From Bryobacterales bacterium (GTDB lineage: Bacteria > Acidobacteriota > Terriglobia > Bryobacterales > UBA6623), in NCBI GenBank assembly GCA_026713545.1, contig JAPOOG010000099.1, positions 62,001 to 126,000 of the forward strand: 64,000 nucleotides of DNA. The letters run 5' to 3'. This document shows, one piece after another, positions 1-64,000 of the stretch; within the stretch, counting starts at the first letter, position 1; each line of letters starts with the position of its first letter. Position numbers and translations under genes: made by a program. The notes under the pieces are model-generated. The model did not search any database and was not told the DNA's origin. It was given only the letters and a program-made list of their open reading frames with translations.

Positions 1-2946
1 ATCATGAACGAATTGGCGGCGATGCCCGATCCGACGGTCTCGATGGCGGCGGAGCAGGACGCCAATGAATCGTTCCTCGTGACCGGCAGCTTGAGCCGTG
101 GTTTGCAGGCGCCGGGGGGCAACGGTCAGTTCGACATGCGGGGACTGGGTTTTGGCGGCCCCTCGCAACAAGGGAATCCTTTTGCCGATCGCAGCAGCGG
201 CAACGACACAGATGGCGGACCGGGATTTGGTCGTGGCGGTCGCGGGCCCGGCGGTGCGCGCGGCCGCCGCGGCGGCCGTGGCGGGCTCGGCGGCCGACGA
301 GCGGGAGGCCGCGGATCGGGTGGCCCCGGAGGCCGCGGACCCGGTGGTTCTGGCGGCCCGGCCAGAGGTGAGATGACGCCCGAGCGGCTGGCGCGCATGC
401 GTGAATGGATGCGGCGTCGCGGGACGATGCAGTTCGGCAACCGGATTGGGGCCGGAAGAAACTCGATGCGCGCCTCGCTCAACTTCTCGTTCCGCAATTC
501 GGCGTTGGATGCCCGGCCTTATTCACTTACTGGCCAGACGGTGGACAAACCTTCCTACGCGCAGAATCAGTTCGGGGCGATGCTCGGTGGGCCACTGAAG
601 ATCCCCAGGATCGTGGACGACGAAAAGACGTTCTTCTTCTTCCGCTACAACGGAGCACGCAGCCGGAACCCCTTTAACCGCACATCGACGTTGCCCTCGG
701 CATTGGAGCGGTTGGGCGACTTTTCACAATCCGTGGCTTCGGGGCCGGTGACGGTGTTCGATGCGGGTGAGGCCTTTCCCAACAATGTGATTCCGGCGTC
801 GCGGTTGGATTCGGCTGCACTGGGTTTGACTCCGTTGATCCCGCTTCCGAATCAGCCGGGCCAAGTGCAGAACTACCAGTTCGTTACCTCCGTACCACAA
901 GACACCGACAACTTCAGCGTGCGGATGGGACGGAGCCTTTCCGAAGCGGACCGGCTGTCTGTCTCCTACAACCTGCGGATGCGGGATTCCGAGACGGCGC
1001 AATTGTTCGGGTTCCGTGACACGGCAGGCAGCCGCGCGCAGAGCGCGAGCGTCGGTTGGACGCGCAATGTGAAGACGAATGTGATCAACAACGTGCGGCT
1101 GCGCTTTTCACGGAATCGTATCGAGACGCTTCCATTCTTCGCGTTCGGTGCGGATGTGGCCGGAGACCTTGGGATTGGGGGCACGTCCGATGCGCCGATC
1201 AACTTTGGCCCGCCAAACCTGACATTCACGAACTTCGGCAATCTCACCGATGGCAGCCCGATGCTGCGCCGCGATCAAACGTTGGAAATGAGCGAGGGCG
1301 TCACTTGGGTGCACGGTAATCACAACTTGTCGATAGGCGGCAACTACCGCTGGGTCCAGCTCAACACGATCAGTGAGCAAAACGCTCGAGGCAGCCTGAG
1401 TTTCAGCGGTTTGAGGACCAGCGCGTTCGACAGCCGGGGCTTGCCGCTGGCGAACACCGGGTTCGACTTCGCGGACTTCGTCCTGGGCCTGCCGCAGTCA
1501 AGCTCGATTCGGTTCGGCAACCCCGATACGTATTTCCGTGCTCCGGCATTCAGCTTGTACGCCCAGGACGATTGGCGAGTGAGCGCGAACTTCACCGTGA
1601 ACTTCGGACTGCGGTATGAGTTCCTCCGGCCGTTCCAGGAAAAGTTCAATCGGATCGTGAACCTCGACGTCGCGCCGGGGTTCACCGGCGTCGCGCCGGT
1701 GTTGCCGGGCATGGACGGCGCTTTCAGCGGGCCGTTCCCGGCGGCATTGATCGAGTCGGACCGCAACAACCTCGCGCCTCGATTCGGCATTGCCTGGAAG
1801 CCTTTTCCCAAACGCTCGACGCTGGTGCGGGCCGGCTACGGCTGGTACTACAACGGCTCGGTGTACAACAACGCCGCGAGCCGCTTGGGGCAACAGCCGC
1901 CGTTTGCGACGACGGGTACATTGACGACGACGCTGGACCGGATTCTGACGATCCGGAACGGCTTTGCGACACGGCCCGATCAGGACATTACGAACACCTT
2001 CGCGGTCGATCGGAACTATCTCGTCGGCTACGCGCAGACCTGGAACCTGGCGGTGCAGCAGGAGCTGCCGGGGGCGATGGTGTTGGAGGTGGGTTATCTC
2101 GGGACGAAGGGTACGCGGCTCGACATTCAGCGTTCGCCGAATCGCGCCCCGGCGGGTTCGCCGCTCACGGCGGAGGAACGCCGTCGCATCAGCAATGCGG
2201 TGGGATTCACGTTCGACAGTTCCGAAGGCAACTCGATCTACCACGCGGGACAGGTTCGCCTGAATCGGCGATTCCGGCGAGGCGTTTCGGTCAATGCGCT
2301 GTACACGTATTCGAAGTCCCTCGACAACGTTTCGACTTTCGGAGGCGGGGCGGCGGTGGTGGCGCTCTATGATCGGAACTTGAACCTGGAGCGAGGGCTA
2401 TCGAGCTTCGACCAGCGGCATGCGTTCAGCCTCTCGTATGTGCTCGAGTCACCGGTGGGTGGACCGCAGGGATCTCCCTCCAGGAACTTGTTGGAAACGA
2501 TCTTTCGCGATTGGAACTTCACCGGCGGTGTGACGGCTAACTCGGGCACTCCGTTTACGGCGGTCGTGCTTGGCAATCAGGCGAATGCCGGCGGCAGCGG
2601 CGTAGTGGGATCGGGGCGCGCGGACGCAACCGGACTTCCGGTGGACAGCGGCGGCAGGTTCTTCAATCCTTTGGCGTTTACGACTCCGCCCCCCGAGCGC
2701 TTCGGTAATGCAGCGCGCAATACGATTCCGGGCCCGGGTTTGGTCACGCTGAATTTTGGAGTCGGGCGCACGTTTCGCCTCGGCCAAGACCGGCGAACGG
2801 TGCAGTTTCGTGTGGACAGCGCCAATGTCACGAACAAAGTCAACTTTTCGGGCTTGGCCACAACCGTGAACGCGTCGAACTTCGCTTTGGCGACCAATAC
2901 GGCGGCGATGAGAACGATGCGCGCCAGTCTGCGGTTCAGGTTTTGA
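1..2946 (+). CDS. TonB-dependent receptor, 5' end outside window
   Basis: Outer-membrane receptor of the large acidobacterial TonB-dependent type, expected to import an oligomeric substrate (often glycans) using TonB energy. The frame is open to the window edge, so the N-terminus (usually a signal peptide and a carboxypeptidase-like beta-sandwich) is missing; the first in-window ATG at 4 is not a convincing start. Plug-type sequence (VTGSLSRG, NGQFDMRG) is followed by a Gly/Arg-rich tract at about 210-372, then a long beta-barrel with alternating motifs such as LYAQDDWRV and GLRYEF. The C-terminus RASLRFRF ends in phenylalanine, the usual outer-membrane barrel signal. The VWFA gene follows within a few bases, so the two are probably cotranscribed. 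The substrate cannot be told. Confidence 0.9.
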   Translation: MMNELAAMPDPTVSMAAEQDANESFLVTGSLSRGLQAPGGNGQFDMRGLGFGGPSQQGNPFADRSSGNDTDGGPGFGRGGRGPGGARGRRGGRGGLGGRRAGGRGSGGPGGRGPGGSGGPARGEMTPERLARMREWMRRRGTMQFGNRIGAGRNSMRASLNFSFRNSALDARPYSLTGQTVDKPSYAQNQFGAMLGGPLKIPRIVDDEKTFFFFRYNGARSRNPFNRTSTLPSALERLGDFSQSVASGPVTVFDAGEAFPNNVIPASRLDSAALGLTPLIPLPNQPGQVQNYQFVTSVPQDTDNFSVRMGRSLSEADRLSVSYNLRMRDSETAQLFGFRDTAGSRAQSASVGWTRNVKTNVINNVRLRFSRNRIETLPFFAFGADVAGDLGIGGTSDAPINFGPPNLTFTNFGNLTDGSPMLRRDQTLEMSEGVTWVHGNHNLSIGGNYRWVQLNTISEQNARGSLSFSGLRTSAFDSRGLPLANTGFDFADFVLGLPQSSSIRFGNPDTYFRAPAFSLYAQDDWRVSANFTVNFGLRYEFLRPFQEKFNRIVNLDVAPGFTGVAPVLPGMDGAFSGPFPAALIESDRNNLAPRFGIAWKPFPKRSTLVRAGYGWYYNGSVYNNAASRLGQQPPFATTGTLTTTLDRILTIRNGFATRPDQDITNTFAVDRNYLVGYAQTWNLAVQQELPGAMVLEVGYLGTKGTRLDIQRSPNRAPAGSPLTAEERRRISNAVGFTFDSSEGNSIYHAGQVRLNRRFRRGVSVNALYTYSKSLDNVSTFGGGAAVVALYDRNLNLERGLSSFDQRHAFSLSYVLESPVGGPQGSPSRNLLETIFRDWNFTGGVTANSGTPFTAVVLGNQANAGGSGVVGSGRADATGLPVDSGGRFFNPLAFTTPPPERFGNAARNTIPGPGLVTLNFGVGRTFRLGQDRRTVQFRVDSANVTNKVNFSGLATTVNASNFALATNTAAMRTMRASLRFRF
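210..372 (+). repeat. Gly/Arg-rich low-complexity tract inside the receptor
   Basis: About 54 codons made almost entirely of Gly, Arg, Pro and Ala, with recurrent RGG/GGRG and GPGG units, encoded by GGC/CGC-rich DNA. It sits between the plug-like segment and the barrel of the TonB-dependent receptor. Its role is unknown; a flexible, positively charged periplasmic linker is the simplest reading. Confidence 0.8.
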
Positions 2947-2948
2947 CA

Positions 2949-5030
2949 ATGCGGGTTTTCATACTTTGCTTGATCTCTGCAATCGTCCTGTCGGCACAGG
3001 AGCCGGACGGGTCTTTCAAGTTCTCCGTGTCGACCAACCTTGTCATCGTCAATGTGGGAGTGCGCGACGGCGATGGCCGGGCCGTGGCGGACCTCGAGCT
3101 CGAGGATTTCGAGATTCTGGAAGACGGCAAGAAGCAGGAGATCTCGGTCTTCGAGTTCCAGCAACTTGACGCCGTGGCGGATCCGCAAACGTTTGCCGAA
3201 AGGGAGACGGCCCAGCCGCAGGAGACGGCGGAGCGGCAGCGAGAAATCACGCCATCCGCACCAGGGAAAGTGCGCTATCGCGATAAGCGGCTCATGGTGC
3301 TTTATTTCGATTTCTCGTCGATGCCTCCGGCAGACCAGATTCGCGCCCAGAAGTCGGCGGACCGGTTCCTCGACGAACAGATGTCGTCGGTGGACCTGGT
3401 CGCGATTATGGCCTTTTCAAGCCGCTTGCAGGTGTTGCAGGACTTTACGGACAACCGCGAGTTGTTGCGTGAGGTCATCGCGGGTTTCCGGCTGGGCGAG
3501 GCGAGCGAGTTGGCCGTCGATGCAGAGACGGATGAAGCCGCGGCGGTCGATGACGGGGCGGCCTTCGTGGCGGATGAGACCGAGTTCAACATCTTCAATA
3601 CGGACCGCAAGCTGAGTGCGCTGGAATCGGCGACGAAGATGCTGGCCTCGCTACCCGAGAAGAAGGCGCTTGTGTATTTCTCGAGCGGCGTGAGCCGGAC
3701 GGGTGTCGAGAACAACTCGCAGTTGCGCTCGACGGTCAACGCGGCAGTGCGGGCTAACGTGTCGTTCTATCCGATCGATACGCGCGGTCTGGTGGCGGAG
3801 GCCCCGTTAGGTGACGCTACAGTGGGCTCGCAACGCGGTACGAGAGCCTATTCCGGTGAAGGTCAGCGGCAGCGGCGAGGACGATTCAACGACTCGCAGG
3901 ACACCCTGTTCACCCTTGCCGGCGACACCGGTGGCAAGGTGTTCCTCAACAATAACGATTTGACCCTGGGCATCAGGCGTGCCCAGCAAGAGATTGCTAG
4001 CTACTACATCCTCGGTTACTACAGCACGAACGAGAAGACGGACGGGCGGTTCCGGCGAGTGAAGGTACGTGTGCAGTCGATGCCGAGGGCCAAGCTGGAC
4101 TACCGCTCCGGGTACTTCGGCTCGAAGGACTTCCGCCGATTCTCACGAGCCGACAAGGAACGGCAGCTTGAAGAGGCGTTGTTGTTGGGCGATCCGGTGA
4201 CCGACCTGAGGCTGGCGCTGGAAGTGAACTATTTCCGGCTGGGCCGCGACCGCTACTTCGTCCCGGTGGCGGTAAAGATTCCCGATTCCGAGTTGGAGTT
4301 TGTCCAAAAAGGCGACCGGGAGCAGCAGCGCTTGGATTTCATCGGGCAAGTGCGCGACAGCCGAGGGAAGATGGTGGCTAATCTGCGGGACCACATCGAG
4401 GTGAAGTTGCGGGGCGCGAACGCCGAAAGGCTGAACTCCCGGAACCTGCAATACGACACGGGCTTCACTCTGCCGCCAGGCGAATACACTCTGAAGTTTC
4501 TCACGCGCGAGAACCAGACAGGGAAGATGGGGACGTTCGAGACGCGCTTCGAAATCCCCGATCTCGGCGAGCAGAAGTCGTATGCGCGCATCAGCTCAGT
4601 GGTGTGGTCGAATCAGCGGGAATCGCTTGAAGATGCCATCGGTGCGGCGGAGCGCGACAAGAAGGTTCTTGCCTCCCATCCGCTCGTGCAGGACGGTCAA
4701 AAACTGATTCCGAGCATCACACGCGTGTTCCGCAAGAGACAGCCGATGTTTGTGTACTTCGAGGTGTATGATCCGGGCTCGGAAGGCCGCAGGGAAGCGG
4801 TGTCCCTGTCTTCGATCGTCGCGCTCTACCGGGACGGCGTGAAAATGTTCGAGTCTGAGCCGCTGAAGGTTTCCATCAAGTCCGAAGCGAAACGTCAAGC
4901 GGCGCCAGTTGAGTTTCAGATTTCGCTGGACGATCTCGCCCCCGGGGAATACGTCTGCCAAGTCAACGTGATCGACGAGATTGACCGCAAGTTCGCCTTC
5001 CACCGAGCGCCAATCGTGCTGCTTCCTTGA
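2949..5030 (+). CDS. VWFA-related acidobacterial secreted protein
   Basis: Secreted or periplasmic protein of 693 residues in the acidobacterial VWFA family (TIGR03436 type). A signal peptide (about residues 1-17, ending LSAQ) precedes the family N-terminus, with FSVSTNLVIVNVGVRDGDG and a 'DFEILEDG' segment. A von Willebrand A fold follows, with a degenerate MIDAS motif DFSSM in place of DxSxS. The C-terminal half (from about 400) looks beta-rich and is not recognised. The ATG at 2949 is chosen; a TTG at 2943 overlapping the receptor stop is possible. It lies directly behind the TonB receptor, which suggests a shared cell-surface role. The ligand is unknown. Confidence 0.85.
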   Translation: MRVFILCLISAIVLSAQEPDGSFKFSVSTNLVIVNVGVRDGDGRAVADLELEDFEILEDGKKQEISVFEFQQLDAVADPQTFAERETAQPQETAERQREITPSAPGKVRYRDKRLMVLYFDFSSMPPADQIRAQKSADRFLDEQMSSVDLVAIMAFSSRLQVLQDFTDNRELLREVIAGFRLGEASELAVDAETDEAAAVDDGAAFVADETEFNIFNTDRKLSALESATKMLASLPEKKALVYFSSGVSRTGVENNSQLRSTVNAAVRANVSFYPIDTRGLVAEAPLGDATVGSQRGTRAYSGEGQRQRRGRFNDSQDTLFTLAGDTGGKVFLNNNDLTLGIRRAQQEIASYYILGYYSTNEKTDGRFRRVKVRVQSMPRAKLDYRSGYFGSKDFRRFSRADKERQLEEALLLGDPVTDLRLALEVNYFRLGRDRYFVPVAVKIPDSELEFVQKGDREQQRLDFIGQVRDSRGKMVANLRDHIEVKLRGANAERLNSRNLQYDTGFTLPPGEYTLKFLTRENQTGKMGTFETRFEIPDLGEQKSYARISSVVWSNQRESLEDAIGAAERDKKVLASHPLVQDGQKLIPSITRVFRKRQPMFVYFEVYDPGSEGRREAVSLSSIVALYRDGVKMFESEPLKVSIKSEAKRQAAPVEFQISLDDLAPGEYVCQVNVIDEIDRKFAFHRAPIVLLP

Positions 5031-5100
5031 GCCGGGTCGAACCCCTATCTGCAGAGCTCCATGAGACAGCGATCGGGCATTGCTGCTCAAGGCAGATTGA

Positions 5101-5106
5101 TAGAAT
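5101..5106 (+). promoter_or_regulatory. possible -10 element of uvrC
   Basis: TAGAAT sits 22 bases before the TTG proposed as the uvrC start. No good -35 is visible (TTGCTG lies only 15 bases upstream). If real, it argues that translation begins at 5129 rather than at a TTG overlapping the preceding stop. Confidence 0.3.
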
Positions 5107-5128
5107 CGTTGGCAGGTTCTCGCATCGC

Positions 5129-6964
5129 TTGAGCGTCTTCCCCCATCTCGATGCGTTAAGAGAGAAGGCTGCGGCCCTCCCCGCTTTTCCTGGCGTCTAT
5201 CTCTACAAGGACGGACGCGGGAGGGTGATCTACGTTGGAAAAGCGAAGAGTCTGAGGGATCGTGTTCGCAGCTACTTTCTTGAGGACAAGCTCGCCGATG
5301 CCAAGACGGGCACATTGCTCTCTGAAGCCCGCGACATCGACTACATCGCCGTAGCCAACGAAAAAGAGGCGCTCGCTCTCGAAAACAACCTCATCAAGCA
5401 ACGACAACCGCGGTACAACGTCCTGCTGCGGGATGACAAGACCTATCCCTACATCAAGCTGACTAGGGAGCGTTTCCCGCGCGTCTATGTGACGCGTCGC
5501 CTTCGCAAGGACGGTTCGACTTACTACGGCCCCTATTTCCCCGGCAATCTCGCCCATCGCATCGTGCGGTTCATTCACCGCTATTTCCGCATTCCTTCCT
5601 GCCGCGTAGACCTGACGCGCTACCACCCTCGACCGTGCCTCGAATACCACATTCAGCGCTGTTGGGGACCTTGCGTCGCTGGACTGACGACCGACGCCGT
5701 CTACGGCCGGGCCGTAGCCGACGTCCACGCTTTCCTGGAAGGCCGCCATACGGAGCTAATCCGCGATCTGCGCCATAGAATGGAGGCGGCCGCCGAGGAG
5801 ATGGAGTTCGAACAAGCCGCAGCACTGCGGGATCTGATTGCGACGGTCGATGAACTCAAGCAGCGGCAGCGTGTGGCTGCCGTGGAAGGCCGGGACATCG
5901 ATATTTTCGGGGTCCATGCCGAACCTCCATTGGTGGCCGTAAATCTCTTCCACGTTCGGAACGGACGCGTCGTGGACCGCCGCGAGTTCTATTGGGAAAA
6001 CGTTGATCAGTTCGAGAAACGGGAGTTCCTCTCGAGCCTGCTGATGCAGATCTACTTGGATGCGCAGTATGTTCCTTCACTGATTCATGTGCCGGTCGAC
6101 TTTGACGGCCGCGATGTCATGGAAGAGCTTCTGAGCGAGAGGCGGAAACGCAAAGTTGTCATTGCGACGCCGCAGCGCGGTTCGAAACGGGCCATGCTTG
6201 ATCTGGTCGAGACCAACGCTCGTCACGGATTCGAGCAACGCTTCCGGGTGATGAAACCTTCGTCCAAAGCCATCATGGACGCACTGGTCGATGCGCTGAA
6301 TCTCTCCGCTCCCCCGGAACGCATCGAATGCTTCGATATTTCGCATATCCAGGGTAGCGATACGGTCGCCTCGATGGTCGTTTGGGAAAAAGGCCGCATG
6401 AAGAAAGGCGACTACCGCAAGTTTATTATCAAGACCGTTGACGGCATCGATGATTTCTCATCCATGAGGGAGGCCGTGACGCGCAGGTACAGGCGTCTTC
6501 AGGACGAACAGAAGCCGTTTCCGGGCTTGATTTTGATCGACGGCGGGATTGGGCAACTGCATGCTGCCGTCGAGGCCCTCGAAGCGCTGGGCATCATCAA
6601 CCAGTCCGTCGCCGCCATCGCCAAGCGTGAAGAAATCATCTACGTTGTCGGCCAAGAGGACGAGCCGGTCTACTTGGACCGCTTCTCTCCGGTGCTCCAC
6701 CTGATGCAGAAGGTGCGCGACGAGGCCCACCGCTTTGCTGTTGCTTTCCATCGCAAGCGTCGAGATTCACGAAGACTCAGTAGCGTGCTGCTTGAGATCC
6801 CCGGTGTCGGAGAGAAAACGGCTCGCAAGCTTCTGCGCACTCTTGGAAGCCTGCACAGGATCGAAACCAGTTCACTCGATGACCTTCAGAAGGTTGTCGG
6901 ACAAGTACAGGCCGAGCGTATTCATCGCTTCTTCGCCGGCCACAACGGGGCTGCAGGGACATAG
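5129..6964 (+). CDS. uvrC: UvrC, excinuclease ABC subunit C
   Basis: Nuclease subunit of UvrABC nucleotide excision repair, cutting DNA on both sides of the lesion. From the TTG at 5129 it has 611 residues, normal for the family. Domains in order: GIY-YIG nuclease (PGVYLYKD, VIYVGKAKSLRDR), a four-cysteine cluster (SC, PC, RCWGPC) matching the reported UvrC Fe-S site, a UVR motif (EMEFEQAAALRDLI), the RNase H-like nuclease (IECFDISHIQGSDTVASMV), and C-terminal helix-hairpin-helix repeats (IPGVGEKTARKLL). No in-frame ATG exists near the start, and the family N-terminus (LREKAAALPAFPGVYL) follows the TTG closely. A longer form from TTG 5027 is less likely. Confidence 0.95.
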   Translation: MSVFPHLDALREKAAALPAFPGVYLYKDGRGRVIYVGKAKSLRDRVRSYFLEDKLADAKTGTLLSEARDIDYIAVANEKEALALENNLIKQRQPRYNVLLRDDKTYPYIKLTRERFPRVYVTRRLRKDGSTYYGPYFPGNLAHRIVRFIHRYFRIPSCRVDLTRYHPRPCLEYHIQRCWGPCVAGLTTDAVYGRAVADVHAFLEGRHTELIRDLRHRMEAAAEEMEFEQAAALRDLIATVDELKQRQRVAAVEGRDIDIFGVHAEPPLVAVNLFHVRNGRVVDRREFYWENVDQFEKREFLSSLLMQIYLDAQYVPSLIHVPVDFDGRDVMEELLSERRKRKVVIATPQRGSKRAMLDLVETNARHGFEQRFRVMKPSSKAIMDALVDALNLSAPPERIECFDISHIQGSDTVASMVVWEKGRMKKGDYRKFIIKTVDGIDDFSSMREAVTRRYRRLQDEQKPFPGLILIDGGIGQLHAAVEALEALGIINQSVAAIAKREEIIYVVGQEDEPVYLDRFSPVLHLMQKVRDEAHRFAVAFHRKRRDSRRLSSVLLEIPGVGEKTARKLLRTLGSLHRIETSSLDDLQKVVGQVQAERIHRFFAGHNGAAGT

Positions 6965-6983
6965 AGGAGGCTCCTTCCAGCAA

Positions 6984-6999
6984 CTGGGATTCCTCCCAG
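6984..6999 (+). terminator. small hairpin after uvrC
   Basis: A perfect 6-bp stem CTGGGA/TCCCAG with a TTCC loop lies 20 bases past the uvrC stop. No T-run follows directly (a T7 run occurs 23 bases on), so intrinsic termination is uncertain. Confidence 0.3.
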
Positions 7000-7018
7000 G
7001 AGTATGTTTCAAGGATGT

Positions 7019-7055
7019 CCGTTTTTTTATATCGTGCGAGAAAGGAAAAAAACGG
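7019..7055. repeat. 10-bp perfect inverted repeat CCGT7 / A7CGG
   Basis: CCGTTTTTTT (7019-7028) and AAAAAAACGG (7046-7055) form a perfect inverted repeat around a 17-base loop. It lies just upstream of the -35 box of the next gene. It could be an operator, a structured leader of an upstream transcript, or chance in an AT-rich promoter. Confidence 0.55.
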
Positions 7056-7064
7056 TTCAATCGC

Positions 7065-7094
7065 TTGTCAGTAGCCGAGGTAACAACTTACAAT
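7065..7094 (+). promoter_or_regulatory. sigma-70-like promoter for the 7165 gene
   Basis: TTGTCA (7065-7070), an 18-base spacer and TACAAT (7089-7094) give a good promoter. Transcription should start near 7101, leaving a leader of about 64 bases before the ATG. Confidence 0.55.
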
Positions 7095-7164
7095 CGGCCC
7101 GATTGGAGTTGAGGAAGGGGCCAAGTGCATCCGGTGGCTTCGGAGGATCCTTCAACGGGAGAAT

Positions 7165-10100
7165 ATGATGAGTCGCACTCTGGTGGTGACCCTTTTTCTG
7201 GTATGCGCACTGCCTCTATGGGCGGAGAGTGAAGCTGCGCGTCATGCGGCCGAACTGGAGCAAGCGGGCGAACCCCTCCAGGCTCGGCAGGTCTTGGCCG
7301 ACGCAACGGCAGCGCCGCAGTCAAGCCGCGAGGACTTGCTTGAGTACGCTGAGTTCCTTGACCGCTATGGGGACGCAGACCGCTTGCAAGCATACGAGAA
7401 AGTTCTGAACAACACGCCTGTTTCTGACGTGGACGGTCGCCGGAGCCTCATGCGCCGACTGGTCTTCATCGCTCTGGCGGACGGTCGCGACGAAGAAGTG
7501 GCCCGACTTTTGCAAATGTACCGTGACGCCGGCGGGCAGGGGTTGCGTCTTGCCGAACAGATTGTCGACCCCGCTCCGACCAATGAGGGCGCCAATACTT
7601 GGGCTAGCATTCCCGGGCCTCTCTTCTCGTTTCGACGGATGGCGGCACTTTCCTCCGACCAGAGCCCCGAGGAACTGTTCCCTGCGCTTGCGCGCAACAT
7701 TGTGACAAGCGGCTATCGGGCCACCTCGGGTTTGGACTCGATGGTTCCGACGGAGTACCTCAAGCTCATCCAGCAATATCTGTCGCAGGCTCGCGAGTTG
7801 GAGCAACTCGCCGGAGCTGACGAGACGATCCGCATTCCCACCTGCGAGTCGAGAGAGACAGCGCAGATCCTCAAGATCCTGGGCTTCCGGCTGCGGAACG
7901 AGTGCGGCCCGGAAGCGGTGCTGGAAACCGTCAATCCGTCGCGGGCGTTTCTTTCGATCGATTCGGGGTTCCCGTTAGCCGACTTGGAGCAAGCCTTCCG
8001 TCAGGAGAGGGCCTTCGAGATGCCGTACAAGTCGACCCATCTGCCCGTGCTCTTCGGCAAGGATTACTGGATGGGCATTGTGCGGCGCAAGGCCGAGGGC
8101 GATTTCGTCGATAACCTGCTGGCGAATCCCATCATGGCGCGGTTGTATGTCGCTCTTGGCAAGATACATCGGCCAACCGCTTTGGCGTTGCGGGAGAAGA
8201 TAGGCAGCGAGCGCATGCTCGACTTCGCCAACGTGCTCGACTTTTTCGGCGGCATGTTCGAGTTGAAAGAAGGCAAGGCCGTGGTTCCGTTGGGTCCGAA
8301 AGCTCGTGACGTCTGGCACAAGCTTGTTGGTGTTTCTCCCGACCAAGGGGCGGAGTTCTTGCAGCGGCTGGTCGAGCTGGATGACGGCTGGATGGTCTCC
8401 TACTACGATTCGATGTGGCGGGTGGACGGCCGGGTGTCGGAGTATTTTAGTGCCCCGACGCGCCTTGAACGGTTTTACATGGCCGTCCGGGGCAAGGTGA
8501 CGAGCCCCGGTCCGGCGCGGCCGATATTCAGGGCCAACTCGGACCTGATGCTGCTCATTACACGCCTTGATGTGAAGCCGAATGGTCAGATTCATCTCCC
8601 GGGCGGAATGGGTCCGTGGAAGAATCTCTTCACGGTTCACCCCCACGGCGAATACGACGGGCGTCTCGCGAAAGCGGCTCCTAATTGGACGCAGCCGGAC
8701 GACGTGGTCGAGGCCATGTTCGGCATGTGCCGCAAGATGGTCGAGAACGAGCCGCTGCGGATGTTCATCTCTCTCACAAACATGGATCGCGCCCGGGAGC
8801 AGGCCTTGTCTCCAGCAGCGGTAGAGAAGTTGCTGTTGGCCTATCCCGATTTCGGTGATCAGTTCAGCATGTTCAACGAAGCGCCGAGTCTGTCGGAAGA
8901 GACGATCTTGGCGTACTTCGACTCACTGCCAAAATTTAAAAAAGGACGCAACCTCACGCGGCGGGCGGATGCGATCGGCACGCATCAAGCCTTGTTCAGT
9001 CTGTGGCAGATCTTCGTCCGACAGGGGCAGATCCCTTCCACCGGCGCCGAGCGTTCGTTTCGAGCCCTGATGGCCGTGCTGCGGGATGTCGGCAGCGAGC
9101 AAGCCATCTTTGAGGCGGGCCGAGCAGGCGTCAAAGTCTTGTTGGCGGCTACCGGTTCGTCTGAGGACGAATCCCCCCAGGATAGGCTGATCGAGTTGCT
9201 GGCCGGAAATCCGAATCCGAATGAACGCAGCATTCATGAAGAGATGGTCCGGACGCTCAACAGCCGCTTCACCTCGCAGCGGCTGGTCTCGGTCAAAGAC
9301 ATCTTCGACCTCGCGGATCATCTGGAACGGGTGTCGCGCGGTGAGAGCTTCAATGTCGCGATGGCGAATCGGCTGGCGTCTCGTATCTCAGAGGTGCGGC
9401 TGCCGCGTTCGAGCCTGTCATCGGAAGAGTCAAACACATTCGCGCAAGGGACTTGGATCGAGAAACACATTCAGCGTCAGCGTTCGATGAACTTGAGCCG
9501 AGCCGTCGATAAGGCTCGCGGGCAGCCGGAAAGCCTGTTGAACATCCGCGGGAACTTCGCCTCTATCCTGCGGGATTCGCTCGTGGGCCTGAACTACATC
9601 TACTACTCGCCCCCGGGAGCCGAGCTGATTCGGGCAAATCCGCTCTTTGTGCGCAGTCACGACTTCTTCGGGTCGCAGCAAACAAGGAGTTGGGCGCAGC
9701 CGCGTCTGAGTGGAACGGGCTGGCCGAACAGCGCCGGCGGCCGGATGGTGGGCTCTCTGAATGGGCTCGCATTCGCCTTGGCTGATGCCGAGCAGAATTT
9801 CCTCGTTCCGACCGAGCGGCAGGCGCTGATCTGGCAGGACCTCGAGCCGCAGATCATGATCGGAGCCGTCGTTCCTCGCTGGTGGGGAGTGACGCAGGAG
9901 GAACAACATTTCGTTGCTCTTCATCTACGGCTCGCGAATTTGCTCGTGGCCGCTTCGGCTGTCGATGAGGAACTGGCCGCCAGGATCGATCCCATCTTGC
10001 GAAAGCGATTGGGCCCGCACCGGCTCGATCTGTTGCGTCGGCTTGCGGCCGATGGGAAGGTCAGAGAAGGGATCGACGGTCTGACGCCCGCCGAACGATA

Positions 10101-10572
10101 CCGCCTCGCAACTGTCTTCGGTGAGAAGTACGGCAATGACGCGCTGGATGTCGGAGGTCCCATCTGGCGGAAGATCGGAGCGCTCAGGGAGAGCGATCGC
10201 GAGCGGTTTGCCTACGAGAGAATCGCCGGCATCTTCGGCACCCCTCACCCGGCGCTCTCTCATACTTATCGTTCGGACCTGTTACATTTACCGCTTTTCC
10301 CGACCATGATGAAATTTTCCAGCCGCATTATGGCTGAGAGTTGGGAATCGACAAATCTGTATTGGGCGACGCTCGCCGACGAGATGCACATCGAACCCGT
10401 GCGTCTGAACTTGCTCATACCGGAGTGGACGCAAAGATCAATCGAACGTATCTTCGCCACCAACTTGGATGATTGGCCCGCGTTGCTACACTCGATGCAG
10501 GTTGTTGCAGAACGCTATCGACAGCAGATGAAGCAGCGCAAAGCCGATCCATTGCGCGCCGGACAGGAGTAG
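7165..10572 (+). CDS. large secreted protein of unknown function
   Basis: A 1135-residue protein I do not recognise. It opens with a clear signal peptide (hydrophobic core LVVTLFLVCALPLWA, cut near AES). The first 150 residues are helix-rich with TPR-like character (AELEQAGEPLQARQVL, LLEYAEFLDRYG), followed by a long, mainly helical body without catalytic signatures. ATGs occur at 7165 and 7168; GGGAGA just upstream spaces better with 7168. The gene has its own promoter, and the downstream VWFA gene starts 26 bases after its stop, so the two probably form a secreted pair. Related large proteins are likely confined to Acidobacteriota (inference). Confidence 0.75.
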   Translation: MMSRTLVVTLFLVCALPLWAESEAARHAAELEQAGEPLQARQVLADATAAPQSSREDLLEYAEFLDRYGDADRLQAYEKVLNNTPVSDVDGRRSLMRRLVFIALADGRDEEVARLLQMYRDAGGQGLRLAEQIVDPAPTNEGANTWASIPGPLFSFRRMAALSSDQSPEELFPALARNIVTSGYRATSGLDSMVPTEYLKLIQQYLSQARELEQLAGADETIRIPTCESRETAQILKILGFRLRNECGPEAVLETVNPSRAFLSIDSGFPLADLEQAFRQERAFEMPYKSTHLPVLFGKDYWMGIVRRKAEGDFVDNLLANPIMARLYVALGKIHRPTALALREKIGSERMLDFANVLDFFGGMFELKEGKAVVPLGPKARDVWHKLVGVSPDQGAEFLQRLVELDDGWMVSYYDSMWRVDGRVSEYFSAPTRLERFYMAVRGKVTSPGPARPIFRANSDLMLLITRLDVKPNGQIHLPGGMGPWKNLFTVHPHGEYDGRLAKAAPNWTQPDDVVEAMFGMCRKMVENEPLRMFISLTNMDRAREQALSPAAVEKLLLAYPDFGDQFSMFNEAPSLSEETILAYFDSLPKFKKGRNLTRRADAIGTHQALFSLWQIFVRQGQIPSTGAERSFRALMAVLRDVGSEQAIFEAGRAGVKVLLAATGSSEDESPQDRLIELLAGNPNPNERSIHEEMVRTLNSRFTSQRLVSVKDIFDLADHLERVSRGESFNVAMANRLASRISEVRLPRSSLSSEESNTFAQGTWIEKHIQRQRSMNLSRAVDKARGQPESLLNIRGNFASILRDSLVGLNYIYYSPPGAELIRANPLFVRSHDFFGSQQTRSWAQPRLSGTGWPNSAGGRMVGSLNGLAFALADAEQNFLVPTERQALIWQDLEPQIMIGAVVPRWWGVTQEEQHFVALHLRLANLLVAASAVDEELAARIDPILRKRLGPHRLDLLRRLAADGKVREGIDGLTPAERYRLATVFGEKYGNDALDVGGPIWRKIGALRESDRERFAYERIAGIFGTPHPALSHTYRSDLLHLPLFPTMMKFSSRIMAESWESTNLYWATLADEMHIEPVRLNLLIPEWTQRSIERIFATNLDDWPALLHSMQVVAERYRQQMKQRKADPLRAGQE

Positions 10573-10598
10573 CTCCGGAGAATAAGGAGAGAATCAGA

Positions 10599-11645
10599 GT
10601 GAAACGGGCAAACATTCGTTGCGGGATGGGTTCACTGTTGTTTCTTGCCCTTTTGCTATCCATGGGCATCCAGTTTGAACTTCCCGCCGTGGGGCAGGAA
10701 GTGAGCTCTGAAGACCCGCTCTTCCGCGTCGAGGTCGATCTGGTCTTGCTCAACGTGGCGATCACCGACCGCCGCGGCCGCTACGTTCGCAATCTGCAGC
10801 CAAGCGATTTCCGTGTCTACGAAGACGGTATTCAGCAAACTTTGGCGACCTTTGCAGAAGGAAACGAAGCACCCCGACGTCTGTCCGCTTCTGGAGAGCG
10901 CGCCGTGGCGGCGATCACTCCTACTACACCCGCGCAGGTTGCGACGGAGGCGCCGGATACCTCTGCAGCGGCTGAACCGTCTCTGGTGGGTGCCAACGTT
11001 TTTGTTCTCTTCGACACCAGCAACTTCATGTACCGCAGCTTTGTCTATGCGGAAGACGCCATCGCCGATTTCATTCGCGGGCTCGATGGCGCTGATTCAG
11101 TGGCCGTCTACGGCTACAGCCGTAATCTGACACGCCACGCGCCGCTGACAAACAATCGTTGGGATGCGATCCGCGGACTCCGTCTTGCCGTGGCGGGCGA
11201 TGAGACGGCGCTTTACAATTGCTTGCTTCTCACCCTGCGCGACGCCGCAACAGTGCCCGGCCGCAAGGTTGTGATCGTGTTCTCAAACGGGCCCGATACG
11301 GCGAGCGCCGTTGCTCCCGACGATGTCCGCGCACTTGCGGAGGACGAGGGGATCCCGATCTACGTCATCAGCACGAAAGAGGTGAATAAGGACCCGATCT
11401 CTCGGAACGTGTTCCGCCGTCTGACTCAGAGCACTGGCGGTAGGGCCTTCTTCGCAAGAAGCTGGCAGAGGCAGGCCGAGGCTTTCACCGAGATCCGAGA
11501 GGAGCTCGGCAGTTCCTATACCCTTACCTACTATCCCCAGCCCAACCCGAACCGCGGCTGGCGGAGCATCAGCATCGAACTCGTGAGTGACGCGCTGAGC
11601 AAGCACCGGATACGCACAAGAGCCGGTTACCGGCCGAGACTCTAA
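10599..11645 (+). CDS. VWFA-related acidobacterial secreted protein
   Basis: A 348-residue member of the TIGR03436 family, half the size of the one at 2949 and close to the minimal architecture. A signal peptide (about 1-33) is followed by the family N-terminal block (FRVEVDLVLLNVAITDRRG, 'DFRVYEDGIQQ') and a VWA domain beginning at FVLFDTSNF, with MIDAS reduced to DTSNF. The C-terminus (SYTLTYYPQ, YRPRL) is typical. GTG at 10599 is chosen because AAGGAG (10584-10589) is perfectly spaced; a downstream ATG at 10626 would shorten the signal peptide. It follows the 1135-residue gene by 26 bases and likely acts with it. Confidence 0.85.
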   Translation: MKRANIRCGMGSLLFLALLLSMGIQFELPAVGQEVSSEDPLFRVEVDLVLLNVAITDRRGRYVRNLQPSDFRVYEDGIQQTLATFAEGNEAPRRLSASGERAVAAITPTTPAQVATEAPDTSAAAEPSLVGANVFVLFDTSNFMYRSFVYAEDAIADFIRGLDGADSVAVYGYSRNLTRHAPLTNNRWDAIRGLRLAVAGDETALYNCLLLTLRDAATVPGRKVVIVFSNGPDTASAVAPDDVRALAEDEGIPIYVISTKEVNKDPISRNVFRRLTQSTGGRAFFARSWQRQAEAFTEIREELGSSYTLTYYPQPNPNRGWRSISIELVSDALSKHRIRTRAGYRPRL

Positions 11646-11686
11646 CCTGCTTTCACCCTGCCTGACGGCTGAAGCAGACGATGACT

Positions 11687-11707
11687 CTGCCCTGACTTCG
11701 TGGGCAG
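11687..11707. terminator. hairpin between convergent genes
   Basis: CTGCCC and GGGCAG form a 6-bp stem with a 9-base loop in the 73-base gap between the convergent VWFA and PHP-domain genes. There is no long T-run, so it is only a candidate bidirectional terminator. Confidence 0.3.
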
Positions 11708-11718
11708 GCTGGCAGGAA

Positions 11719-14523
11719 TTACTCCACCCAGATTGGCGAGCTCCAGGCGATCTGCTCGTTGTTCTGAAGCACCCGCACGTAATAGTAATTTGCTCCCGGT
11801 TCGAAATTGCGGTCTTGGAACTCGAGGTAGACCTCTTTGCTGTTGGGCCGTCCGGTGTACACGAATGTCTGGTTTTTCACAATGACGAGCTGCTTGATCT
11901 TGTCGGTGCCGATGGCCCGAATCTTGAGCTTGGGAACCTCGTTGGATGAGATGATGTCGCCCATGATGTACGATTTGCCTGCCGCCTCGGCCTGAAAATC
12001 GAGAATGATGTTGTCGGTGGCTGCGTAGACGTGGCGCTTCTTGATCGCCTCGAACATCGCCTCGCGAGTGAACTCCGGACTCAGGATGCAGGCGTAAGAG
12101 ATATGCGTTGACCAATGGTCCGAGCTGGCCTGAACGCCAAGCTTAAGCCCTTTGGCCAACGCATTCCACCAGTAGCCGTTGGGGTTGTAACCGCTTCGCT
12201 GTGTAATGAGTTTTTCGTCGCTGGCAGCCTTCGGAGCACCCTTGTATTCGTAGCTGGCACGGTAGCCCTGATAGATCTCGATGAGCGGCTCGACCTCGGG
12301 GTCATTGTCGCGGAAGTCGGTCCCCTGGGCGGTTCCAGAGGAATGCGGCATCGAAATGCCATCATTTTGCCGAAGGTACTCGTACAGTTTGGCCGCTCCT
12401 GCTTCGCCACGCCGCTCATCATCCGGAATCGGTAAGGTGCGCGTCCCGCGTTTCGCGAAAATCACGTTCCGGTGCCCGTTTGGGAACGGCAGACTGCGCT
12501 CGTAACCGAACAATGGCGTGAACGTACCCGCGATGTGGAACAGGTCGGTCAGCTTTTCGTCCTGCCACCAGGTGAACTCATGATCGAACCCCAACTGGTG
12601 ATCGGTCGGGACGATGTAGTCCAAACCGGCTGCGTCGAGCGCATAACGATAGACCTCGATGAGAGATCCGTCATACTTGAAGTCCTGCGAGACATCGGTA
12701 TGCCGGTGCATGTCGCCGCGGTAGATCTTGTACTTCGCGCCGCCGGACTCGATCGTGTATGCTCGGATCTTGGCGAGGTCCTCCTTCTCCGTGGGATGGA
12801 TGGGCACCTCTTCGGCGAACGGGTCCTCGAAATCGCCCAGAGCTCCGCTGTCGAATCTCGGAGGCAGTCTTGAGCGTCCCAGATTCGCCGCGTAAATCTC
12901 AGCGTTGCGAGGGATCATGTCCTCGAACGACCGGTTGTCGGTCATCCAGGCCGCCCAGACACTACCAGCGTTGTCTACCGTCAACGCCGGGCGTTTCTCG
13001 ATCGATCCCCGGCTATGCGCGGGGGGGACGGGTCGCGTCCACGACTCGCCGTCATAGCGAGTGAGGTAGTTCTCCCAACCGAGTTTGCTGCCGATGGCGC
13101 GGGCGCGCTGGCGTGTCCAGTGGCGGAAGACCATGTTCAAAGCGCCGTGGCCGTCAAAGATGATCTGAGGATTCTCGAAGTTCGGATGTAACCGGTATAC
13201 GTAGAACGGCTCGATCTTCCTTTTTGGCTCGCGCCAGGCCTTGCCGTCCCGCATGGCCACTCGTATCGACCTCTCCTGATGCAGCGGCGCCGACATCGGC
13301 GGGTTGATGAGGAAGCCCTGGTCCTTGCCCCAGTTCGCGCCGGACTCGTCCCAGGCGAGCCAGGGCCGGCCTTCGGCGTCCACGGCTACGGAAGCGTGCG
13401 CCTGAAAGCGAGTGCTGGAGGTCACCTGCTGCAGCGAACCCAGCTTGCCGCTCTCGAAGGAGCGGAAGAAGATGTCGTAGTTGCCTCTGTGGTAACTGTC
13501 CCAGACGACAAAGGCCGAGCCGCTCGCGCCTCCTGCGACCTGTGGTTCCCAGTCGTTGGCCATCGATTCGCTGACGCGTATCTCGTCGGACCACTCGCCC
13601 CCCGCGAAGCGCCGCAGGTAGACATCGCTTTGCGCCTGACCGGGATCTCCTCGAAAGCTTTGCCAGACGACGAACACGTGTCCGTCCTTGGACGCCGACG
13701 CGCGGTGGAAGGTGTTTGTGCCGTCGCCGCTCAACTTTACCGGCGCCTGCCAGGAGCCGTTGTGCTTGCGGCGGCCCCAGATTTGCCAACTCGTCCCGTC
13801 GCGACGGCTCCAAAACACCCAAAGTCCACCCTGAGCGTCAACTGCAAGAGAGCATCGAAACAGGTCGGCCGGCTCGGGAGTGACCTCCTCCGGCGCCGAC
13901 CAGCGCCCTGCTCGGCCGGTTCGGATCATGACGTGGTCGCCACGGTCCCGATAGGCCACCCAGGCGGTGGCGAGCGACCCGTCGGGCAACCGTCTGATGG
14001 CGGCCTCGTCCTCTTCGTATTCATCCGTTGTGAGTTTCTCGACAGTCGGGCTCCAAGCGACGGAGGCGCGTCCCCCCAGAAACGAGCTCGGATCAAGGCC
14101 GACATCGGAGAGTGAAAAAGCGAAGCTGCCCTGAGTCGTCTGCACCGAAACGGTTGCGCCGCCGCTGTGCCTGATCGTGACGAAGACTCCCACGGGAAAA
14201 TGCAAAACCCGCGGGCGTTGAGCCGGGCTCATCTCGGTGTAGTTGATGCGGGCGAAACCCGCCACCTCGTCCCGGCGATTGGTCAGGCGCCAGGACTTCG
14301 GCCCGGTCACGCTGTCCTCTTTCGAGAACTGCCACCCTTCGACCAGAACAACCTCTCCACCCAACACGTCGACCGAGCCGTCCCACCGTTGATCCTCTTC
14401 CACGCCGATCCCGAACCGAAGAAACAACGTGTCCATCCGCGTTGATGTCTGCGCTGCCGCAAGTGATGCAAACCAGCTCGACACCACGACAACCCACAAC
14501 ACCCACTGCCTTCTCGGTCTCAT
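11719..14523 (-). CDS. secreted beta-propeller plus PHP-type phosphoesterase
   Basis: A 934-residue exported protein. The signal peptide (1-24, ending LAAAQ) is followed by a beta-rich N-terminal domain, then from about 170 to 550 repeated blades of BNR/propeller character (SLATAWVAYRDRG, GGLWVFWSRRDG, HVFVVWQSF, SAFVVWDSY, PWLAWDES). The C-terminal part is a PHP-like metallohydrolase: GDMHRHTD (603-610), PTDH (639-642), MPHSS (725-729) and SSDHWSTH (800-807) give the expected metal ligands. It resembles DUF3604-type proteins. The fusion suggests a phosphoester-cleaving enzyme with an adhesive or substrate-binding propeller, acting in the periplasm or outside. The substrate is unknown. It is a single gene, divergent from the rhodanese. 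Confidence 0.8.
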   Translation of the reverse strand: MRPRRQWVLWVVVVSSWFASLAAAQTSTRMDTLFLRFGIGVEEDQRWDGSVDVLGGEVVLVEGWQFSKEDSVTGPKSWRLTNRRDEVAGFARINYTEMSPAQRPRVLHFPVGVFVTIRHSGGATVSVQTTQGSFAFSLSDVGLDPSSFLGGRASVAWSPTVEKLTTDEYEEDEAAIRRLPDGSLATAWVAYRDRGDHVMIRTGRAGRWSAPEEVTPEPADLFRCSLAVDAQGGLWVFWSRRDGTSWQIWGRRKHNGSWQAPVKLSGDGTNTFHRASASKDGHVFVVWQSFRGDPGQAQSDVYLRRFAGGEWSDEIRVSESMANDWEPQVAGGASGSAFVVWDSYHRGNYDIFFRSFESGKLGSLQQVTSSTRFQAHASVAVDAEGRPWLAWDESGANWGKDQGFLINPPMSAPLHQERSIRVAMRDGKAWREPKRKIEPFYVYRLHPNFENPQIIFDGHGALNMVFRHWTRQRARAIGSKLGWENYLTRYDGESWTRPVPPAHSRGSIEKRPALTVDNAGSVWAAWMTDNRSFEDMIPRNAEIYAANLGRSRLPPRFDSGALGDFEDPFAEEVPIHPTEKEDLAKIRAYTIESGGAKYKIYRGDMHRHTDVSQDFKYDGSLIEVYRYALDAAGLDYIVPTDHQLGFDHEFTWWQDEKLTDLFHIAGTFTPLFGYERSLPFPNGHRNVIFAKRGTRTLPIPDDERRGEAGAAKLYEYLRQNDGISMPHSSGTAQGTDFRDNDPEVEPLIEIYQGYRASYEYKGAPKAASDEKLITQRSGYNPNGYWWNALAKGLKLGVQASSDHWSTHISYACILSPEFTREAMFEAIKKRHVYAATDNIILDFQAEAAGKSYIMGDIISSNEVPKLKIRAIGTDKIKQLVIVKNQTFVYTGRPNSKEVYLEFQDRNFEPGANYYYVRVLQNNEQIAWSSPIWVE

Positions 14524-14746
14524 GCTCAGAGTCTTCTTCCTTCGATCAGAGTGCGGCTCGGGGCTTCCCGAGCAGGGCGATTATAGCAATGGAGTTGCCA
14601 TGCTACTTCTTTCGCGGCAGGCATCTGAGAGCACTGCGACGGGTTGGTGCTTACACGGGTTATTATCCCCGAGAGTCATTGTGAAGCGGCGGCATTCGGC
14701 CTGCCGGCGCGTGCTATGCTCGTTGGTCTACATCAGGAATCCCATC

Positions 14747-15190
14747 ATGTCCATCAAAAGAATCTCTCCCGAAGAAGCCAAGGAGCTTCTCGACTCTGAC
14801 GAAAGCTGTATCTACCTCGACGTGCGCACGGCGGCCGAGTTCGAGGCCGGACATGTACCGGGAGCCAAGAACATCCCAGTCCTCGATCGCGATCCTTACG
14901 GCAGGATGCAGCCCAACAACCGCTTCGTCGAAGTCGTCGAGGCGAACTTCGGCAGGGATGCCAAGTGCATCACCGGCTGCCAAAAGGGCGGCCGCTCCAT
15001 GCAGGCCGCCTCACAGCTTCTCAACGCCGGTTTCACCAGCGTGGTCGATATGCGTGGCGGCATGGGCGGCGAGACCGACCCGATGGGACAACCGACCTAT
15101 CCCGGTTGGGCCGCGCGCGGTCTGCCTGTGACGACCGAGAGCGCCCCTGAAGACGAATACGGCCACCTGCTCGACAAAGCCGGTTCCTGA
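14747..15190 (+). CDS. rhodanese-like sulfurtransferase
   Basis: A single-domain rhodanese of 147 residues without signal peptide, so cytoplasmic. It should accept sulfane sulfur on its active-site cysteine and pass it to a thiophile. Visible signatures are YLDVRTAAEFEAGHVPGAKNIPV and the active-site loop CQKGGRS with the catalytic cysteine, followed by the C-terminal GMGGETD and GLPV segments. The start at 14747 (MSIKRISPEEA) begins the fold directly. It stands alone between the divergent PHP gene and convergent tatC, so its physiological partner is not indicated. Confidence 0.9.
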   Translation: MSIKRISPEEAKELLDSDESCIYLDVRTAAEFEAGHVPGAKNIPVLDRDPYGRMQPNNRFVEVVEANFGRDAKCITGCQKGGRSMQAASQLLNAGFTSVVDMRGGMGGETDPMGQPTYPGWAARGLPVTTESAPEDEYGHLLDKAGS

Positions 15191-15457
15191 GATCCGGCAG
15201 GACACGCTCCCGCCTTCGCACGTTCCGCAACAACCTGCCGTAGCTCCTTGTCACCGGGTGACGCGATCATCCCGGAAGTCGCCGGCAAGGCGGTCAAGAT
15301 CATCATCGGGATCAGGACGTTTGTCCAGCAACGCTCTTGTCAGCCGACGGCCTCTTCATGCAGTCCGTCGAACGGTTCGTTGGTTTTGCCGCCCAGGCGT
15401 TCGACTTGCAAGAGTACCTTGATTTCGCGATGCGCGAGAAGAACGCACAGCGCGGCG

Positions 15458-16729
15458 TTACTGCCCGGTCGGAGCGACGAACCAGGGAAACTCGCGCACG
15501 AACTGGTAACCCAACTCCGTATGCAGGTAGTAGATGATGACGGCAATGATGGCAAGTACGAACAGGATGGCCAGCATGATCTTGCCCCAAGGCAGGCTCT
15601 TGCCCTCGCGCCGCAGCAGGAACACATAGCTCACGCCGATGCCCACGTAGAACAGCAGGATCATCGGCGTCGCGAACGTGATCATGTTGAAGATGTCCGG
15701 CGTCGGCGTGATCACGGCCGCCAAGGCGAAGATCGCCAGAATGGCGTAACGGACGTTGCCCATCAGGAATCTGGGGCTCGCGATACGCAGCGTCGTCAAG
15801 ACAAAGATGACGATGGGCATCTGGAATACGACGCCCAAACCGAGCATGATGCTGACGAACATGCTGTAGTACGCATTGATGCTGATCAGCGGTTGGACCC
15901 CTTCCTCTCCACCGACATCGAGAAGGAAGGCCAGGGCGAACTTCAGCGCCACGAAATACCCGAAAACGCCACCGAGGATAAACAGGGCGCTGCCGAACAG
16001 AATGAACGGCGAGGCCCATCGGCGCTCCTTGCGATAGAGGCCCGGCGCCACGAACCCCCAGACCTGGTACATCCACCAGGGCGCCGCCATGAAGACGGCC
16101 GCTACGATCGGAATCTTGAGCCAGATCAAGTGAAACTGCTCGATCGGCGTCAGCGCCACGAGTTGAATATTGACGTCCGGCGAGTTGAGTCGGATGGCCT
16201 CGACCGCGGCGTCGAAGGGTGCCCGCATCAACCGGAAGAGGTAGTTCTTCGCAGTCAGCGCTATCGCATATGCGACGACCAGTCCGACCAGTGCTCGAAT
16301 GATTCGCGTTCGAAGTTCCTCGAGGTGCTCGAGGAACGACATCCGCGCCATGCCGTCCTCCTCGTCGTCCTCTTCCTCTTCGGGGTCGACGGGGGGTGGT
16401 GGGGGAGGGGGTGATTTGGGCGGCTCAGGCTGGGTGGTCGTGACCTCGGTCGAGGCCGCCTTTGACGGCTCCTGGTAGTCGTGCTCGTACTCTTCGTACG
16501 GGTCGTCGTAGTAGGCTGCGGGTGTTTCACCCTTGGTAGTGGAGGGCTCGCCTTCAGCCTCGGGCGCTTTGTCGCTTTCGGCCGCAGGCTTCTCTTCGGC
16601 GCCAGCGGTGGACTCCTCAGGCGCATCGGACGCATCCGATGCTACGCCTTCGGTTTCGTGATCCGGTTCGTCGGCGGACGGAGTTGTCCCCTCGCGGCTC
16701 TCCCGCGAGTCTTGATCGTCAGAACTCAT
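15458..16729 (-). CDS. tatC: TatC translocase with long acidic N-terminal extension
   Basis: Core membrane subunit of the twin-arginine translocon, which binds the RR signal peptide. The TatC core is plain: SFLEHLEELRTR (131-142), six hydrophobic helices, FxxPWWMYQVW and KERRW segments. What is odd is about 126 extra cytoplasmic residues rich in Glu, Asp, Ser, Pro and Tyr, ending in a seven-proline run and an acidic stretch (DPEEEEDDEEDG). The ATG at 16729 has AAGGG upstream; an internal ATG at 16351 (MARMSFLE) is preceded by GAGGAGGAC and would give an ordinary 297-residue TatC. Both starts may be used. It lies behind tatA, and Tat-type exports occur elsewhere in the window (31982, 58940). 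Confidence 0.93.
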   Translation of the reverse strand: MSSDDQDSRESREGTTPSADEPDHETEGVASDASDAPEESTAGAEEKPAAESDKAPEAEGEPSTTKGETPAAYYDDPYEEYEHDYQEPSKAASTEVTTTQPEPPKSPPPPPPPVDPEEEEDDEEDGMARMSFLEHLEELRTRIIRALVGLVVAYAIALTAKNYLFRLMRAPFDAAVEAIRLNSPDVNIQLVALTPIEQFHLIWLKIPIVAAVFMAAPWWMYQVWGFVAPGLYRKERRWASPFILFGSALFILGGVFGYFVALKFALAFLLDVGGEEGVQPLISINAYYSMFVSIMLGLGVVFQMPIVIFVLTTLRIASPRFLMGNVRYAILAIFALAAVITPTPDIFNMITFATPMILLFYVGIGVSYVFLLRREGKSLPWGKIMLAILFVLAIIAVIIYYLHTELGYQFVREFPWFVAPTGQ

Positions 16730-16797
16730 TAGCCCTTGCTAACTGGCTTTGGTATTGGAGCTGTCGGCGTCGGGCGCTCGATTCCGCCGGCTTCCGT

Positions 16798-17223
16798 TCA
16801 CTGCTTGGCAACGGCCGGGGCGCCTTGGCCATTGCCGGATCCGACGCTCGAACCGCCGTCGATGGTGGGGCTTTTGCTGGTCTCGGTCGTGGATGCGGTT
16901 TTGGATTTCGCGGCCGAGGCCCCGCTATCGTAGGGCGTGTCGTCGTACTCGTAATAGTCGTCTTCGCTGTCGTCGTAGTTATTCGAACTGATCTGCTTGT
17001 TGACTTCGTCCTTGATTTCGTTGGCTGTTTCCTTGAGCTTGGTCTCCCGCTCGATGTTGTCCATCTCCGTCTGGAACGTGGTCTTCAACTCGTTGGAAGC
17101 CCTCCGAAACTCGGCCATCCCTTTGCCGAACGTCTTGCCGAGTTCGGGTAGCTTCTTGGGTCCAAAAACAAGCAGGGCCAACACGAAGATGAAAATCATC
17201 TCCGGTACGCCAAGGGGTCCCAT
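16798..17223 (-). CDS. tatA: TatA/E-type translocase pore subunit
   Basis: A 141-residue Tat translocase pore protein. It has the short N-terminal transmembrane helix (PEMIFIFVLALLVFGPKKLPELGKTFGKG), the FGPKKLPELG hinge, and an amphipathic helix. The tail carries a Tyr/Asp-rich patch (residues about 82-98, DDSEDDYYEYDD) and then a Ser/Thr/Gly-rich end, longer than in most TatA proteins. The start at 17223 has AGGAAG seven bases upstream; a longer reading upstream has no TatA character. tatC follows 68 bases downstream, forming a tatAC operon. The acidic patch resembles that in the TatC extension, so the two may have evolved together (inference). Confidence 0.93.
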   Translation of the reverse strand: MGPLGVPEMIFIFVLALLVFGPKKLPELGKTFGKGMAEFRRASNELKTTFQTEMDNIERETKLKETANEIKDEVNKQISSNNYDDSEDDYYEYDDTPYDSGASAAKSKTASTTETSKSPTIDGGSSVGSGNGQGAPAVAKQ

Positions 17224-17433
17224 TCGATTCTTCCTGTTTCTCAAGGGCCTGCAACAAGGCCAACTTGATGATAGCGGCGGTTGAAACAGCGCGTCAACCG
17301 GCTTGGCGCGAAGGTGCAGAGCCAGGGATCGTGTGATCTCATCAGCGCCGCGCGGCCCTCCCTGCCGCTTGCGGCCGCTCCCCAGTTCGTTCAATGCCTT
17401 TGCATCGCCAAGCGGGCCGCCGACAAAATTTTC

Positions 17434-17462
17434 TTGACATATTAAATCTTTACTAGTAAAGT
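17434..17462 (+). promoter_or_regulatory. promoter of the blaI-blaR1 pair
   Basis: TTGACA (17434-17439), a 17-base spacer and TAAAGT (17457-17462). Transcription should begin near 17469-17471, at or beside the ATG of the repressor gene, so the message would be leaderless. Confidence 0.65.
17448..17461. promoter_or_regulatory. palindromic operator overlapping the -10 box
   Basis: CTTTACTAGTAAAG is a perfect 14-bp palindrome covering the end of the spacer and most of the -10 element. Its position fits repression by the BlaI-type protein encoded directly downstream. It differs from the classical TACA-N-TGTA Bla/Mec box. Confidence 0.65.
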
Positions 17463-17470
17463 ATTCGTAC

Positions 17471-17857
17471 ATGAAGGATGAGCCGCCAAAACCCACTGAA
17501 GCCGAACTCGAAATCCTGACCGTGCTCTGGAGCATCGGACCAGCCACCGTGCGCGAGGTTTGCGACGTGCTCATCCGGCGGCGTCCCGTGCAGTACAGCA
17601 CCGTCTTGAAGTTCATGCAGATCATGGCCGGGAAAGGCTTGGCGCAACGAGATCAGAGTCAACGTGCGCATATTTACAAACCCTCTCGATCGCGCGAGTG
17701 GACCCAGCGGCAACTGGCCGGCGACCTGCTGGAACGCGCATTCGGCGGTTCGGCGAAGGCGCTCATGATAGGTGCGCTGTCATCACGCAAGACTACGAAA
17801 AAGGAACTCGCCGCCCTGCGCAATCTGCTGGACGAATATCCGGGAGGTAAGCGATGA
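17471..17857 (+). CDS. BlaI/MecI-family transcriptional repressor
   Basis: A 128-residue winged-helix repressor of the BlaI/MecI/CopY family. The N-terminal DNA-binding domain is clear (PTEAELEILTVLWSIGPATVREVCDVL, then VQYSTVLKFMQIMAGKGLAQRD), and the C-terminal helix (LLDEYPGGKR) would dimerise. In this family the paired membrane protease cleaves or triggers cleavage of the repressor. It overlaps the M56 protease gene by ATGA (17854-17857), so the two are translationally coupled. The promoter predicts a leaderless mRNA, and the palindrome over its -10 suggests self-repression. The signal is unlikely to be a beta-lactam, because the partner lacks a penicillin-binding sensor. Confidence 0.92.
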   Translation: MKDEPPKPTEAELEILTVLWSIGPATVREVCDVLIRRRPVQYSTVLKFMQIMAGKGLAQRDQSQRAHIYKPSRSREWTQRQLAGDLLERAFGGSAKALMIGALSSRKTTKKELAALRNLLDEYPGGKR

Positions 17858-19317
17858 ACCTCCTCGAGGCATTTGTGGAGACGTCCGTGGCCGGAATGGT
17901 TGGCTTGACGATCCTGCATTCACTGTGGCAAGGAGCGATCGTCGCCGCGGCGCTCGGCGTGATGCTTTTGACAGCGCAGTCCCCTCGCATTCGATACGCT
18001 GCGTCTTGTGTGGCGATGGTCTTGATCGTCGTCGTCTGCGGTCTCACTTTGGTTCGCCTACTACCGGACGTTGCGGAGGGACGGCAGGCCGTGCAAGCAC
18101 CTTTTTTCCTCGCGTGGGGTCTGCAGCCTGCGATCGAAGCCGTGAACGCTCCGAATCGGGGTCTCGCCGCCATCGCGCCCTGGCTGGCGCCGTTTTGGGC
18201 GGCAGGCGTCGGGGCCTCCTGCTTGTGGCATGTATTCGGCTGGCTATCGGCACGGCGGCTTCGCAGGCGAGGCGTCTGTTGTGCTCCTGAACGCTGGCGG
18301 AATGCACTGGCTCAACTAGGCGCTCGATTGCAGCTTTCGAGGCCGGTCCTGCTGCTGGAGTCCTGCTTGGTGGACACACCTATGGTCCTGGGTCACTTCC
18401 GCCCATTGATCCTGATGCCGATCGGTCTGCTCGCCCGCCTCCCTGTGGGGCAGGTCGAAGCGATTTTATTGCATGAGCTAGCCCATATCCGCCGCTACGA
18501 TTACTTGGCGAATCACTTGCAGCGAGTGGTAGAAGGCCTGCTTTTCTATCACCCGGTGGTGTGGTGGATCTCTGGCGTGATGCGTGCCGAGCGCGAAAAA
18601 TGCTGTGACGACATGGTCGTTGCCATGAATGGTGATGCGCACGAGTACGCCATTGCGCTTGCCACGCTCGAACAAAACCGCTGGTCAGGCGGCGAGCCGG
18701 CCGTGGCTGCTTCAGGGGGAAGTCTCGTGAAACGCATTCATCGATTGCTGTATCCCACAAAGTCGAACGTGCAAGGGATGCCTTTGCCGGCTGCTCTGGT
18801 CTTAGCGGCGCTCACCGCATTGGCTCTGGCTGCATGTTCGGCAGCCGTGCCTCCGGGCGAGACCGAGGGCGCAGAAAACAAGCCCCACCTGAGATGGCTC
18901 AATCAGGACGTGGTTTATATCATCGCTGACGAAGAGCGCGCCGCGTTCCAGCGGCTTACCACCGACGAGGAGCGGGAGAAGTTCGTGGAGCAGTTCTGGC
19001 TTCGCCGTGATCCGACCCCGCGAACTCCCAAGAACGAGTACAGAGAAGAACATTACCGCCGCATCGCCTTTGCGAACGAGCGCTTCGAGACGGTGTCCGA
19101 CAGGCTTGGTTGGCAGTCCGACCGCGGTCGCATCTGCATCGTCTACGGGCCGCCGGACGAGATCGAAGTTCACCCCGTGGGCTCGTCGGAGATACCGTAC
19201 CCATTCGAAGTCTGGCGGTATCGACATGTGGAAAGCCTCGGCAAAGAGCTTTTCATCACGTTCATCGACCGGACCAAGAGGGGTGACTACCGTATCGCCC
19301 CCGGAAGTGAGAGCTGA
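17854..19317 (+). CDS. M56 (BlaR1-type) membrane peptidase fused to GWxTD domain
   Basis: A 487-residue membrane metalloprotease. Hydrophobic helices lie near 12-40, 46-66 and 105-130; the zinc motif HELAH (207-211) with the downstream EREKCCDD (246-253) supplies the protease site. A further helix at about 310-328 leads into a C-terminal GWxTD domain (335-480: VVYIIADEERAAFQRL, DEEREKFVEQFWLRRDPTP, EEHYRRIAFANERF, GWQSDRGRICIVYGPPDE). GWxTD replaces the beta-lactam-binding sensor of true BlaR1, so this is probably a receptor for another envelope signal. The T of GWxTD is S here. It is coupled by ATGA to the upstream BlaI-type repressor. This fusion is known in Acidobacteriota. Confidence 0.9.
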   Translation: MNLLEAFVETSVAGMVGLTILHSLWQGAIVAAALGVMLLTAQSPRIRYAASCVAMVLIVVVCGLTLVRLLPDVAEGRQAVQAPFFLAWGLQPAIEAVNAPNRGLAAIAPWLAPFWAAGVGASCLWHVFGWLSARRLRRRGVCCAPERWRNALAQLGARLQLSRPVLLLESCLVDTPMVLGHFRPLILMPIGLLARLPVGQVEAILLHELAHIRRYDYLANHLQRVVEGLLFYHPVVWWISGVMRAEREKCCDDMVVAMNGDAHEYAIALATLEQNRWSGGEPAVAASGGSLVKRIHRLLYPTKSNVQGMPLPAALVLAALTALALAACSAAVPPGETEGAENKPHLRWLNQDVVYIIADEERAAFQRLTTDEEREKFVEQFWLRRDPTPRTPKNEYREEHYRRIAFANERFETVSDRLGWQSDRGRICIVYGPPDEIEVHPVGSSEIPYPFEVWRYRHVESLGKELFITFIDRTKRGDYRIAPGSES

Positions 19318-19331
19318 TGGCGGCCTCGACG

Positions 19332-20564
19332 CTATGCCCCTGAGACGGGACCCACCCACATGACGCTGTGGTCGCCCGAAACTGCCATGGTTTCCGGCGG
19401 CGAGTCGATCTTGAAGATCGACCAAGGTCCCGGCTGGTAGGGATACCGCTCTATGACGCTCTCGTCGACCGTAATGCCGAGACCCGGCTCGTTGGGCACG
19501 ACGAGATCGCCGTTCTCGATGGGCAACGGGTCTTTCAGGACGTCATCCGCCACGAGGAACGGGTACATGCCGGGCTTGCCGCGGTTGGCGTGACAAGGGT
19601 ATTCCAGCCACTCGATGACATCCTCGTCCCAGCAAATCCCGAGCTGTCCGGCTGCGATCACCTCCAGCAGCGTGCCCCAGCAGTGGAAGGCGAAACGCAA
19701 ACCGTGTCGAGCCGTCGCTTCGAAGACGCGCCGGCCCATCTCGAATCCGCCCTGGCAGCAAACGTCCATTTGCACGTAGTCAACGGAACCGGTTTCGATC
19801 AGATCCATGAATGACGACTCGTCCGGTTCGTGCTCGCCCGAGGCCACCGGCACCAGACCGGTATCCCGGAGCTTCTTCAAGGCAGCGTGGTCGTCGGGAG
19901 GAACCGCTTCCTCGAACCAAGTCGGTTTGTAGGCTTGACTGTCTCTGGCCAACTGTTCGACGGTCTCTTGGGAGTAGCTCTTGTCACCCATGCGCCACCA
20001 GGCGTGGGCGTCGATCATCAGACCCACGTCGGGCCCGACGGCTTCACGCATCCGGGCAATGGTTTCAAGGTCCTTTCCCGGGCCGCGGGCGGGTCGCATC
20101 TTGTAGGCCGTGAATCCGAGATCAGCAATGGCCTTGGCCTCATCGGCATACTCTTCAGGGCTCATGTACATGCCGGCGCTGCCATAGAGCTTGATACGGT
20201 CCCGTTTGCGGCCGCCGACCAGCTCCGACACCGGAGCTCCTTCGAAACGGGCCGCCAGATCGATCACCGCCACTTCGACGGCGCGGTAGGTCTTCTGCAG
20301 CGCCAGCTCGCCGGGGAATTCGAACGTGCGCCATTGAGCCGGGTCGCGGCCCTCGAGGAAGGGCGCGATCGTCTCGTTGATCTCGCGTTCGGCGCGTTCG
20401 TACGCGGGTCCGGGCCCATAGCCTTTCAGCCCGTTGTCCGCCGTAACACGGATCAACATCGCATCGCGCTTGAGGATGGTTCGTTCGCCGCCATAGAAGG
20501 GCAGCAGCAACGGCTCATCGAGCGGCGACGAAAGGAGAAAGGCTTCAACTTTTGCGATTTTCAT
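19332..20564 (-). CDS. mandelate racemase/muconate lactonizing-type enolase-superfamily enzyme
   Basis: A 410-residue cytoplasmic enzyme of the enolase superfamily. It abstracts an alpha proton of a carboxylate and stabilises the enolate on Mg2+. The N-terminal capping domain (MKIAKVEAFLL) is followed by the barrel with YKMR (Lys155/Arg157), metal ligands MIDAH (Asp185), WFEE (Glu218) and SGEHE (Glu244), and a late FHCWG (His294). This pattern fits acid-sugar dehydratases or racemases better than muconate cycloisomerase, but the substrate is not determinable. It lies 43 bases downstream of prmC on the same strand, so it may ride on the DUF1385-prfA-prmC transcript, and it converges with the GWxTD gene. 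Confidence 0.87.
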   Translation of the reverse strand: MKIAKVEAFLLSSPLDEPLLLPFYGGERTILKRDAMLIRVTADNGLKGYGPGPAYERAEREINETIAPFLEGRDPAQWRTFEFPGELALQKTYRAVEVAVIDLAARFEGAPVSELVGGRKRDRIKLYGSAGMYMSPEEYADEAKAIADLGFTAYKMRPARGPGKDLETIARMREAVGPDVGLMIDAHAWWRMGDKSYSQETVEQLARDSQAYKPTWFEEAVPPDDHAALKKLRDTGLVPVASGEHEPDESSFMDLIETGSVDYVQMDVCCQGGFEMGRRVFEATARHGLRFAFHCWGTLLEVIAAGQLGICWDEDVIEWLEYPCHANRGKPGMYPFLVADDVLKDPLPIENGDLVVPNEPGLGITVDESVIERYPYQPGPWSIFKIDSPPETMAVSGDHSVMWVGPVSGA

Positions 20565-20607
20565 TGTGAGGAACCAGATGGCGGGAGATCAAGAGGAATG
20601 CGCCGGA

Positions 20608-21474
20608 CTAAGAGCGGCGTCGGACGGCGAGCACGCGATCGATGCCCGCCAAGTCGGTCCGGACGATCGGCAGATGCCAATCGGCATCCGAGAGCAGCGC
20701 CTCGACCGAGGACCGGCCATTATAGCCTAACTCCAGCAACAGTCGGCCTTCGGGCTTCAGTGCGGCCGCCGCGGACTTGATAAGGCGGCGATAGACCTCC
20801 AAGCCATCCTGTCCACCGAACAGGGCGACTCCGGGTTCGTATCGCAGTTCGTGCTGCAGGCCGGGAAGATCCTTCAGGGGAACATAAGGAGGATTGCAAA
20901 CGATCATTCCCAAGCTCTCACGTCGGAACGCGTCCACCAGATCACCATGAACAAAGTCGACCTGGACGCCGTGTTCGACCGCATTGCGGCGGGCCACTCG
21001 TAGCGCAGGCCCGGAAATATCCGCAGCGATCACGCGGCTCCGCGGCGCGTTCGACTTGATTGCCACCGCGATACATCCCGAGCCTGTTCCCAGATCCAGG
21101 ATCTGCCTTGTCTCCGAGGTGTGCGACAGAGCTTCCTCCACCAATAGTTCCGTCTCCGGACGCGGAATCAGAACATCAGGATCAACGCGAAATGAGATGC
21201 CGTAGAACTCCTGCGTGCCCGTGATGTATTGCGTGGGCTTGCCTTCCAGACGTTGTTGCACGTACTCCTCGAAGCACGCGGACTGTTTCGGCGAAAGAAT
21301 CTGTCCGGGATGCCCGTAGAGATGTGGTTTTTCGACTCCGAGACAGTGACTCAGCAGCACTTCCGCCGTCAGCCGCGGGACGCCGGTCCCGTAATTCTCG
21401 AAGAGTTGCGCCGCTTTCCGAAGGGCTTGCGAAATCGAGGCCTTCGTCAAGGAGGTGCGGGGCTCAGGCGGCAT
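20608..21474 (-). CDS. prmC: PrmC, release factor glutamine methyltransferase
   Basis: SAM-dependent enzyme that methylates the glutamine of the GGQ motif in release factors 1 and 2. The N-terminal helical domain (LTAEVLLSHCLGVEK, YITGTQEFYG) precedes the methyltransferase with ILDLGTGSGCIAVA and the catalytic NPPYVPL motif. ATG at 21474 gives 288 residues; a GTG at 21483 is also in frame. The start overlaps the end of prfA by 11 bases, the usual coupling of this enzyme with its substrate gene. Confidence 0.95.
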   Translation of the reverse strand: MPPEPRTSLTKASISQALRKAAQLFENYGTGVPRLTAEVLLSHCLGVEKPHLYGHPGQILSPKQSACFEEYVQQRLEGKPTQYITGTQEFYGISFRVDPDVLIPRPETELLVEEALSHTSETRQILDLGTGSGCIAVAIKSNAPRSRVIAADISGPALRVARRNAVEHGVQVDFVHGDLVDAFRRESLGMIVCNPPYVPLKDLPGLQHELRYEPGVALFGGQDGLEVYRRLIKSAAAALKPEGRLLLELGYNGRSSVEALLSDADWHLPIVRTDLAGIDRVLAVRRRS

Positions 21475-22546
21475 CCCGGACACTCTTCAGACGCTCGGCC
21501 TGGAAGTGAGCGGTTACGGGCTCAACCAACTTGTTCAGGGCTCCCTGGAGAATCTGATCGAGTTCGTAAACCGTAAGGCCGGGCACCCGATGATCCGTCA
21601 CTCGATTCTGCGGGAAGTTGTATGTGCGAATCTTCTCGCTGCGGTCGCCCGTGCGGACCATGCTGCGGCGCTGCTCCGCCTGCTCGGCTTGTTGCTTTTC
21701 GGCCTCGATCTCGTAAAGCCGCGAGCGCAGCACCTGCAAGGCTTTCGCTTTGTTCTTGATCTGCGACTTTTCGTCCTGGCACGTGACAACCAGGTTCGTG
21801 GGCAGGTGCGTGATGCGTACTGCCGAGTAGGTCGTGTTGACCGACTGGCCGCCGGGTCCGGATGAACAGTAGGTATCGATCCGCAGATCTTTCGGCTCGA
21901 TCGCCACTTCCACCTCGTCAACCTGCGGCATCACCGCGATGGTCACCGCAGAAGTATGCACTCGGCCTTGCGTTTCGGTTTGCGGCACCCGCTGCACACG
22001 GTGCACACCGCTCTCGAACTTCATCTTGCTGTAGACTCGGTCGCCGGTGATCATGGCGATGATTTCCTTGTATCCCCCGATGCCGGTCTCGTTCGAGGAG
22101 ATGATTTCGACCTTCCAACGCTGCGACTCTGCGTAGCGGACATACATCCTGAAAACTTCGGCGGCAAAAAGCGTGGCCTCGCCGCCACCGGTTCCGGCGC
22201 GCACTTCAAGAATCACACCCTTGTCGTCATTGGGATCCTTGGGCAACAGCAGGACCTTGATCTCCGCGTCGAGGTCGGCAAGCCTGGCTTCCGCCTGGTC
22301 AAGCTCCTGACGCGCGAACGCAGCCATTTCCGGGTCCGGCTCATCCAACATCGAGCGCGCTGACTCGGCATCATTTTTAAGCCTTTTCCAGAGGTTGAAC
22401 ATTTCGACAACCGGGGCCAGGTCCGCGGTCTGCTTGGCGATCCGCTGGTAGCGAGACGGATCCGCAATCACAGACGACTCGGCCATCTGCTCGGACAGCT
22501 CCTGATAGCGAGCCTCTACCTGTTCCAGCTTGTTCAGCCACTCCAT
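21464..22546 (-). CDS. prfA: peptide chain release factor 1
   Basis: RF1 (360 residues) recognises UAA and UAG stop codons and triggers peptide hydrolysis on the ribosome. Seen are the helical domain 1, the PCRF domain (GVILEVRAGTGGGEATLFA), the GGQ loop (SSGPGGQSVNTTYSAVRI) and the C-terminal RTYNFPQNRVTDHR. The ATG at 22546 (MEWLNKLEQVEARY) is the expected family start. It lies 14 bases after the DUF1385 gene and overlaps prmC, giving the arrangement DUF1385-prfA-prmC also known from other phyla. Confidence 0.97.
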   Translation of the reverse strand: MEWLNKLEQVEARYQELSEQMAESSVIADPSRYQRIAKQTADLAPVVEMFNLWKRLKNDAESARSMLDEPDPEMAAFARQELDQAEARLADLDAEIKVLLLPKDPNDDKGVILEVRAGTGGGEATLFAAEVFRMYVRYAESQRWKVEIISSNETGIGGYKEIIAMITGDRVYSKMKFESGVHRVQRVPQTETQGRVHTSAVTIAVMPQVDEVEVAIEPKDLRIDTYCSSGPGGQSVNTTYSAVRITHLPTNLVVTCQDEKSQIKNKAKALQVLRSRLYEIEAEKQQAEQAEQRRSMVRTGDRSEKIRTYNFPQNRVTDHRVPGLTVYELDQILQGALNKLVEPVTAHFQAERLKSVRDAA

Positions 22547-22560
22547 GGGGAAACTCCGGG

Positions 22561-23583
22561 CTACGCGACGATCAATTCGCCGCCCTGCCGCCGTTCGAGA
22601 TCCATTGCGCCGTTGAGGGCGTGAATCGCGATCTCGACCTGATCGTCGGATGGATTTTTCGTGGTGATGCGCTGCAGCCACAACCCCGGCGCCACCAGCC
22701 AGCCCATCATGAGGTTGCCGTGCCGGGAGGCGAAACGAATGACTTCGTAGCTCACCCCCGCGATCACCGGCAGCATGACGATCCGCGAAAGGAACTGCAA
22801 TGCGAAGCCCTCGAACGGCAATAGTGCATATGCCGCTATGCTGACGATCATCACCACCATCAGGAAGCTCGTGCCGCAGCGTGGATGGAACCTGCTGCAG
22901 CCCTGAGCATTGCTCACTTCGACCGGCTTGCCCGACTCGTAATTGAAGACGACCTTGTGTTCCGCGCCGTGGTATTCGAAGACGCGGCGGATGTCGTTCA
23001 TCCGAGAGATCAGCGTGAGGAAGGTCAGAAAGATCGCCAGTCGAATTACGCCGTCGATCAGGCTGAAGCCGAAGTTCCCCTGCAGCCAACCCGTGACTTC
23101 CTGGATCTGCGTCGTCGCTACGAGCGGCACAAACTTGTACAAGAAGATGAAGAAGCCGATTGAGAACGCGATGTTCAGCGCCATCATCCAACCCGGGATC
23201 TCGGCGGTCTTCCCGTCCGCTTTCTCCGTCGGTCCCTTTCCGGCCTTTTCGTCCTCCACGTCAATGGCGTTCACGGCCGAGAACTGCAGCGCCTTGAACC
23301 CCAGCTTCAGAGCTTGACCCAGCGTGGCCAAACCACGAACGCCGAACCAACCCCAGATCTTTCGACGCTCCGACGGTCGGCTGATCGGAGATTCATCCGT
23401 AACCACCTCGCCGTTCGGTCGCCGCACCGCCGTGCAGTAGCTGTGTGGCGTGCGCATCATGACACCTTCGATCACGGCCTGACCGCCGATCAATGGGGCA
23501 TCGCCGCTCGACAGCACGGGCATGAGTTGCAGCTGCGTTGCCGCTTTCACGAACTGGCAGAGTCTGGTCTGGAGAACGGTCAT
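22561..23583 (-). CDS. DUF1385 integral membrane protein
   Basis: A 340-residue membrane protein of the DUF1385 (YqhQ-like) family, of unknown biochemical function, often found beside prfA/prmC. Family features are IGGQAVIEGVMMR near residue 35, EYHGAEHKVVFNYE, and CSRFHPRCGTSFL. Several hydrophobic helices lie in the middle and C-terminal half (for example MALNIAFSIGFFIFLYKFV and FLMVVMIVSIAAYALL). The first ATG at 23583 is used; a start at the internal MPVLSSGDAPLIGG is also possible because the family block begins right after it. It heads the prfA operon. Confidence 0.88.
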   Translation of the reverse strand: MTVLQTRLCQFVKAATQLQLMPVLSSGDAPLIGGQAVIEGVMMRTPHSYCTAVRRPNGEVVTDESPISRPSERRKIWGWFGVRGLATLGQALKLGFKALQFSAVNAIDVEDEKAGKGPTEKADGKTAEIPGWMMALNIAFSIGFFIFLYKFVPLVATTQIQEVTGWLQGNFGFSLIDGVIRLAIFLTFLTLISRMNDIRRVFEYHGAEHKVVFNYESGKPVEVSNAQGCSRFHPRCGTSFLMVVMIVSIAAYALLPFEGFALQFLSRIVMLPVIAGVSYEVIRFASRHGNLMMGWLVAPGLWLQRITTKNPSDDQVEIAIHALNGAMDLERRQGGELIVA

Positions 23584-23644
23584 CGTCCCAGGGAACAGTC
23601 ACTTACGGCTGCGGACGCATCTCATTCTACGATAAACTGACGAC

Positions 23645-24013
23645 ATGCTTCGCAAGCTGTGGAGTGGCCTGCGGCCTGTGCTGTTCTGGAATTATCGGCG
23701 CGGTTCCTGGCAGTACGATCTGATCGTTGCAGCGATTCTGGCATTCATTTTTTTTACGCCGCGCAGCCTGTTCAACGATCAGCCCCGCTTGCCCCGCGTC
23801 CGTGAAGTGCAGATGCTCAGCGACGAACAGCGCACCCGAGTGTTCCTGGTGGAATCCTCGGCGATGGAGGAGAAAACAGGCGAAGACTTCACCGCCGCGA
23901 TGCAAGATCTTCTGCGGCGCCAGACAGGCCGGAATCTGGAAGTCGTCGAAACGCGACCCTCCAGCGGAGCCGACGGCGAACGAACCGCCTATCTGGTCTA
24001 CGTCCGTCCGTAA
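23645..24013 (+). CDS. small single-pass membrane protein, unknown
   Basis: A 122-residue protein with an N-terminal Trp/Arg-rich segment (LRKLWSGLRPVLFWNYRRGSW), one transmembrane helix at about 27-42, and a 75-residue soluble tail. I do not recognise the family. It is divergent from DUF1385 and precedes the LolA-like gene by 61 bases on the same strand, suggesting cotranscription and an envelope role. Confidence 0.7.
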   Translation: MLRKLWSGLRPVLFWNYRRGSWQYDLIVAAILAFIFFTPRSLFNDQPRLPRVREVQMLSDEQRTRVFLVESSAMEEKTGEDFTAAMQDLLRRQTGRNLEVVETRPSSGADGERTAYLVYVRP

Positions 24014-24074
24014 CTGCTCCCGACTTTGCGTAACCGGATTCGACCGTATTGCGTACATCTGTACAGGCCTTCGT

Positions 24075-24764
24075 ATGCACTTGAAGGAACGACTTCTCTG
24101 TCTTGTCCTGGCGGCCTTGACGCCGGCAATGGCCGCGAGCCTTGATCTGGAACAGTTGCTGGCCAACATGGATCGCACGGCCGCCGGTTTCGAGAGCATG
24201 CAAGCCGGCATCACGCGAGTGAAGTACATGGCGCTTCTCGAAGAGAAGACCACCGAGTCCGGCGAGATGTTCGTGCGCAAGGATAAGAACGGCAAGGTCC
24301 GGCTGCTCATCAATTTTCGCGAGCCCTACAACTATCACTTGGCCGTCAGCGGCGATAAAGCCGAGATCTACCGCCCGCGCATCGCAACCGTCGAGGAGTA
24401 CAGTATCGCCAAGCATCGGGATACGTTCCAGCAGGCCTTTCTGCTGGGATTCGGCACCTCAGCCGACTATCTTCGCGAGAACTACGAGCTTCAATTGCTC
24501 GGAGAAGATCATGCCGCTGGTCAAGCAACCGTCAGGCTTGAACTGATCCCGAAGTCGGAAGGAATGCGCAAGCAGGTTCCCAAACTGGAAATGTGGGTCT
24601 CGACAGAGACTTGGCAGGCCGTCCGACAAAAACTGCACCAGCCGGGTGGCGAAGACTACCGCGTATTCACGTACAACGACGTCAAGTTGAACCCGAAGAT
24701 TCCCGACAAGATTTTCAAACTCGATATCCCCAAGAACACCAAGCGGGTTTTTCCGCAGCGATAA
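24075..24764 (+). CDS. LolA-like outer-membrane lipoprotein sorting protein
   Basis: A 229-residue periplasmic protein with a signal peptide (LLCLVLAALTPAMAA) and a LolA/LolB-type beta-fold: DLEQLLANMDRTAAGFESMQAGITRVKY at the start, then SGEMFVRKDKNGKVRLLINFREPYN and LEMWVSTETWQAVRQKLH. LolA carries lipoproteins from the inner membrane to the outer membrane. Several related families share this fold, so a specialised role is possible. The ATG at 24075 directly begins the signal peptide. It follows the small membrane protein and precedes the independently promoted merR. Confidence 0.82.
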   Translation: MHLKERLLCLVLAALTPAMAASLDLEQLLANMDRTAAGFESMQAGITRVKYMALLEEKTTESGEMFVRKDKNGKVRLLINFREPYNYHLAVSGDKAEIYRPRIATVEEYSIAKHRDTFQQAFLLGFGTSADYLRENYELQLLGEDHAAGQATVRLELIPKSEGMRKQVPKLEMWVSTETWQAVRQKLHQPGGEDYRVFTYNDVKLNPKIPDKIFKLDIPKNTKRVFPQR

Positions 24765-24819
24765 CTGCGGGGCTTGGCAAGCGGTTTCGCAGCCAGGATC
24801 CTTCGCTTACCCATATCCC

Positions 24820-24851
24820 TTGACTCTATAGCCTGCTATAGGCTTTATACT
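24820..24851 (+). promoter_or_regulatory. MerR-type promoter of merR-copA (20-bp spacer)
   Basis: TTGACT (24820-24825) and TATACT (24846-24851) are separated by 20 bases, the over-long spacer typical of MerR-activated promoters. Transcription should begin at about 24858, which is the A of the merR ATG, so the mRNA is predicted to be leaderless. Confidence 0.85.
24826..24841. promoter_or_regulatory. MerR-family operator
   Basis: CTATAGC-CT-GCTATAG, a perfect 16-bp palindrome with 7-bp arms, fills the middle of the 20-bp promoter spacer. This is exactly where MerR-type activators bind and untwist DNA. Confidence 0.85.
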
Positions 24852-24857
24852 AAAGGC

Positions 24858-25348
24858 ATGACCCCTGCGGAACGTGATGCCCTAGTCTCCCTCCGCAAGA
24901 TCGGAGAGGTCGCCAAACGCAGCGGCATCGCAGTCGAGACCTTGCGTTTCTACGAAAGCCGAGGACTGATTGAACCCGCCGGACGGACAGCTTCCGGTTA
25001 CCGCCTCTACGACGATTCCGTCTTTGAGCGATTGGCTTTTGTGAAGAAGTCACAGGCTGTCGGTTTCACTCTGGATCAGATTGCGTGGATCATCGCCGAA
25101 GCGAGGGAAGGCCGGCGACCGTGTGTGGAAGTCCGGCAGATGGCGCGGCAGAGGCTCGACGAACTTGATGAGAAGTTGACGGAACTCCGGCGCTACCGCC
25201 GTGATCTGAAACGGACTCTCGACGCTTGGGACCGGGAAGGCGTGAAAGAAGGCATGATCTGCGGGTTCATCGAGGGGTTGGATGCCGCTGTGGTTCGGCC
25301 CGTGTTGGGGAGAGCGGGTCGGTGGAGGACTTCAGAGAGGAGGAAGCC

Positions 25349-25352
<4 letters not shown>
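24858..25352 (+). CDS. MerR-family metal-responsive regulator
   Basis: A 164-residue MerR-type activator. The winged HTH (KIGEVAKRSGIAVETLRFYESRGLIEP, ASGYRLYDD) is followed by the dimerisation helix (MARQRLDELDEKLTELRRYRRDL) and a sensor loop. Cysteines at 89 (RRPCVEVR) and 135 (MICGFIE) are the candidate metal ligands; their spacing is like heavy-metal sensors such as ZntR or CadR more than canonical CueR. The linked copper-type ATPase makes copper or silver the best guess for the inducer. It controls its own 20-bp-spacer promoter and overlaps copA by ATGA. Confidence 0.9.
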
Positions 25353-27616
<2,264 letters not shown>

Positions 27617-27840
27617 TCTTTGAATGGGTTGTTCAACCGGTCCCCACCGAAAACAAAGCACACTGTTTCCCGGAAGGAGGACCGGAAGCCGTGCGGCATG
27701 GGTGCTACTGGCGCCTTTGGAGCAGCCGTCACAGCCGCTTTCCACCGAGCGCCCCGCCGTCCCGCTGGTTCAGACGCTCACTGTGAAACCATCCCTCGCG
27801 GGAAGACCAACACCGCCATCGAATAGGTAAGATAAGCTTG

Positions 27841-28851
27841 ATGAGCCTGGGGCAGGAAACGTATCGTGTGCGCCTCCCGCAGCCGGATGAACGCGGGAGG
27901 CTCCAAACGGGGTATCTCGTCTTTGTCATCTCACTCGTGTTGCTGAGTGTGTCCGCGGCAGCGGCACAAGATCGCGGCGCTGGACCGGACTCCCCATCGC
28001 CGATGTCCGCGGGCCCGCCGGCAGCCACCGAGGAGCAAGAGAACCTGTTTTGGCAGTCGATCATGAACAGCACGAACCCGGCGGAGTACGAGGCATACCT
28101 CGAACAGTTCCCGAACGGGGTTTTTCGCGTGCTCGCGCAGATTCGGCTGGCCGCGCTGCGCGGCACAGTGGATGATCCACACGCAGCCGAGGCGCGGGTG
28201 TCCGTATCTCCTGCTCCGGATTCCCGGATTTCGGCCGACGGCGATGAGCAGCCACAACCGGGCGAGATGTTCCGGGACTGTGACGAGTGCCCGGAGATGG
28301 TGGTCATGCCGGGCGGACGGCTGGCGCTGGGCCGCTACGAGGTGACGGTCGGCGAGTATCGGGCGTTCGCGTCGGCGACCGACGGGGGTGCGGGCGGAGG
28401 ATGTTTCAGCATTGTTCAAGGCGACTCGTGGAGGAATCCCGGTTTTCGACAGACGGATCGCCATCCGGTGACATGCGTGAGCTGGAACGATGTGCAGGAG
28501 TATGTGTCATGGCTGAGCCGGACCACGGGCGGTACGTATCGGTTGCCGACCGAGGAGGAGTGGGGACGTGCGGCCGCCGGGTCGCCTACAGGTTGCCGTA
28601 ACCGGGGAATTCATGGAGGAACCTGTCCTGTCGGCTCCTACGGCGCCAACGGAGTCGCTCTTTCGGACATGGTCGGGAACCTGTGGGAGTGGACGGAGGA
28701 CTGCTGGGAAGGCAATTGCGGCCGCCGTGTGTTGCGCGGCGGTTCCTGGACCAGCTATGTGGGTTTCCTCCGTCCCGGCGCGCGCATCTGGGACCGCGCC
28801 GCCCTTCGGATCAGCAGCTTCGGCTTTCGAGTAGCAAAGACGTTGGATTAG
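27841..28851 (+). CDS. FGE-sulfatase (SUMF1) domain protein
   Basis: A 336-residue exported or membrane-anchored protein with a hydrophobic segment at about 26-45. Residues 60-105 contain FWQSIMNSTNPAEYEAYLEQFPNGVF-type sequence, a helical linker that I recall from caspase-domain/SUMF1 proteins. The C-terminal domain is a formylglycine-generating-enzyme fold: GRYEVTVGEYRAF, HPVTCVSWNDVQEYVSWLS, YRLPTEEEWGRAA, DMVGNLWEWTEDCW, RVLRGGSW, FGFRVA. No sulfatase is nearby, and bacterial members often do not act on sulfatases, so catalytic function is unproven. ATG 27841 is used; a TTG precedes it. Confidence 0.87.
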   Translation: MSLGQETYRVRLPQPDERGRLQTGYLVFVISLVLLSVSAAAAQDRGAGPDSPSPMSAGPPAATEEQENLFWQSIMNSTNPAEYEAYLEQFPNGVFRVLAQIRLAALRGTVDDPHAAEARVSVSPAPDSRISADGDEQPQPGEMFRDCDECPEMVVMPGGRLALGRYEVTVGEYRAFASATDGGAGGGCFSIVQGDSWRNPGFRQTDRHPVTCVSWNDVQEYVSWLSRTTGGTYRLPTEEEWGRAAAGSPTGCRNRGIHGGTCPVGSYGANGVALSDMVGNLWEWTEDCWEGNCGRRVLRGGSWTSYVGFLRPGARIWDRAALRISSFGFRVAKTLD

Positions 28852-29151
28852 CTCTTGAATCTTGGTCTCTGAAGGTCCCGGCGGGGCCTGATGGAGCAAA
28901 GCCCCACAGTGATCGCTGTGATGGGGTCGGGACAGGAGCCGGGCAGGAGCAGCCGATATCAGCGATGCGGCGGGCCTTTCACCAAGTTGTTCGTGCGGCG
29001 CGGCAACGGGCGAGCGACTGTCCCCTGCATGACAGCTAACGGCTGAACGCGTGTTGACGTCGCGTGCACGACAGCCGATCCCGCAACTTCAACTCGATGC
29101 TCTTTCCACAATCGCGGGCATGTCTATCTGCGTTCTCGAATACTTTTCCGG
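28852..29151. other. intergenic stretch after the FGE gene
   Basis: Between the FGE gene and the repeat copy. Apart from one hairpin (28902-28926) I see no coding signal, promoter or structure that I can support. Confidence 0.5.
28902..28926 (+). terminator. bulged hairpin after the FGE gene
   Basis: CACAG/CTGTG with an outer CCC/GGG clamp and a two-base bulge forms a stem about 50 bases past the stop. No T-run follows, so this is weak. Confidence 0.3.
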
Positions 29152-29346
29152 CTAGCCTGCATGTCTCACCACGTGGCGAGCTGAAGTGCGTGAGAGGGCC
29201 GTCAGGACGAGGCGCGCGCCGCTTGGTGCGAGCAGGCGTACTTGACAGTACGTCGAGCACGGCAAGCAAGCGTTGCGAAGGAAAAGCGAAGTCATGGCGG
29301 TCGTATTGCGTGCTTCGGCCGTCGGGTGGTGAGAAATGCAGGTCAG
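29152..29346. repeat. dispersed inverted-repeat-bounded element, copy 1
   Basis: A 195-bp element with ends CTAGCCTGCAT and ATGCAGGTCAG. The inward ends CCTGCATGTCTCACCAC and CCTGCATTTCTCACCAC are near-perfect inverted repeats. The interior is shared at high identity with copy 3 (58300-58483) and in part with copy 2. Its right terminus contains the TGA stop of the minus-strand TonB receptor. No transposase-like frame is inside. Confidence 0.9.
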
Positions 29347-31862
29347 TTGCCAATTTCGAACAACGCGCGGATCTTGCGTTTCACACCGCGATAGAAGATT
29401 CCGTAGAAAGGACTCGCCAGGTTTCCTTGCACGTCCTGCGGGTTGAAATTGTTCAAGATGTTGAAAAGCCGTATGCCGGCGCGGACACGCCGCTCTTTGC
29501 CCATCAGCTTGATCGTGAACTGCTTCGACGCCTGGAAATCGAGCGCATTGAAAACCGGGAAGCGCCCTGCCCGATTGCGGGAGCCCACAAAGTCACGATG
29601 CTCGTCGATATCCGAGTACGGAAACCCGCTTCTCACTTCCCATACGGGGATGCCCTTCAAGCCGAACGGCAACGGGAATTCGGTCCAAGCGAGAAAGCGG
29701 TGGGGGACATCGAATCGCAATGGAGCCCGCTCGTTCGGACGAATCAACGCAAGAGGCGCCGGACCGTAGATCGAGCCCAGGTCGTTCAGGTCGCCGACGG
29801 ACGAGGACCGAACGTATGACGCAGTGATATGACCAGTGCCCTTGAGGCGGTATCTCGCCGTGGCCTGGTATTCCCGATAATGATCTCGCCCGTTGTTGCT
29901 GAGAATCAGGGCGCTTGCCTCGTCGCTCGATTCGACGGGGAAGCTTGGTTCGATCAAGAAATTGCGTGTTGTTCGCCTTTGCTGGTAGCCGACCCGCAGG
30001 AACAGATCGTTAATCAACTCGTGATCGAGTTGCAGGTTCCAACCGATGCTTCGGGCATTTCGAATCTTTCCGTCAATGTGTGGATTGAATCGCCGCAACG
30101 AGGTGATATTGCCAATGGGGTCGAAGCGCGTGTCGATGCGCACCGGAAGTTGCATGAACGTCGGCACGAGCAGACTAACCCGGTCGATGAACAGCCCGCT
30201 GCCGCCGCGGAGCACGGTGCGCGAGCCGCCGCCGAAGGCGTAGGCGAAGCCGGCGCGGTAGGAAGGGTTCCACTCCCCGGCGACCGAGTCACGTTCGAGC
30301 CTTGCGCCCAGGTCGAGTGTCAGCGCTTCCGACACGGACCACTTGTCCTGCACGAACGTGGCAAGGTCGTTCTTGTTCGCGCGAACGGTCGTTGGGTTCG
30401 TGAAGTCCAGCTTTGAGACGACCCGGTTGTTTATGCCCAGCCAGGTAATGGGATTGAAGATCTGGTCACCGCTGTAGGACTCGAGGCCCCACTGGACGCC
30501 GGTCACGATCTGGTGATTTCCCAGTGGGGCGAAATGGAATTGCTCGGACAGATTGCGGCGTATCGTCTGCCGGGCTTGCCGGTTGAAGAATGCTCCTCTG
30601 GCGCGCTCGAGACCGATGAAAGAAGGATCGTACGTACGCGGCTTCACATCGTTGTCGAGGTCCTGATAGGAGAGATTCGAGATCAGCAGCGCGCCGGACC
30701 GGAATTCGTGAGTATCCCTCAAAGTCACCATGCGGCCGCGCCGACGCAAGTCGGGAGTCGAAAGTTGCGTGTTAAAGGCGTTCAGGCCGAAGTAGCTGAG
30801 CTTCTCGGGGTAAACGAGAACGCTCAGTGACATCCGATTGCGGTTGGAGATGCGGGCGTCGAACTGGTTGAACACGGTCAGCGTCTCACGCTCGACATCC
30901 CGTTCCAGCAGCGGGAGATTGGCGTCTTCCTGATCCGCGCGCACAAACTGGTATTCCGTGGAATGGAGAAGAGCGAGCCGGCCGTCCTTGATCGGAACGT
31001 TGACGGTGAGTCTTGGAGTGAACGACTCGATCCCCATGATCGCGCCGTCTCTGCGGCGGATGCGGGGACCGAAATTCTGGAGGTCGACTTTGAGCTTCGA
31101 CAAGTCCGCCGGCTTGGTCTCGACCGTGGACACGGCTCCCGCGAAGCCGCCGAACTGCGCGTCGTAAGGGGTCGAAAGGACTTGCACGTTTGAGATCACG
31201 CTGAGTGGCAGACTGAACTGCGAAGTCCGTGCGACCGGGTCCGTCATGTCGACGCTGTTCAATTGCGAACCACTCTGGCTTGCGCGAACGCCATTCAGGT
31301 TGATCTCGCCTTCGTTGCCGCGCAGCACGCCGGGAATGAGCGGCATAACGTCTTCGTACCTCTTGTTCGCCTTGGGCGCGTTATCTATGGTCGAAAAACC
31401 GACAGATCCGGAGGAGGACGTTTCGCTGGGGTCGATCGTAATGGCGGAGGCGGTCACTTCGACGGACTCCACGACGGCCTCGACCTGCATTTCGATGGCG
31501 AGCCGAAAAGGCTGCTCCTCGGCGGGCAAGCAAAAAAAGTCGCTCTGACCGATCATGCCCGGCGCTGTCGCGACAATCACGTAACAGCCGGCGGGAATGC
31601 CGGAGAAGCGGAAGATGCCGAGTTCGTCCGTTTCGGCAGTCGGCTCTGCGGCGGGCGCCTCTCCCTGTTGCGATTCGGAATCCGGCTCCACCTCGGAAAC
31701 CGACTGCAGGCGGATGTGCGCTCCGGCGGCGCCGAAGCGTTCCGAGTTCGGCCCCACGACCACGGCCTGTCCGACGATCGCGAAACCGCCTACCTGGCCG
31801 GACGCCGCCCCGGGCAACAGCAGCAAGACAGCTATCAGGCCTGTTACGAAAGTAACGCCCAC
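29343..31862 (-). CDS. TonB-dependent receptor with carboxypeptidase-like N-domain
   Basis: An 839-residue outer-membrane receptor. A signal peptide (ending ASGQ) leads to a carboxypeptidase-regulatory-like beta-sandwich (FAIVGQAVVVG, LGIFRFSGIPAGCYVI), the plug (ALSMVE-like region, LRGNEGEINLNGVRASQSG, DAQFGGFAGAVSTVETK) and a barrel. GTG 31862 is preferred because AGGG lies eight bases upstream; TTG 31868 is the alternative. The C-terminus is FEIGN, not the usual aromatic residue, and the stop codon belongs to the terminal repeat of the adjacent element, so the native end may have been altered. It may share a regulatory context with the redox cluster upstream. Substrate unknown. Confidence 0.88.
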   Translation of the reverse strand: MGVTFVTGLIAVLLLLPGAASGQVGGFAIVGQAVVVGPNSERFGAAGAHIRLQSVSEVEPDSESQQGEAPAAEPTAETDELGIFRFSGIPAGCYVIVATAPGMIGQSDFFCLPAEEQPFRLAIEMQVEAVVESVEVTASAITIDPSETSSSGSVGFSTIDNAPKANKRYEDVMPLIPGVLRGNEGEINLNGVRASQSGSQLNSVDMTDPVARTSQFSLPLSVISNVQVLSTPYDAQFGGFAGAVSTVETKPADLSKLKVDLQNFGPRIRRRDGAIMGIESFTPRLTVNVPIKDGRLALLHSTEYQFVRADQEDANLPLLERDVERETLTVFNQFDARISNRNRMSLSVLVYPEKLSYFGLNAFNTQLSTPDLRRRGRMVTLRDTHEFRSGALLISNLSYQDLDNDVKPRTYDPSFIGLERARGAFFNRQARQTIRRNLSEQFHFAPLGNHQIVTGVQWGLESYSGDQIFNPITWLGINNRVVSKLDFTNPTTVRANKNDLATFVQDKWSVSEALTLDLGARLERDSVAGEWNPSYRAGFAYAFGGGSRTVLRGGSGLFIDRVSLLVPTFMQLPVRIDTRFDPIGNITSLRRFNPHIDGKIRNARSIGWNLQLDHELINDLFLRVGYQQRRTTRNFLIEPSFPVESSDEASALILSNNGRDHYREYQATARYRLKGTGHITASYVRSSSVGDLNDLGSIYGPAPLALIRPNERAPLRFDVPHRFLAWTEFPLPFGLKGIPVWEVRSGFPYSDIDEHRDFVGSRNRAGRFPVFNALDFQASKQFTIKLMGKERRVRAGIRLFNILNNFNPQDVQGNLASPFYGIFYRGVKRKIRALFEIGN

Positions 31863-31872
31863 TGACAATACC

Positions 31873-31889
31873 CTAATCAGTCAGATTAG
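31873..31889. promoter_or_regulatory. palindrome in front of the TonB receptor
   Basis: CTAATC-AGTCA-GATTAG is a perfect inverted repeat with 6-bp arms, ending next to the ribosome-binding region of the receptor gene. An operator or leader hairpin that limits translation are both possible. Confidence 0.45.
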
Positions 31890-31981
31890 CAATCGCCCCC
31901 GAGGGTTACATGAAGTTTTGTGAGCACCCCGCTTGGTAGGCAGGAGCGGCGGGCTCCCGAAACGAACGTGGGAGAAACCAT

Positions 31982-33121
31982 CTAAGCAAGATCGATGCGC
32001 TTGATGCGGATCTGCTCGTCGTCGAACACGCCGAGACCGAAGTTGCCGGCGATTTCGATGTGCTCTACATGGCAATTCAGCCAACGGCTGTCTTCGTCCG
32101 GTTTAAGGAGGGCGATCGGAGCGACCCCGACCTCCTCACGCTTATTGTCGATGGCCTTCCAACCGGTCTTGTCGAGCGCAACCGGGTCAGTCGCGAAGTA
32201 CATCGTCTTGTGATTCCAGGCGTACTTGCTGACCGTCGTGCCGGGACCGCCATGGTAGGCGGCCTTGACCCCATCAAGAATGTTCAAGACGACCTTTTCT
32301 CGAACGATCGGCAAGTCGACCACGGCCGGAATGAACAGACCGCAGGCATTTGCCGTAGTTGTGACGTGGCTGCGATTGACGTTGTTGACGAGACCGTGCG
32401 AGAGGTTCTTCAGCGCCAGGGTCACGCCCGCTGACTGATGGTGCTTCAGCAGGCACAGGTTGACCATCTTGTTGATCTCTTTGCTGAAAAAGTTCGAGAC
32501 GTACGAGCGCCGGATGTGCGGATCGTTCAGGCTGAATTCCTCTTTGTAGTCCGGGTGAACCAGCGGCATCTCCATGTACGTATCGCGGTCGTATCCCTCC
32601 ATATCCATCTGAAAGTTGCGGAACTTCTGTGACGCCGACATCCAGCGGACTCCTTCCGGAAGCCATTTGTCGAACCCGGCGTTGAGGAATTGGTCGTGAT
32701 AGCGGTCGTAGGCGATGATGTCTTTGCGCTTGACTCCGGCCTGCTCCAGGCCGTCAATGATTGGGTACAGCACCTCGGGCGCCGATATCACGGCAGGCTG
32801 GCCAACCGGATTGAGCTTGACACCGACGACGTCGCCCGGCTCGAAAAATACGCGCCAGGCATCGGCCCAGCTCTCGGCATGTGTCAGTTCGAGCATGCCG
32901 CGCTCCATCATCCGGCGGACCGGCTCGGCCTGATACTGGTCAGAGATGATGCTGCCGGGATGGCTGACGGCTACAACGCGTCCCGGATAGGGACCCGGAA
33001 TACCGAGTTTTGCGCCCGCCGAAGCACCGGAAGCGGCCGCTTGGCTATCGGTGGCTTTCCGGTTGCAAGCAGCGGCGGCGGCGGCACCGGCGGCCAGGAA
33101 TTCGCGTCGATCAAAGTGCAT
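31982..33121 (-). CDS. DUF362 Tat-exported protein
   Basis: A 379-residue exported protein of the DUF362 family, of unknown biochemical activity. The N-terminus MHFDRREFLAAGAAAAAACN combines a twin-arginine-like RREFL motif with a possible lipobox cysteine, so it may be a Tat-exported lipoprotein. Family features are DVVGVKLNPVG, NLCLLKHHQSAGVTLALKNLSHG and TDPVALDKTGW. The start at 33121 has AAGGAGG seven bases upstream. It is the third gene of a minus-strand redox cluster (barrel, cupredoxin, di-heme cytochrome), but has its own extended -10 promoter. Confidence 0.85.
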   Translation of the reverse strand: MHFDRREFLAAGAAAAAACNRKATDSQAAASGASAGAKLGIPGPYPGRVVAVSHPGSIISDQYQAEPVRRMMERGMLELTHAESWADAWRVFFEPGDVVGVKLNPVGQPAVISAPEVLYPIIDGLEQAGVKRKDIIAYDRYHDQFLNAGFDKWLPEGVRWMSASQKFRNFQMDMEGYDRDTYMEMPLVHPDYKEEFSLNDPHIRRSYVSNFFSKEINKMVNLCLLKHHQSAGVTLALKNLSHGLVNNVNRSHVTTTANACGLFIPAVVDLPIVREKVVLNILDGVKAAYHGGPGTTVSKYAWNHKTMYFATDPVALDKTGWKAIDNKREEVGVAPIALLKPDEDSRWLNCHVEHIEIAGNFGLGVFDDEQIRIKRIDLA

Positions 33122-33146
33122 GTACGCCTCCTTTGAATTCGGACCC

Positions 33147-33155
33147 ATTCTAGCA
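33147..33155 (-). promoter_or_regulatory. extended -10 promoter of the DUF362 gene
   Basis: On the minus strand TGCTAGAAT is an extended -10 (TGnTAGAAT) about 26 bases before the start codon, without a recognisable -35. Confidence 0.4.
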
Positions 33156-33213
33156 GCACGAACTTCAAACGGTGGATGGCTGCCCTTGCTGGTTTCAGGC
33201 TACGCCCCGCGTT

Positions 33214-34485
33214 TTAGAGCGAGTCGAGAAAAGCAAGCAGAGCAGAGTTGTCTTCCTCCGAAAGCCTGAGGTAGCTGTCTGCCGACCGTTGCGCTTCGTT
33301 GCCGTGGCGTAAGACAGCCTGCTCGGGGTTGGCGGCGCTGCCGTCGTGCAGCAGCGGGCGGCGGTGGCGCAGACCCCACAGCGCGGGTGTTCGTATTTCA
33401 TGGGCAAGGGCCGACGCTTGGGGGATGCCGTCTCCCGTGGCGACATCGTGCAGCAGCAGGTCCGAGAACAGGAAGACCTCACGACGATCGAAGACGGGAT
33501 TCGGGCTTTCGCCGGTGACCATCATAGGAACATGGCAGTGTACACAGCCGATCGCCGAAAAGAGAGTTTCTCCCCGTATGACGGTCTCGTTGATCGGGCC
33601 GCGTTCCAGAGGCGCGAGGAACTTCATGAAGGCTTCGAAGGAATCGATGCCGCGCAAACCGGTAAGGAGCTCCGGGACGTCTTCGGGATCGGCAGCCGGA
33701 TCGCAGAGATCGAGCCGCTCGGGATCGATACCGGCGCCGACTTCCGTGCGGAAAAGGTCGTTGGTAATACCCATCTCGTTGCGGTAGGCGTCCGCCCCGA
33801 AGGTAAGCAGGGTGGCGTGCTGGGCCTTCCAACCGAATCGGCCGACCCGTTCCCGTCCGCTGGCGACGTCGACCACGACGGCCGCTCGGCCGCTGATACC
33901 GTCGGCGTTCTGATCGTCGGGGTCTTCACGAGCACGGATGGTCTCATCGGCGATGGCTTCGACGAGACCTGCTCCAAAAAGCGGGATCGGAACTCGCCGG
34001 GCGAAGACATTCGCTTCCTGCGGAACGCGCGGTTGGCATTCCTGGCCAGGGAGCGAGAAGAGGTGGAACATGGTATCGCCCCCCAGAACGGTGAAGCTGC
34101 CGTTCTGATCGACGTGGCCTGCATGCACTTCCGAGACCGGGCTGATCCCGCCGATCGCGGGGGTTGCATGGCATTGCGCGCAACTGAGTCCGTTGAAGGC
34201 CGGGCCGAGCCCCTCGGCGGCGTCCTCGACTTCGAGGAAATCGTCGAGACCGATGCGAAAGAATTCAAACTCCTGTTCGGTGATGCCGGGGAGCGGGTTG
34301 CCGGGTTGCGAGGGACGTCCTGCGGGTGCTCCGTTGAGATTCCGGGCGGAAGATTGCAACAGGCGCGTGGTCGGCGAGAGTCGGCGCTGTGTGTCGGCCG
34401 CCCTCGCTGTTGGGCCGGGCGCCGTTGCGGTCACCGATAGCAGCGCGGCGAATAACGCGGCCCATACGAGTGAACGGGTCTTCAT
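33214..34485 (-). CDS. di-heme oxidoreductase (DHOR/DUF1111) cytochrome c
   Basis: A 423-residue periplasmic cytochrome with a signal peptide (1-30). It belongs to the DHOR (DUF1111) family, a putative thiol oxidoreductase or peroxidase. Two heme c motifs are visible: CAQCH (102-106) and CVHCH (314-318). Other family blocks are GLGPAFNGLSC, DQNADGISGRA and the C-terminal TPALWGLRHRRPLLHDG. DHOR proteins are often encoded in iron-regulated clusters with imelysins; no imelysin is present here. It overlaps the cupredoxin gene by ATGA (34482-34485), so electron transfer between them is plausible. Confidence 0.9.
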   Translation of the reverse strand: MKTRSLVWAALFAALLSVTATAPGPTARAADTQRRLSPTTRLLQSSARNLNGAPAGRPSQPGNPLPGITEQEFEFFRIGLDDFLEVEDAAEGLGPAFNGLSCAQCHATPAIGGISPVSEVHAGHVDQNGSFTVLGGDTMFHLFSLPGQECQPRVPQEANVFARRVPIPLFGAGLVEAIADETIRAREDPDDQNADGISGRAAVVVDVASGRERVGRFGWKAQHATLLTFGADAYRNEMGITNDLFRTEVGAGIDPERLDLCDPAADPEDVPELLTGLRGIDSFEAFMKFLAPLERGPINETVIRGETLFSAIGCVHCHVPMMVTGESPNPVFDRREVFLFSDLLLHDVATGDGIPQASALAHEIRTPALWGLRHRRPLLHDGSAANPEQAVLRHGNEAQRSADSYLRLSEEDNSALLAFLDSL

Positions 34486-34862
34486 CGCACAACAATCCGA
34501 CCGCGCATGATGGTGTGGCCCGCGCCGCAGGCTTTCGAGCACTCGAACGGGAAGACCCCCTTCTTCTGTGCGCGGAAGAGAATACGGGTATCGCCGCGCC
34601 CACGCTTGGGAACGATCACATTGACACCGGCTTCCCGGATGCGGAAGCCGTGGTTGGTATCGAGGCTGCGGATCCTCAATTCGACCACCTCGCCCTGCTT
34701 CAGGCGAATGACGGAAGGCACGAAGCTGAAGCGCTCGGCCACTATGCTGATAACGCGGTCGGGCTGTTCGCGCTCGGACTCGGCCTCGGATGACGCGATC
34801 GCGAACAGGCCCAGAGAGATCAGGAGCAACAGCGGAACCGTTCGGGGGGCGTGACGTCTCAT
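34482..34862 (-). CDS. exported cupredoxin with CuA-type site
   Basis: A 126-residue protein with an N-terminal hydrophobic segment (PLLLLISLGLFAIAS) and a cupredoxin fold. His71 (TNHGF) and the loop Cys108-x3-Cys112-x3-His116-x2-Met119 match the CuA site of cytochrome oxidase subunit II and nitrous-oxide reductase. No oxidase subunits are near, so it is likely a free-standing electron carrier. It is coupled to the di-heme cytochrome gene by a 4-base overlap. Confidence 0.88.
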   Translation of the reverse strand: MRRHAPRTVPLLLLISLGLFAIASSEAESEREQPDRVISIVAERFSFVPSVIRLKQGEVVELRIRSLDTNHGFRIREAGVNVIVPKRGRGDTRILFRAQKKGVFPFECSKACGAGHTIMRGRIVVR

Positions 34863-34887
34863 TCGTGGGTCTCGCCTGCTTTTTCCC

Positions 34888-34990
34888 CTAGTGGAGAGAC
34901 GAAGTGCCTGAGAAGGGTCTCAGGACAAGGCGCGGGCTTCTTGGCGAGCGATGGCGTACTTGACCCCAGGTGGTGAGAAATGCAGGTCAA
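34888..34990. repeat. dispersed element, copy 2 (internally deleted)
   Basis: Shorter relative of copies 1 and 3, about 103 bp. It begins CTAG, keeps the GAAGTGC..GAGAAGGGTCTCAGGACAAGG-like left part, jumps at GTACTTGAC to GGTGGTGAGAAATGCAGGTCA, and so has lost about 75 bp of interior and the left CCTGCAT arm. The right terminus lies 7 bases from the stop codon of the barrel gene. Confidence 0.8.
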
Positions 34991-34995
34991 GAACA

Positions 34996-36330
34996 TCAGA
35001 ACCACCATCCTATGCCAAGATTTACGCCATTACGGGCCTTGATGAGCCGACTCTGGTTGTGCAGAACGGTGTAATCGAACTTGAGCGCGACATCCGGCTC
35101 GGGAAAGAACGTCAACCCCGTGACGAGTGCATCGCGGTCGAACTCCTTGAGAGGGAGAAAGCCTTGGGCCATGCGGTTTTGGGTATCGAAGTTCTCGTAA
35201 CGGGAAAACGCGACCAGGTCGTATCGCTGCCTCAGCGGGAGCAAGTGGTACGCCCCCTCGAGATAAAATCCGCGCATTCTTTCGGCGATGTTCGGGTTGA
35301 CGCCTGTTGTGCGCTGAAGCAACGAATTCAGCCGCTCGGTTTGATCGAGGGTCAGGTTTGCCCATTCCCCCCGGAAATCGAATCGTGAAACGCTGAATCG
35401 TCCATCGAACTCAAAAACGTTGACCCGAGGGTTGATGCCGGGAGTGGCGAAACCGCTTTTGCCGGTCCAGAAACTGCCGCCCAGCGACAGGCCCGGCAGG
35501 CCGTGATACTCGAGACGTCCCGTAATCGCGGGGTTCTGCATGATCGACCCGAAGGCTTTCTGCCGGCCTTCACGGATACCCTCTTCTGCGTTGAAGAGTG
35601 AAGCGTTCAGCGGAGCCATAACGTACGACTTGTATACGAAGCCGCCGCCCAAGTCACCGAAGATGCCGGCGCCGGGTTCGAACCAGGTGCTGGGCAGGAT
35701 GACGGTGTCGACAAAGGGCCGCTCGACTCCGTTGAATGACGGAGGCTCGTGACGTTCGTTCACGAGGCCGACGGGAGCGAGCATGATGCCCGAACGGAAG
35801 TTCAACCAGGGTTTGACGAGGAAGTCGAGATAGGCTTGCTCGAGTTCCAGTTCGCCGCTCGGCCTTCCTCCCTCGACCAAGGCGTGTTCCAGTTCGAGTT
35901 CTGACCAGAATTGGATACGGTTGCTGAAGCTGTGTCCGAAGAGCAGGACGAAGCGGTGAAAGTCGCCGATCGCGGGCGCGCCTTCGGCCTTGTTGACGTG
36001 GGACTCCATATAGCCCGAGATAGGCATGCGAATCTCGAAAGAGTCCTCGCGGGACGACCGATCGGCGTCGCTCGGGATCACCTCGGCCATGGGCAGGGGC
36101 CGCTCGACAAGAGGTTCGGGCTCGTGAGCCGGAACCACAGACGCTGCTTGCCGGGAGGAGGTTTCGGACTCCTCGGTGGGCTCTTCGCCGGCGCCTTTGA
36201 GTGCGACGATCTCAGCTTCGAGTTGACGGATGCGCGCCTCCAGCATTTCGAGGCGGGCCTGAACAGGATCCTTTGCAACCGGTTCGGGCGATTGGCCGAT
36301 CAGTGTCGAAGCCAAAATGAAGCAGCCCAT
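34996..36330 (-). CDS. porin-like outer-membrane barrel with coiled-coil N-terminus
   Basis: A 444-residue outer-membrane protein. After a signal peptide (MGCFILASTLIG) comes a short coiled coil (ARLEMLEARIRQLEAEIVALKG), an acidic linker, and a beta-barrel of about 330 residues ending NLGIGWWF with the C-terminal aromatic signal. Phosphate-selective/carbohydrate porin families look similar, but the substrate is not clear. ATG 36330 is chosen; further upstream reading would run through the palindromic operator. It heads the cluster leading to the cupredoxin and di-heme cytochrome and has a strong promoter. Confidence 0.82.
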   Translation of the reverse strand: MGCFILASTLIGQSPEPVAKDPVQARLEMLEARIRQLEAEIVALKGAGEEPTEESETSSRQAASVVPAHEPEPLVERPLPMAEVIPSDADRSSREDSFEIRMPISGYMESHVNKAEGAPAIGDFHRFVLLFGHSFSNRIQFWSELELEHALVEGGRPSGELELEQAYLDFLVKPWLNFRSGIMLAPVGLVNERHEPPSFNGVERPFVDTVILPSTWFEPGAGIFGDLGGGFVYKSYVMAPLNASLFNAEEGIREGRQKAFGSIMQNPAITGRLEYHGLPGLSLGGSFWTGKSGFATPGINPRVNVFEFDGRFSVSRFDFRGEWANLTLDQTERLNSLLQRTTGVNPNIAERMRGFYLEGAYHLLPLRQRYDLVAFSRYENFDTQNRMAQGFLPLKEFDRDALVTGLTFFPEPDVALKFDYTVLHNQSRLIKARNGVNLGIGWWF

Positions 36331-36358
36331 CACACGGAAGCTTGTGAAGCATCTTGAA

Positions 36359-36372
36359 TTAGGTTTACCTAA
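36359..36372. promoter_or_regulatory. DtxR/MntR-like palindromic operator
   Basis: TTAGGT-TT-ACCTAA is a perfect 14-bp palindrome close to the TTAGG..CCTAA half-sites of DtxR/IdeR/MntR regulators. It lies about 20-35 bases downstream of the predicted transcription start of the barrel gene, where a bound repressor would block elongation. No DtxR-family gene is in the window. Confidence 0.55.
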
Positions 36373-36399
36373 ATAAATCACAAGGCATCCAGAAAATTA

Positions 36400-36429
36400 A
36401 TTCTAGGGTACCCAACGAAATAGTGTCAA
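36400..36429 (-). promoter_or_regulatory. strong sigma-70-like promoter of the barrel/redox cluster
   Basis: On the minus strand TTGACA (36424-36429), an 18-base spacer, and TAGAAT (36400-36405). The predicted start is near 36393, giving a leader of about 63 bases that contains the palindrome. Confidence 0.7.
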
Positions 36430-36478
36430 GCAACGCTTATCCGAGAGATGGGAGAGGCGAAAAGACGCTGGGCCGCCT

Positions 36479-39400
36479 CTATGCGGCAGCGGATCGAGAG
36501 TGCCGGCCGAGCATCGCGATAGCTGTCTGTCGGGTCTCTTCGATCGATGCGAGCTTGATTTGCTCATAGCCGCGGATACGGTCCGGAAGCCGGGCGATCT
36601 CGACGGCTGTCTCCAGGTTCGCGGCGGTCAAGGTCGGCAACAAACCACGAATCATCTCTTCGTACCAGCCGATCAACGCCCTCTCTTGACGGCGCAAATG
36701 GGCGTAGCCAAAAAGGTCCAGCACGCTGCCGCGGAGGAACTTCATCGCGGCCAGCGTCTTGAGGAAGGGACGAGCCCACGGTCCCAGCGAGAGTTTCCGC
36801 TTGAGCCCCATCGCACGGAGCAAGGGTGGATGAAGATGATAGACCTGTTTGACGGGCGCCTCGAACATTGCTTTGACCTGCTCGCCGAGGTCAGGCAGCG
36901 TAAGAAGCCGCGCGACCTCGTACTCGTCCTTGTAGGCCATCAACTTGTGGCTGTACCGCGCAACGGCTTCCGTCAGAACGGTGCTGCCGGGGGCAACCGC
37001 TTGCTCGGCTCGGCGGGCTTCAGCAACGAGCTGTTCGTACCGTCTGGCGTAGGCCGTGTTCTGGAACGAGACGAGCTCATCGGTGAAAAGCCGGATGCGG
37101 CCTTCAAGAGTTCGTGGAGCTTTCGCGGGCCGCTCGGGCGCGGCGAGGCTTTCGACCTTCGACGGATCGGCGACGTATTGGCGGCCGTGGCGAAAGGCGG
37201 CCACGTTACGGTCGACCTGGACGCCGTTCAGGCGAATCGACTCCTCGATGGATGACGCTCGAAGAGGAAGCAAGCCCGCTTGGTAGGCTGCGCCGAGCAG
37301 GAACACATTGGTCTGGAGATGCCCGCCGAACAGCGATTCGGCAAGCCGGGATGCATCCAGGAAGATGCTCTGCTCGCCGCGCGTGTGCTCGCGGACGGCG
37401 CGAGCGAAGGAGCCGTCAGCCGAAAGAACGGTGAGCCCCTTACGGATCGACTCGTGGGTCGGGATTTCATGCGAGTTGACCACCGCCGCGGTGCGTTCGG
37501 CACTCGGGCGGCAGAGGTTGGCCGCGGCTGCAGCGCCCATCGCATCGAAGCCCAGCAGCAGGTCAGCGGCGCCGTAACTGATGCGGTTGGATTCTTCGAT
37601 CGGTTCCTCTCCGATCACAAGATGGGAGACGACGGCCCCGCCTTTCTGCGCCAGACCGGTCTGATCGAGAGTCGTGGTGCATTTGCCGTCGAGCAAGGCG
37701 GCCGTCGCGAGCACAGCGTTGATGGTGACGACGCCGGTCCCGCCGATTCCCGGCATCAGAATGCGATAGGACCGCCCGGCCGTGACTTTCTCCACGGGCT
37801 CGGCCACCGTCGCCGCGGGCAGATCGGGCAGTGGACGCTTCCTGAGGCCGGTCCCTTCCTCGACCATGACGCTGACAAATGACGGACAGTCCCCTAGAGC
37901 GCAGGTATAGTCCGCGTTGCAGGATGACTGGTGGATGCGTGTCTTCGGGCCAAACTCCGTTTCCACCGGGTGCAGCGACACGCAGTTCGATTTCGCGACG
38001 CAGTCGCCGCAGCCTTCGCAAACGCGCTCGTTGACCATCAGCCGCCGGACCGGTTGCGCCATGAGGCCTCGATTGCGGCGGCGGCGTTTCTCGGCGGCGC
38101 ACATCTGGTCATAGATCATCACCGTGACGCCGGGTGTCCGTTCGAGATCTCTCAGGACAAGATCCAGATCCTCACGAGGGCGCACCTCTGTGATCTCCGC
38201 TAAACCGTTGCGGTTCTCATAACGGGTGAGGTCGTCGGTCAGCAGAGCGATTCGCTTGACTCCATCGGCTTCCAACTCGCGCGTCAGGGCCGGAATCGGC
38301 AAGCTGCCGGCGATGTCCTGACCGCCCGTCATCGCGACGGTGCCGTTGTAGAGGATTTTGTAGGTGATGTTGACGTTCGCCGAAACTGCGGCGTTGACCG
38401 CCATGCGCCCGGAGTGAAAATACGTTCCGTCGCCGAGGTTCTGAAAGATATGATCCATGCCGCTGAACGGGGACGCGCCGATCCAAGCGGCTCCCTCACC
38501 GCCCATCTGAGCGATGTACTCGATGCCCCGGTTGGCCTCCCCGAGCGACGCCGCCATGCCATGACAGCCGATGCCTCCGCCGGCGATCTGACCCTCGAGT
38601 AGATAGGTCGAGCGGTTGTGAGGACACCCTGAGCAGTAGCTCGGAATGCGCGGCGGTGCGGACTTGCTTTGGACAAAGCGCTTTTCGATTTCGGCCAACT
38701 CGGCCAAGCGGCGATCGATGCCTTCACCACGGCCCAACCAGCGGCCCAGAGCTCTGGTGATGATCTCGGCGTCCAACTCCCCGCTGGCGGGCAGCAACTC
38801 ATCCCCTGCGGGATCAAGCTTGCCCCAAATCGCCGGCCGCCGCCCGAAGTGATACAGCAACTCCCGCAATTGCAGCTCGATGAAACTGCGCTTCTCTTCG
38901 ATCACCAGGACGCGGTCGAGCCCCCCGGCGAACTCATTGATGATCGTCGGCTCCAAAGGAAAGACCATCCCCAACTTGAGAATCCGGATACCGGACGCCT
39001 CGAGTTCGGCCGGCCCGATACCGATGTTGCGGAAGGCCGACATCAAGTCGTAATAGCTCTTTCCGGCAGTGATGATGCCCAGGCGGTCATCGTTGTGCCT
39101 CGGTCTGATCTGGTTAATGTGGTTGCAACGCGCGAATTCTTTCGCGGCCGCCATGCGCTGGTAATGCAATTCCCGTTCGAGCCGCAGCGAGATGGGGATG
39201 ATCAGCAGCGGGTTCATCACCTTTTCGTAGCGCTCACCGTCGATCAGGAGATCCGGCTCGACGATGGGGACTCGATCCGGCGACACCTCGACGGTGCCCC
39301 CGCCGTCGCAAATGTCCGTGGAAACCTTGATGCCCGTCCAGGCGCCCGTGTAGCGAGAGAGCGCGATGCCCCACAGGCCGTAGTCGAGCACTTCTTGCGT

Positions 39401-39922
39401 GTTGCCGGGAGTCAGTGTCGGCAGGGCGTGGTTGTAGAACGAGATTTCGCTCTGATGGGGGATCGTCGAGCTCTTCGAGACGTGATCGTCGCCCGCGAGC
39501 GCCAGTGCGCCGCAGTTGCTGCCGGTTCCTGCGAGATTGGCGTGTCGAAAGACGTCACCGCTGCGGTCGACACCGGGTCCCTTGCCGTACCAGATGCCGA
39601 CCACGCCATCGACTTGCGGGTCGGGAAGGGCTTGAAAGATCTGGCTCCCCATGACCGACGTGGCGGCCAAGTCCTCGTTGACCCCGGGCAGGAAGCGGAT
39701 GTTGTGGTCAGAGAGATGTTTGCCGACACGAGCGAGAGCGAGATCGTATCCTCCGAGGGGCGAGCCCTCATAGCCGGAGATCCACGTCGCCGTCTTCAGA
39801 CCCGCGCGGCGGTCACGGCGCATCTGCTCGATCGGCAGGCGCACGAGGGCCTGGATTCCGGTCATGTAAACGCTGCCGGATTCCAGTGTGTACTTGTCGT
39901 CCAGAGAGAAATCGCGCGGCAT
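36479..39922 (-). CDS. indolepyruvate ferredoxin oxidoreductase, fused alpha/beta/gamma
   Basis: A 1147-residue cytoplasmic enzyme that oxidatively decarboxylates aryl- or branched-chain 2-oxo acids (from amino-acid transamination) to acyl-CoA, reducing ferredoxin. The TPP-dependent halves are in order: pyrimidine-binding start (GIQALVRLPIEQ, GYEGSPLGGYD), CSGCPHN and GGGIGCHGM, the TPP motif region (MGGEGAAWIGASPF through NGTVAMTGGQD), a cysteine-rich ferredoxin segment (CEGCGDC, CALGDCPS), and a gamma-type domain (MPGIGGTGVVTINAVLA). ATG 39922 begins MPRDFSLDDKYTLE, typical. It is monocistronic and divergent from the zinc dehydrogenase. Confidence 0.94.
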   Translation of the reverse strand: MPRDFSLDDKYTLESGSVYMTGIQALVRLPIEQMRRDRRAGLKTATWISGYEGSPLGGYDLALARVGKHLSDHNIRFLPGVNEDLAATSVMGSQIFQALPDPQVDGVVGIWYGKGPGVDRSGDVFRHANLAGTGSNCGALALAGDDHVSKSSTIPHQSEISFYNHALPTLTPGNTQEVLDYGLWGIALSRYTGAWTGIKVSTDICDGGGTVEVSPDRVPIVEPDLLIDGERYEKVMNPLLIIPISLRLERELHYQRMAAAKEFARCNHINQIRPRHNDDRLGIITAGKSYYDLMSAFRNIGIGPAELEASGIRILKLGMVFPLEPTIINEFAGGLDRVLVIEEKRSFIELQLRELLYHFGRRPAIWGKLDPAGDELLPASGELDAEIITRALGRWLGRGEGIDRRLAELAEIEKRFVQSKSAPPRIPSYCSGCPHNRSTYLLEGQIAGGGIGCHGMAASLGEANRGIEYIAQMGGEGAAWIGASPFSGMDHIFQNLGDGTYFHSGRMAVNAAVSANVNITYKILYNGTVAMTGGQDIAGSLPIPALTRELEADGVKRIALLTDDLTRYENRNGLAEITEVRPREDLDLVLRDLERTPGVTVMIYDQMCAAEKRRRRNRGLMAQPVRRLMVNERVCEGCGDCVAKSNCVSLHPVETEFGPKTRIHQSSCNADYTCALGDCPSFVSVMVEEGTGLRKRPLPDLPAATVAEPVEKVTAGRSYRILMPGIGGTGVVTINAVLATAALLDGKCTTTLDQTGLAQKGGAVVSHLVIGEEPIEESNRISYGAADLLLGFDAMGAAAAANLCRPSAERTAAVVNSHEIPTHESIRKGLTVLSADGSFARAVREHTRGEQSIFLDASRLAESLFGGHLQTNVFLLGAAYQAGLLPLRASSIEESIRLNGVQVDRNVAAFRHGRQYVADPSKVESLAAPERPAKAPRTLEGRIRLFTDELVSFQNTAYARRYEQLVAEARRAEQAVAPGSTVLTEAVARYSHKLMAYKDEYEVARLLTLPDLGEQVKAMFEAPVKQVYHLHPPLLRAMGLKRKLSLGPWARPFLKTLAAMKFLRGSVLDLFGYAHLRRQERALIGWYEEMIRGLLPTLTAANLETAVEIARLPDRIRGYEQIKLASIEETRQTAIAMLGRHSRSAAA

Positions 39923-40092
39923 GCGGGAAGCGACTCTCACTCTACAACACAAAAGACGCGACTCAAGCTTTCCTGCTTGCAGCACGACGATCGGCGGCGC
40001 AGCCGAGCCAGCCGGTGCTGGATGCGGCGGGCAGTCTCGTACAAGAGGTTACAATCGAACGATATCCCGAAGCTCTCTCCGCTCCAAAGGCT

Positions 40093-41127
40093 ATGAAGGC
40101 TCTCCAACTTGTCGCTCCGCGTACGCTTGAAGTGTCCACGATGCCAGACCCGCCCGAGCCGGGCCGCGGGGAAGTTCTGGTCCGCATCCGAGCCTGCGGC
40201 GTTTGCGGCAGTGATATGCACTACTACCTGGAAGACGTTTGCGCCGGCACGAAGGCGGTCTACCCATCGGTTCTCGGCCACGAACCGGCGGGCTCGATCG
40301 AGCAGATCGGACCGGGAGTCGAACATCTCGCAGCAGGAACGCCCGTCGCCGTTGAGCCGGCGCTCACGTGCGGACAATGCGAACCTTGCAGGATCGGTCG
40401 TCCAAACCTCTGCCTGAACTCGCGATTCCTGGGCGGAGTACAGGGTCCCGGCCTGTTGCGGGAGTACGCCGTCGTGCCCGCGCACAACGTCGTCCCTCTT
40501 CCCGAAGGCATGAGCTTCAGCGAAGCTACCGTGATCGAGCCGTTGGCCATACTTGTTCATAGCGTCGAGTTGGCGGGTCTCCAGATGGGTGAGACGGTGC
40601 TCGTGATGGGCGCGGGACCGATTGGCGTGCTGGGCGTAGCCACGGCGAAGATCGCCGGTGCTTCGCGTATCATCGCCGCGGACCGGATCGAGCATCGTCT
40701 GGCAACCGCCCGGGAAGCCGGAGCTGACGCTGCGGTCCATGTCGACCGTGAGTCGGTGCGGGATGCCGTGATGGACCTGACCCACGGCTTGGGCGTCCAT
40801 GTCGCCATCGACGCCGCCGGCAAGCCCGACTCCATCAACGCGGCTCTGCACTGCCTGCGGTTCGGCGGTCGCTTGGTGATTATCGGGATTCCCTCACAGC
40901 AGTTCGTCGGAGTGGACCTCTGGCGGGCCATGCATCAGGAAATCAGCATCCATGTCCAGAAGCGCTCGAATGCCAACGATCACGAAGCGCTTGGCATGCT
41001 GGTTCGCGGTCAGATCGACACCGGCCGATTCATAACGCACCATGTTCCACTGCGGGAAGGAGTGAAGGCGTTCGAAGCGGTGGCCAACTATTCGGACGGC
41101 GTGTTGAAGGCGGTGGTTGAACTGTAG
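40093..41127 (+). CDS. zinc-dependent medium-chain alcohol/polyol dehydrogenase
   Basis: A 344-residue NAD(P)-dependent dehydrogenase. The catalytic zinc motif CGVCGSD (Cys35) and GHE (His63), structural zinc cysteines at 93, 96, 99 and 107, and the Rossmann motif GAGPIGVLG are all present. Overall it looks like sorbitol/threonine dehydrogenases. ATG 40093 has AAAGG upstream. It is divergent from the indolepyruvate oxidoreductase and convergent with the S41 homologue, so the substrate is not shown by context. Confidence 0.9.
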   Translation: MKALQLVAPRTLEVSTMPDPPEPGRGEVLVRIRACGVCGSDMHYYLEDVCAGTKAVYPSVLGHEPAGSIEQIGPGVEHLAAGTPVAVEPALTCGQCEPCRIGRPNLCLNSRFLGGVQGPGLLREYAVVPAHNVVPLPEGMSFSEATVIEPLAILVHSVELAGLQMGETVLVMGAGPIGVLGVATAKIAGASRIIAADRIEHRLATAREAGADAAVHVDRESVRDAVMDLTHGLGVHVAIDAAGKPDSINAALHCLRFGGRLVIIGIPSQQFVGVDLWRAMHQEISIHVQKRSNANDHEALGMLVRGQIDTGRFITHHVPLREGVKAFEAVANYSDGVLKAVVEL

Positions 41128-41134
41128 GCGCAGC

Positions 41135-42397
41135 CTATGCGGCCTTCTTGGCCGGTTCTTCCTCGGAGGTCTTCAGGATCTCGATCGCCTTCTTGAGATA
41201 GGGGTCCTTGTCAGGATCACCTTCGAGAGCTTCCGGTGCAGTGTCGGATTGCACTTCGATCAGCTCCATCTCCGACAGCCGGTAGCGGCGAAGTTCGGAG
41301 GCGGAAACCGGATCGGACGGCTCGACGCCGCCATCCTGGAAGGCATCCCCCGTAGACCGGTGGTATTTGGCAACGGAGAGGATTAACGCCGACCCGTCTT
41401 CGAGGGAGATCGTCTTTTGATAGGCAGCCAAACCGTAGGTTCGCTCACCGGCGACCTTACCCCGGCCCGTGTCGAGAATCGCGGCCGCCGCGATTTCGGC
41501 GCCGCCGGCGGTTGCGCGGTCGGTGATAAACACAACCGGGAGATTCGTCAAAGTGTTGTCCGCTTTGGCGATGAAGATTTCTTCAGGATGCCTTTGCCCC
41601 TTGAGCGAGGCAAGCTTTCCTTTCCGGATGAAGTAGTCGGCCAATAATAGACCTTGCTCGGGGTTTCCCAGAGCATTGCCCCTCAGGTCGAGGATGAGCT
41701 TGCCGATTTCTGCCGACTCCAGAGACTTGATGGCGGCCGCAACCTGATGTACACGTTCGGAATCCAACACGTCCAGATCGATATATCCGATTCCATCGCC
41801 CAGTTTCTTGCTGGTAACCGAAGGCAATGTGACCTTCACGCGGACCACTGCATATTCCTCGGGCTCATCGGGTTGACGCGCGGGGCGAACGAGCAGACGC
41901 ACTCGCGAGCCTGGTATCCCGCTCAGAACGCTCTGCATGTAGGCGGGCGCCATCGAACGAGTGCTCACGCCGTCAATCGCCTCAATCAGGTCCCCTTTCC
42001 GGATACCGGCTTTGTCGGCCGGCGAGTCCGGCACGACATACAAGATCTGGGTGTAGGAAAGTCGTTGTTTGAAGACAACGAGTCCGGTCGAAAGCCCGGT
42101 GCCGAGGTCCTCGTTTCCACGGCTCTTCTCGAAAACCTGATACTGCTCGGCCGTCAGGTAGCTGGAAAGCGGATCGAGGTATTCGACCAGGCCTTGGATC
42201 GCGCCGCGCGTCACCTTGTCCATGTTCGGTTCCTCGACATAGTCTCCTTTGATCCGCGCCAGAACTTCCGTATAAACCTGCAGCGGACGATACGCGCCTT
42301 CTCCCTCCTTGCTCTTACCCATCAAGGCGCCGATGACGAGCATGACCGTCAACAGCGTGGACGCGAACACGACCACAAACTTTGCTCGAGCATTCAT
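41135..42397 (-). CDS. S41 C-terminal-processing peptidase homologue, catalytic residues missing
   Basis: A 420-residue protein with an N-terminal membrane anchor (FVVVFASTLLTVMLVIGAL), a PDZ-type region (about 105-190, SPADKAGIRKGDLIEAIDG) and an S41 protease fold (KLILDLRGN, VVFITDRATAGGAEIAAA, GERTYGLAAYQ). In active CtpA-type enzymes the motif TASASEI carries the catalytic Ser and GKGxxQ the general-base Lys. Here they read TAGGAEI (298 is Gly) and GLAAYQ (323 is Leu), so the Ser-Lys dyad is absent. It is probably a non-proteolytic scaffold or chaperone-like regulator. ATG 42397 is chosen. Confidence 0.9.
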   Translation of the reverse strand: MNARAKFVVVFASTLLTVMLVIGALMGKSKEGEGAYRPLQVYTEVLARIKGDYVEEPNMDKVTRGAIQGLVEYLDPLSSYLTAEQYQVFEKSRGNEDLGTGLSTGLVVFKQRLSYTQILYVVPDSPADKAGIRKGDLIEAIDGVSTRSMAPAYMQSVLSGIPGSRVRLLVRPARQPDEPEEYAVVRVKVTLPSVTSKKLGDGIGYIDLDVLDSERVHQVAAAIKSLESAEIGKLILDLRGNALGNPEQGLLLADYFIRKGKLASLKGQRHPEEIFIAKADNTLTNLPVVFITDRATAGGAEIAAAAILDTGRGKVAGERTYGLAAYQKTISLEDGSALILSVAKYHRSTGDAFQDGGVEPSDPVSASELRRYRLSEMELIEVQSDTAPEALEGDPDKDPYLKKAIEILKTSEEEPAKKAA

Positions 42398-42520
42398 CAG
42401 GGATGATCTCCCCACATCAGGGTCGGGGCGGCCCGGCTGATGTTCTCCAGTTTCCATGATACTACGTACCGGCCGAGAGGTCGGTTCACAGAAGAAGGAA
42501 AGGAGCCGAAAGGAACCGGC

Positions 42521-43144
42521 CTATCGACGCGTTCGGGCTTGTAATCTGGCGACGTATTCGGGGTAGTTCCGGTAGACCATGATATGGAAGTTCGGCTGCT
42601 TGAACTCCTCCACTGCAAAGAGAAACCCCTTCTGCTTGATCGAAACCAGGACTCGTCTCATCCAACTGATCTGGCTCCCCGTCATGCCCTTCTTCGAGAT
42701 GTCCAGACAGGCGCCCGTGAGATGAACGGACCGTTTCGGACCACGGACGGCGGCGGCGTTCCGATTCCGCCTGCGCAGAGATTGCTGGTATTCGGCTGAG
42801 CGTGTCAGGCCCGTGATCCGCAAAGGTTGTCCGAAGCGAGAGCGGAACTGACTGCTGAGGCGGTCCAGAAACAACTTGGCCCAGGGGCGCAAGTAGCGAT
42901 ACTCGGCCGGAATTCTGTGGATGTAGTAATTCCGCGTCTTGAGAGGAACCTGCTCCAGCAACTGCAACCGCGCAAAGCGCTTGACCATATCGGAGCCTTC
43001 GAAGCGTGACAGCCCGTCCAGATCGGCTCGTTCGTTCTGGATCACCTGTGATCGGAAGTCGGCGCGAAGAGAGGAGCGCGTGGCCCCTGCCGCCTGAGAG
43101 GCGAGCCCTGCTAGTACAACAAAGGTCAGAAATGTTCGGAACAT
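42521..43144 (-). CDS. DUF5715 family, M15-peptidase-like exported protein
   Basis: A 207-residue protein with a signal peptide (FLTFVVLAGLASQAAG). The C-terminal half shows SVHLTGACLDI, matching the SxHxxGxAxD zinc-binding motif of M15 D-Ala-D-Ala carboxypeptidases (VanY-like), plus EEFKQPNFHI with a Glu and a His in the expected later positions. It therefore probably acts on peptidoglycan peptides or is derived from such an enzyme. ATG 43144 is the best start, although GAGG abuts it closely. It is downstream of no obvious operon and precedes the S41 homologue by 123 bases, on the same strand. Confidence 0.8.
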   Translation of the reverse strand: MFRTFLTFVVLAGLASQAAGATRSSLRADFRSQVIQNERADLDGLSRFEGSDMVKRFARLQLLEQVPLKTRNYYIHRIPAEYRYLRPWAKLFLDRLSSQFRSRFGQPLRITGLTRSAEYQQSLRRRNRNAAAVRGPKRSVHLTGACLDISKKGMTGSQISWMRRVLVSIKQKGFLFAVEEFKQPNFHIMVYRNYPEYVARLQARTRR

Positions 43145-43326
43145 CCTCAACAGATTAACATGATTGCAGGTGTTCGCACACCTCAAGGAGATGTGAGTAT
43201 CTCCGGATTGCTCCAAACCTTTCCGGACTTCTTGCAGAGCCTGCCGAGCCCATGGAAGGCAACGCCTTTCAAACCGCTTTCAGGCCTCTGCTAGACTGTG
43301 GAATCTTACTCGCCATCGGCGTCTTG

Positions 43327-43560
43327 ATGAGCAAGCGAGCCGTCTATCTCCTCCTGATTGCACTTGCCCTCCTGCACCAGGACTTTTGGCTTTGGGACGA
43401 TCCGACGCTCGTCCTCGGCTTCCTGCCCGTTGGGCTTGCATATCATGCCGTTTATTCACTCGTTGTCGCTGGAGCCTGGTATCTCACCCTGAGATACGCC
43501 TGGCCATCCGATACGGAAGCCTTCGCCGAAGAGCGCGACGAGGACCTGCCTCGCCCATGA
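43327..43560 (+). CDS. DUF3311 small membrane protein
   Basis: A 77-residue protein with two hydrophobic helices (VYLLLIALALLHQDFWLWDD, LGFLPVGLAYHAVYSLVVAGAWYL). DUF3311 proteins commonly pair with sodium:solute symporters as a small accessory subunit. It overlaps the downstream symporter gene by ATGA (43557-43560). ATG 43327 is chosen, as the longer reading upstream lacks membrane features. Confidence 0.85.
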   Translation: MSKRAVYLLLIALALLHQDFWLWDDPTLVLGFLPVGLAYHAVYSLVVAGAWYLTLRYAWPSDTEAFAEERDEDLPRP

Positions 43561-45137
43561 CATCTCTCGTCATCATGGCGGGCTATCTCAGTCTGCTCGT
43601 TGGCCTGGGCATTGCCGCGAACCGTGTCTTTCGGGGCACTGCCGCCGACTACTTCCTGGCCAGCCATTCGATCGGCCCGGTGCTGCTGATGATGTCGCTG
43701 TTCGGAACCACGATGACCGCCTTCGCACTCGTGGGCAGCACGGGCGAAGCCTATCGTGTCGGCATCGGCGTTTACGGGATGCTGGCTTCCTGGTCGGGAC
43801 TCGTCCACGTGGGAGTGTTCTTCTTCATCGGCATCCGGCTGTGGGCGATCGGCAAGCGCTACGGCTACCTGACCCAGGTGCAGTACTTCCGGGCTCGTTT
43901 CGACAGCGATCTGCTGGGCTTGATTCTCTTCCCGATCCTCGTGACGCTTGTCATTCCCTACCTGCTGATCGGGCTGCTCGGTGCGGGCGGGGTCGTGCAG
44001 TCGTTGACGCAAGGTGCCTTTCCAGGCACCTTCGCGGCTACCAATGGTGGTCTGCCCCCCTGGCTGACAGGACTGATCGTCTCTTGCGCCGTCCTTTCCT
44101 ACGTATTCTTTGGCGGACTCCGGGGTGCGGCATGGGCCAACACCTTTCAGACGGCAGTGTTCATGCTCACCGGACTGCTGGCTTTCTGGCTGATCTCCTC
44201 GAAACTGGGAGGACTGGCCGCCGCGAGCCGCCAGGTTTTCGAATCCCATCCCGAAAGGCTGATGCGGGCCGACAGCGTCACACAGCTCCAATTCTTCACC
44301 TATTTCTTCATCCCTCTGTCGGTCGGCATGTTCCCTCATGTTTTTCAGCACTGGCTCACCGCCCGATCGGCCAAGACGTTTCGGTTGAGCATTGTGATGC
44401 ATCCGATTTTTATTCTGATCGTCTGGGCCCCCTGTGTCCTGATTGGTGTGTGGGCAACGTCCGCTGCGCTACCGGACGGCTCGCTCATTGTGCCCCCAGG
44501 TTCCCCCAGGAACACCGAACTTGCGACCATGGTCCACACCCTGACCACCCCCGTGATTGGTGGACTACTCGGCGCCGGCATCCTGGCCGCCATCATGTCG
44601 TCGCTCGACTCACAGTTCTTCTGCCTCGGGACCATGTTCACGACCGACATCGTCGCGCACTACTTCGGCGAAGGCCGCTTCGGTGACCGCCGGCGTGTTC
44701 TTCTGGGGAGAAGCTTCATCGTGGCCATCGTCGCGATCACCTACTTGCTGTCGCTCACCGAGCCGCGGCAGGTCTTCCCTGTCGGCGTCTGGTGCTTTAC
44801 CGGCTTTGCGGGCCTGTTCCCGCTGGTGTGCGCCGCGCTGTATTGGAGGCGTTGCACGAAGGCAGGGGCAATCGTATGTGTTGCGGCCACGGCGGTCGCA
44901 TGGGCGCTGCTCTTTCGCGCATCGGGGTATGGTGTTGACGGGTCGTATTTGTTTTTGGGGATGTTGCCTGTCGCCACGGTCCTCACAATCTCGCTCCTCA
45001 CGCTGGTCGGCGTTTCGTTGGTTACCGCTACGCCCTCAGAGGCAACGCTCCACAAATTCTTCCCGCCTGCCAACATAGCGGCTCACCCTCCCATCGAGAC
45101 CGCAGCCCCAGCGACGGACCAAGGTGAGCGCCCGTGA
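43557..45137 (+). CDS. sodium:solute symporter family protein
   Basis: A 526-residue transporter with at least 12 hydrophobic helices and SSS-family landmarks: FLASHSIGPVLLMMSLFGTTMTAFALVG, SYVFFGGLRGAAWANTFQTAVFM, PHVFQHWLTARS and MSSLDSQFFCLGTM. It should take up a small organic solute with Na+. The last 40 residues form a hydrophilic tail. It is coupled to DUF3311 upstream and overlaps the glycosyltransferase gene by GTGA. Confidence 0.92.
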   Translation: MTSLVIMAGYLSLLVGLGIAANRVFRGTAADYFLASHSIGPVLLMMSLFGTTMTAFALVGSTGEAYRVGIGVYGMLASWSGLVHVGVFFFIGIRLWAIGKRYGYLTQVQYFRARFDSDLLGLILFPILVTLVIPYLLIGLLGAGGVVQSLTQGAFPGTFAATNGGLPPWLTGLIVSCAVLSYVFFGGLRGAAWANTFQTAVFMLTGLLAFWLISSKLGGLAAASRQVFESHPERLMRADSVTQLQFFTYFFIPLSVGMFPHVFQHWLTARSAKTFRLSIVMHPIFILIVWAPCVLIGVWATSAALPDGSLIVPPGSPRNTELATMVHTLTTPVIGGLLGAGILAAIMSSLDSQFFCLGTMFTTDIVAHYFGEGRFGDRRRVLLGRSFIVAIVAITYLLSLTEPRQVFPVGVWCFTGFAGLFPLVCAALYWRRCTKAGAIVCVAATAVAWALLFRASGYGVDGSYLFLGMLPVATVLTISLLTLVGVSLVTATPSEATLHKFFPPANIAAHPPIETAAPATDQGERP

Positions 45138-46441
45138 AGATCGCCTACATTACCGCGGGAGCCGGCGGTACGATCTGCGGCAACTGCCTGCGGGACAACA
45201 CGTTGGCGCGGGCCCTGATCGATCTGGGCCACGAGGTCCAATTGATTCCTACTTACACCCCGATCCGCACGGACGAGCAGGACGTGAGTTCGACGCGGGT
45301 GTTCCTTGGGGGTTTGAAGATCTACCTGCAACAGGTATTGCCGGCACTCCGTTTTGTTCCGCGGCCGCTCAGCGGCTTGTTGGACCGGCCCGAGCTGCTG
45401 CAGTGGATCTCCCGCTTCGCCGTTAGCACTCGGCCGGAAGAGCTCGGTGCGATGACGGTTGGCGTGTTGGAAGGAGAAACCGGGCCGTACCGGCGGGAGT
45501 TCGATCCGCTCGTGGACTGGCTGGCGGCCTGGCAGCCGGACGTGGTTCACATCACGAACTCGATGCTCGCCGGGGTCGCTCCGATGCTCAAGAAGCGCTT
45601 GCGCTCGGCGGTCGTTTGTTCTCTGCAAGGCGAAGACTTGTTCCTGTCGAGCATGCCGTCTCCCTACCGCGAGCGGGCCTTTGCCCTGTTGCCCGAGCTG
45701 GCAGGATCGATGGATGTGTTTGTCTCGCCCAGCCGCGCTCACGCCGAAGAGATGGCGGGGCACCTCGCGGTTCATCCCGACAAGGTTCCGGTTGTCCACT
45801 CCGGCATTGATTTGGTGGGTTATGCCGGTCGGCAACGGCGTGCCGTCGACGAGTTCGTGGTGGGGTATCTTGCGCGGGTCGCCCCTGAGAAGGGCCTGCG
45901 GACACTGGCGAATGCGGTGGCCAACCTGCGAGCCATGAACACCTTCGGAAGGCCGCGCATCCGGCTCCGAGTGGCGGGTTGGCTCAGTCCCGAGCATCGA
46001 TCCTTTCTCGCCGACGTTGAACGACAGGTGCAAGACGCCGGTTTCGCTGAAGACTTCGAGTATGTCGGCGAAGTTGACCGCGAGCAGAAAATCGCTTTTC
46101 TCAACGGACTTGATGTACTGTCCGTGCCCACTTCCTACGGAGCTCCCAAGGGCCTCTACGTGCTGGAAGCGTGGGCTTGCGGCGTGCCGGTGGTACAGCC
46201 GCGGATCGGGGTCTTCCCCGAATTGATCGACGCCACCGGAGGCGGACTGCTGTGCGAGCCGGGAGACGCCGCCGACTTGGCGAAGAACCTCGAGATGCTC
46301 ATGACCTACCCGGAGATGGCCGAGGAGATGGGCACTCTTGGCCGGCGCAAGGTTCAAGATTATTTCCACAGCAAACGTATGGCCGGGCAAATGCTGACCC
46401 TGTACGAAAACCTGACGCCGTATCGAGAGAGGAGACTCTAG
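45134..46441 (+). CDS. GT4-type glycosyltransferase
   Basis: A 435-residue GT-B-fold enzyme that moves a sugar from a nucleotide sugar to an unknown acceptor. Evidence is the N-terminal Rossmann start (MKIAYITAGAGGTICGN), GEDLFLS, the hinge (DKVPVVHSGIDL), GYLARVAPEKGL, and the nucleotide-sugar site PTSYGAPKGLYVLEAWACGVPVVQP. The GTG start at 45134 overlaps the symporter stop by four bases. The thioesterase gene follows six bases after its stop, so these four genes look like one transcript. Confidence 0.9.
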   Translation: MKIAYITAGAGGTICGNCLRDNTLARALIDLGHEVQLIPTYTPIRTDEQDVSSTRVFLGGLKIYLQQVLPALRFVPRPLSGLLDRPELLQWISRFAVSTRPEELGAMTVGVLEGETGPYRREFDPLVDWLAAWQPDVVHITNSMLAGVAPMLKKRLRSAVVCSLQGEDLFLSSMPSPYRERAFALLPELAGSMDVFVSPSRAHAEEMAGHLAVHPDKVPVVHSGIDLVGYAGRQRRAVDEFVVGYLARVAPEKGLRTLANAVANLRAMNTFGRPRIRLRVAGWLSPEHRSFLADVERQVQDAGFAEDFEYVGEVDREQKIAFLNGLDVLSVPTSYGAPKGLYVLEAWACGVPVVQPRIGVFPELIDATGGGLLCEPGDAADLAKNLEMLMTYPEMAEEMGTLGRRKVQDYFHSKRMAGQMLTLYENLTPYRERRL

Positions 46442-46447
46442 CCCGTC

Positions 46448-46882
46448 ATGGCGTACGAATACCACTATCGACGCAAGGTCTATTGGCAGGACACCGACAT
46501 GGCCGGGATCATCCACTTCACGAACTACTTCCGCTACATGGAAGAAGTGGAGATCGAGTTCCTTTCCTCTCTCGGTCTCGATCCGCTCGAGATCGCCCAC
46601 AAGCACAATGTCTGGAGGCCGCGCGTTTCCGCGCAGTGCGACTTCAAAAAGACCGTCAGCTTTGGAGATGAGATCGACATTCACATTTGGGTTGTTAAAA
46701 AGGGACGGTCCTCGATCCACTACGAACTTGCTTTCAACCACGACGGGGAAGAAGTCGCTCACGGGCGTCTTGTCATCGCCTGTGTCAGCAAGGCCCCCGA
46801 CGGCGTCATGCAGTCAACGCCGATCCCGCCGGTGATAGACGAGGCGTTGCAGGTTGCCCCGTTAGCGGAAGTATCAGAATGA
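46448..46882 (+). CDS. hot-dog acyl-CoA thioesterase (4-HBT/YbgC type)
   Basis: A 144-residue single hot-dog domain enzyme hydrolysing acyl-CoA or 4-hydroxybenzoyl-CoA-like thioesters. The motif YWQDTDMAGIIHFTNYFRYMEE contains the conserved catalytic Asp in the family's DTD-x-G-x-V/I-x-x-x-x-Y pattern. It follows the glycosyltransferase by six bases. Its partner pathway is not apparent. Confidence 0.9.
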   Translation: MAYEYHYRRKVYWQDTDMAGIIHFTNYFRYMEEVEIEFLSSLGLDPLEIAHKHNVWRPRVSAQCDFKKTVSFGDEIDIHIWVVKKGRSSIHYELAFNHDGEEVAHGRLVIACVSKAPDGVMQSTPIPPVIDEALQVAPLAEVSE

Positions 46883-47064
46883 CCCGGCCAGGCTTGTCGT
46901 GTGTGTGAACGCCTTGTTAGGTTGTCAGAGGGAGCGGCGATCATGGCGACCCGGCTGCTCATCTGGAGTACGGACGCTCTTCGAGAGCAACCCGGCGCCG
47001 CTGAGAAGACACTCGGAAAGCCCTGAGGCACGGCATTGATCCTGTCCCCGGAACTGATCGGTCG

Positions 47065-47757
47065 ATGACAGCAGCGCACTTGGTCGTAAGAGATTTCCGC
47101 AAGGAGTATCCCACTCCCGGCGAGCCACTCGTCGTCATTGGCGGCGTCTCGTTCGAGTTGAAGCGCGGTGATGCCCTTGCGATCATGGGGCCCTCGGGCT
47201 CGGGCAAGAGCACTCTACTCTACATGCTCGGGACACTCGAGACTCCCACGGCCGGCTCCCTGTCGGTCGGATCCCAGGACCCTTTCGCGCTCGACGAAAC
47301 GGACTTGGCGTCGTTCCGCAATGAACAAGTCGGTTTCATCTTCCAGGAGCATCACCTGTTACCGCAGTGCACGGCTCTCGAGAACGTGCTGATCCCGACG
47401 ATGGCGCCCAGTTCGGTGCAAAGTCCGGCTGAGTCCAAGCAGCGGGCGCTCAAGCTGCTGGATCGCGTTGGGTTGAGCGGTCGCATGGAGCACCGCCCTG
47501 CGGAGTTGTCCGGCGGCGAGCGTCAACGCGTCGCTATCGCTCGGGCGCTGGTCAACAAGGCCCCGCTGATTCTTGCCGACGAGCCGACAGGCAATCTCGA
47601 TCGCCACACGGCCGAAGCCGTCGCGGACTTGCTGCTCGAGCTCCACGGGGAGGAGAACACCATCCTCATTACCGTGACCCACAGTCTCGACCTGGCGCGG
47701 CAGTTTCCCCAACGCGCCGAACTTTCCGACGGCAAGCTGGTGTTCGCGGTGAACTGA
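47065..47757 (+). CDS. ABC transporter ATPase, LolD/MacB-like, without permease
   Basis: A 230-residue ATP-binding subunit. Walker A GPSGSGKS, Q-loop FIFQEHHLLPQ, signature LSGGERQ, Walker B LILADEPTGNLD and the switch His (VTHS) are intact. The sequence resembles LolD-type ATPases for lipoprotein release or export. No permease gene is beside it; the neighbours are a thioesterase upstream and a convergent aldolase, so the membrane partner must be elsewhere. Confidence 0.9.
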   Translation: MTAAHLVVRDFRKEYPTPGEPLVVIGGVSFELKRGDALAIMGPSGSGKSTLLYMLGTLETPTAGSLSVGSQDPFALDETDLASFRNEQVGFIFQEHHLLPQCTALENVLIPTMAPSSVQSPAESKQRALKLLDRVGLSGRMEHRPAELSGGERQRVAIARALVNKAPLILADEPTGNLDRHTAEAVADLLLELHGEENTILITVTHSLDLARQFPQRAELSDGKLVFAVN

Positions 47758-47854
47758 GACCGCACCTGCTGCCACCGACTGCCCCGGCGTCCCGTCGCAT
47801 CACCGTCAACTCTGTCTGTCCCTGCTGGACCGGCACCGAGATGACGCGGTCGCC

Positions 47855-48658
47855 TCACTTATGAGAGCCGGCGGTCTGGACGGACACCTTTTCTTGGGCT
47901 TGCCGCCACTTTTTCGTGCAGGCACGAGCCGTCTCGAACATGAATTCAACGTCCGATCCGATGATCGGCAGCGTTACGCCTTTAGAAACCAGAGAGTCAA
48001 CGTTGTCCCAGGTCACGCAGGCCCCGACGACCAGATCTCCGGAGCGGGCCGCGTCGATCACCTGATCTACGGTTGCATCCAGCCTCGGATTGGCTTGGCC
48101 GGGCAGAATCCCCATCGATTGGGAGAGGTCGAATGCGCCGACAAAGATGCCGTCCAGTCCGGGTGTGCTCAGGAGGTGGGGAAGGTTGTCGACCGCCTGC
48201 CTGTCCTCGATTTGCACGATCGTCAGGATCTGTTCGTTCGCTTGACTCAGGTACTCGTCCCAGCGAGTTCCGTAGGACGTTGCGCGCAAGGCCCCGATGC
48301 CCCGCTTGCCCAGCGGCGCGTACTTGGTGTGCGTGACGGCCCACTGCGCTTCCTCGGGAGTGTTGATTTGGGGGATGATCACGCCCATCGCACCCGCATC
48401 GAGCGATACTTTGATCGAGTCGATATCACCCACCTTGGTGCGCACGATCGGGGCGCATTCGTAACGATCGACGGCCATGATGATGTTGCGCAATGACTCC
48501 GGGCCGATGTGACTGTGCTCCACGTCGATCAGCAGCCAATCGAACCCGGCCTGCGCCATCATTTCGGCCGAGCAAGGATCGGTGAACCAGATCCAGGTCC
48601 CGAGAACAGGCTCACCGGCCGCGAGTCTTTCTTTCAAGGGATTTACGAAGTCAGGCAT
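47855..48658 (-). CDS. HpcH/HpaI-family class II aldolase
   Basis: A 267-residue Mg/Mn-dependent aldolase that splits 2-oxo-4-hydroxy acids to pyruvate and an aldehyde. Family blocks are FDWLLIDVEHSHIGPE, IVRTKVGD, VIIPQINTPEEAQWAV, YAPLGKRG, VQIEDRQAVDNL (with the metal-ligand Glu) and DGIFVGAFDLSQSMG. It lies 142 bases downstream of a phosphotriesterase-family hydrolase on the same strand. A lactonase followed by an aldolase would fit degradation of a sugar lactone or hydroxy-oxo acid (inference). Confidence 0.9.
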   Translation of the reverse strand: MPDFVNPLKERLAAGEPVLGTWIWFTDPCSAEMMAQAGFDWLLIDVEHSHIGPESLRNIIMAVDRYECAPIVRTKVGDIDSIKVSLDAGAMGVIIPQINTPEEAQWAVTHTKYAPLGKRGIGALRATSYGTRWDEYLSQANEQILTIVQIEDRQAVDNLPHLLSTPGLDGIFVGAFDLSQSMGILPGQANPRLDATVDQVIDAARSGDLVVGACVTWDNVDSLVSKGVTLPIIGSDVEFMFETARACTKKWRQAQEKVSVQTAGSHK

Positions 48659-48800
48659 GTCGTGTCAGCTCCCGCGAGCGCAAAAACGGCTTGTGGTTCG
48701 ACCAACTGTGTCGACACCTCGCCGCCGGGAAGGCACGGTGCGTTGCGCCGAAAGACCTTGGCGGATCGAGCTCGCACCGGCCGCGGCATGAGATTCCTGG

Positions 48801-49850
48801 TCACTGCATCGTCAGAAAACGTCTGGGATTCTCGACCAGGATCTTGTCGAGATCATCGTCGGGGACGTCTTGCGCCTTCAGACGAGGGACGATGTTTTCG
48901 AGAACATGACCGTAACCATACCCGCCGTACGCGGCCAGGTCCGATTTGAAGCTGCAGTCTTGTGCGACGTAGATCTGGCCGACGTACCCCTGCTGCACCA
49001 GCTCGGAGATGACGTTCACTCGAATGTCATCCGAAGGGTGATGGCGGCCCGCGTATGCGAAGTAGATGTCCCGGCCGAAAGAATCGAAGCTGAGGTTGCA
49101 TCCGCGGTCGGCCAGCCTGCGATAGAGGTCGATCTCGTCACGGTTCCTGTTTTCGATGTGGCTCATCATGACGCGGCTGGGGTCGACTCCCTCCGCCTCG
49201 AGAATGTCCAGTATCGTTGGCGGTGAGTCGACACTGTGACCGGGGTGAATCGAGATGGGCGCCCCGGTTTCCCGATGCGCCTGCGCTGATGCTCGGATGC
49301 ACTTCTCTTCATTCGGATGAAGCGGCCAACACGCCCCGATCTCGCCGATCAGGCCGGACTGAATGCCGCTGCCGTCGATGCCCTCGGTCACGTTGCGGAT
49401 GATTTCGGCACGGATATCCTCAATGGTCTTGTCGTCCATATCCGGAGGGTGCGAAGGATGAATGTAATAGCCGTTGCCGGCAACGATCCGGACGCCGGTG
49501 CGAGCGGAGACCCGCGCCAGCCCTTGCGGGTTTGGAGCGATGCCTCGAATGGTCTGGTCCACCAGGGCTGAGCCGCCGAGGTTCTGAAACTTCCCCACTT
49601 CGGCTTCCACGACGCCGGCATCGTCCATCACCAGGTTGGGCCGTGAGCTCATGATGTTCTGCCGTACCCAGCCCAGATTCGACAACTGCAGCGGCTTGTC
49701 GGCAAGACTCTTGCCGCGCTCATCTTCCGGCGGACGGAAGTAGCAGCTCAGGTCGAAGAAAAGGTGCTCGTGAATGAGGGTCTTGCCCAGATCTCCCGGT
49801 TCGATCGGACCGGTTACGGTCAGGATCTTGCCTTGTGTATCCGTCGCCAT
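48801..49850 (-). CDS. phosphotriesterase-family metallohydrolase
   Basis: A 349-residue binuclear metal hydrolase of the PTE family. Metal ligands are HEH (27, 29), His202 (SIHPGH), His231 (SHIEN) and Asp298 (VAQDCS). The bridging position is Glu170 (GEIG) in place of the carbamylated Lys of true phosphotriesterase, as in E. coli Php-like members. Most such enzymes are lactonases or esterases rather than organophosphate hydrolases. It precedes the HpaI-type aldolase on the same strand and is divergent from the OYE-type flavoenzyme. Confidence 0.9.
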   Translation of the reverse strand: MATDTQGKILTVTGPIEPGDLGKTLIHEHLFFDLSCYFRPPEDERGKSLADKPLQLSNLGWVRQNIMSSRPNLVMDDAGVVEAEVGKFQNLGGSALVDQTIRGIAPNPQGLARVSARTGVRIVAGNGYYIHPSHPPDMDDKTIEDIRAEIIRNVTEGIDGSGIQSGLIGEIGACWPLHPNEEKCIRASAQAHRETGAPISIHPGHSVDSPPTILDILEAEGVDPSRVMMSHIENRNRDEIDLYRRLADRGCNLSFDSFGRDIYFAYAGRHHPSDDIRVNVISELVQQGYVGQIYVAQDCSFKSDLAAYGGYGYGHVLENIVPRLKAQDVPDDDLDKILVENPRRFLTMQ

Positions 49851-49997
49851 GGGTTGTTCAGCTAAAGCGTATCAAAGTAAAAACCGGGCTGCGCTCCGGC
49901 CGCGCGCAGGCCGCGCAGTCTGGGAGCCATGGGCGTTCTTCAGTACGCGCCAGAGAGCGCGCCGCGCCGCTCAACCTATACTGGTGACTCAACCCGT

Positions 49998-51455
49998 ATG
50001 TCCTCTTACCCTCGCGTTGCCACTTTCAAGACGGTCGAATCGTTTCGTGTGCATTTGGCGAAGCTCGGACTCAAGATCCAGTGCGAAGACATCATCGAGA
50101 CGGCGCCAGGGTCTCCGTTGGCCGCACCGATGACGGTGGACGGATTTCGGGTCGGCAATCGTTTCACGATCCATCCGATGGAGGGGTGGGACGGGGAAAC
50201 CGACGGGCGTCCGAGCGAACTGGTTCGCCGGCGCTGGCGCAACTTCGGGCGCAGCGGCGCTAAGTGGATTTGGGGTGGCGAAGCGATGGCGGTTCTGCCC
50301 GATTCGCGCGCCAACCCTAACCAGTTGATCATCAGTGGAGAGACGCAGGACGGCTTGGCGAAACTTCTCGAGGAGCTTCTCGAGACGCACCGTATCGAGT
50401 TCGGGTCGACGGATGATCTGCTCGTCGGCTTTCAACTCACGCATTCGGGCCGCTTCTCGAAACCTTTCCGCAAGGACAAGCCCGAGCCGAAAATCCTGTA
50501 CCGCCACAAGGTGCTTGACCGCAAGTTTGGCCTGGGAGACGACTATCCGGTGCTCACCGACGACGATATCCGGCGTATCATCGATCGCTTCATCGCGGCG
50601 GGCAAGATCGCCGAGGAGTGCGGAGCGATGTTTGTCGACGTGAAGCACTGCCACGGTTATCTCGGGCATGAGTTCCTCAGCAGCCACACCCGGCCGGGAC
50701 CCTACGGCGGGTCGTTCGAGAATCGAACTCGTTTCCTGCGCGAAGTCGTTCAGGGCATCCGATCAAGTACGAAGAAGATCAAGATCGCGGTCCGTATGAG
50801 CGCCTTTGATTTGATCCCGTTTCATCCCGACGCGAGCCGGCGCGAGGGAACGAAGCTCGGACCGGGCATCCCGGACCAGTTCTCGGGAGTCTACCGCTAT
50901 GGGTTCGGGGTCGACGCGGATGATCCGACGGACTACGACCTGAGCGAGACGGAGCAGTTCGTCACGCTGCTGCAGGAACTCGGGATTCGGATGCTGAACG
51001 TGAGCGGCGGCAGCCCCTACTACAACCCGCACATTCAGCGCCCGGCGCTGTTTCCACCGTCCGACGGCTATCAGCCGCCCGAAGACCCGCTTGTAGGTTG
51101 CGCCCGCCAAATCGAGGTGGCCGCAGCAATCAAGAAGCGCTTCCCCGGCATGACGGTCGTGGGCACAGCGTACTCTTATCTGCAGGAGTATCTGCCGCAC
51201 GTGGCGCAATGGACAGTGCGGACGGGACGGACGGATTCGGTGGGATTGGGTCGCGTGGTGTTGTCGTATCCGACGCTGCCGCGGGACGTTCTCGTCAGCG
51301 GCTCGCTGGAAACGAAACGGGTCTGCCGTACGTTCAGCGACTGCACGACGGGACCGCGCAACGGGATGATCTCGGGATGCTTTCCGCTTGATCCCTATTA
51401 CCGCAAGTTGCCGGCGGCGGCGGAGCTCAAGCGGGTCAAGGCGGAGTTTCGCTAG
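49998..51455 (+). CDS. old-yellow-enzyme-type NADH:flavin oxidoreductase
   Basis: A 485-residue FMN enzyme with a TIM barrel of the OYE family, expected to reduce activated C=C bonds or demethylate/oxidise substrates. Visible parts are the N-terminal GNRFTIHPMEGWD, VGFQLTHSG, FVDVKHCHGYLGHEFLS, RPGPYGGSFENRTRFLREVV and the late Val-Gly-Thr region (VVGTAYSYLQEYLPHV). It is longer than the minimal family because of an extended first 45 residues. ATG 49998 is chosen (MSSYPRV). Not obviously in an operon. Confidence 0.87.
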   Translation: MSSYPRVATFKTVESFRVHLAKLGLKIQCEDIIETAPGSPLAAPMTVDGFRVGNRFTIHPMEGWDGETDGRPSELVRRRWRNFGRSGAKWIWGGEAMAVLPDSRANPNQLIISGETQDGLAKLLEELLETHRIEFGSTDDLLVGFQLTHSGRFSKPFRKDKPEPKILYRHKVLDRKFGLGDDYPVLTDDDIRRIIDRFIAAGKIAEECGAMFVDVKHCHGYLGHEFLSSHTRPGPYGGSFENRTRFLREVVQGIRSSTKKIKIAVRMSAFDLIPFHPDASRREGTKLGPGIPDQFSGVYRYGFGVDADDPTDYDLSETEQFVTLLQELGIRMLNVSGGSPYYNPHIQRPALFPPSDGYQPPEDPLVGCARQIEVAAAIKKRFPGMTVVGTAYSYLQEYLPHVAQWTVRTGRTDSVGLGRVVLSYPTLPRDVLVSGSLETKRVCRTFSDCTTGPRNGMISGCFPLDPYYRKLPAAAELKRVKAEFR

Positions 51456-51486
51456 CGACGGCGAGTCTCGATACACGGATTCCCTC

Positions 51487-51516
51487 TTGATATGAGCCAA
51501 AACGCGGCGATACAAT
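51487..51516 (+). promoter_or_regulatory. promoter of the di-heme cytochrome gene
   Basis: TTGATA (51487-51492), an 18-base spacer and TACAAT (51511-51516). Transcription should start near 51524, with a strong AAGGAGG site before the ATG at 51573. Confidence 0.6.
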
Positions 51517-51572
51517 AACTACGCTTCAAAACGGGAAGTCTCCCTGCGGAGAAGCCTCAAAGGAGGAACGTC

Positions 51573-52649
51573 ATGCTGTCCTTTTGGCAAGAAGACCGTC
51601 CCAAGGTGACGGTGGCTTTGGCGGTATTGGTTGCGGCGCTCGGATTCGTGGGCTGCGACGTCCCAACATCCGAAGAGCCCGAACCGGAAGAGGCCGCCTT
51701 CCCGCAGCTTGAAGGTTACGCCGAGATGGAGATTCCTGAGGACAATCCAATGACCGCGGAAAAGGTTGCGCTCGGCAAGCAGCTTTACTACGACCAGCGG
51801 TTGAGCGGTGATGGTAATCGCTCCTGCTATGGCTGCCACCTCAAGGAACACGGCCTGACCGACGGCAAGCCGGTCGCCATCGGGGCGTTCGACAAGACGT
51901 TGACGCGATCGAGCCCGACGCTCTGGAATATCGGCTACCATTCGGAGCTTTATTGGGACGGCCGTTCGGGCGCACTTGAAAAACAGGTGCAAGGCGCCTG
52001 GAGCGGGGGCAACATGGGCGCATCCGGCAATGACGGCGCGCCTGGTATGGATGACATCTGCGCCAAGTTGAACGAGATCGAGGGCTACAAGGAGCAGTTC
52101 AACGCGATCTTTGGCGAGGACGCCACACCGGATAACGTAGCGAAGGCCGTCGCTTCGTTCATGCGCACGATCGTGGCTGCCGATTCGGCCTGGGTAAAAT
52201 TCCGTGCTGGGGACGACTCGGCCATCAGCGAAGAGGCGAAACGCGGTTGGACTGTGTTCAGCGAGAAGGCCAAGTGCACCAACTGCCACGACGGCCTTCT
52301 GCTGACGGATCTGCAGTACCACAATGTCGGCATCGGCATGGACGCGGAGACACCCGATGTGGGCCGCGCCAAGGTCTCTGGAGACGAAAAGGACACGGGC
52401 GCGTTCAAGACGCCGACCTTGCTCGACATCAGCAAGTCCGCGCCCTATATGCACGATGGCAGCGTGGCTACGCTCGAGGATGCCGTCGAGTTGATGTCTA
52501 CCGGAGGCAAGGCCAACGAGTGGTTGGACGAGACAAATCTGGCCGACGCCAAGAACGCGAACCTCACCGACGAGGACAAGGCGGACCTGGTGGCGTTCTT
52601 GAAGTCGCTTGACGTTGAGTACACGATTACGGAACCGATGTTGCCGTAA
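51573..52649 (+). CDS. di-heme cytochrome c peroxidase/MauG-family lipoprotein
   Basis: A 358-residue protein of the CcpA/MauG family, reducing hydrogen peroxide or oxidising a protein partner. The signal ends with lipobox FVGC (Cys28), predicting a lipoprotein. Two heme c motifs are CYGCH (85-89) and CTNCH (235-239); the expected KTPTLLDISKSAPYMHDGS block is near the end. AAAGGAGG lies just upstream of the ATG. It is monocistronic, with its own promoter, and converges with surE. Confidence 0.92.
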   Translation: MLSFWQEDRPKVTVALAVLVAALGFVGCDVPTSEEPEPEEAAFPQLEGYAEMEIPEDNPMTAEKVALGKQLYYDQRLSGDGNRSCYGCHLKEHGLTDGKPVAIGAFDKTLTRSSPTLWNIGYHSELYWDGRSGALEKQVQGAWSGGNMGASGNDGAPGMDDICAKLNEIEGYKEQFNAIFGEDATPDNVAKAVASFMRTIVAADSAWVKFRAGDDSAISEEAKRGWTVFSEKAKCTNCHDGLLLTDLQYHNVGIGMDAETPDVGRAKVSGDEKDTGAFKTPTLLDISKSAPYMHDGSVATLEDAVELMSTGGKANEWLDETNLADAKNANLTDEDKADLVAFLKSLDVEYTITEPMLP

Positions 52650-52709
52650 CCGGCGCCTCCTTGTGGGCCGCGCCTTCGAGGGTTTGGCCCATCATCCATC
52701 CCATCAAAC

Positions 52710-52735
52710 CCGCGGCTTCCGAAACCAGGCCGCGG
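52710..52735 (+). terminator. GC-rich hairpin after the di-heme cytochrome
   Basis: CCGCGGC and GCCGCGG form a perfect 7-bp stem with a 12-base loop, followed by GGCTCTTCTTTGT. It lies between the convergent cytochrome and surE genes and is a moderate terminator candidate. Confidence 0.4.
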
Positions 52736-52831
52736 CGGCTCTTCTTTGTCTGCCATGGGGGAACCGATGCCCGTGTCTCTGGACGAATGGAAGCTTGAGG
52801 CGCCATATCGTTACTCGGTGAGACTTCGGCC

Positions 52832-53533
52832 TCAGGGCACGATGTTGGTAACCTGGAGCGCCGTCACGGCGATCTTGCCACCGAAGCAGACATCCACGTC
52901 GTGGTCCTCTCGCCTAGGGCGCAAGGAGTACCGTCCGTTGTAGTGCAGCAGTTCGTTTTCTTCACGAAAGCTGAGGGGCAGGGGTGAGGGGTCGAGCGCA
53001 CAATAGACGACCTCGGGAGGCATTTCGGTGTCGCCCGGCATCGGCAAGTTCACGTTCCAGAACTGGCCGGGAAGGGAAGGCTGCGCCATCAGATCCTCGA
53101 TGAGGGGCTTGGTCCACAGAACCGCCCTTCGCCAGTCCGCTTGTTCCAAGGGCCGGTTGTGATAGTGGGAAACGGCGATCGCTTTCAGACCGTGAATTGC
53201 GGCTTCCCTTACGGCGGCGACAGTACCGGAATGGTAGACATCGACACCGAGGTTGGCTCCATCGTTGATGCCCGCCAGGACGCAGTCGAAGCCGGATTCA
53301 TGGCGATGGAGAGCCACACGCACGCAGTCGGCAGGCGTCCCCTCGACGGAATAGCGCTTGAGGTGATGTGCATTGATGCGAATCGGACTGTCGGTGGTCG
53401 TGGCGTGGCTGATGCCGGAAGCCGGCTCGAGGGGCGCCGCCACCAGGATCTCGCCAAGACCGTCCGCAACCTGCCGGAGAGCTTCCAGACCGGGCGCTTC
53501 GATGCCGTCGTCGTTGGTGAGCAGCAGTTTCAT
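52832..53533 (-). CDS. surE: SurE 5'/3'-nucleotidase
   Basis: A 233-residue survival protein that dephosphorylates nucleoside 5'/3'-monophosphates. Signature blocks are LLTNDDGIEAPG, the GTPADCV segment, and AGINDGANLGVDVYHSGTVAA. It is divergent from the acyl-CoA dehydrogenase. The usual pcm/nlpD neighbours are absent. Confidence 0.94.
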   Translation of the reverse strand: MKLLLTNDDGIEAPGLEALRQVADGLGEILVAAPLEPASGISHATTTDSPIRINAHHLKRYSVEGTPADCVRVALHRHESGFDCVLAGINDGANLGVDVYHSGTVAAVREAAIHGLKAIAVSHYHNRPLEQADWRRAVLWTKPLIEDLMAQPSLPGQFWNVNLPMPGDTEMPPEVVYCALDPSPLPLSFREENELLHYNGRYSLRPRREDHDVDVCFGGKIAVTALQVTNIVP

Positions 53534-53628
53534 GACACGATACTACGAGCATAGCCTTCGTAGCGGATCGGAGCCCGACATCGGGTGCGAGCCGAACTGA
53601 GATTGGTTGTAGAATAGGCATCCGCATT

Positions 53629-54834
53629 ATGAACCTGGAGCCCTCGCCACCGATCATTGCACTCCGGACGAAGCTGGAAGCGTTCATGGCCGAGAACGTC
53701 TATCCGAACGAGGAAACGTTCGATCGACAACTCGATGAGGTCGGTCGTTGGCGGCTTCCACCCGTGATGGAGGATCTGAAGGCGAAGGCGCGCGCGGCGG
53801 AGCTGTGGAACCTGTTCTGCTCCGATCCGGCCTACGGTCCCGGGCTGAGCAACCTCGAGTACGCACCTCTCTGCGAAGTGATGGGCCGGTCACTGATCGC
53901 ACCGGAAGTCTTCAACTGCAACGCCCCGGACGTCGGGAACATGGAGACGCTGATTCTCTATGGCACCCGGCAGCAGAAGAAGCAATGGCTTGAACCGCTT
54001 CTAAGCGGGGAGATGCGGTCGTGCTTCTTGATGACGGAACCGGACGTGGCTTCGTCCGATGCAACGAACATCCGGTCGAGCATCGTGCGTGATGGTGACG
54101 GGTACGTGCTGAACGGCCGCAAGTGGTGGACGACGGGAGCAGGGGACCCGAGGTGCATGATCGGGATCTTCATGGGCAAGACGGACCCCGACGGCCCGAA
54201 ACACAAGCAGCAGTCGATGATCCTGGCGCAGATGGACATGTCGGGAATCACGATCAAACGGCTGTTGTCGGTCTACGGTTACGACGAAGCGCCCCACGGA
54301 CATGGTGAGGTGCTCTTCGAGGATGTGCGTGTTCCGGCCGCGAATCTGTTGCTGGGAGAGGGCCGTGGATTCCAGATCGCCCAGGGCCGCTTGGGGCCGG
54401 GACGGATTCATCACTGCATGCGGCTGATCGGCATGGCCGAGCGCGCGCTGGAGATGATGTGCAAGCGCGTCAGGGAGCGGGTGGCCTTCGGCAAGCCGCT
54501 CGCCGAGCAGGGGACGATCCGGGCGGACATCGCGAACTCTCGGATCGAGATCGACCAGGCGCGGTTGTTGACACTCAAGGCGGCGCACATGATGGACACG
54601 GTGGGCGGCAAGGCGGCCCGCGCGGAGATTGCCATGATCAAGGTGGTGGCGCCCAACATGGCGTTGCGCGTTCTCGACCGGGCGATACAGGCGCACGGCG
54701 GCGGAGGCGTTTCGGCCGACTTCCCGTTGGCGGCGCTGTGGGCTCACGCCCGCACCCTGCGCTTGGCGGACGGACCGGATGAAGTTCACCGCGAAGCGGT
54801 CGCCAAACTCGAGTTGCGAAGGCAGGGCTCTTGA
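53629..54834 (+). CDS. acyl-CoA dehydrogenase (ACAD11-like)
   Basis: A 401-residue FAD enzyme catalysing alpha,beta-desaturation of an acyl-CoA. Family blocks are [59 protein letters not shown] and [16 protein letters not shown]. The sequence groups with the longer-chain ACAD10/11 type by eye. It overlaps the Nramp-like transporter gene by TTGA. TAGAAT at 53610-53615 could be its -10. Confidence 0.92.
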
Positions 54835-56198
54835 CCACGCACCAGGAGCCTTTCAACCCCTACGAACTGCGCGCGGAGAGCGTCGAAGAGCCGCCGCTGA
54901 TGCTCTCGGCGATCGCCTTGCGGGTCGGTCCCGGCATTATCCTTGCCAGCACGATCGTGGGTTCCGGAGAGCTGATCGCGACGACAGTGCTGGGCGCGGA
55001 ACACGGCTACAGCCTGCTGTGGTTGATCATCGTGAGTTGCGTCATCAAGATCGTCGTTCAGAACGAGTTGGGGCGCTATACGATCGGTACGGGCGAGACC
55101 TCGCTGGAAGCGTTCGATCGGGTACCGGGCTCGAGGCTGGGTGCTTCGTGGGTGGTTTGGGCCTGGTTTCTCTCGCTGGCGCTGGCGTTGGTCGCCGTGG
55201 GTGGGATGTTAGGCGGCATTGCCCAGGTGGTGCATCAGATCGTCCCTTCAGTCCCGATCGTGGCGTGGGTGTGGGTGATCAATATCGTGACGCTGATCGT
55301 CCTCAGCGTCGGACGCTACGAGCTGATCGAGCGGGTTTCCATGGCGATGGTCGCGGGGTTCACGTTGATGACAGTCGGCGCGGCATTCGTGTTGCTCGAC
55401 AGTCCGCAATATTTCTCTTGGGGCGCGATCGTGGAGGGGCTGTCGTTTCGGATGCCCGAGGACGGGTTCTTGAGCGCGGTCGCCGTGATGGGCCTGACGG
55501 GGGTGGGAGCGTCCGAGTTGGGCATCTACCCCTACTGGTGCCTGGAGAAGGGCTACGCGCGGTTCACCGGGCCGCGCGATGACACGCCCTCCTGGACCAG
55601 GCGCGCCCACGGGTGGATTCGTGTGCTCGGTTTCGACGTTGTGAACTCGATGGTCATTTACACATTCGCCACCATCGCGTTCTACCTGCTCGGCGCGGGC
55701 ATCCTGAACGGCATGGGGATCGTGCCGCGAGGAACGGAGATGATCGAGACCCTGTCGAACATGTATACGGCCACGCTCGGCGAATGGTCGGGCTACGTGT
55801 TTCTGATCGGCGCAGTGGCGGTGCTCTATTCGACGGTGTTCGCGGGGACGGCGGCCCGGTCGCGGATGCTGGCCGATTGGCTGGGAATCATGAAGGCGTA
55901 TGACAAGGGCAACTATGGCCTGCGTCTGCGGTTCCAGCGGCTCTTTGTCGTGGTGCTGCTGGTGGTGCCTTCGCTCTATTACATGTTTTTCCAGGAACCG
56001 GTGATGATGGTCAAGATGGCCGGCGCGGTGGAAGCCATGATGCTGCCGATCATCGGGTTTTCGACGGTGTATCTGCGGTATCGGCATCTTCCGTCATCGA
56101 TCGCACCGAAGGGCTGGATAACGCTGGCGCTTTGGGTGACCTCGGCTTTGATGGCTGTAATGATGGGGTATTCGGTGCTTCTGCGATTGGCGCCATAG
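54831..56198 (+). CDS. Nramp-related transporter lacking DPGN and MPH motifs
   Basis: A 455-residue membrane protein with about 11 hydrophobic helices, related to the Nramp divalent-metal transporter family. In helix 1 the metal-binding DPGN is replaced by [16 protein letters not shown], and helix 6 has [12 protein letters not shown] rather than an MPH motif. These changes make Mn/Fe transport unlikely; Mg2+ or a different solute is possible. The start is TTG at 54831, overlapping the dehydrogenase stop. The amidohydrolase lipoprotein follows 17 bases after its stop, so all three are one operon. Confidence 0.82.
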
Positions 56199-56215
56199 TT
56201 TGGGAGAACCGGTTC

Positions 56216-57322
56216 ATGAACGACGCGTTGAAAAAAACATCGCTTGGCGTGCTGCTTTTCGTCAGCGCCATAGGAATCGCCGGCTGTGTTTCGAAGCCCA
56301 CGCTTGAGATGTTCCAGAGCGATGATCCGCCGTGTTACGACCGCTCGGTCCAACCCCAAACCGCCCTCGTGGATTCCCACCTGCACTTCCGTCCGTTTGG
56401 CGGCCCCGCGGTCCGTTTCGAGGAGATCGTCTCGTACCTCGAGGATACGGGAGTATTGTTCGCCAACATCTACGGCATTGGTCAGATGCTTCCGATCGAG
56501 TCGTCGTGCACCTATTACCTGGATTGTCCCGGCACGCCGGTGATACCGACGCTGAAGAACGATTTCGTCAATGCCGCCAACTACACCACGAAAGCACCGA
56601 AAGGCCTCCATCTGTCTCTCTCGATGACCTTCCCGGACTTGTCGCGGCCGGAGTCGATCCTGCCGAATATGCAAATCCTGGAGCAGGAATACCCCGGTGC
56701 TTTCACATGGATGGGTGAGGTCAATCTGGTGAAACAGGCGCTGTTCCAAAATGGGCGTGAGGCCGTTCCCATGGCCGCGCTCGCGGAGTGGGCGGCCTTC
56801 ATGCAGGTGCTGCGGGAACGGGGCATCCCGATCGCGATTCACTCGGATTTGGGAAACGACGAGACCCCGACAAAATACCTGCCCCTGATGAATGAAGTGT
56901 TGCGCTTGTACCCTGACAACAACATCGTGTGGATGCATATGGGCCTGTCCCGGGAACTAGTTGCAATGGAGGCCGCCGATCACATCCGAACGTTGACGTC
57001 GATGTTGGATAAGTATCCGAATCTGATGTTGGATCTTTCCTGGCGGGTCATCGACGATTCCTACTTCTCAAAGCCGGACAAACGGGCGCTTTATGTCTCG
57101 TTCCTGAATGACTACTCGGAACGGTTCCTGTCTGGAACGGACTTCCTGGCCTCGAGTGACAAGGACGTCGAGGTCTATCGAGCCGAGTTGCAGATAACCA
57201 GTCGGATCCTCCGTGACCTGAACGACCAGGCCTTCCGGAACATCTCCTTGGGGCAGAACTATTTCCGACTGCTCGGCCTGGATTACACCGCGCCGCCGGT
57301 GTGTGCAAGTCAAGGGCCTTGA
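56216..57322 (+). CDS. amidohydrolase-fold lipoprotein
   Basis: A 368-residue exported lipoprotein (lipobox IAGC at about 24) with an amidohydrolase-type TIM barrel. It begins with the metal pair DSHLHF and later has VWMHMGL and FLSGTDF, as in the amidohydrolase_2 group. The family covers decarboxylases and hydrolases; the substrate is unknown. It is the last gene of the dehydrogenase/transporter operon. Confidence 0.83.
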   Translation: MNDALKKTSLGVLLFVSAIGIAGCVSKPTLEMFQSDDPPCYDRSVQPQTALVDSHLHFRPFGGPAVRFEEIVSYLEDTGVLFANIYGIGQMLPIESSCTYYLDCPGTPVIPTLKNDFVNAANYTTKAPKGLHLSLSMTFPDLSRPESILPNMQILEQEYPGAFTWMGEVNLVKQALFQNGREAVPMAALAEWAAFMQVLRERGIPIAIHSDLGNDETPTKYLPLMNEVLRLYPDNNIVWMHMGLSRELVAMEAADHIRTLTSMLDKYPNLMLDLSWRVIDDSYFSKPDKRALYVSFLNDYSERFLSGTDFLASSDKDVEVYRAELQITSRILRDLNDQAFRNISLGQNYFRLLGLDYTAPPVCASQGP

Positions 57323-57538
57323 TGCGGCATGTTGTGAGAAGCAGTTATTCAATGAGCCTCCCATCAAGCCCGCGCGTCATGCCGGTTTCAGGCGAGAAGG
57401 GCGGGCTCGGAGAGCTTTGCTCCATCGCCTGCTGTTGAACTCACCCAGGTAGACACGTAAGCCTCAGCCATGAACCAAGCCCCTTGCCGAGCATCCCTGT
57501 CCTTGCCGTGCACCCTTTCCCGGGACTAGTCTTGCTGC

Positions 57539-58303
57539 ATGGTGACTGAGCAGGCACTCCACGGAGTGCTGGTGTGGGCCGTGTTCGCGATTGCGGTCCT
57601 CACCTTCGCGAGCCTGCTGCGTCTCGATGCGCCGTACGGACGGCACTATTCGGGCCGCGGCTGGGGTCCGGAGATGTCGAACCAGGCAGGGTGGGTGGTC
57701 ATGGAACTCCCGGCGACGGTCCTATTCGCGGGCTTCTACTTCATGGGAAGGACGGCAAGCGAGCCGGTCCCCCTGGTCCTTTTCGGGATCTGGCAGTGCC
57801 ACTACCTGAACCGGACCTTCGTCTATCCTCTTCGCGCGCGAACCTCAGGCAAGAAAATGCCGATTGCGGTCGTGGGCAGCGGGTTCTTCTTCAACGTGGT
57901 CAATGCGTACGTCAATGCGCGTTTCATCTCGGAGTTTGGCGAGTATGGCGCGGAGTGGCTGGGAGATCTGTGCTTCCTGAGTGGGTTAGCCATCTTCGCG
58001 GCCGGCTTGGTCCTGAATGTCCACTCCGACAACATTCTGCTCAGTCTTCGCAAGCCTGGCCGAACCGGATACTCCATCCCGCAGGGTGGGGCATTCCGTT
58101 ACGTCTCCTGTCCCAACTATCTGGGAGAGTTGCTGGAATGGTTCGGATGGGCGGTGGCGACGTGGTCGCTGGGCGGACTCGCATTCTTCACTTACACCGG
58201 GGCCAACCTCGTCCCGAGAGCTCTCAGCCATCACCGGTGGTACCGGGAACGGTTCGCAGACTATCCGGCCGAACGGAAGGCGGTGATCCCGGGAGTACTC
58301 TAG
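57539..58303 (+). CDS. steroid 5-alpha-reductase-like membrane enzyme
   Basis: A 254-residue polytopic membrane protein closely resembling 3-oxo-5-alpha-steroid 4-dehydrogenases (SRD5A). Shared motifs are CHYLNRTFVYPLR, NVHSDNILLSLRKPG, TGYSIPQGGAFRYVSCPNYLGE, EWFGWAVATWS, and the C-terminal HHRWYRERFADYPAERKAVIP. The family reduces the C4-C5 double bond of 3-oxo-steroids with NADPH. The natural substrate in this bacterium may be another enone lipid. The TAG stop is contributed by the left terminus of repeat copy 3. It is monocistronic. Confidence 0.88.
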   Translation: MVTEQALHGVLVWAVFAIAVLTFASLLRLDAPYGRHYSGRGWGPEMSNQAGWVVMELPATVLFAGFYFMGRTASEPVPLVLFGIWQCHYLNRTFVYPLRARTSGKKMPIAVVGSGFFFNVVNAYVNARFISEFGEYGAEWLGDLCFLSGLAIFAAGLVLNVHSDNILLSLRKPGRTGYSIPQGGAFRYVSCPNYLGELLEWFGWAVATWSLGGLAFFTYTGANLVPRALSHHRWYRERFADYPAERKAVIPGVL

Positions 58304-58483
58304 CCTGCATTTCTCACAACGCGACGAGGCGAAGTGCGTGAGAGGGCCGTCAGGACGAGGCGCGAGCCGCTTGGCGCGCGCAGGCGTACTTGACGGTACG
58401 TCGAGCACGGCAAGCAAGCGCAACGAAGTCATGGTGGTCGTATCGCGTGCTTCGACCGTCGGGTGGTGAGAAATGCAGGTCAG
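58300..58483. repeat. dispersed inverted-repeat-bounded element, copy 3
   Basis: A 184-bp element with ends CTAGCCTGCAT and ATGCAGGTCAG. The inward arms CCTGCATTTCTCAC are identical (14 bp). The interior matches copy 1 except for an 11-base deletion near GCAAGCAAGCG and scattered substitutions. The TAG stop of the 5-alpha-reductase gene is bases 2-4 of the element. Confidence 0.9.
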
Positions 58484-58939
58484 GCCCATCGCCGCGTTCG
58501 CGCCTGCGGGTCGGCGGAGGCTGACGGGGTTCAGGGCCGCAACTGTGGGAATGTTGGCGGCCATGTAAGAGTACAGGGAAACGCATGACTGCTCTCAAGC
58601 ACTGGCTATTTCGGAATGCGATCAAAGCGGCTAACTGCCGTTCGAGCGCGACCGCACCCGTCGGGCCGCCTGTCCGCGAACATCTTCTGGGAGTAAAGGG
58701 GTTCTACTTCGGAAAGAAGGATGTGATGAGGGGGTCAGGGCAGCATGATCAATGGTAAGTCTATTACGAGAAACAACTCGCGGTGATGTTGGCGCCGCCG
58801 ATGCAGGGAGTGAGACTCTCATCGTGCTCACCGCTTCATGCCGCTTGCGGTACCGGAAAGGCCGGCGTCGTCGGCGTTGGTATTCTCAACGGCGGTAGAA
58901 TCGGATCGTCGTGATCGTCTTCACGTCTGAGGAGGAGTT
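58484..58939. other. long intergenic stretch before the Tat-exported gene
   Basis: About 456 bases with no gene I can support on either strand. Short reading frames here have no family character or ribosome-binding site. Its 3' end contains the GAGGAGG leader of the next gene. Confidence 0.5.
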
Positions 58940-60505
58940 GTGAGCTTTACTCGTCGAAGGTTCGTACAGGGTCTCGCGGGCGCTTCCGCTTCCACCGCCA
59001 CGGCGTCGGCCGCAACACCTCAGTTGCGGCCCTCACCGGAGAAGCGCGAGAAGCGAACCATCTACTTCAACGACGCGCGTCACTACTATCTCTTTGTTTT
59101 CGAGCCCCCCATGACCATGGAAGACGCCTGGCGGCCGGTGGATGAGGTGGCGGGCACGCCGGTCGATACGTTCATCTACGGCGTCGAGCGAGGCGATGGA
59201 CTTTTTTATCCCTCGAAGGTCGGCATGCAATTCGGGGCTGACAAGCAGCCCTTCACGATGGCCGCCTACTGGCGGACCTGGGAGAACATGCAGAGTCTCT
59301 CGGCTCGCGGGCTTGATCCGCTGCAAGTGTTGATCGACCGCGCGCACGAGAAGGGGATGGACTTTTTCGCCAGTGTGCGCATGTCGAGCTATGGCGGGAT
59401 GGATGCGAAGTTTCGTGTCCCGGAAGGCCGAGGCATGGCGCATCAGCAAGTGCGGGATCATCAGTTCGCCGTCCTGGAAGAATTGGCGGCGCAGTACGAC
59501 ACCGAGGGCGTCGAGCTGGATTTCGCGGCGGCCCCTGGTGGCATGCCGTTTTGCCTCCGGCCGGAAGATGTAGCGGAGTACACGCCGGTGCTGACCGACT
59601 ACGTGCGGGAGATCTCGAAGATGGTCCGCGCCGTATCCGGAAAAGACAAGCAGATCGGTGCGCGCGTCTATCCGACCCAGCAGATGTGCCGCGACCAGGG
59701 CCTCGAGGTCGGCGCGTGGATCGCGGAAGGATTGGTGGACTACGTCGCCCCGCTGTTGTATATCGATTTCACACAAGATCCGAATATGCCCATCGAATGG
59801 CTGGTCGACAGGGCTCACGAGCATGACGTTGCCGTTTACGGAATCCTGCAGCCCTACGTCCAGGATGAATCGACGGGTTCAGCGGTGCGAATCTATCCGA
59901 CCCCGGAAGTTGCGCGGGGCGTCGTGGCGAACCATTGGGCTCGGGGAGTCGATGGGATCTATGCGTGGTTCATGCAATGGCCTCTTGGTGACGCCGAGCG
60001 CCGGATTTTGACCGAGTTGGGAGATCCCGATTTGATCAGCGAAGGGAGCAAGCGTTACATTCAGCGTCGCCGCTCGGAGAGCGCATTCGAGCTCGGCTAC
60101 GGCGCAACGCTTCCCCTCGAAATTGCGGAAGCCGCTCCGGGCAGACGTTACCCCATTCCTCTTATGATCGCGGACGACATCGCAGCTTCACCGAAGCGGG
60201 TTCGGCAGGTCGTGCTGCAACTCGAGATCAGGAACCTTGTCAGCGCCGACCGCTTGGGCGTGTTTCTGAACGGCGAGTCGTTGAGCGAAGAGACCTGTCT
60301 GCGTGACTTCTCATGGCGCGTCGCTCCTTATCAAGGGCAAAAGCTCGAGTACCATCTGGAGCAAGTTCGGCCGGTCAAGGGACAGAACTTGCTCGAAGTC
60401 TCGCTCGACGGGCGGCCCGGCGGCCTGAACGGGGGAATTACGATTGAGCAGTGCGAAGTCCGCGTGGAGTACGGCTCGTATCCCTCGGGGCAGGTCGTTT
60501 CGTGA
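58940..60505 (+). CDS. Tat-exported TIM-barrel-like protein, probable glycoside hydrolase relative
   Basis: A 521-residue protein with a twin-arginine signal (TRRRFVQGLAG). The body resembles a barrel domain of uncharacterised glycosidase-type proteins: a conserved start (YFNDARHYYLFVFEPPM), FASVRMSSYGG, the segment EGVELDFAAAPGG, and ARVYPTQQMCRDQGL. A beta-sandwich-like C-terminal domain starts near 390. Substrate unknown. GTG 58940 has GAGGAGG upstream. The sialidase gene begins 25 bases after its stop, suggesting an operon for glycan breakdown. Confidence 0.78.
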   Translation: MSFTRRRFVQGLAGASASTATASAATPQLRPSPEKREKRTIYFNDARHYYLFVFEPPMTMEDAWRPVDEVAGTPVDTFIYGVERGDGLFYPSKVGMQFGADKQPFTMAAYWRTWENMQSLSARGLDPLQVLIDRAHEKGMDFFASVRMSSYGGMDAKFRVPEGRGMAHQQVRDHQFAVLEELAAQYDTEGVELDFAAAPGGMPFCLRPEDVAEYTPVLTDYVREISKMVRAVSGKDKQIGARVYPTQQMCRDQGLEVGAWIAEGLVDYVAPLLYIDFTQDPNMPIEWLVDRAHEHDVAVYGILQPYVQDESTGSAVRIYPTPEVARGVVANHWARGVDGIYAWFMQWPLGDAERRILTELGDPDLISEGSKRYIQRRRSESAFELGYGATLPLEIAEAAPGRRYPIPLMIADDIAASPKRVRQVVLQLEIRNLVSADRLGVFLNGESLSEETCLRDFSWRVAPYQGQKLEYHLEQVRPVKGQNLLEVSLDGRPGGLNGGITIEQCEVRVEYGSYPSGQVVS

Positions 60506-60530
60506 GACGGTGCATCATCGAGGTGAAGGT

Positions 60531-61661
60531 TTGAACAAAGCCGCCATAGCTGTCTTGATGGCCGTCTCGGTCTGTGTCGCTTGCGCGCCGCCTTCCAGAG
60601 ACGATGCTCGCGTAGATTTCCCTGCCGATGTCGAAAGGTTGACTGTCTTCTCGGCCGGGGAAGAAGACTATCATTGCTTTCGAATCCCGGCATTGCTGGC
60701 GGCTGCGGATGGCACGATTCTGGCGTTTTCCGAAGCGCGTCGGGATAGTTGCCGTGACGATGCCGACATCGATCTGGTTCTCAAGCGCAGCCGGGATGGG
60801 GGACGGACCTGGGGACCTCTCGAAGTGCTTTTCGACGATGGTGACCTGTCGGTCAATCAGCCGGCTCCGGTTTTGGACCGCGAAACCGGTGATGTGGTCC
60901 TTGTGTTTTGCAAGAACAATCAGCGAGTGTTTGTCACTAAGAGCCCGGATAACGGCTCGACGTGGAGCGAGCCCCGCGAAATCACCGATCAGGTTGTCGA
61001 TCCGGATTGGAGCTATATTGGGGCTGGTCCCGGACATGGGATTCAACTCTCGTCGGGAAGGCTGCTGATTTCAAGCTGGGGTGACACCTCTCCCGGACCG
61101 CGCACGTGGCGGCCGGCAAGTTGGGGCAAAGTCCAGTTCTCATACGCCATGTACAGCGACGATCGTGGGGCAACCTGGCAACGGAGCGCTCCGCTCGACA
61201 GCGATCTCTCCGACGAATCGATGTCAGTAGAAACCGCCGACGGCAGAATCTATATGAACATGCGCAGCCGGCAGGAAAGGCGCAGGCGCGCCTATGCCTG
61301 GAGCGAGGACGGAGGAAAAACCTGGTCTGACGTCCGGTTCCATCAGGACATGCCGGAACCATCGGTGCAGGGAAGCGTAGTTCGATTTACAAGAGTGGAG
61401 CTCCACGGGAGAAACCGTGTACTGCTGGCTCACCCTGCGAGCCCCGTCGAGCGGGCGCAGCTTACCGTGCGCATGAGCTATGACGAATGCGAAACGTTCC
61501 CCGTTGCGAAAGTGCTTCACTCGGGCTCTGCGGCCTATTCGGATCTGGCGATCGCACCCGATATGACGATCCTGTGCCTGTACGAGGCTGACCGCTATTC
61601 ACAGATCATGCTGGCCCGCTTCAGTTTGGAGTGGCTGACCGACGGAAAGGACGACCTTTAG
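60531..61661 (+). CDS. sialidase-family lipoprotein
   Basis: A 376-residue six-bladed propeller enzyme of the sialidase family, removing terminal sialic acids or related sugars. The FRIP motif is at 50-53, followed by Asp-boxes SRDGGRTW, SPDNGSTW, SDDRGATW and SEDGGKTW. A signal with lipobox (VACAPP) predicts surface anchoring. The start is TTG 60531, with GAGGTG five bases upstream. It follows the barrel protein and ends four bases before the aldolase/lyase gene, which is of the NAL/DHDPS family. Confidence 0.88.
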   Translation: MNKAAIAVLMAVSVCVACAPPSRDDARVDFPADVERLTVFSAGEEDYHCFRIPALLAAADGTILAFSEARRDSCRDDADIDLVLKRSRDGGRTWGPLEVLFDDGDLSVNQPAPVLDRETGDVVLVFCKNNQRVFVTKSPDNGSTWSEPREITDQVVDPDWSYIGAGPGHGIQLSSGRLLISSWGDTSPGPRTWRPASWGKVQFSYAMYSDDRGATWQRSAPLDSDLSDESMSVETADGRIYMNMRSRQERRRRAYAWSEDGGKTWSDVRFHQDMPEPSVQGSVVRFTRVELHGRNRVLLAHPASPVERAQLTVRMSYDECETFPVAKVLHSGSAAYSDLAIAPDMTILCLYEADRYSQIMLARFSLEWLTDGKDDL

Positions 61662-61665
61662 CCCG

Positions 61666-62670
61666 ATGATGGACCGAGAGCAAGCGCGACGGCGGCTCTG
61701 CGGCTGTTATGTCACTATTCCGACGTTGTTCCGGGACGGCGGCTTGACGGTCGACCTGCCGGCAATGAGGAAACATGTCGATTTCGTAATCGACGGCGGG
61801 ATTCGAACCGGGACGGGTGTATTGCTCGTGGCGGGCGCGGCCGGCGACTTCTCGACGATGAGCTTCGACGAGCGGGTAGCAGCGACGGAGGCGGTGGTCG
61901 AACAGGCCGCCGGAATGGTCCCCGTCGTCATGGGCGCGATGACCACCAGCACCAGAGAACTGGTTCAGCTCGCCAAGGCCGCCGAGCGCTGCGGGGCGGA
62001 GTACATCCAGGTCTCGCCGCCTTTTTACTTCAATCACACCGAAGATGACTTTTTCGAGTATGCGAGGGCTGCCTCCGGCGCGGCCGAAGTCGGAATCATC
62101 GTCTACAACACCTATTGGACGAGCACCGGCGTGTCGGCTTCGTTGGCGGAGCGTTTGGTCGAGCTGCCCAATGTTGTCGGTCTCAAGTGGGCGACTCCCG
62201 ACAGCGGCTTCATGGAGTTCGAGCAGGTGGTGGCGTCATTTTCTGATCGGCTGAGTATCATCGACAATCAGTTGCGTTTTGTGACGAGCCACATGCTCGG
62301 TGCGCGAGCCATCGAGGTCCATATCTGCAACCACTGGCCCGAGTGGGGAGTGCAACTTTGGGAGATGTTGCAAGATCGCCGATATGAGGAGGCGCAACGG
62401 CAGTTGATGCGCGTGGCCATGCCTTTCTATCGGCTCTGGAACGAGATGGAACAGTACACGAGCGGCGACGGCTACCTCGACAAGCTCTGCATGGAACTGG
62501 TCGGCCTTGCTTCCAGCCGCTGCCGGCCCCCGACCCGCGATGTCCGCGATGAGTTCCGTGAGCGAGCGCGGCGGATGTTGATCGATTGCGGCACGCCCCG
62601 AGTCATTCAGGGAAGGTCCGCACCTGAACCGATCCAGGCTGGGCAGGCCGAGCCTCTGTATTCAACCTGA
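61666..62670 (+). CDS. DHDPS/N-acetylneuraminate lyase-family protein
   Basis: A 334-residue class I aldolase-fold enzyme. Lys174 (GLKWAT) is the Schiff-base lysine and Tyr147 (VYNTYW) the proton relay. The usual GTTGE loop is GAAGD here (57-61), so the substrate carboxylate site differs from DHDPS and standard NAL. Class members cleave or form pyruvate adducts. Its position four bases after the sialidase suggests a 2-keto sugar acid substrate, but there is no NanE/NanK or transporter. ATG 61666 is chosen. Confidence 0.85.
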   Translation: MMDREQARRRLCGCYVTIPTLFRDGGLTVDLPAMRKHVDFVIDGGIRTGTGVLLVAGAAGDFSTMSFDERVAATEAVVEQAAGMVPVVMGAMTTSTRELVQLAKAAERCGAEYIQVSPPFYFNHTEDDFFEYARAASGAAEVGIIVYNTYWTSTGVSASLAERLVELPNVVGLKWATPDSGFMEFEQVVASFSDRLSIIDNQLRFVTSHMLGARAIEVHICNHWPEWGVQLWEMLQDRRYEEAQRQLMRVAMPFYRLWNEMEQYTSGDGYLDKLCMELVGLASSRCRPPTRDVRDEFRERARRMLIDCGTPRVIQGRSAPEPIQAGQAEPLYST

Positions 62671-62760
62671 GTCGCGGCATCGGCAGCGAGCCGCGGAAGG
62701 CTTCACGCTGCGGGCATGCGGAGGGCCGAACTCAGCCGCACAGACATGCCGTGAACCGTC

Positions 62761-62780
62761 GCAGACCGATCCCGGTCTGC
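62761..62780. terminator. strong hairpin between convergent genes
   Basis: GCAGACCG and CGGTCTGC form a perfect 8-bp stem with a 4-base loop, placed between the convergent lyase and DinB-like genes. CTCAGAGTCTTTGAC follows. A bidirectional terminator is likely. Confidence 0.55.
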
Positions 62781-62810
62781 CTCAGAGTCTTTGACGATGC
62801 GGCAGCGTGG

Positions 62811-63377
62811 CTATTGGTTCCAGGGAGGCACGACGCCGTTGCTGCGAGCATAGGCGATGGACTGGCCCAGATGCTCGCTGAGGTGGCCGTTGAAGGTAAT
62901 CAGCGCGCCCGCGTTCGTGCTGTCGCGTCCGAAGACCTTCACGGCGTTTTCGAGATCGGCTTCGGCGATGCTTTCGGCCGCTTTCCGGTAGTGGGCGAAG
63001 GAAGCCTTCATGGCTGCGATCACTTCGGCCTTGTCAGTGGTCGACTTGTCGTAATCCGTGAAGTCCATGCCCTCCGGGGGAGGGGTGCCGATCATGTTCG
63101 GCAGCCGATAGTTGGCGCTGGCCACGTGAAGGAACGCCTCGCTGACGGAGCGCACTCCTTCGCCGGGGCGCCAGGTGTACTTGTCTTCCGGGATCGCCTC
63201 CGCGAGACCGACGATTTTCTCCTCCAACATTGACAGGCGCGCCAGAGCGCCGTCTCGGACGGCGGCGATCGAAGCGGACGATTCCTCTCCGGCGGATTCC
63301 TCCGCGGTCGGCTGCGGACCGCAGGCCCAGGCCAGCGCGGCGATGATCAATAAACGTAATAGCAGGGTTTTCGTCAT
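62811..63377 (-). CDS. DinB-like lipoprotein
   Basis: A 188-residue exported protein with a signal and lipobox (ALAWACG), then an acidic linker and a four-helix DinB-type fold. The metal-ligand pattern is visible: His in AFLHVASANY, and the HLSEHLGQ pair near the end. DinB-family proteins are often thiol-dependent transferases; here the exported form has unknown activity. GAGGAG lies before ATG 63377. It is divergent from glcF. Confidence 0.85.
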   Translation of the reverse strand: MTKTLLLRLLIIAALAWACGPQPTAEESAGEESSASIAAVRDGALARLSMLEEKIVGLAEAIPEDKYTWRPGEGVRSVSEAFLHVASANYRLPNMIGTPPPEGMDFTDYDKSTTDKAEVIAAMKASFAHYRKAAESIAEADLENAVKVFGRDSTNAGALITFNGHLSEHLGQSIAYARSNGVVPPWNQ

Positions 63378-63506
63378 GGGGGCTCCTCGTAGCATTCCGT
63401 GAGTGGTGGGTGGGGCCGTGTTCGTGTCCGTAGGATGACGGAAGAGACCGATCATTGCAAGCGAAAACCGATCCTCGTACTACACTAAGGTGCTTGTCCT
63501 GAACGC

Positions 63507-64000
63507 GTGCCTGACACCGCCATCCAAGACCTTTCCGCGCCCTACGATCGTCCGCTGCAACAGGATCTCGACCGCTGTGTCCACTGCGGTCTGTGCTTGA
63601 ACGCCTGTCCGACGTATCGCGAGTTGGGTCTGGAGATGGACTCGCCGCGCGGGCGCATTTTCCAAATGGTGCAGGTCGCCGAGGGGAATCTGGCGATCAA
63701 TGAAGAGTATGTCGAGCACATTGATCTCTGCCTGGCCTGCCGGGCGTGCGAAACGGCGTGTCCTTCCGGCGTGCAGTACGGCAAGCTGGTCGAGGCGGCG
63801 CGGGCGCAGATCGACGCCAATCGACGGCTGCCGTGGTGGCAGCGGCTGCTGCGTTGGTTCGTTTTCGACCGCTTGCTGACGAGCCCGTTCCTGCTCAAGG
63901 TCACGGGCTACAAGCTGTGGGTCCTTCAGAAGAGCGGTTTGCAGCGGCTGGTTCGGCGGCTGGGCATTCTGAAGCTGTTCGGACGTTTGGAGGAGATCGA
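63507..64000 (+). CDS. glcF: glycolate oxidase iron-sulfur subunit, 3' end outside window
   Basis: The first 164 codons of a GlcF-type protein, the Fe-S subunit of glycolate (2-hydroxy acid) oxidase. Two 4Fe-4S motifs are visible: CVHCGLCLNACP and CLACRACETACP, with the family spacer SPRGRIFQM and PSGVQYGKLVEAARAQI. The frame is closed by a stop at 63486-63488; GTG 63507 is the first usable start. Electrons from the flavin subunit would pass through it to the membrane. The glcD and glcE genes are not in the window. Confidence 0.88.
   Translation, partial: MPDTAIQDLSAPYDRPLQQDLDRCVHCGLCLNACPTYRELGLEMDSPRGRIFQMVQVAEGNLAINEEYVEHIDLCLACRACETACPSGVQYGKLVEAARAQIDANRRLPWWQRLLRWFVFDRLLTSPFLLKVTGYKLWVLQKSGLQRLVRRLGILKLFGRLEEI

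Follow-up and report, generated by a model that had tools for sequence, protein, structure and literature searches.

A promoter and a palindrome precede three genes on the minus strand

The window, a stretch of 64,000 nucleotides at positions 62001-126000 of contig C90, belongs to a Bryobacterales genome of 5.6 Mb in 170 contigs. On its minus strand, a promoter is followed by a palindrome and by genes for an outer-membrane porin, a CuA cupredoxin and a DHOR cytochrome, and then by a DUF362 gene and a gene for a TonB-type receptor. The features of the locus are:

36400..36429, minus strand: promoter, TTGACA (36429-36424), 18-nt spacer and TAGAAT (36405-36400), from the sequence scan
36358-36373, minus strand: candidate operator, DtxR-type 6-4-6 palindrome TTTAGG-TAAA-CCTAAT, i.e. 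TTTAGGTAAACCTAAT, from placement and conservation
34996..36381 (GTG) or from ATG 36330, minus strand: outer-membrane porin ("barrel"), from gene call, structure model and alignment
34482..34862, minus strand: secreted CuA-type cupredoxin with H71, C108, C112, H116 and M119, from domain match and ligand alignment
33214..34485, minus strand: DHOR/DUF1111 di-haem cytochrome with two CxxCH, from domain match

The TTGACA-N18-TAGAAT element is the sole sigma-70-like match across 29000-36600, and the gap that holds it together with the palindrome lies behind a gene of the indolepyruvate ferredoxin oxidoreductase type (36479-39985). An inverted repeat of TTAGG-type half-sites (TTTAGG-N4-CCTAAT) is present behind the -10 box. 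Its core, TTAGGTTTACCTAA at 36359-36372, extends to the 6-4-6 palindrome at 36358-36373, which begins 26 nt past the promoter, some 20-35 nt beyond where transcription is expected to start. Thus the promoter and the DtxR/IdeR/MntR-like palindrome claimed for the barrel leader in the earlier note were both found, the palindrome in this extended form. The start codon of the porin is uncertain, and use of the GTG at 36381 would place the palindrome inside the first codons. In four other loci (L058, L071, L074 and L075) the putative operator overlaps the probable porin start codon, and the repressor site and the translation start have bases in common there. A search of the porin leader against Rfam for structured RNA gave no match.

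The conserved unit is porin, CuA cupredoxin and DHOR

The porin model (pLDDT 84) has 16 strands with an N-terminal helix/coiled coil and matches general porins; the plug and the 22-strand barrel of TonB-dependent receptors are absent from it. The porin profile matched only coiled coils among the sequences of solved structures. Such porins have loop 3 as their constriction loop; here it spans residues 185-216 (numbering from the ATG) and has a conserved NERHEPP motif, with N191, E195 and P196 invariant as far out as Flavobacteria and E192 and H194 nearly so. The cupredoxin has the CxxxCxxxHxxM motif and the upstream His of CuA, and these ligands are kept in relatives. The cupredoxin and DHOR reading frames share 4 nt where the stop of the first meets the ATG of the second. 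The DHOR product matched PF06537 at 146.6 bits, over the Pfam cut-off, with two CxxCH. The barrel, CuA cupredoxin and DHOR had therefore been correctly named from the sequence.

Porin homologues were found in 32 of 200 relatives, and the porin, CuA and DHOR genes are kept together in most of them. The conserved unit is therefore of three genes, namely the 16-strand porin, the CuA cupredoxin and DHOR. The earlier note had also counted the DUF362 protein and the TonB receptor as cluster members, which did not hold up: the window genes at 29343-33148 (DUF362 and OMP_b-brl_4/TonB-type) stand alongside the module in this genome and, among relatives, only in the genus-mate G001, are absent beside it in G002, G003 and G006, and were rejected as parts of it. 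In L067 and L079 (G187) the module adjoins genes for RND efflux and a heavy-metal P-type ATPase.

Paralogous porin-cupredoxin pairs in L080, L081 and L082 have lost the CuA cysteines and have neither DHOR nor an operator. Loss of the CuA cysteines where DHOR and the operator are absent points to a joint function of CuA and DHOR.

The palindrome is shared with a dtxR-feoB operon

The number of palindrome matches in the window (two within 3 mismatches vs 0.53 expected) was dropped as proof. In the whole genome, the consensus TTTAGGNNNNCCTAAA at ≤2 mismatches is rarer than the reversed control pattern and its count is within chance. At ≤1 mismatch it occurs at three places in 5.6 Mb, namely the dtxR-feoB leader, the porin leader and a GTTAGGC repeat on contig C143, and only the first two, the dtxR-dtxR2-feoB leader and the porin leader, are placed at promoters. 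The palindrome therefore takes its meaning from placement and conservation rather than from composition. The sites on C143 and C32 were ruled out as operators because they are GTTAGGC repeats rather than promoters; these sites of the GTTAGGC/GCCTAAC type, in pairs spaced by roughly 100 bp (G000:C143:11882-12003 and G000:C32:4417-4531), resemble integron attC sites. None of the Nramp genes of the genome has the site, and their control by this operator was rejected. Looking for the same palindrome elsewhere, a check that the earlier note had proposed, thus led to the dtxR-dtxR2-feoB leader, the anatomy of which matches that of the porin leader (TTGACT-N18-TAGAAT followed by TTTAGGGCTGTCTAAA).

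The operon lies on contig C49, and its first gene, dtxR1 (C49:29589-30275), encodes a protein with DtxR DNA-binding, metal-binding and FeoA domains. A DtxR-family regulator, the absence of which from the genome had been named as an argument against the metal-type palindrome, is thus present. The genome also has one Fur gene; Fur was rejected as the regulator of the palindrome, which lacks what we take to be the Fur-box form. The best solved relative of DtxR1 is 8pvt (E 2.5e-43), a putative iron-dependent repressor, which we take to be the Deinococcus protein DR2539. Both Mn(II) and Fe(II) elicit a response from DR2539, a repressor of mntH with Lys at the position of MntR Glu11 (PMC3327659); DtxR1 reads VDDYLK, with Lys at this same position. 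DtxR1 scores as MntR-like but under the NCBIfam MntR cut-off, and it has Lys in place of the Glu11-type binuclear Mn site of MntR sensu stricto. As its metal ligands belong to the dual Mn/Fe type, manganese is a possible metal too. In sequence, DtxR1 is similar to DR2539, a repressor that works with either Mn or Fe, and the dtxR1 gene is apparently autoregulated through the same palindrome.

The second gene, dtxR2 (G000:C49:30284-31336; L003 10284-11336), encodes a hydrophobic N-terminus with DtxR metal-binding and FeoA domains, and its product gave no N-terminal match to the DtxR DNA-binding domain. The protein may link FeoB to the sensing of metal. Genes related to dtxR2 are present in the same family and in L126. 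The feoB gene is seen as two open frames in succession, of 276 and 464 aa, that overlap (G000:C49:31333-33554; L003 11333-13554).

The putative operator is kept in relatives and varies with the regulator

The host's form of the palindrome, class A (TTTAGGNNNNCCTAAA), was found at ≤1 mismatch in 5 of 27 barrel leaders of relatives vs 0 of 1510 control windows, and in all seven dtxR1 leaders checked in genomes with the barrel. It precedes the barrel in G001, G003, G006 and G075. A similar promoter layout with spacers of 17-18 is found before the barrel in these four and in G002, the barrel leader of which has a degenerate palindrome only (TTTAGCTTTAGCTAAT). Retention of the site before the barrel by same-family relatives, together with its sharing by the dtxR leader, supports the DtxR-type reading of the palindrome.

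Across 21 genomes, 20 exact copies of TTTAGGNNNNCCTAAA were counted, vs 9 for the control. The 17 exact loci inspected precede dtxR1 (nine, of which one is shared with a divergent gene of the TonB type), a TonB receptor (six), the barrel (one) and another gene (one). In genus g6, all 11 genomes have an exact site 24-30 nt before a TonB receptor and none has the porin; another outer-membrane protein therefore appears to share the operator with feo. The porin and that TonB receptor are mutually exclusive inside the family (five barrel genomes without the receptor and 13 non-barrel genomes with it). As a general rule this exclusion fails across the order, where seven genomes have both. The TonB gene of the window was rejected as an orthologue of the g6 receptor, the similarity being short and weak.

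In sister groups, the module has one of two other 6-4-6 palindromes, TTAACNNNNGTTAA or TTTTGANNNNTCAAAA. Class B (TTAACTATAGTTAA) at ≤2 mismatches was found in 15 of 27 Bryobacterales barrel leaders vs 0 of 1510 control windows. Most porin leaders of the Bryobacterales families f2 and f3 have it, usually at the -10 box or just behind it. Among more distant Acidobacteriota, 8 of 15 porin leaders have class C (TTTTGANNNNTCAAAA) at ≤1 mismatch (control, 2 of 239), as do four of the seven dtxR leaders at those same loci. Both classes were defined from these same leaders, and the controls (0/1510 and 2/239) measure specificity rather than serving as an independent test.

Among genomes with a single regulator type and a clear operator, dtxR1 goes with class A in five and the other regulator type with class B in 13, with no crossed case; the 5:0 and 13:0 are raw genome counts that include shared ancestry. 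Genome G075 of family f3 has the dtxR1 type next to the porin and a class A operator, G078 has both regulator types, the one that goes with class B having a class B operator next to it, and G118 has neither regulator nor operator. The exceptions are G002 with its degenerate operator, G073 with a DtxR and no operator, and G108 with class B and no DtxR match. A DtxR gene adjoins the module in seven loci and in several more Acidobacteriota. Thus, in all but a few of the genomes compared, the predicted operator class goes with the DtxR type present, which together with the DtxR genes neighbouring the module in many relatives favours the metal-repressor reading of the earlier note.

Gene neighbourhoods also point to iron. 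In L126 (Vicinamibacteraceae), porin-CuA-DHOR is followed by dtxR and then by a divergent dtxR2-feoB. Distant porin relatives in Ignavibacteria adjoin Fur, FTR1/FtrD, FMN_bind and ApbE, and the sampled Flavobacteria and one Deltaproteobacterium have the porin with FMN_bind. Comparative genomics shows the candidate operator and its presence at dtxR-feoB as well, the grouping of the three genes, the match of regulator and operator, and the adjacency to feo.

A model for the module and its alternatives

The palindrome is well supported, by the genome comparisons, as the operator of a metal-sensing DtxR-family repressor that would also control feoB, the gene for the importer of ferrous iron. We suggest, as the likely explanation of the whole locus, a DtxR-repressed porin-CuA-DHOR redox module that would supply Fe(II) to FeoB; the repression, the metal transported and the direction of electron flow are proposed from genomic context. 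DtxR1, a DR2539/MntR-like repressor loaded with Fe(II) and/or Mn(II), would occupy 36358-36373 just past the promoter and block transcription of the three-gene operon. Upon metal shortage, the porin, CuA and DHOR would be made together with FeoB; the porin, with its conserved N-E-x-H-E motif in the constriction loop, would admit iron, and the CuA/di-haem pair would move periplasmic electrons and keep or make the iron ferrous for FeoB. The three genes probably form an iron (or manganese) uptake system that occurs across Acidobacteriota and is little known.

The same regulation could also serve a protective module, with DHOR as a CuA-fed di-haem peroxidase that clears periplasmic H2O2 during high iron uptake and the porin as a general pore. 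Pfam labels DHOR a putative peroxidase, the best solved relatives of its profile are di-haem peroxidases, and EfeB-type peroxidases accompany iron uptake (PMC3143127). Because DHOR proteins are annotated as peroxidases, the CuA/DHOR pair may detoxify rather than reduce, and the 16-strand porin is a passive pore that may lack metal specificity. However, the likeness of the DHOR profile to peroxidases is weak and largely C-terminal, and the distant porin relatives keep a non-peroxidase redox partner (FMN_bind/ApbE) beside FTR1; a protective role is, in our judgement, unlikely.

An MntR-type regulon with an outer-membrane route for Mn(II), as in the TBDR-pTFP locus of Stenotrophomonas where MntR controls a TonB receptor (PMC13217887), would agree with the MntR-like though below cut-off score of DtxR1 and with its closest solved relative, taken as DR2539, since either Mn or Fe enables DR2539 to repress mntH (PMC3327659). 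However, the inner-membrane transporter that shares the regulation is FeoB, the operator site is absent from all Nramp genes, the L126 module adjoins feoB, and the redox pair fits iron better, which makes a manganese system quite improbable. That the palindrome is an accidental AT-rich repeat and the module of the host has no metal regulation would suit the genome-wide count, where the reversed pattern is commoner, and the loss of the consensus in G002; placement, conservation, sharing with dtxR-feoB and the switching of the operator with the regulator type leave this very hard to believe. Returning to the supply of Fe(II) to FeoB, its boldest form is an undescribed outer-membrane machine of Acidobacteriota for acquiring iron, in which a metal-selective porin and a CuA/di-haem relay reduce ferric iron for a FeoB co-regulated by the DtxR repressor. 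This machine would fill the slot of the TonB receptor in the regulon of relatives, with DtxR control kept through three operator classes; we offer it tentatively, as somewhat short of an even chance.

Relation to known systems

To our knowledge, outer-membrane iron passage in Acidobacteriota is poorly known, and a conserved porin-CuA-di-haem unit under the predicted repressor of FeoB is a concrete candidate for a route of iron uptake that needs no siderophore. With a constant 6-4-6 geometry, the three matched classes of DtxR and operator offer a natural series for repressor-operator co-change. Our literature searches, which left most subscription journals outside their coverage, found the three-gene unit described nowhere. 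DtxR-controlled metal acquisition is already known, and the outer-membrane redox module is what appears to be new.

The arrangement is like the DR2539, MntR and IdeR regulons in its inverted TTAGG-type half-sites at promoters and in the alignment of DtxR1 with the DtxR-type chain 8pvt. Unlike in those regulons, the putative targets here are feoB and either the porin/CuA/di-haem unit or a TonB receptor, and the operator sequence varies by subclade while the 6-4-6 geometry stays constant. The TBDR-pTFP locus of Stenotrophomonas (PMC13217887) likewise combines DtxR-family control and an adjacent regulator with an outer-membrane protein and a periplasmic redox-type protein; there these are a TonB-dependent receptor and a thioredoxin-fold protein, whereas the present unit combines a porin that lacks a plug with a CuA cupredoxin and a di-haem cytochrome.

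EfeUOB links DUF1111 peroxidases and cupredoxin-type domains to the uptake of iron (PMC3143127). The present module likewise has a di-haem DUF1111 protein and a cupredoxin, encoded here by adjacent genes, but its cupredoxin is of the CuA type and a porin is added; the three-gene unit has no imelysin domain, and a search of the genome for an EfeU/FTR1 permease gave no FTR1 match. Flavinylation gene clusters have been tied to iron reduction and assimilation (PMC8238504), and the distant porin homologues resemble these extracytosolic systems in adjoining FMN_bind, ApbE and FTR1/FtrD, whereas the Acidobacteriota module has CuA and di-haem proteins in the place of the flavin carrier.
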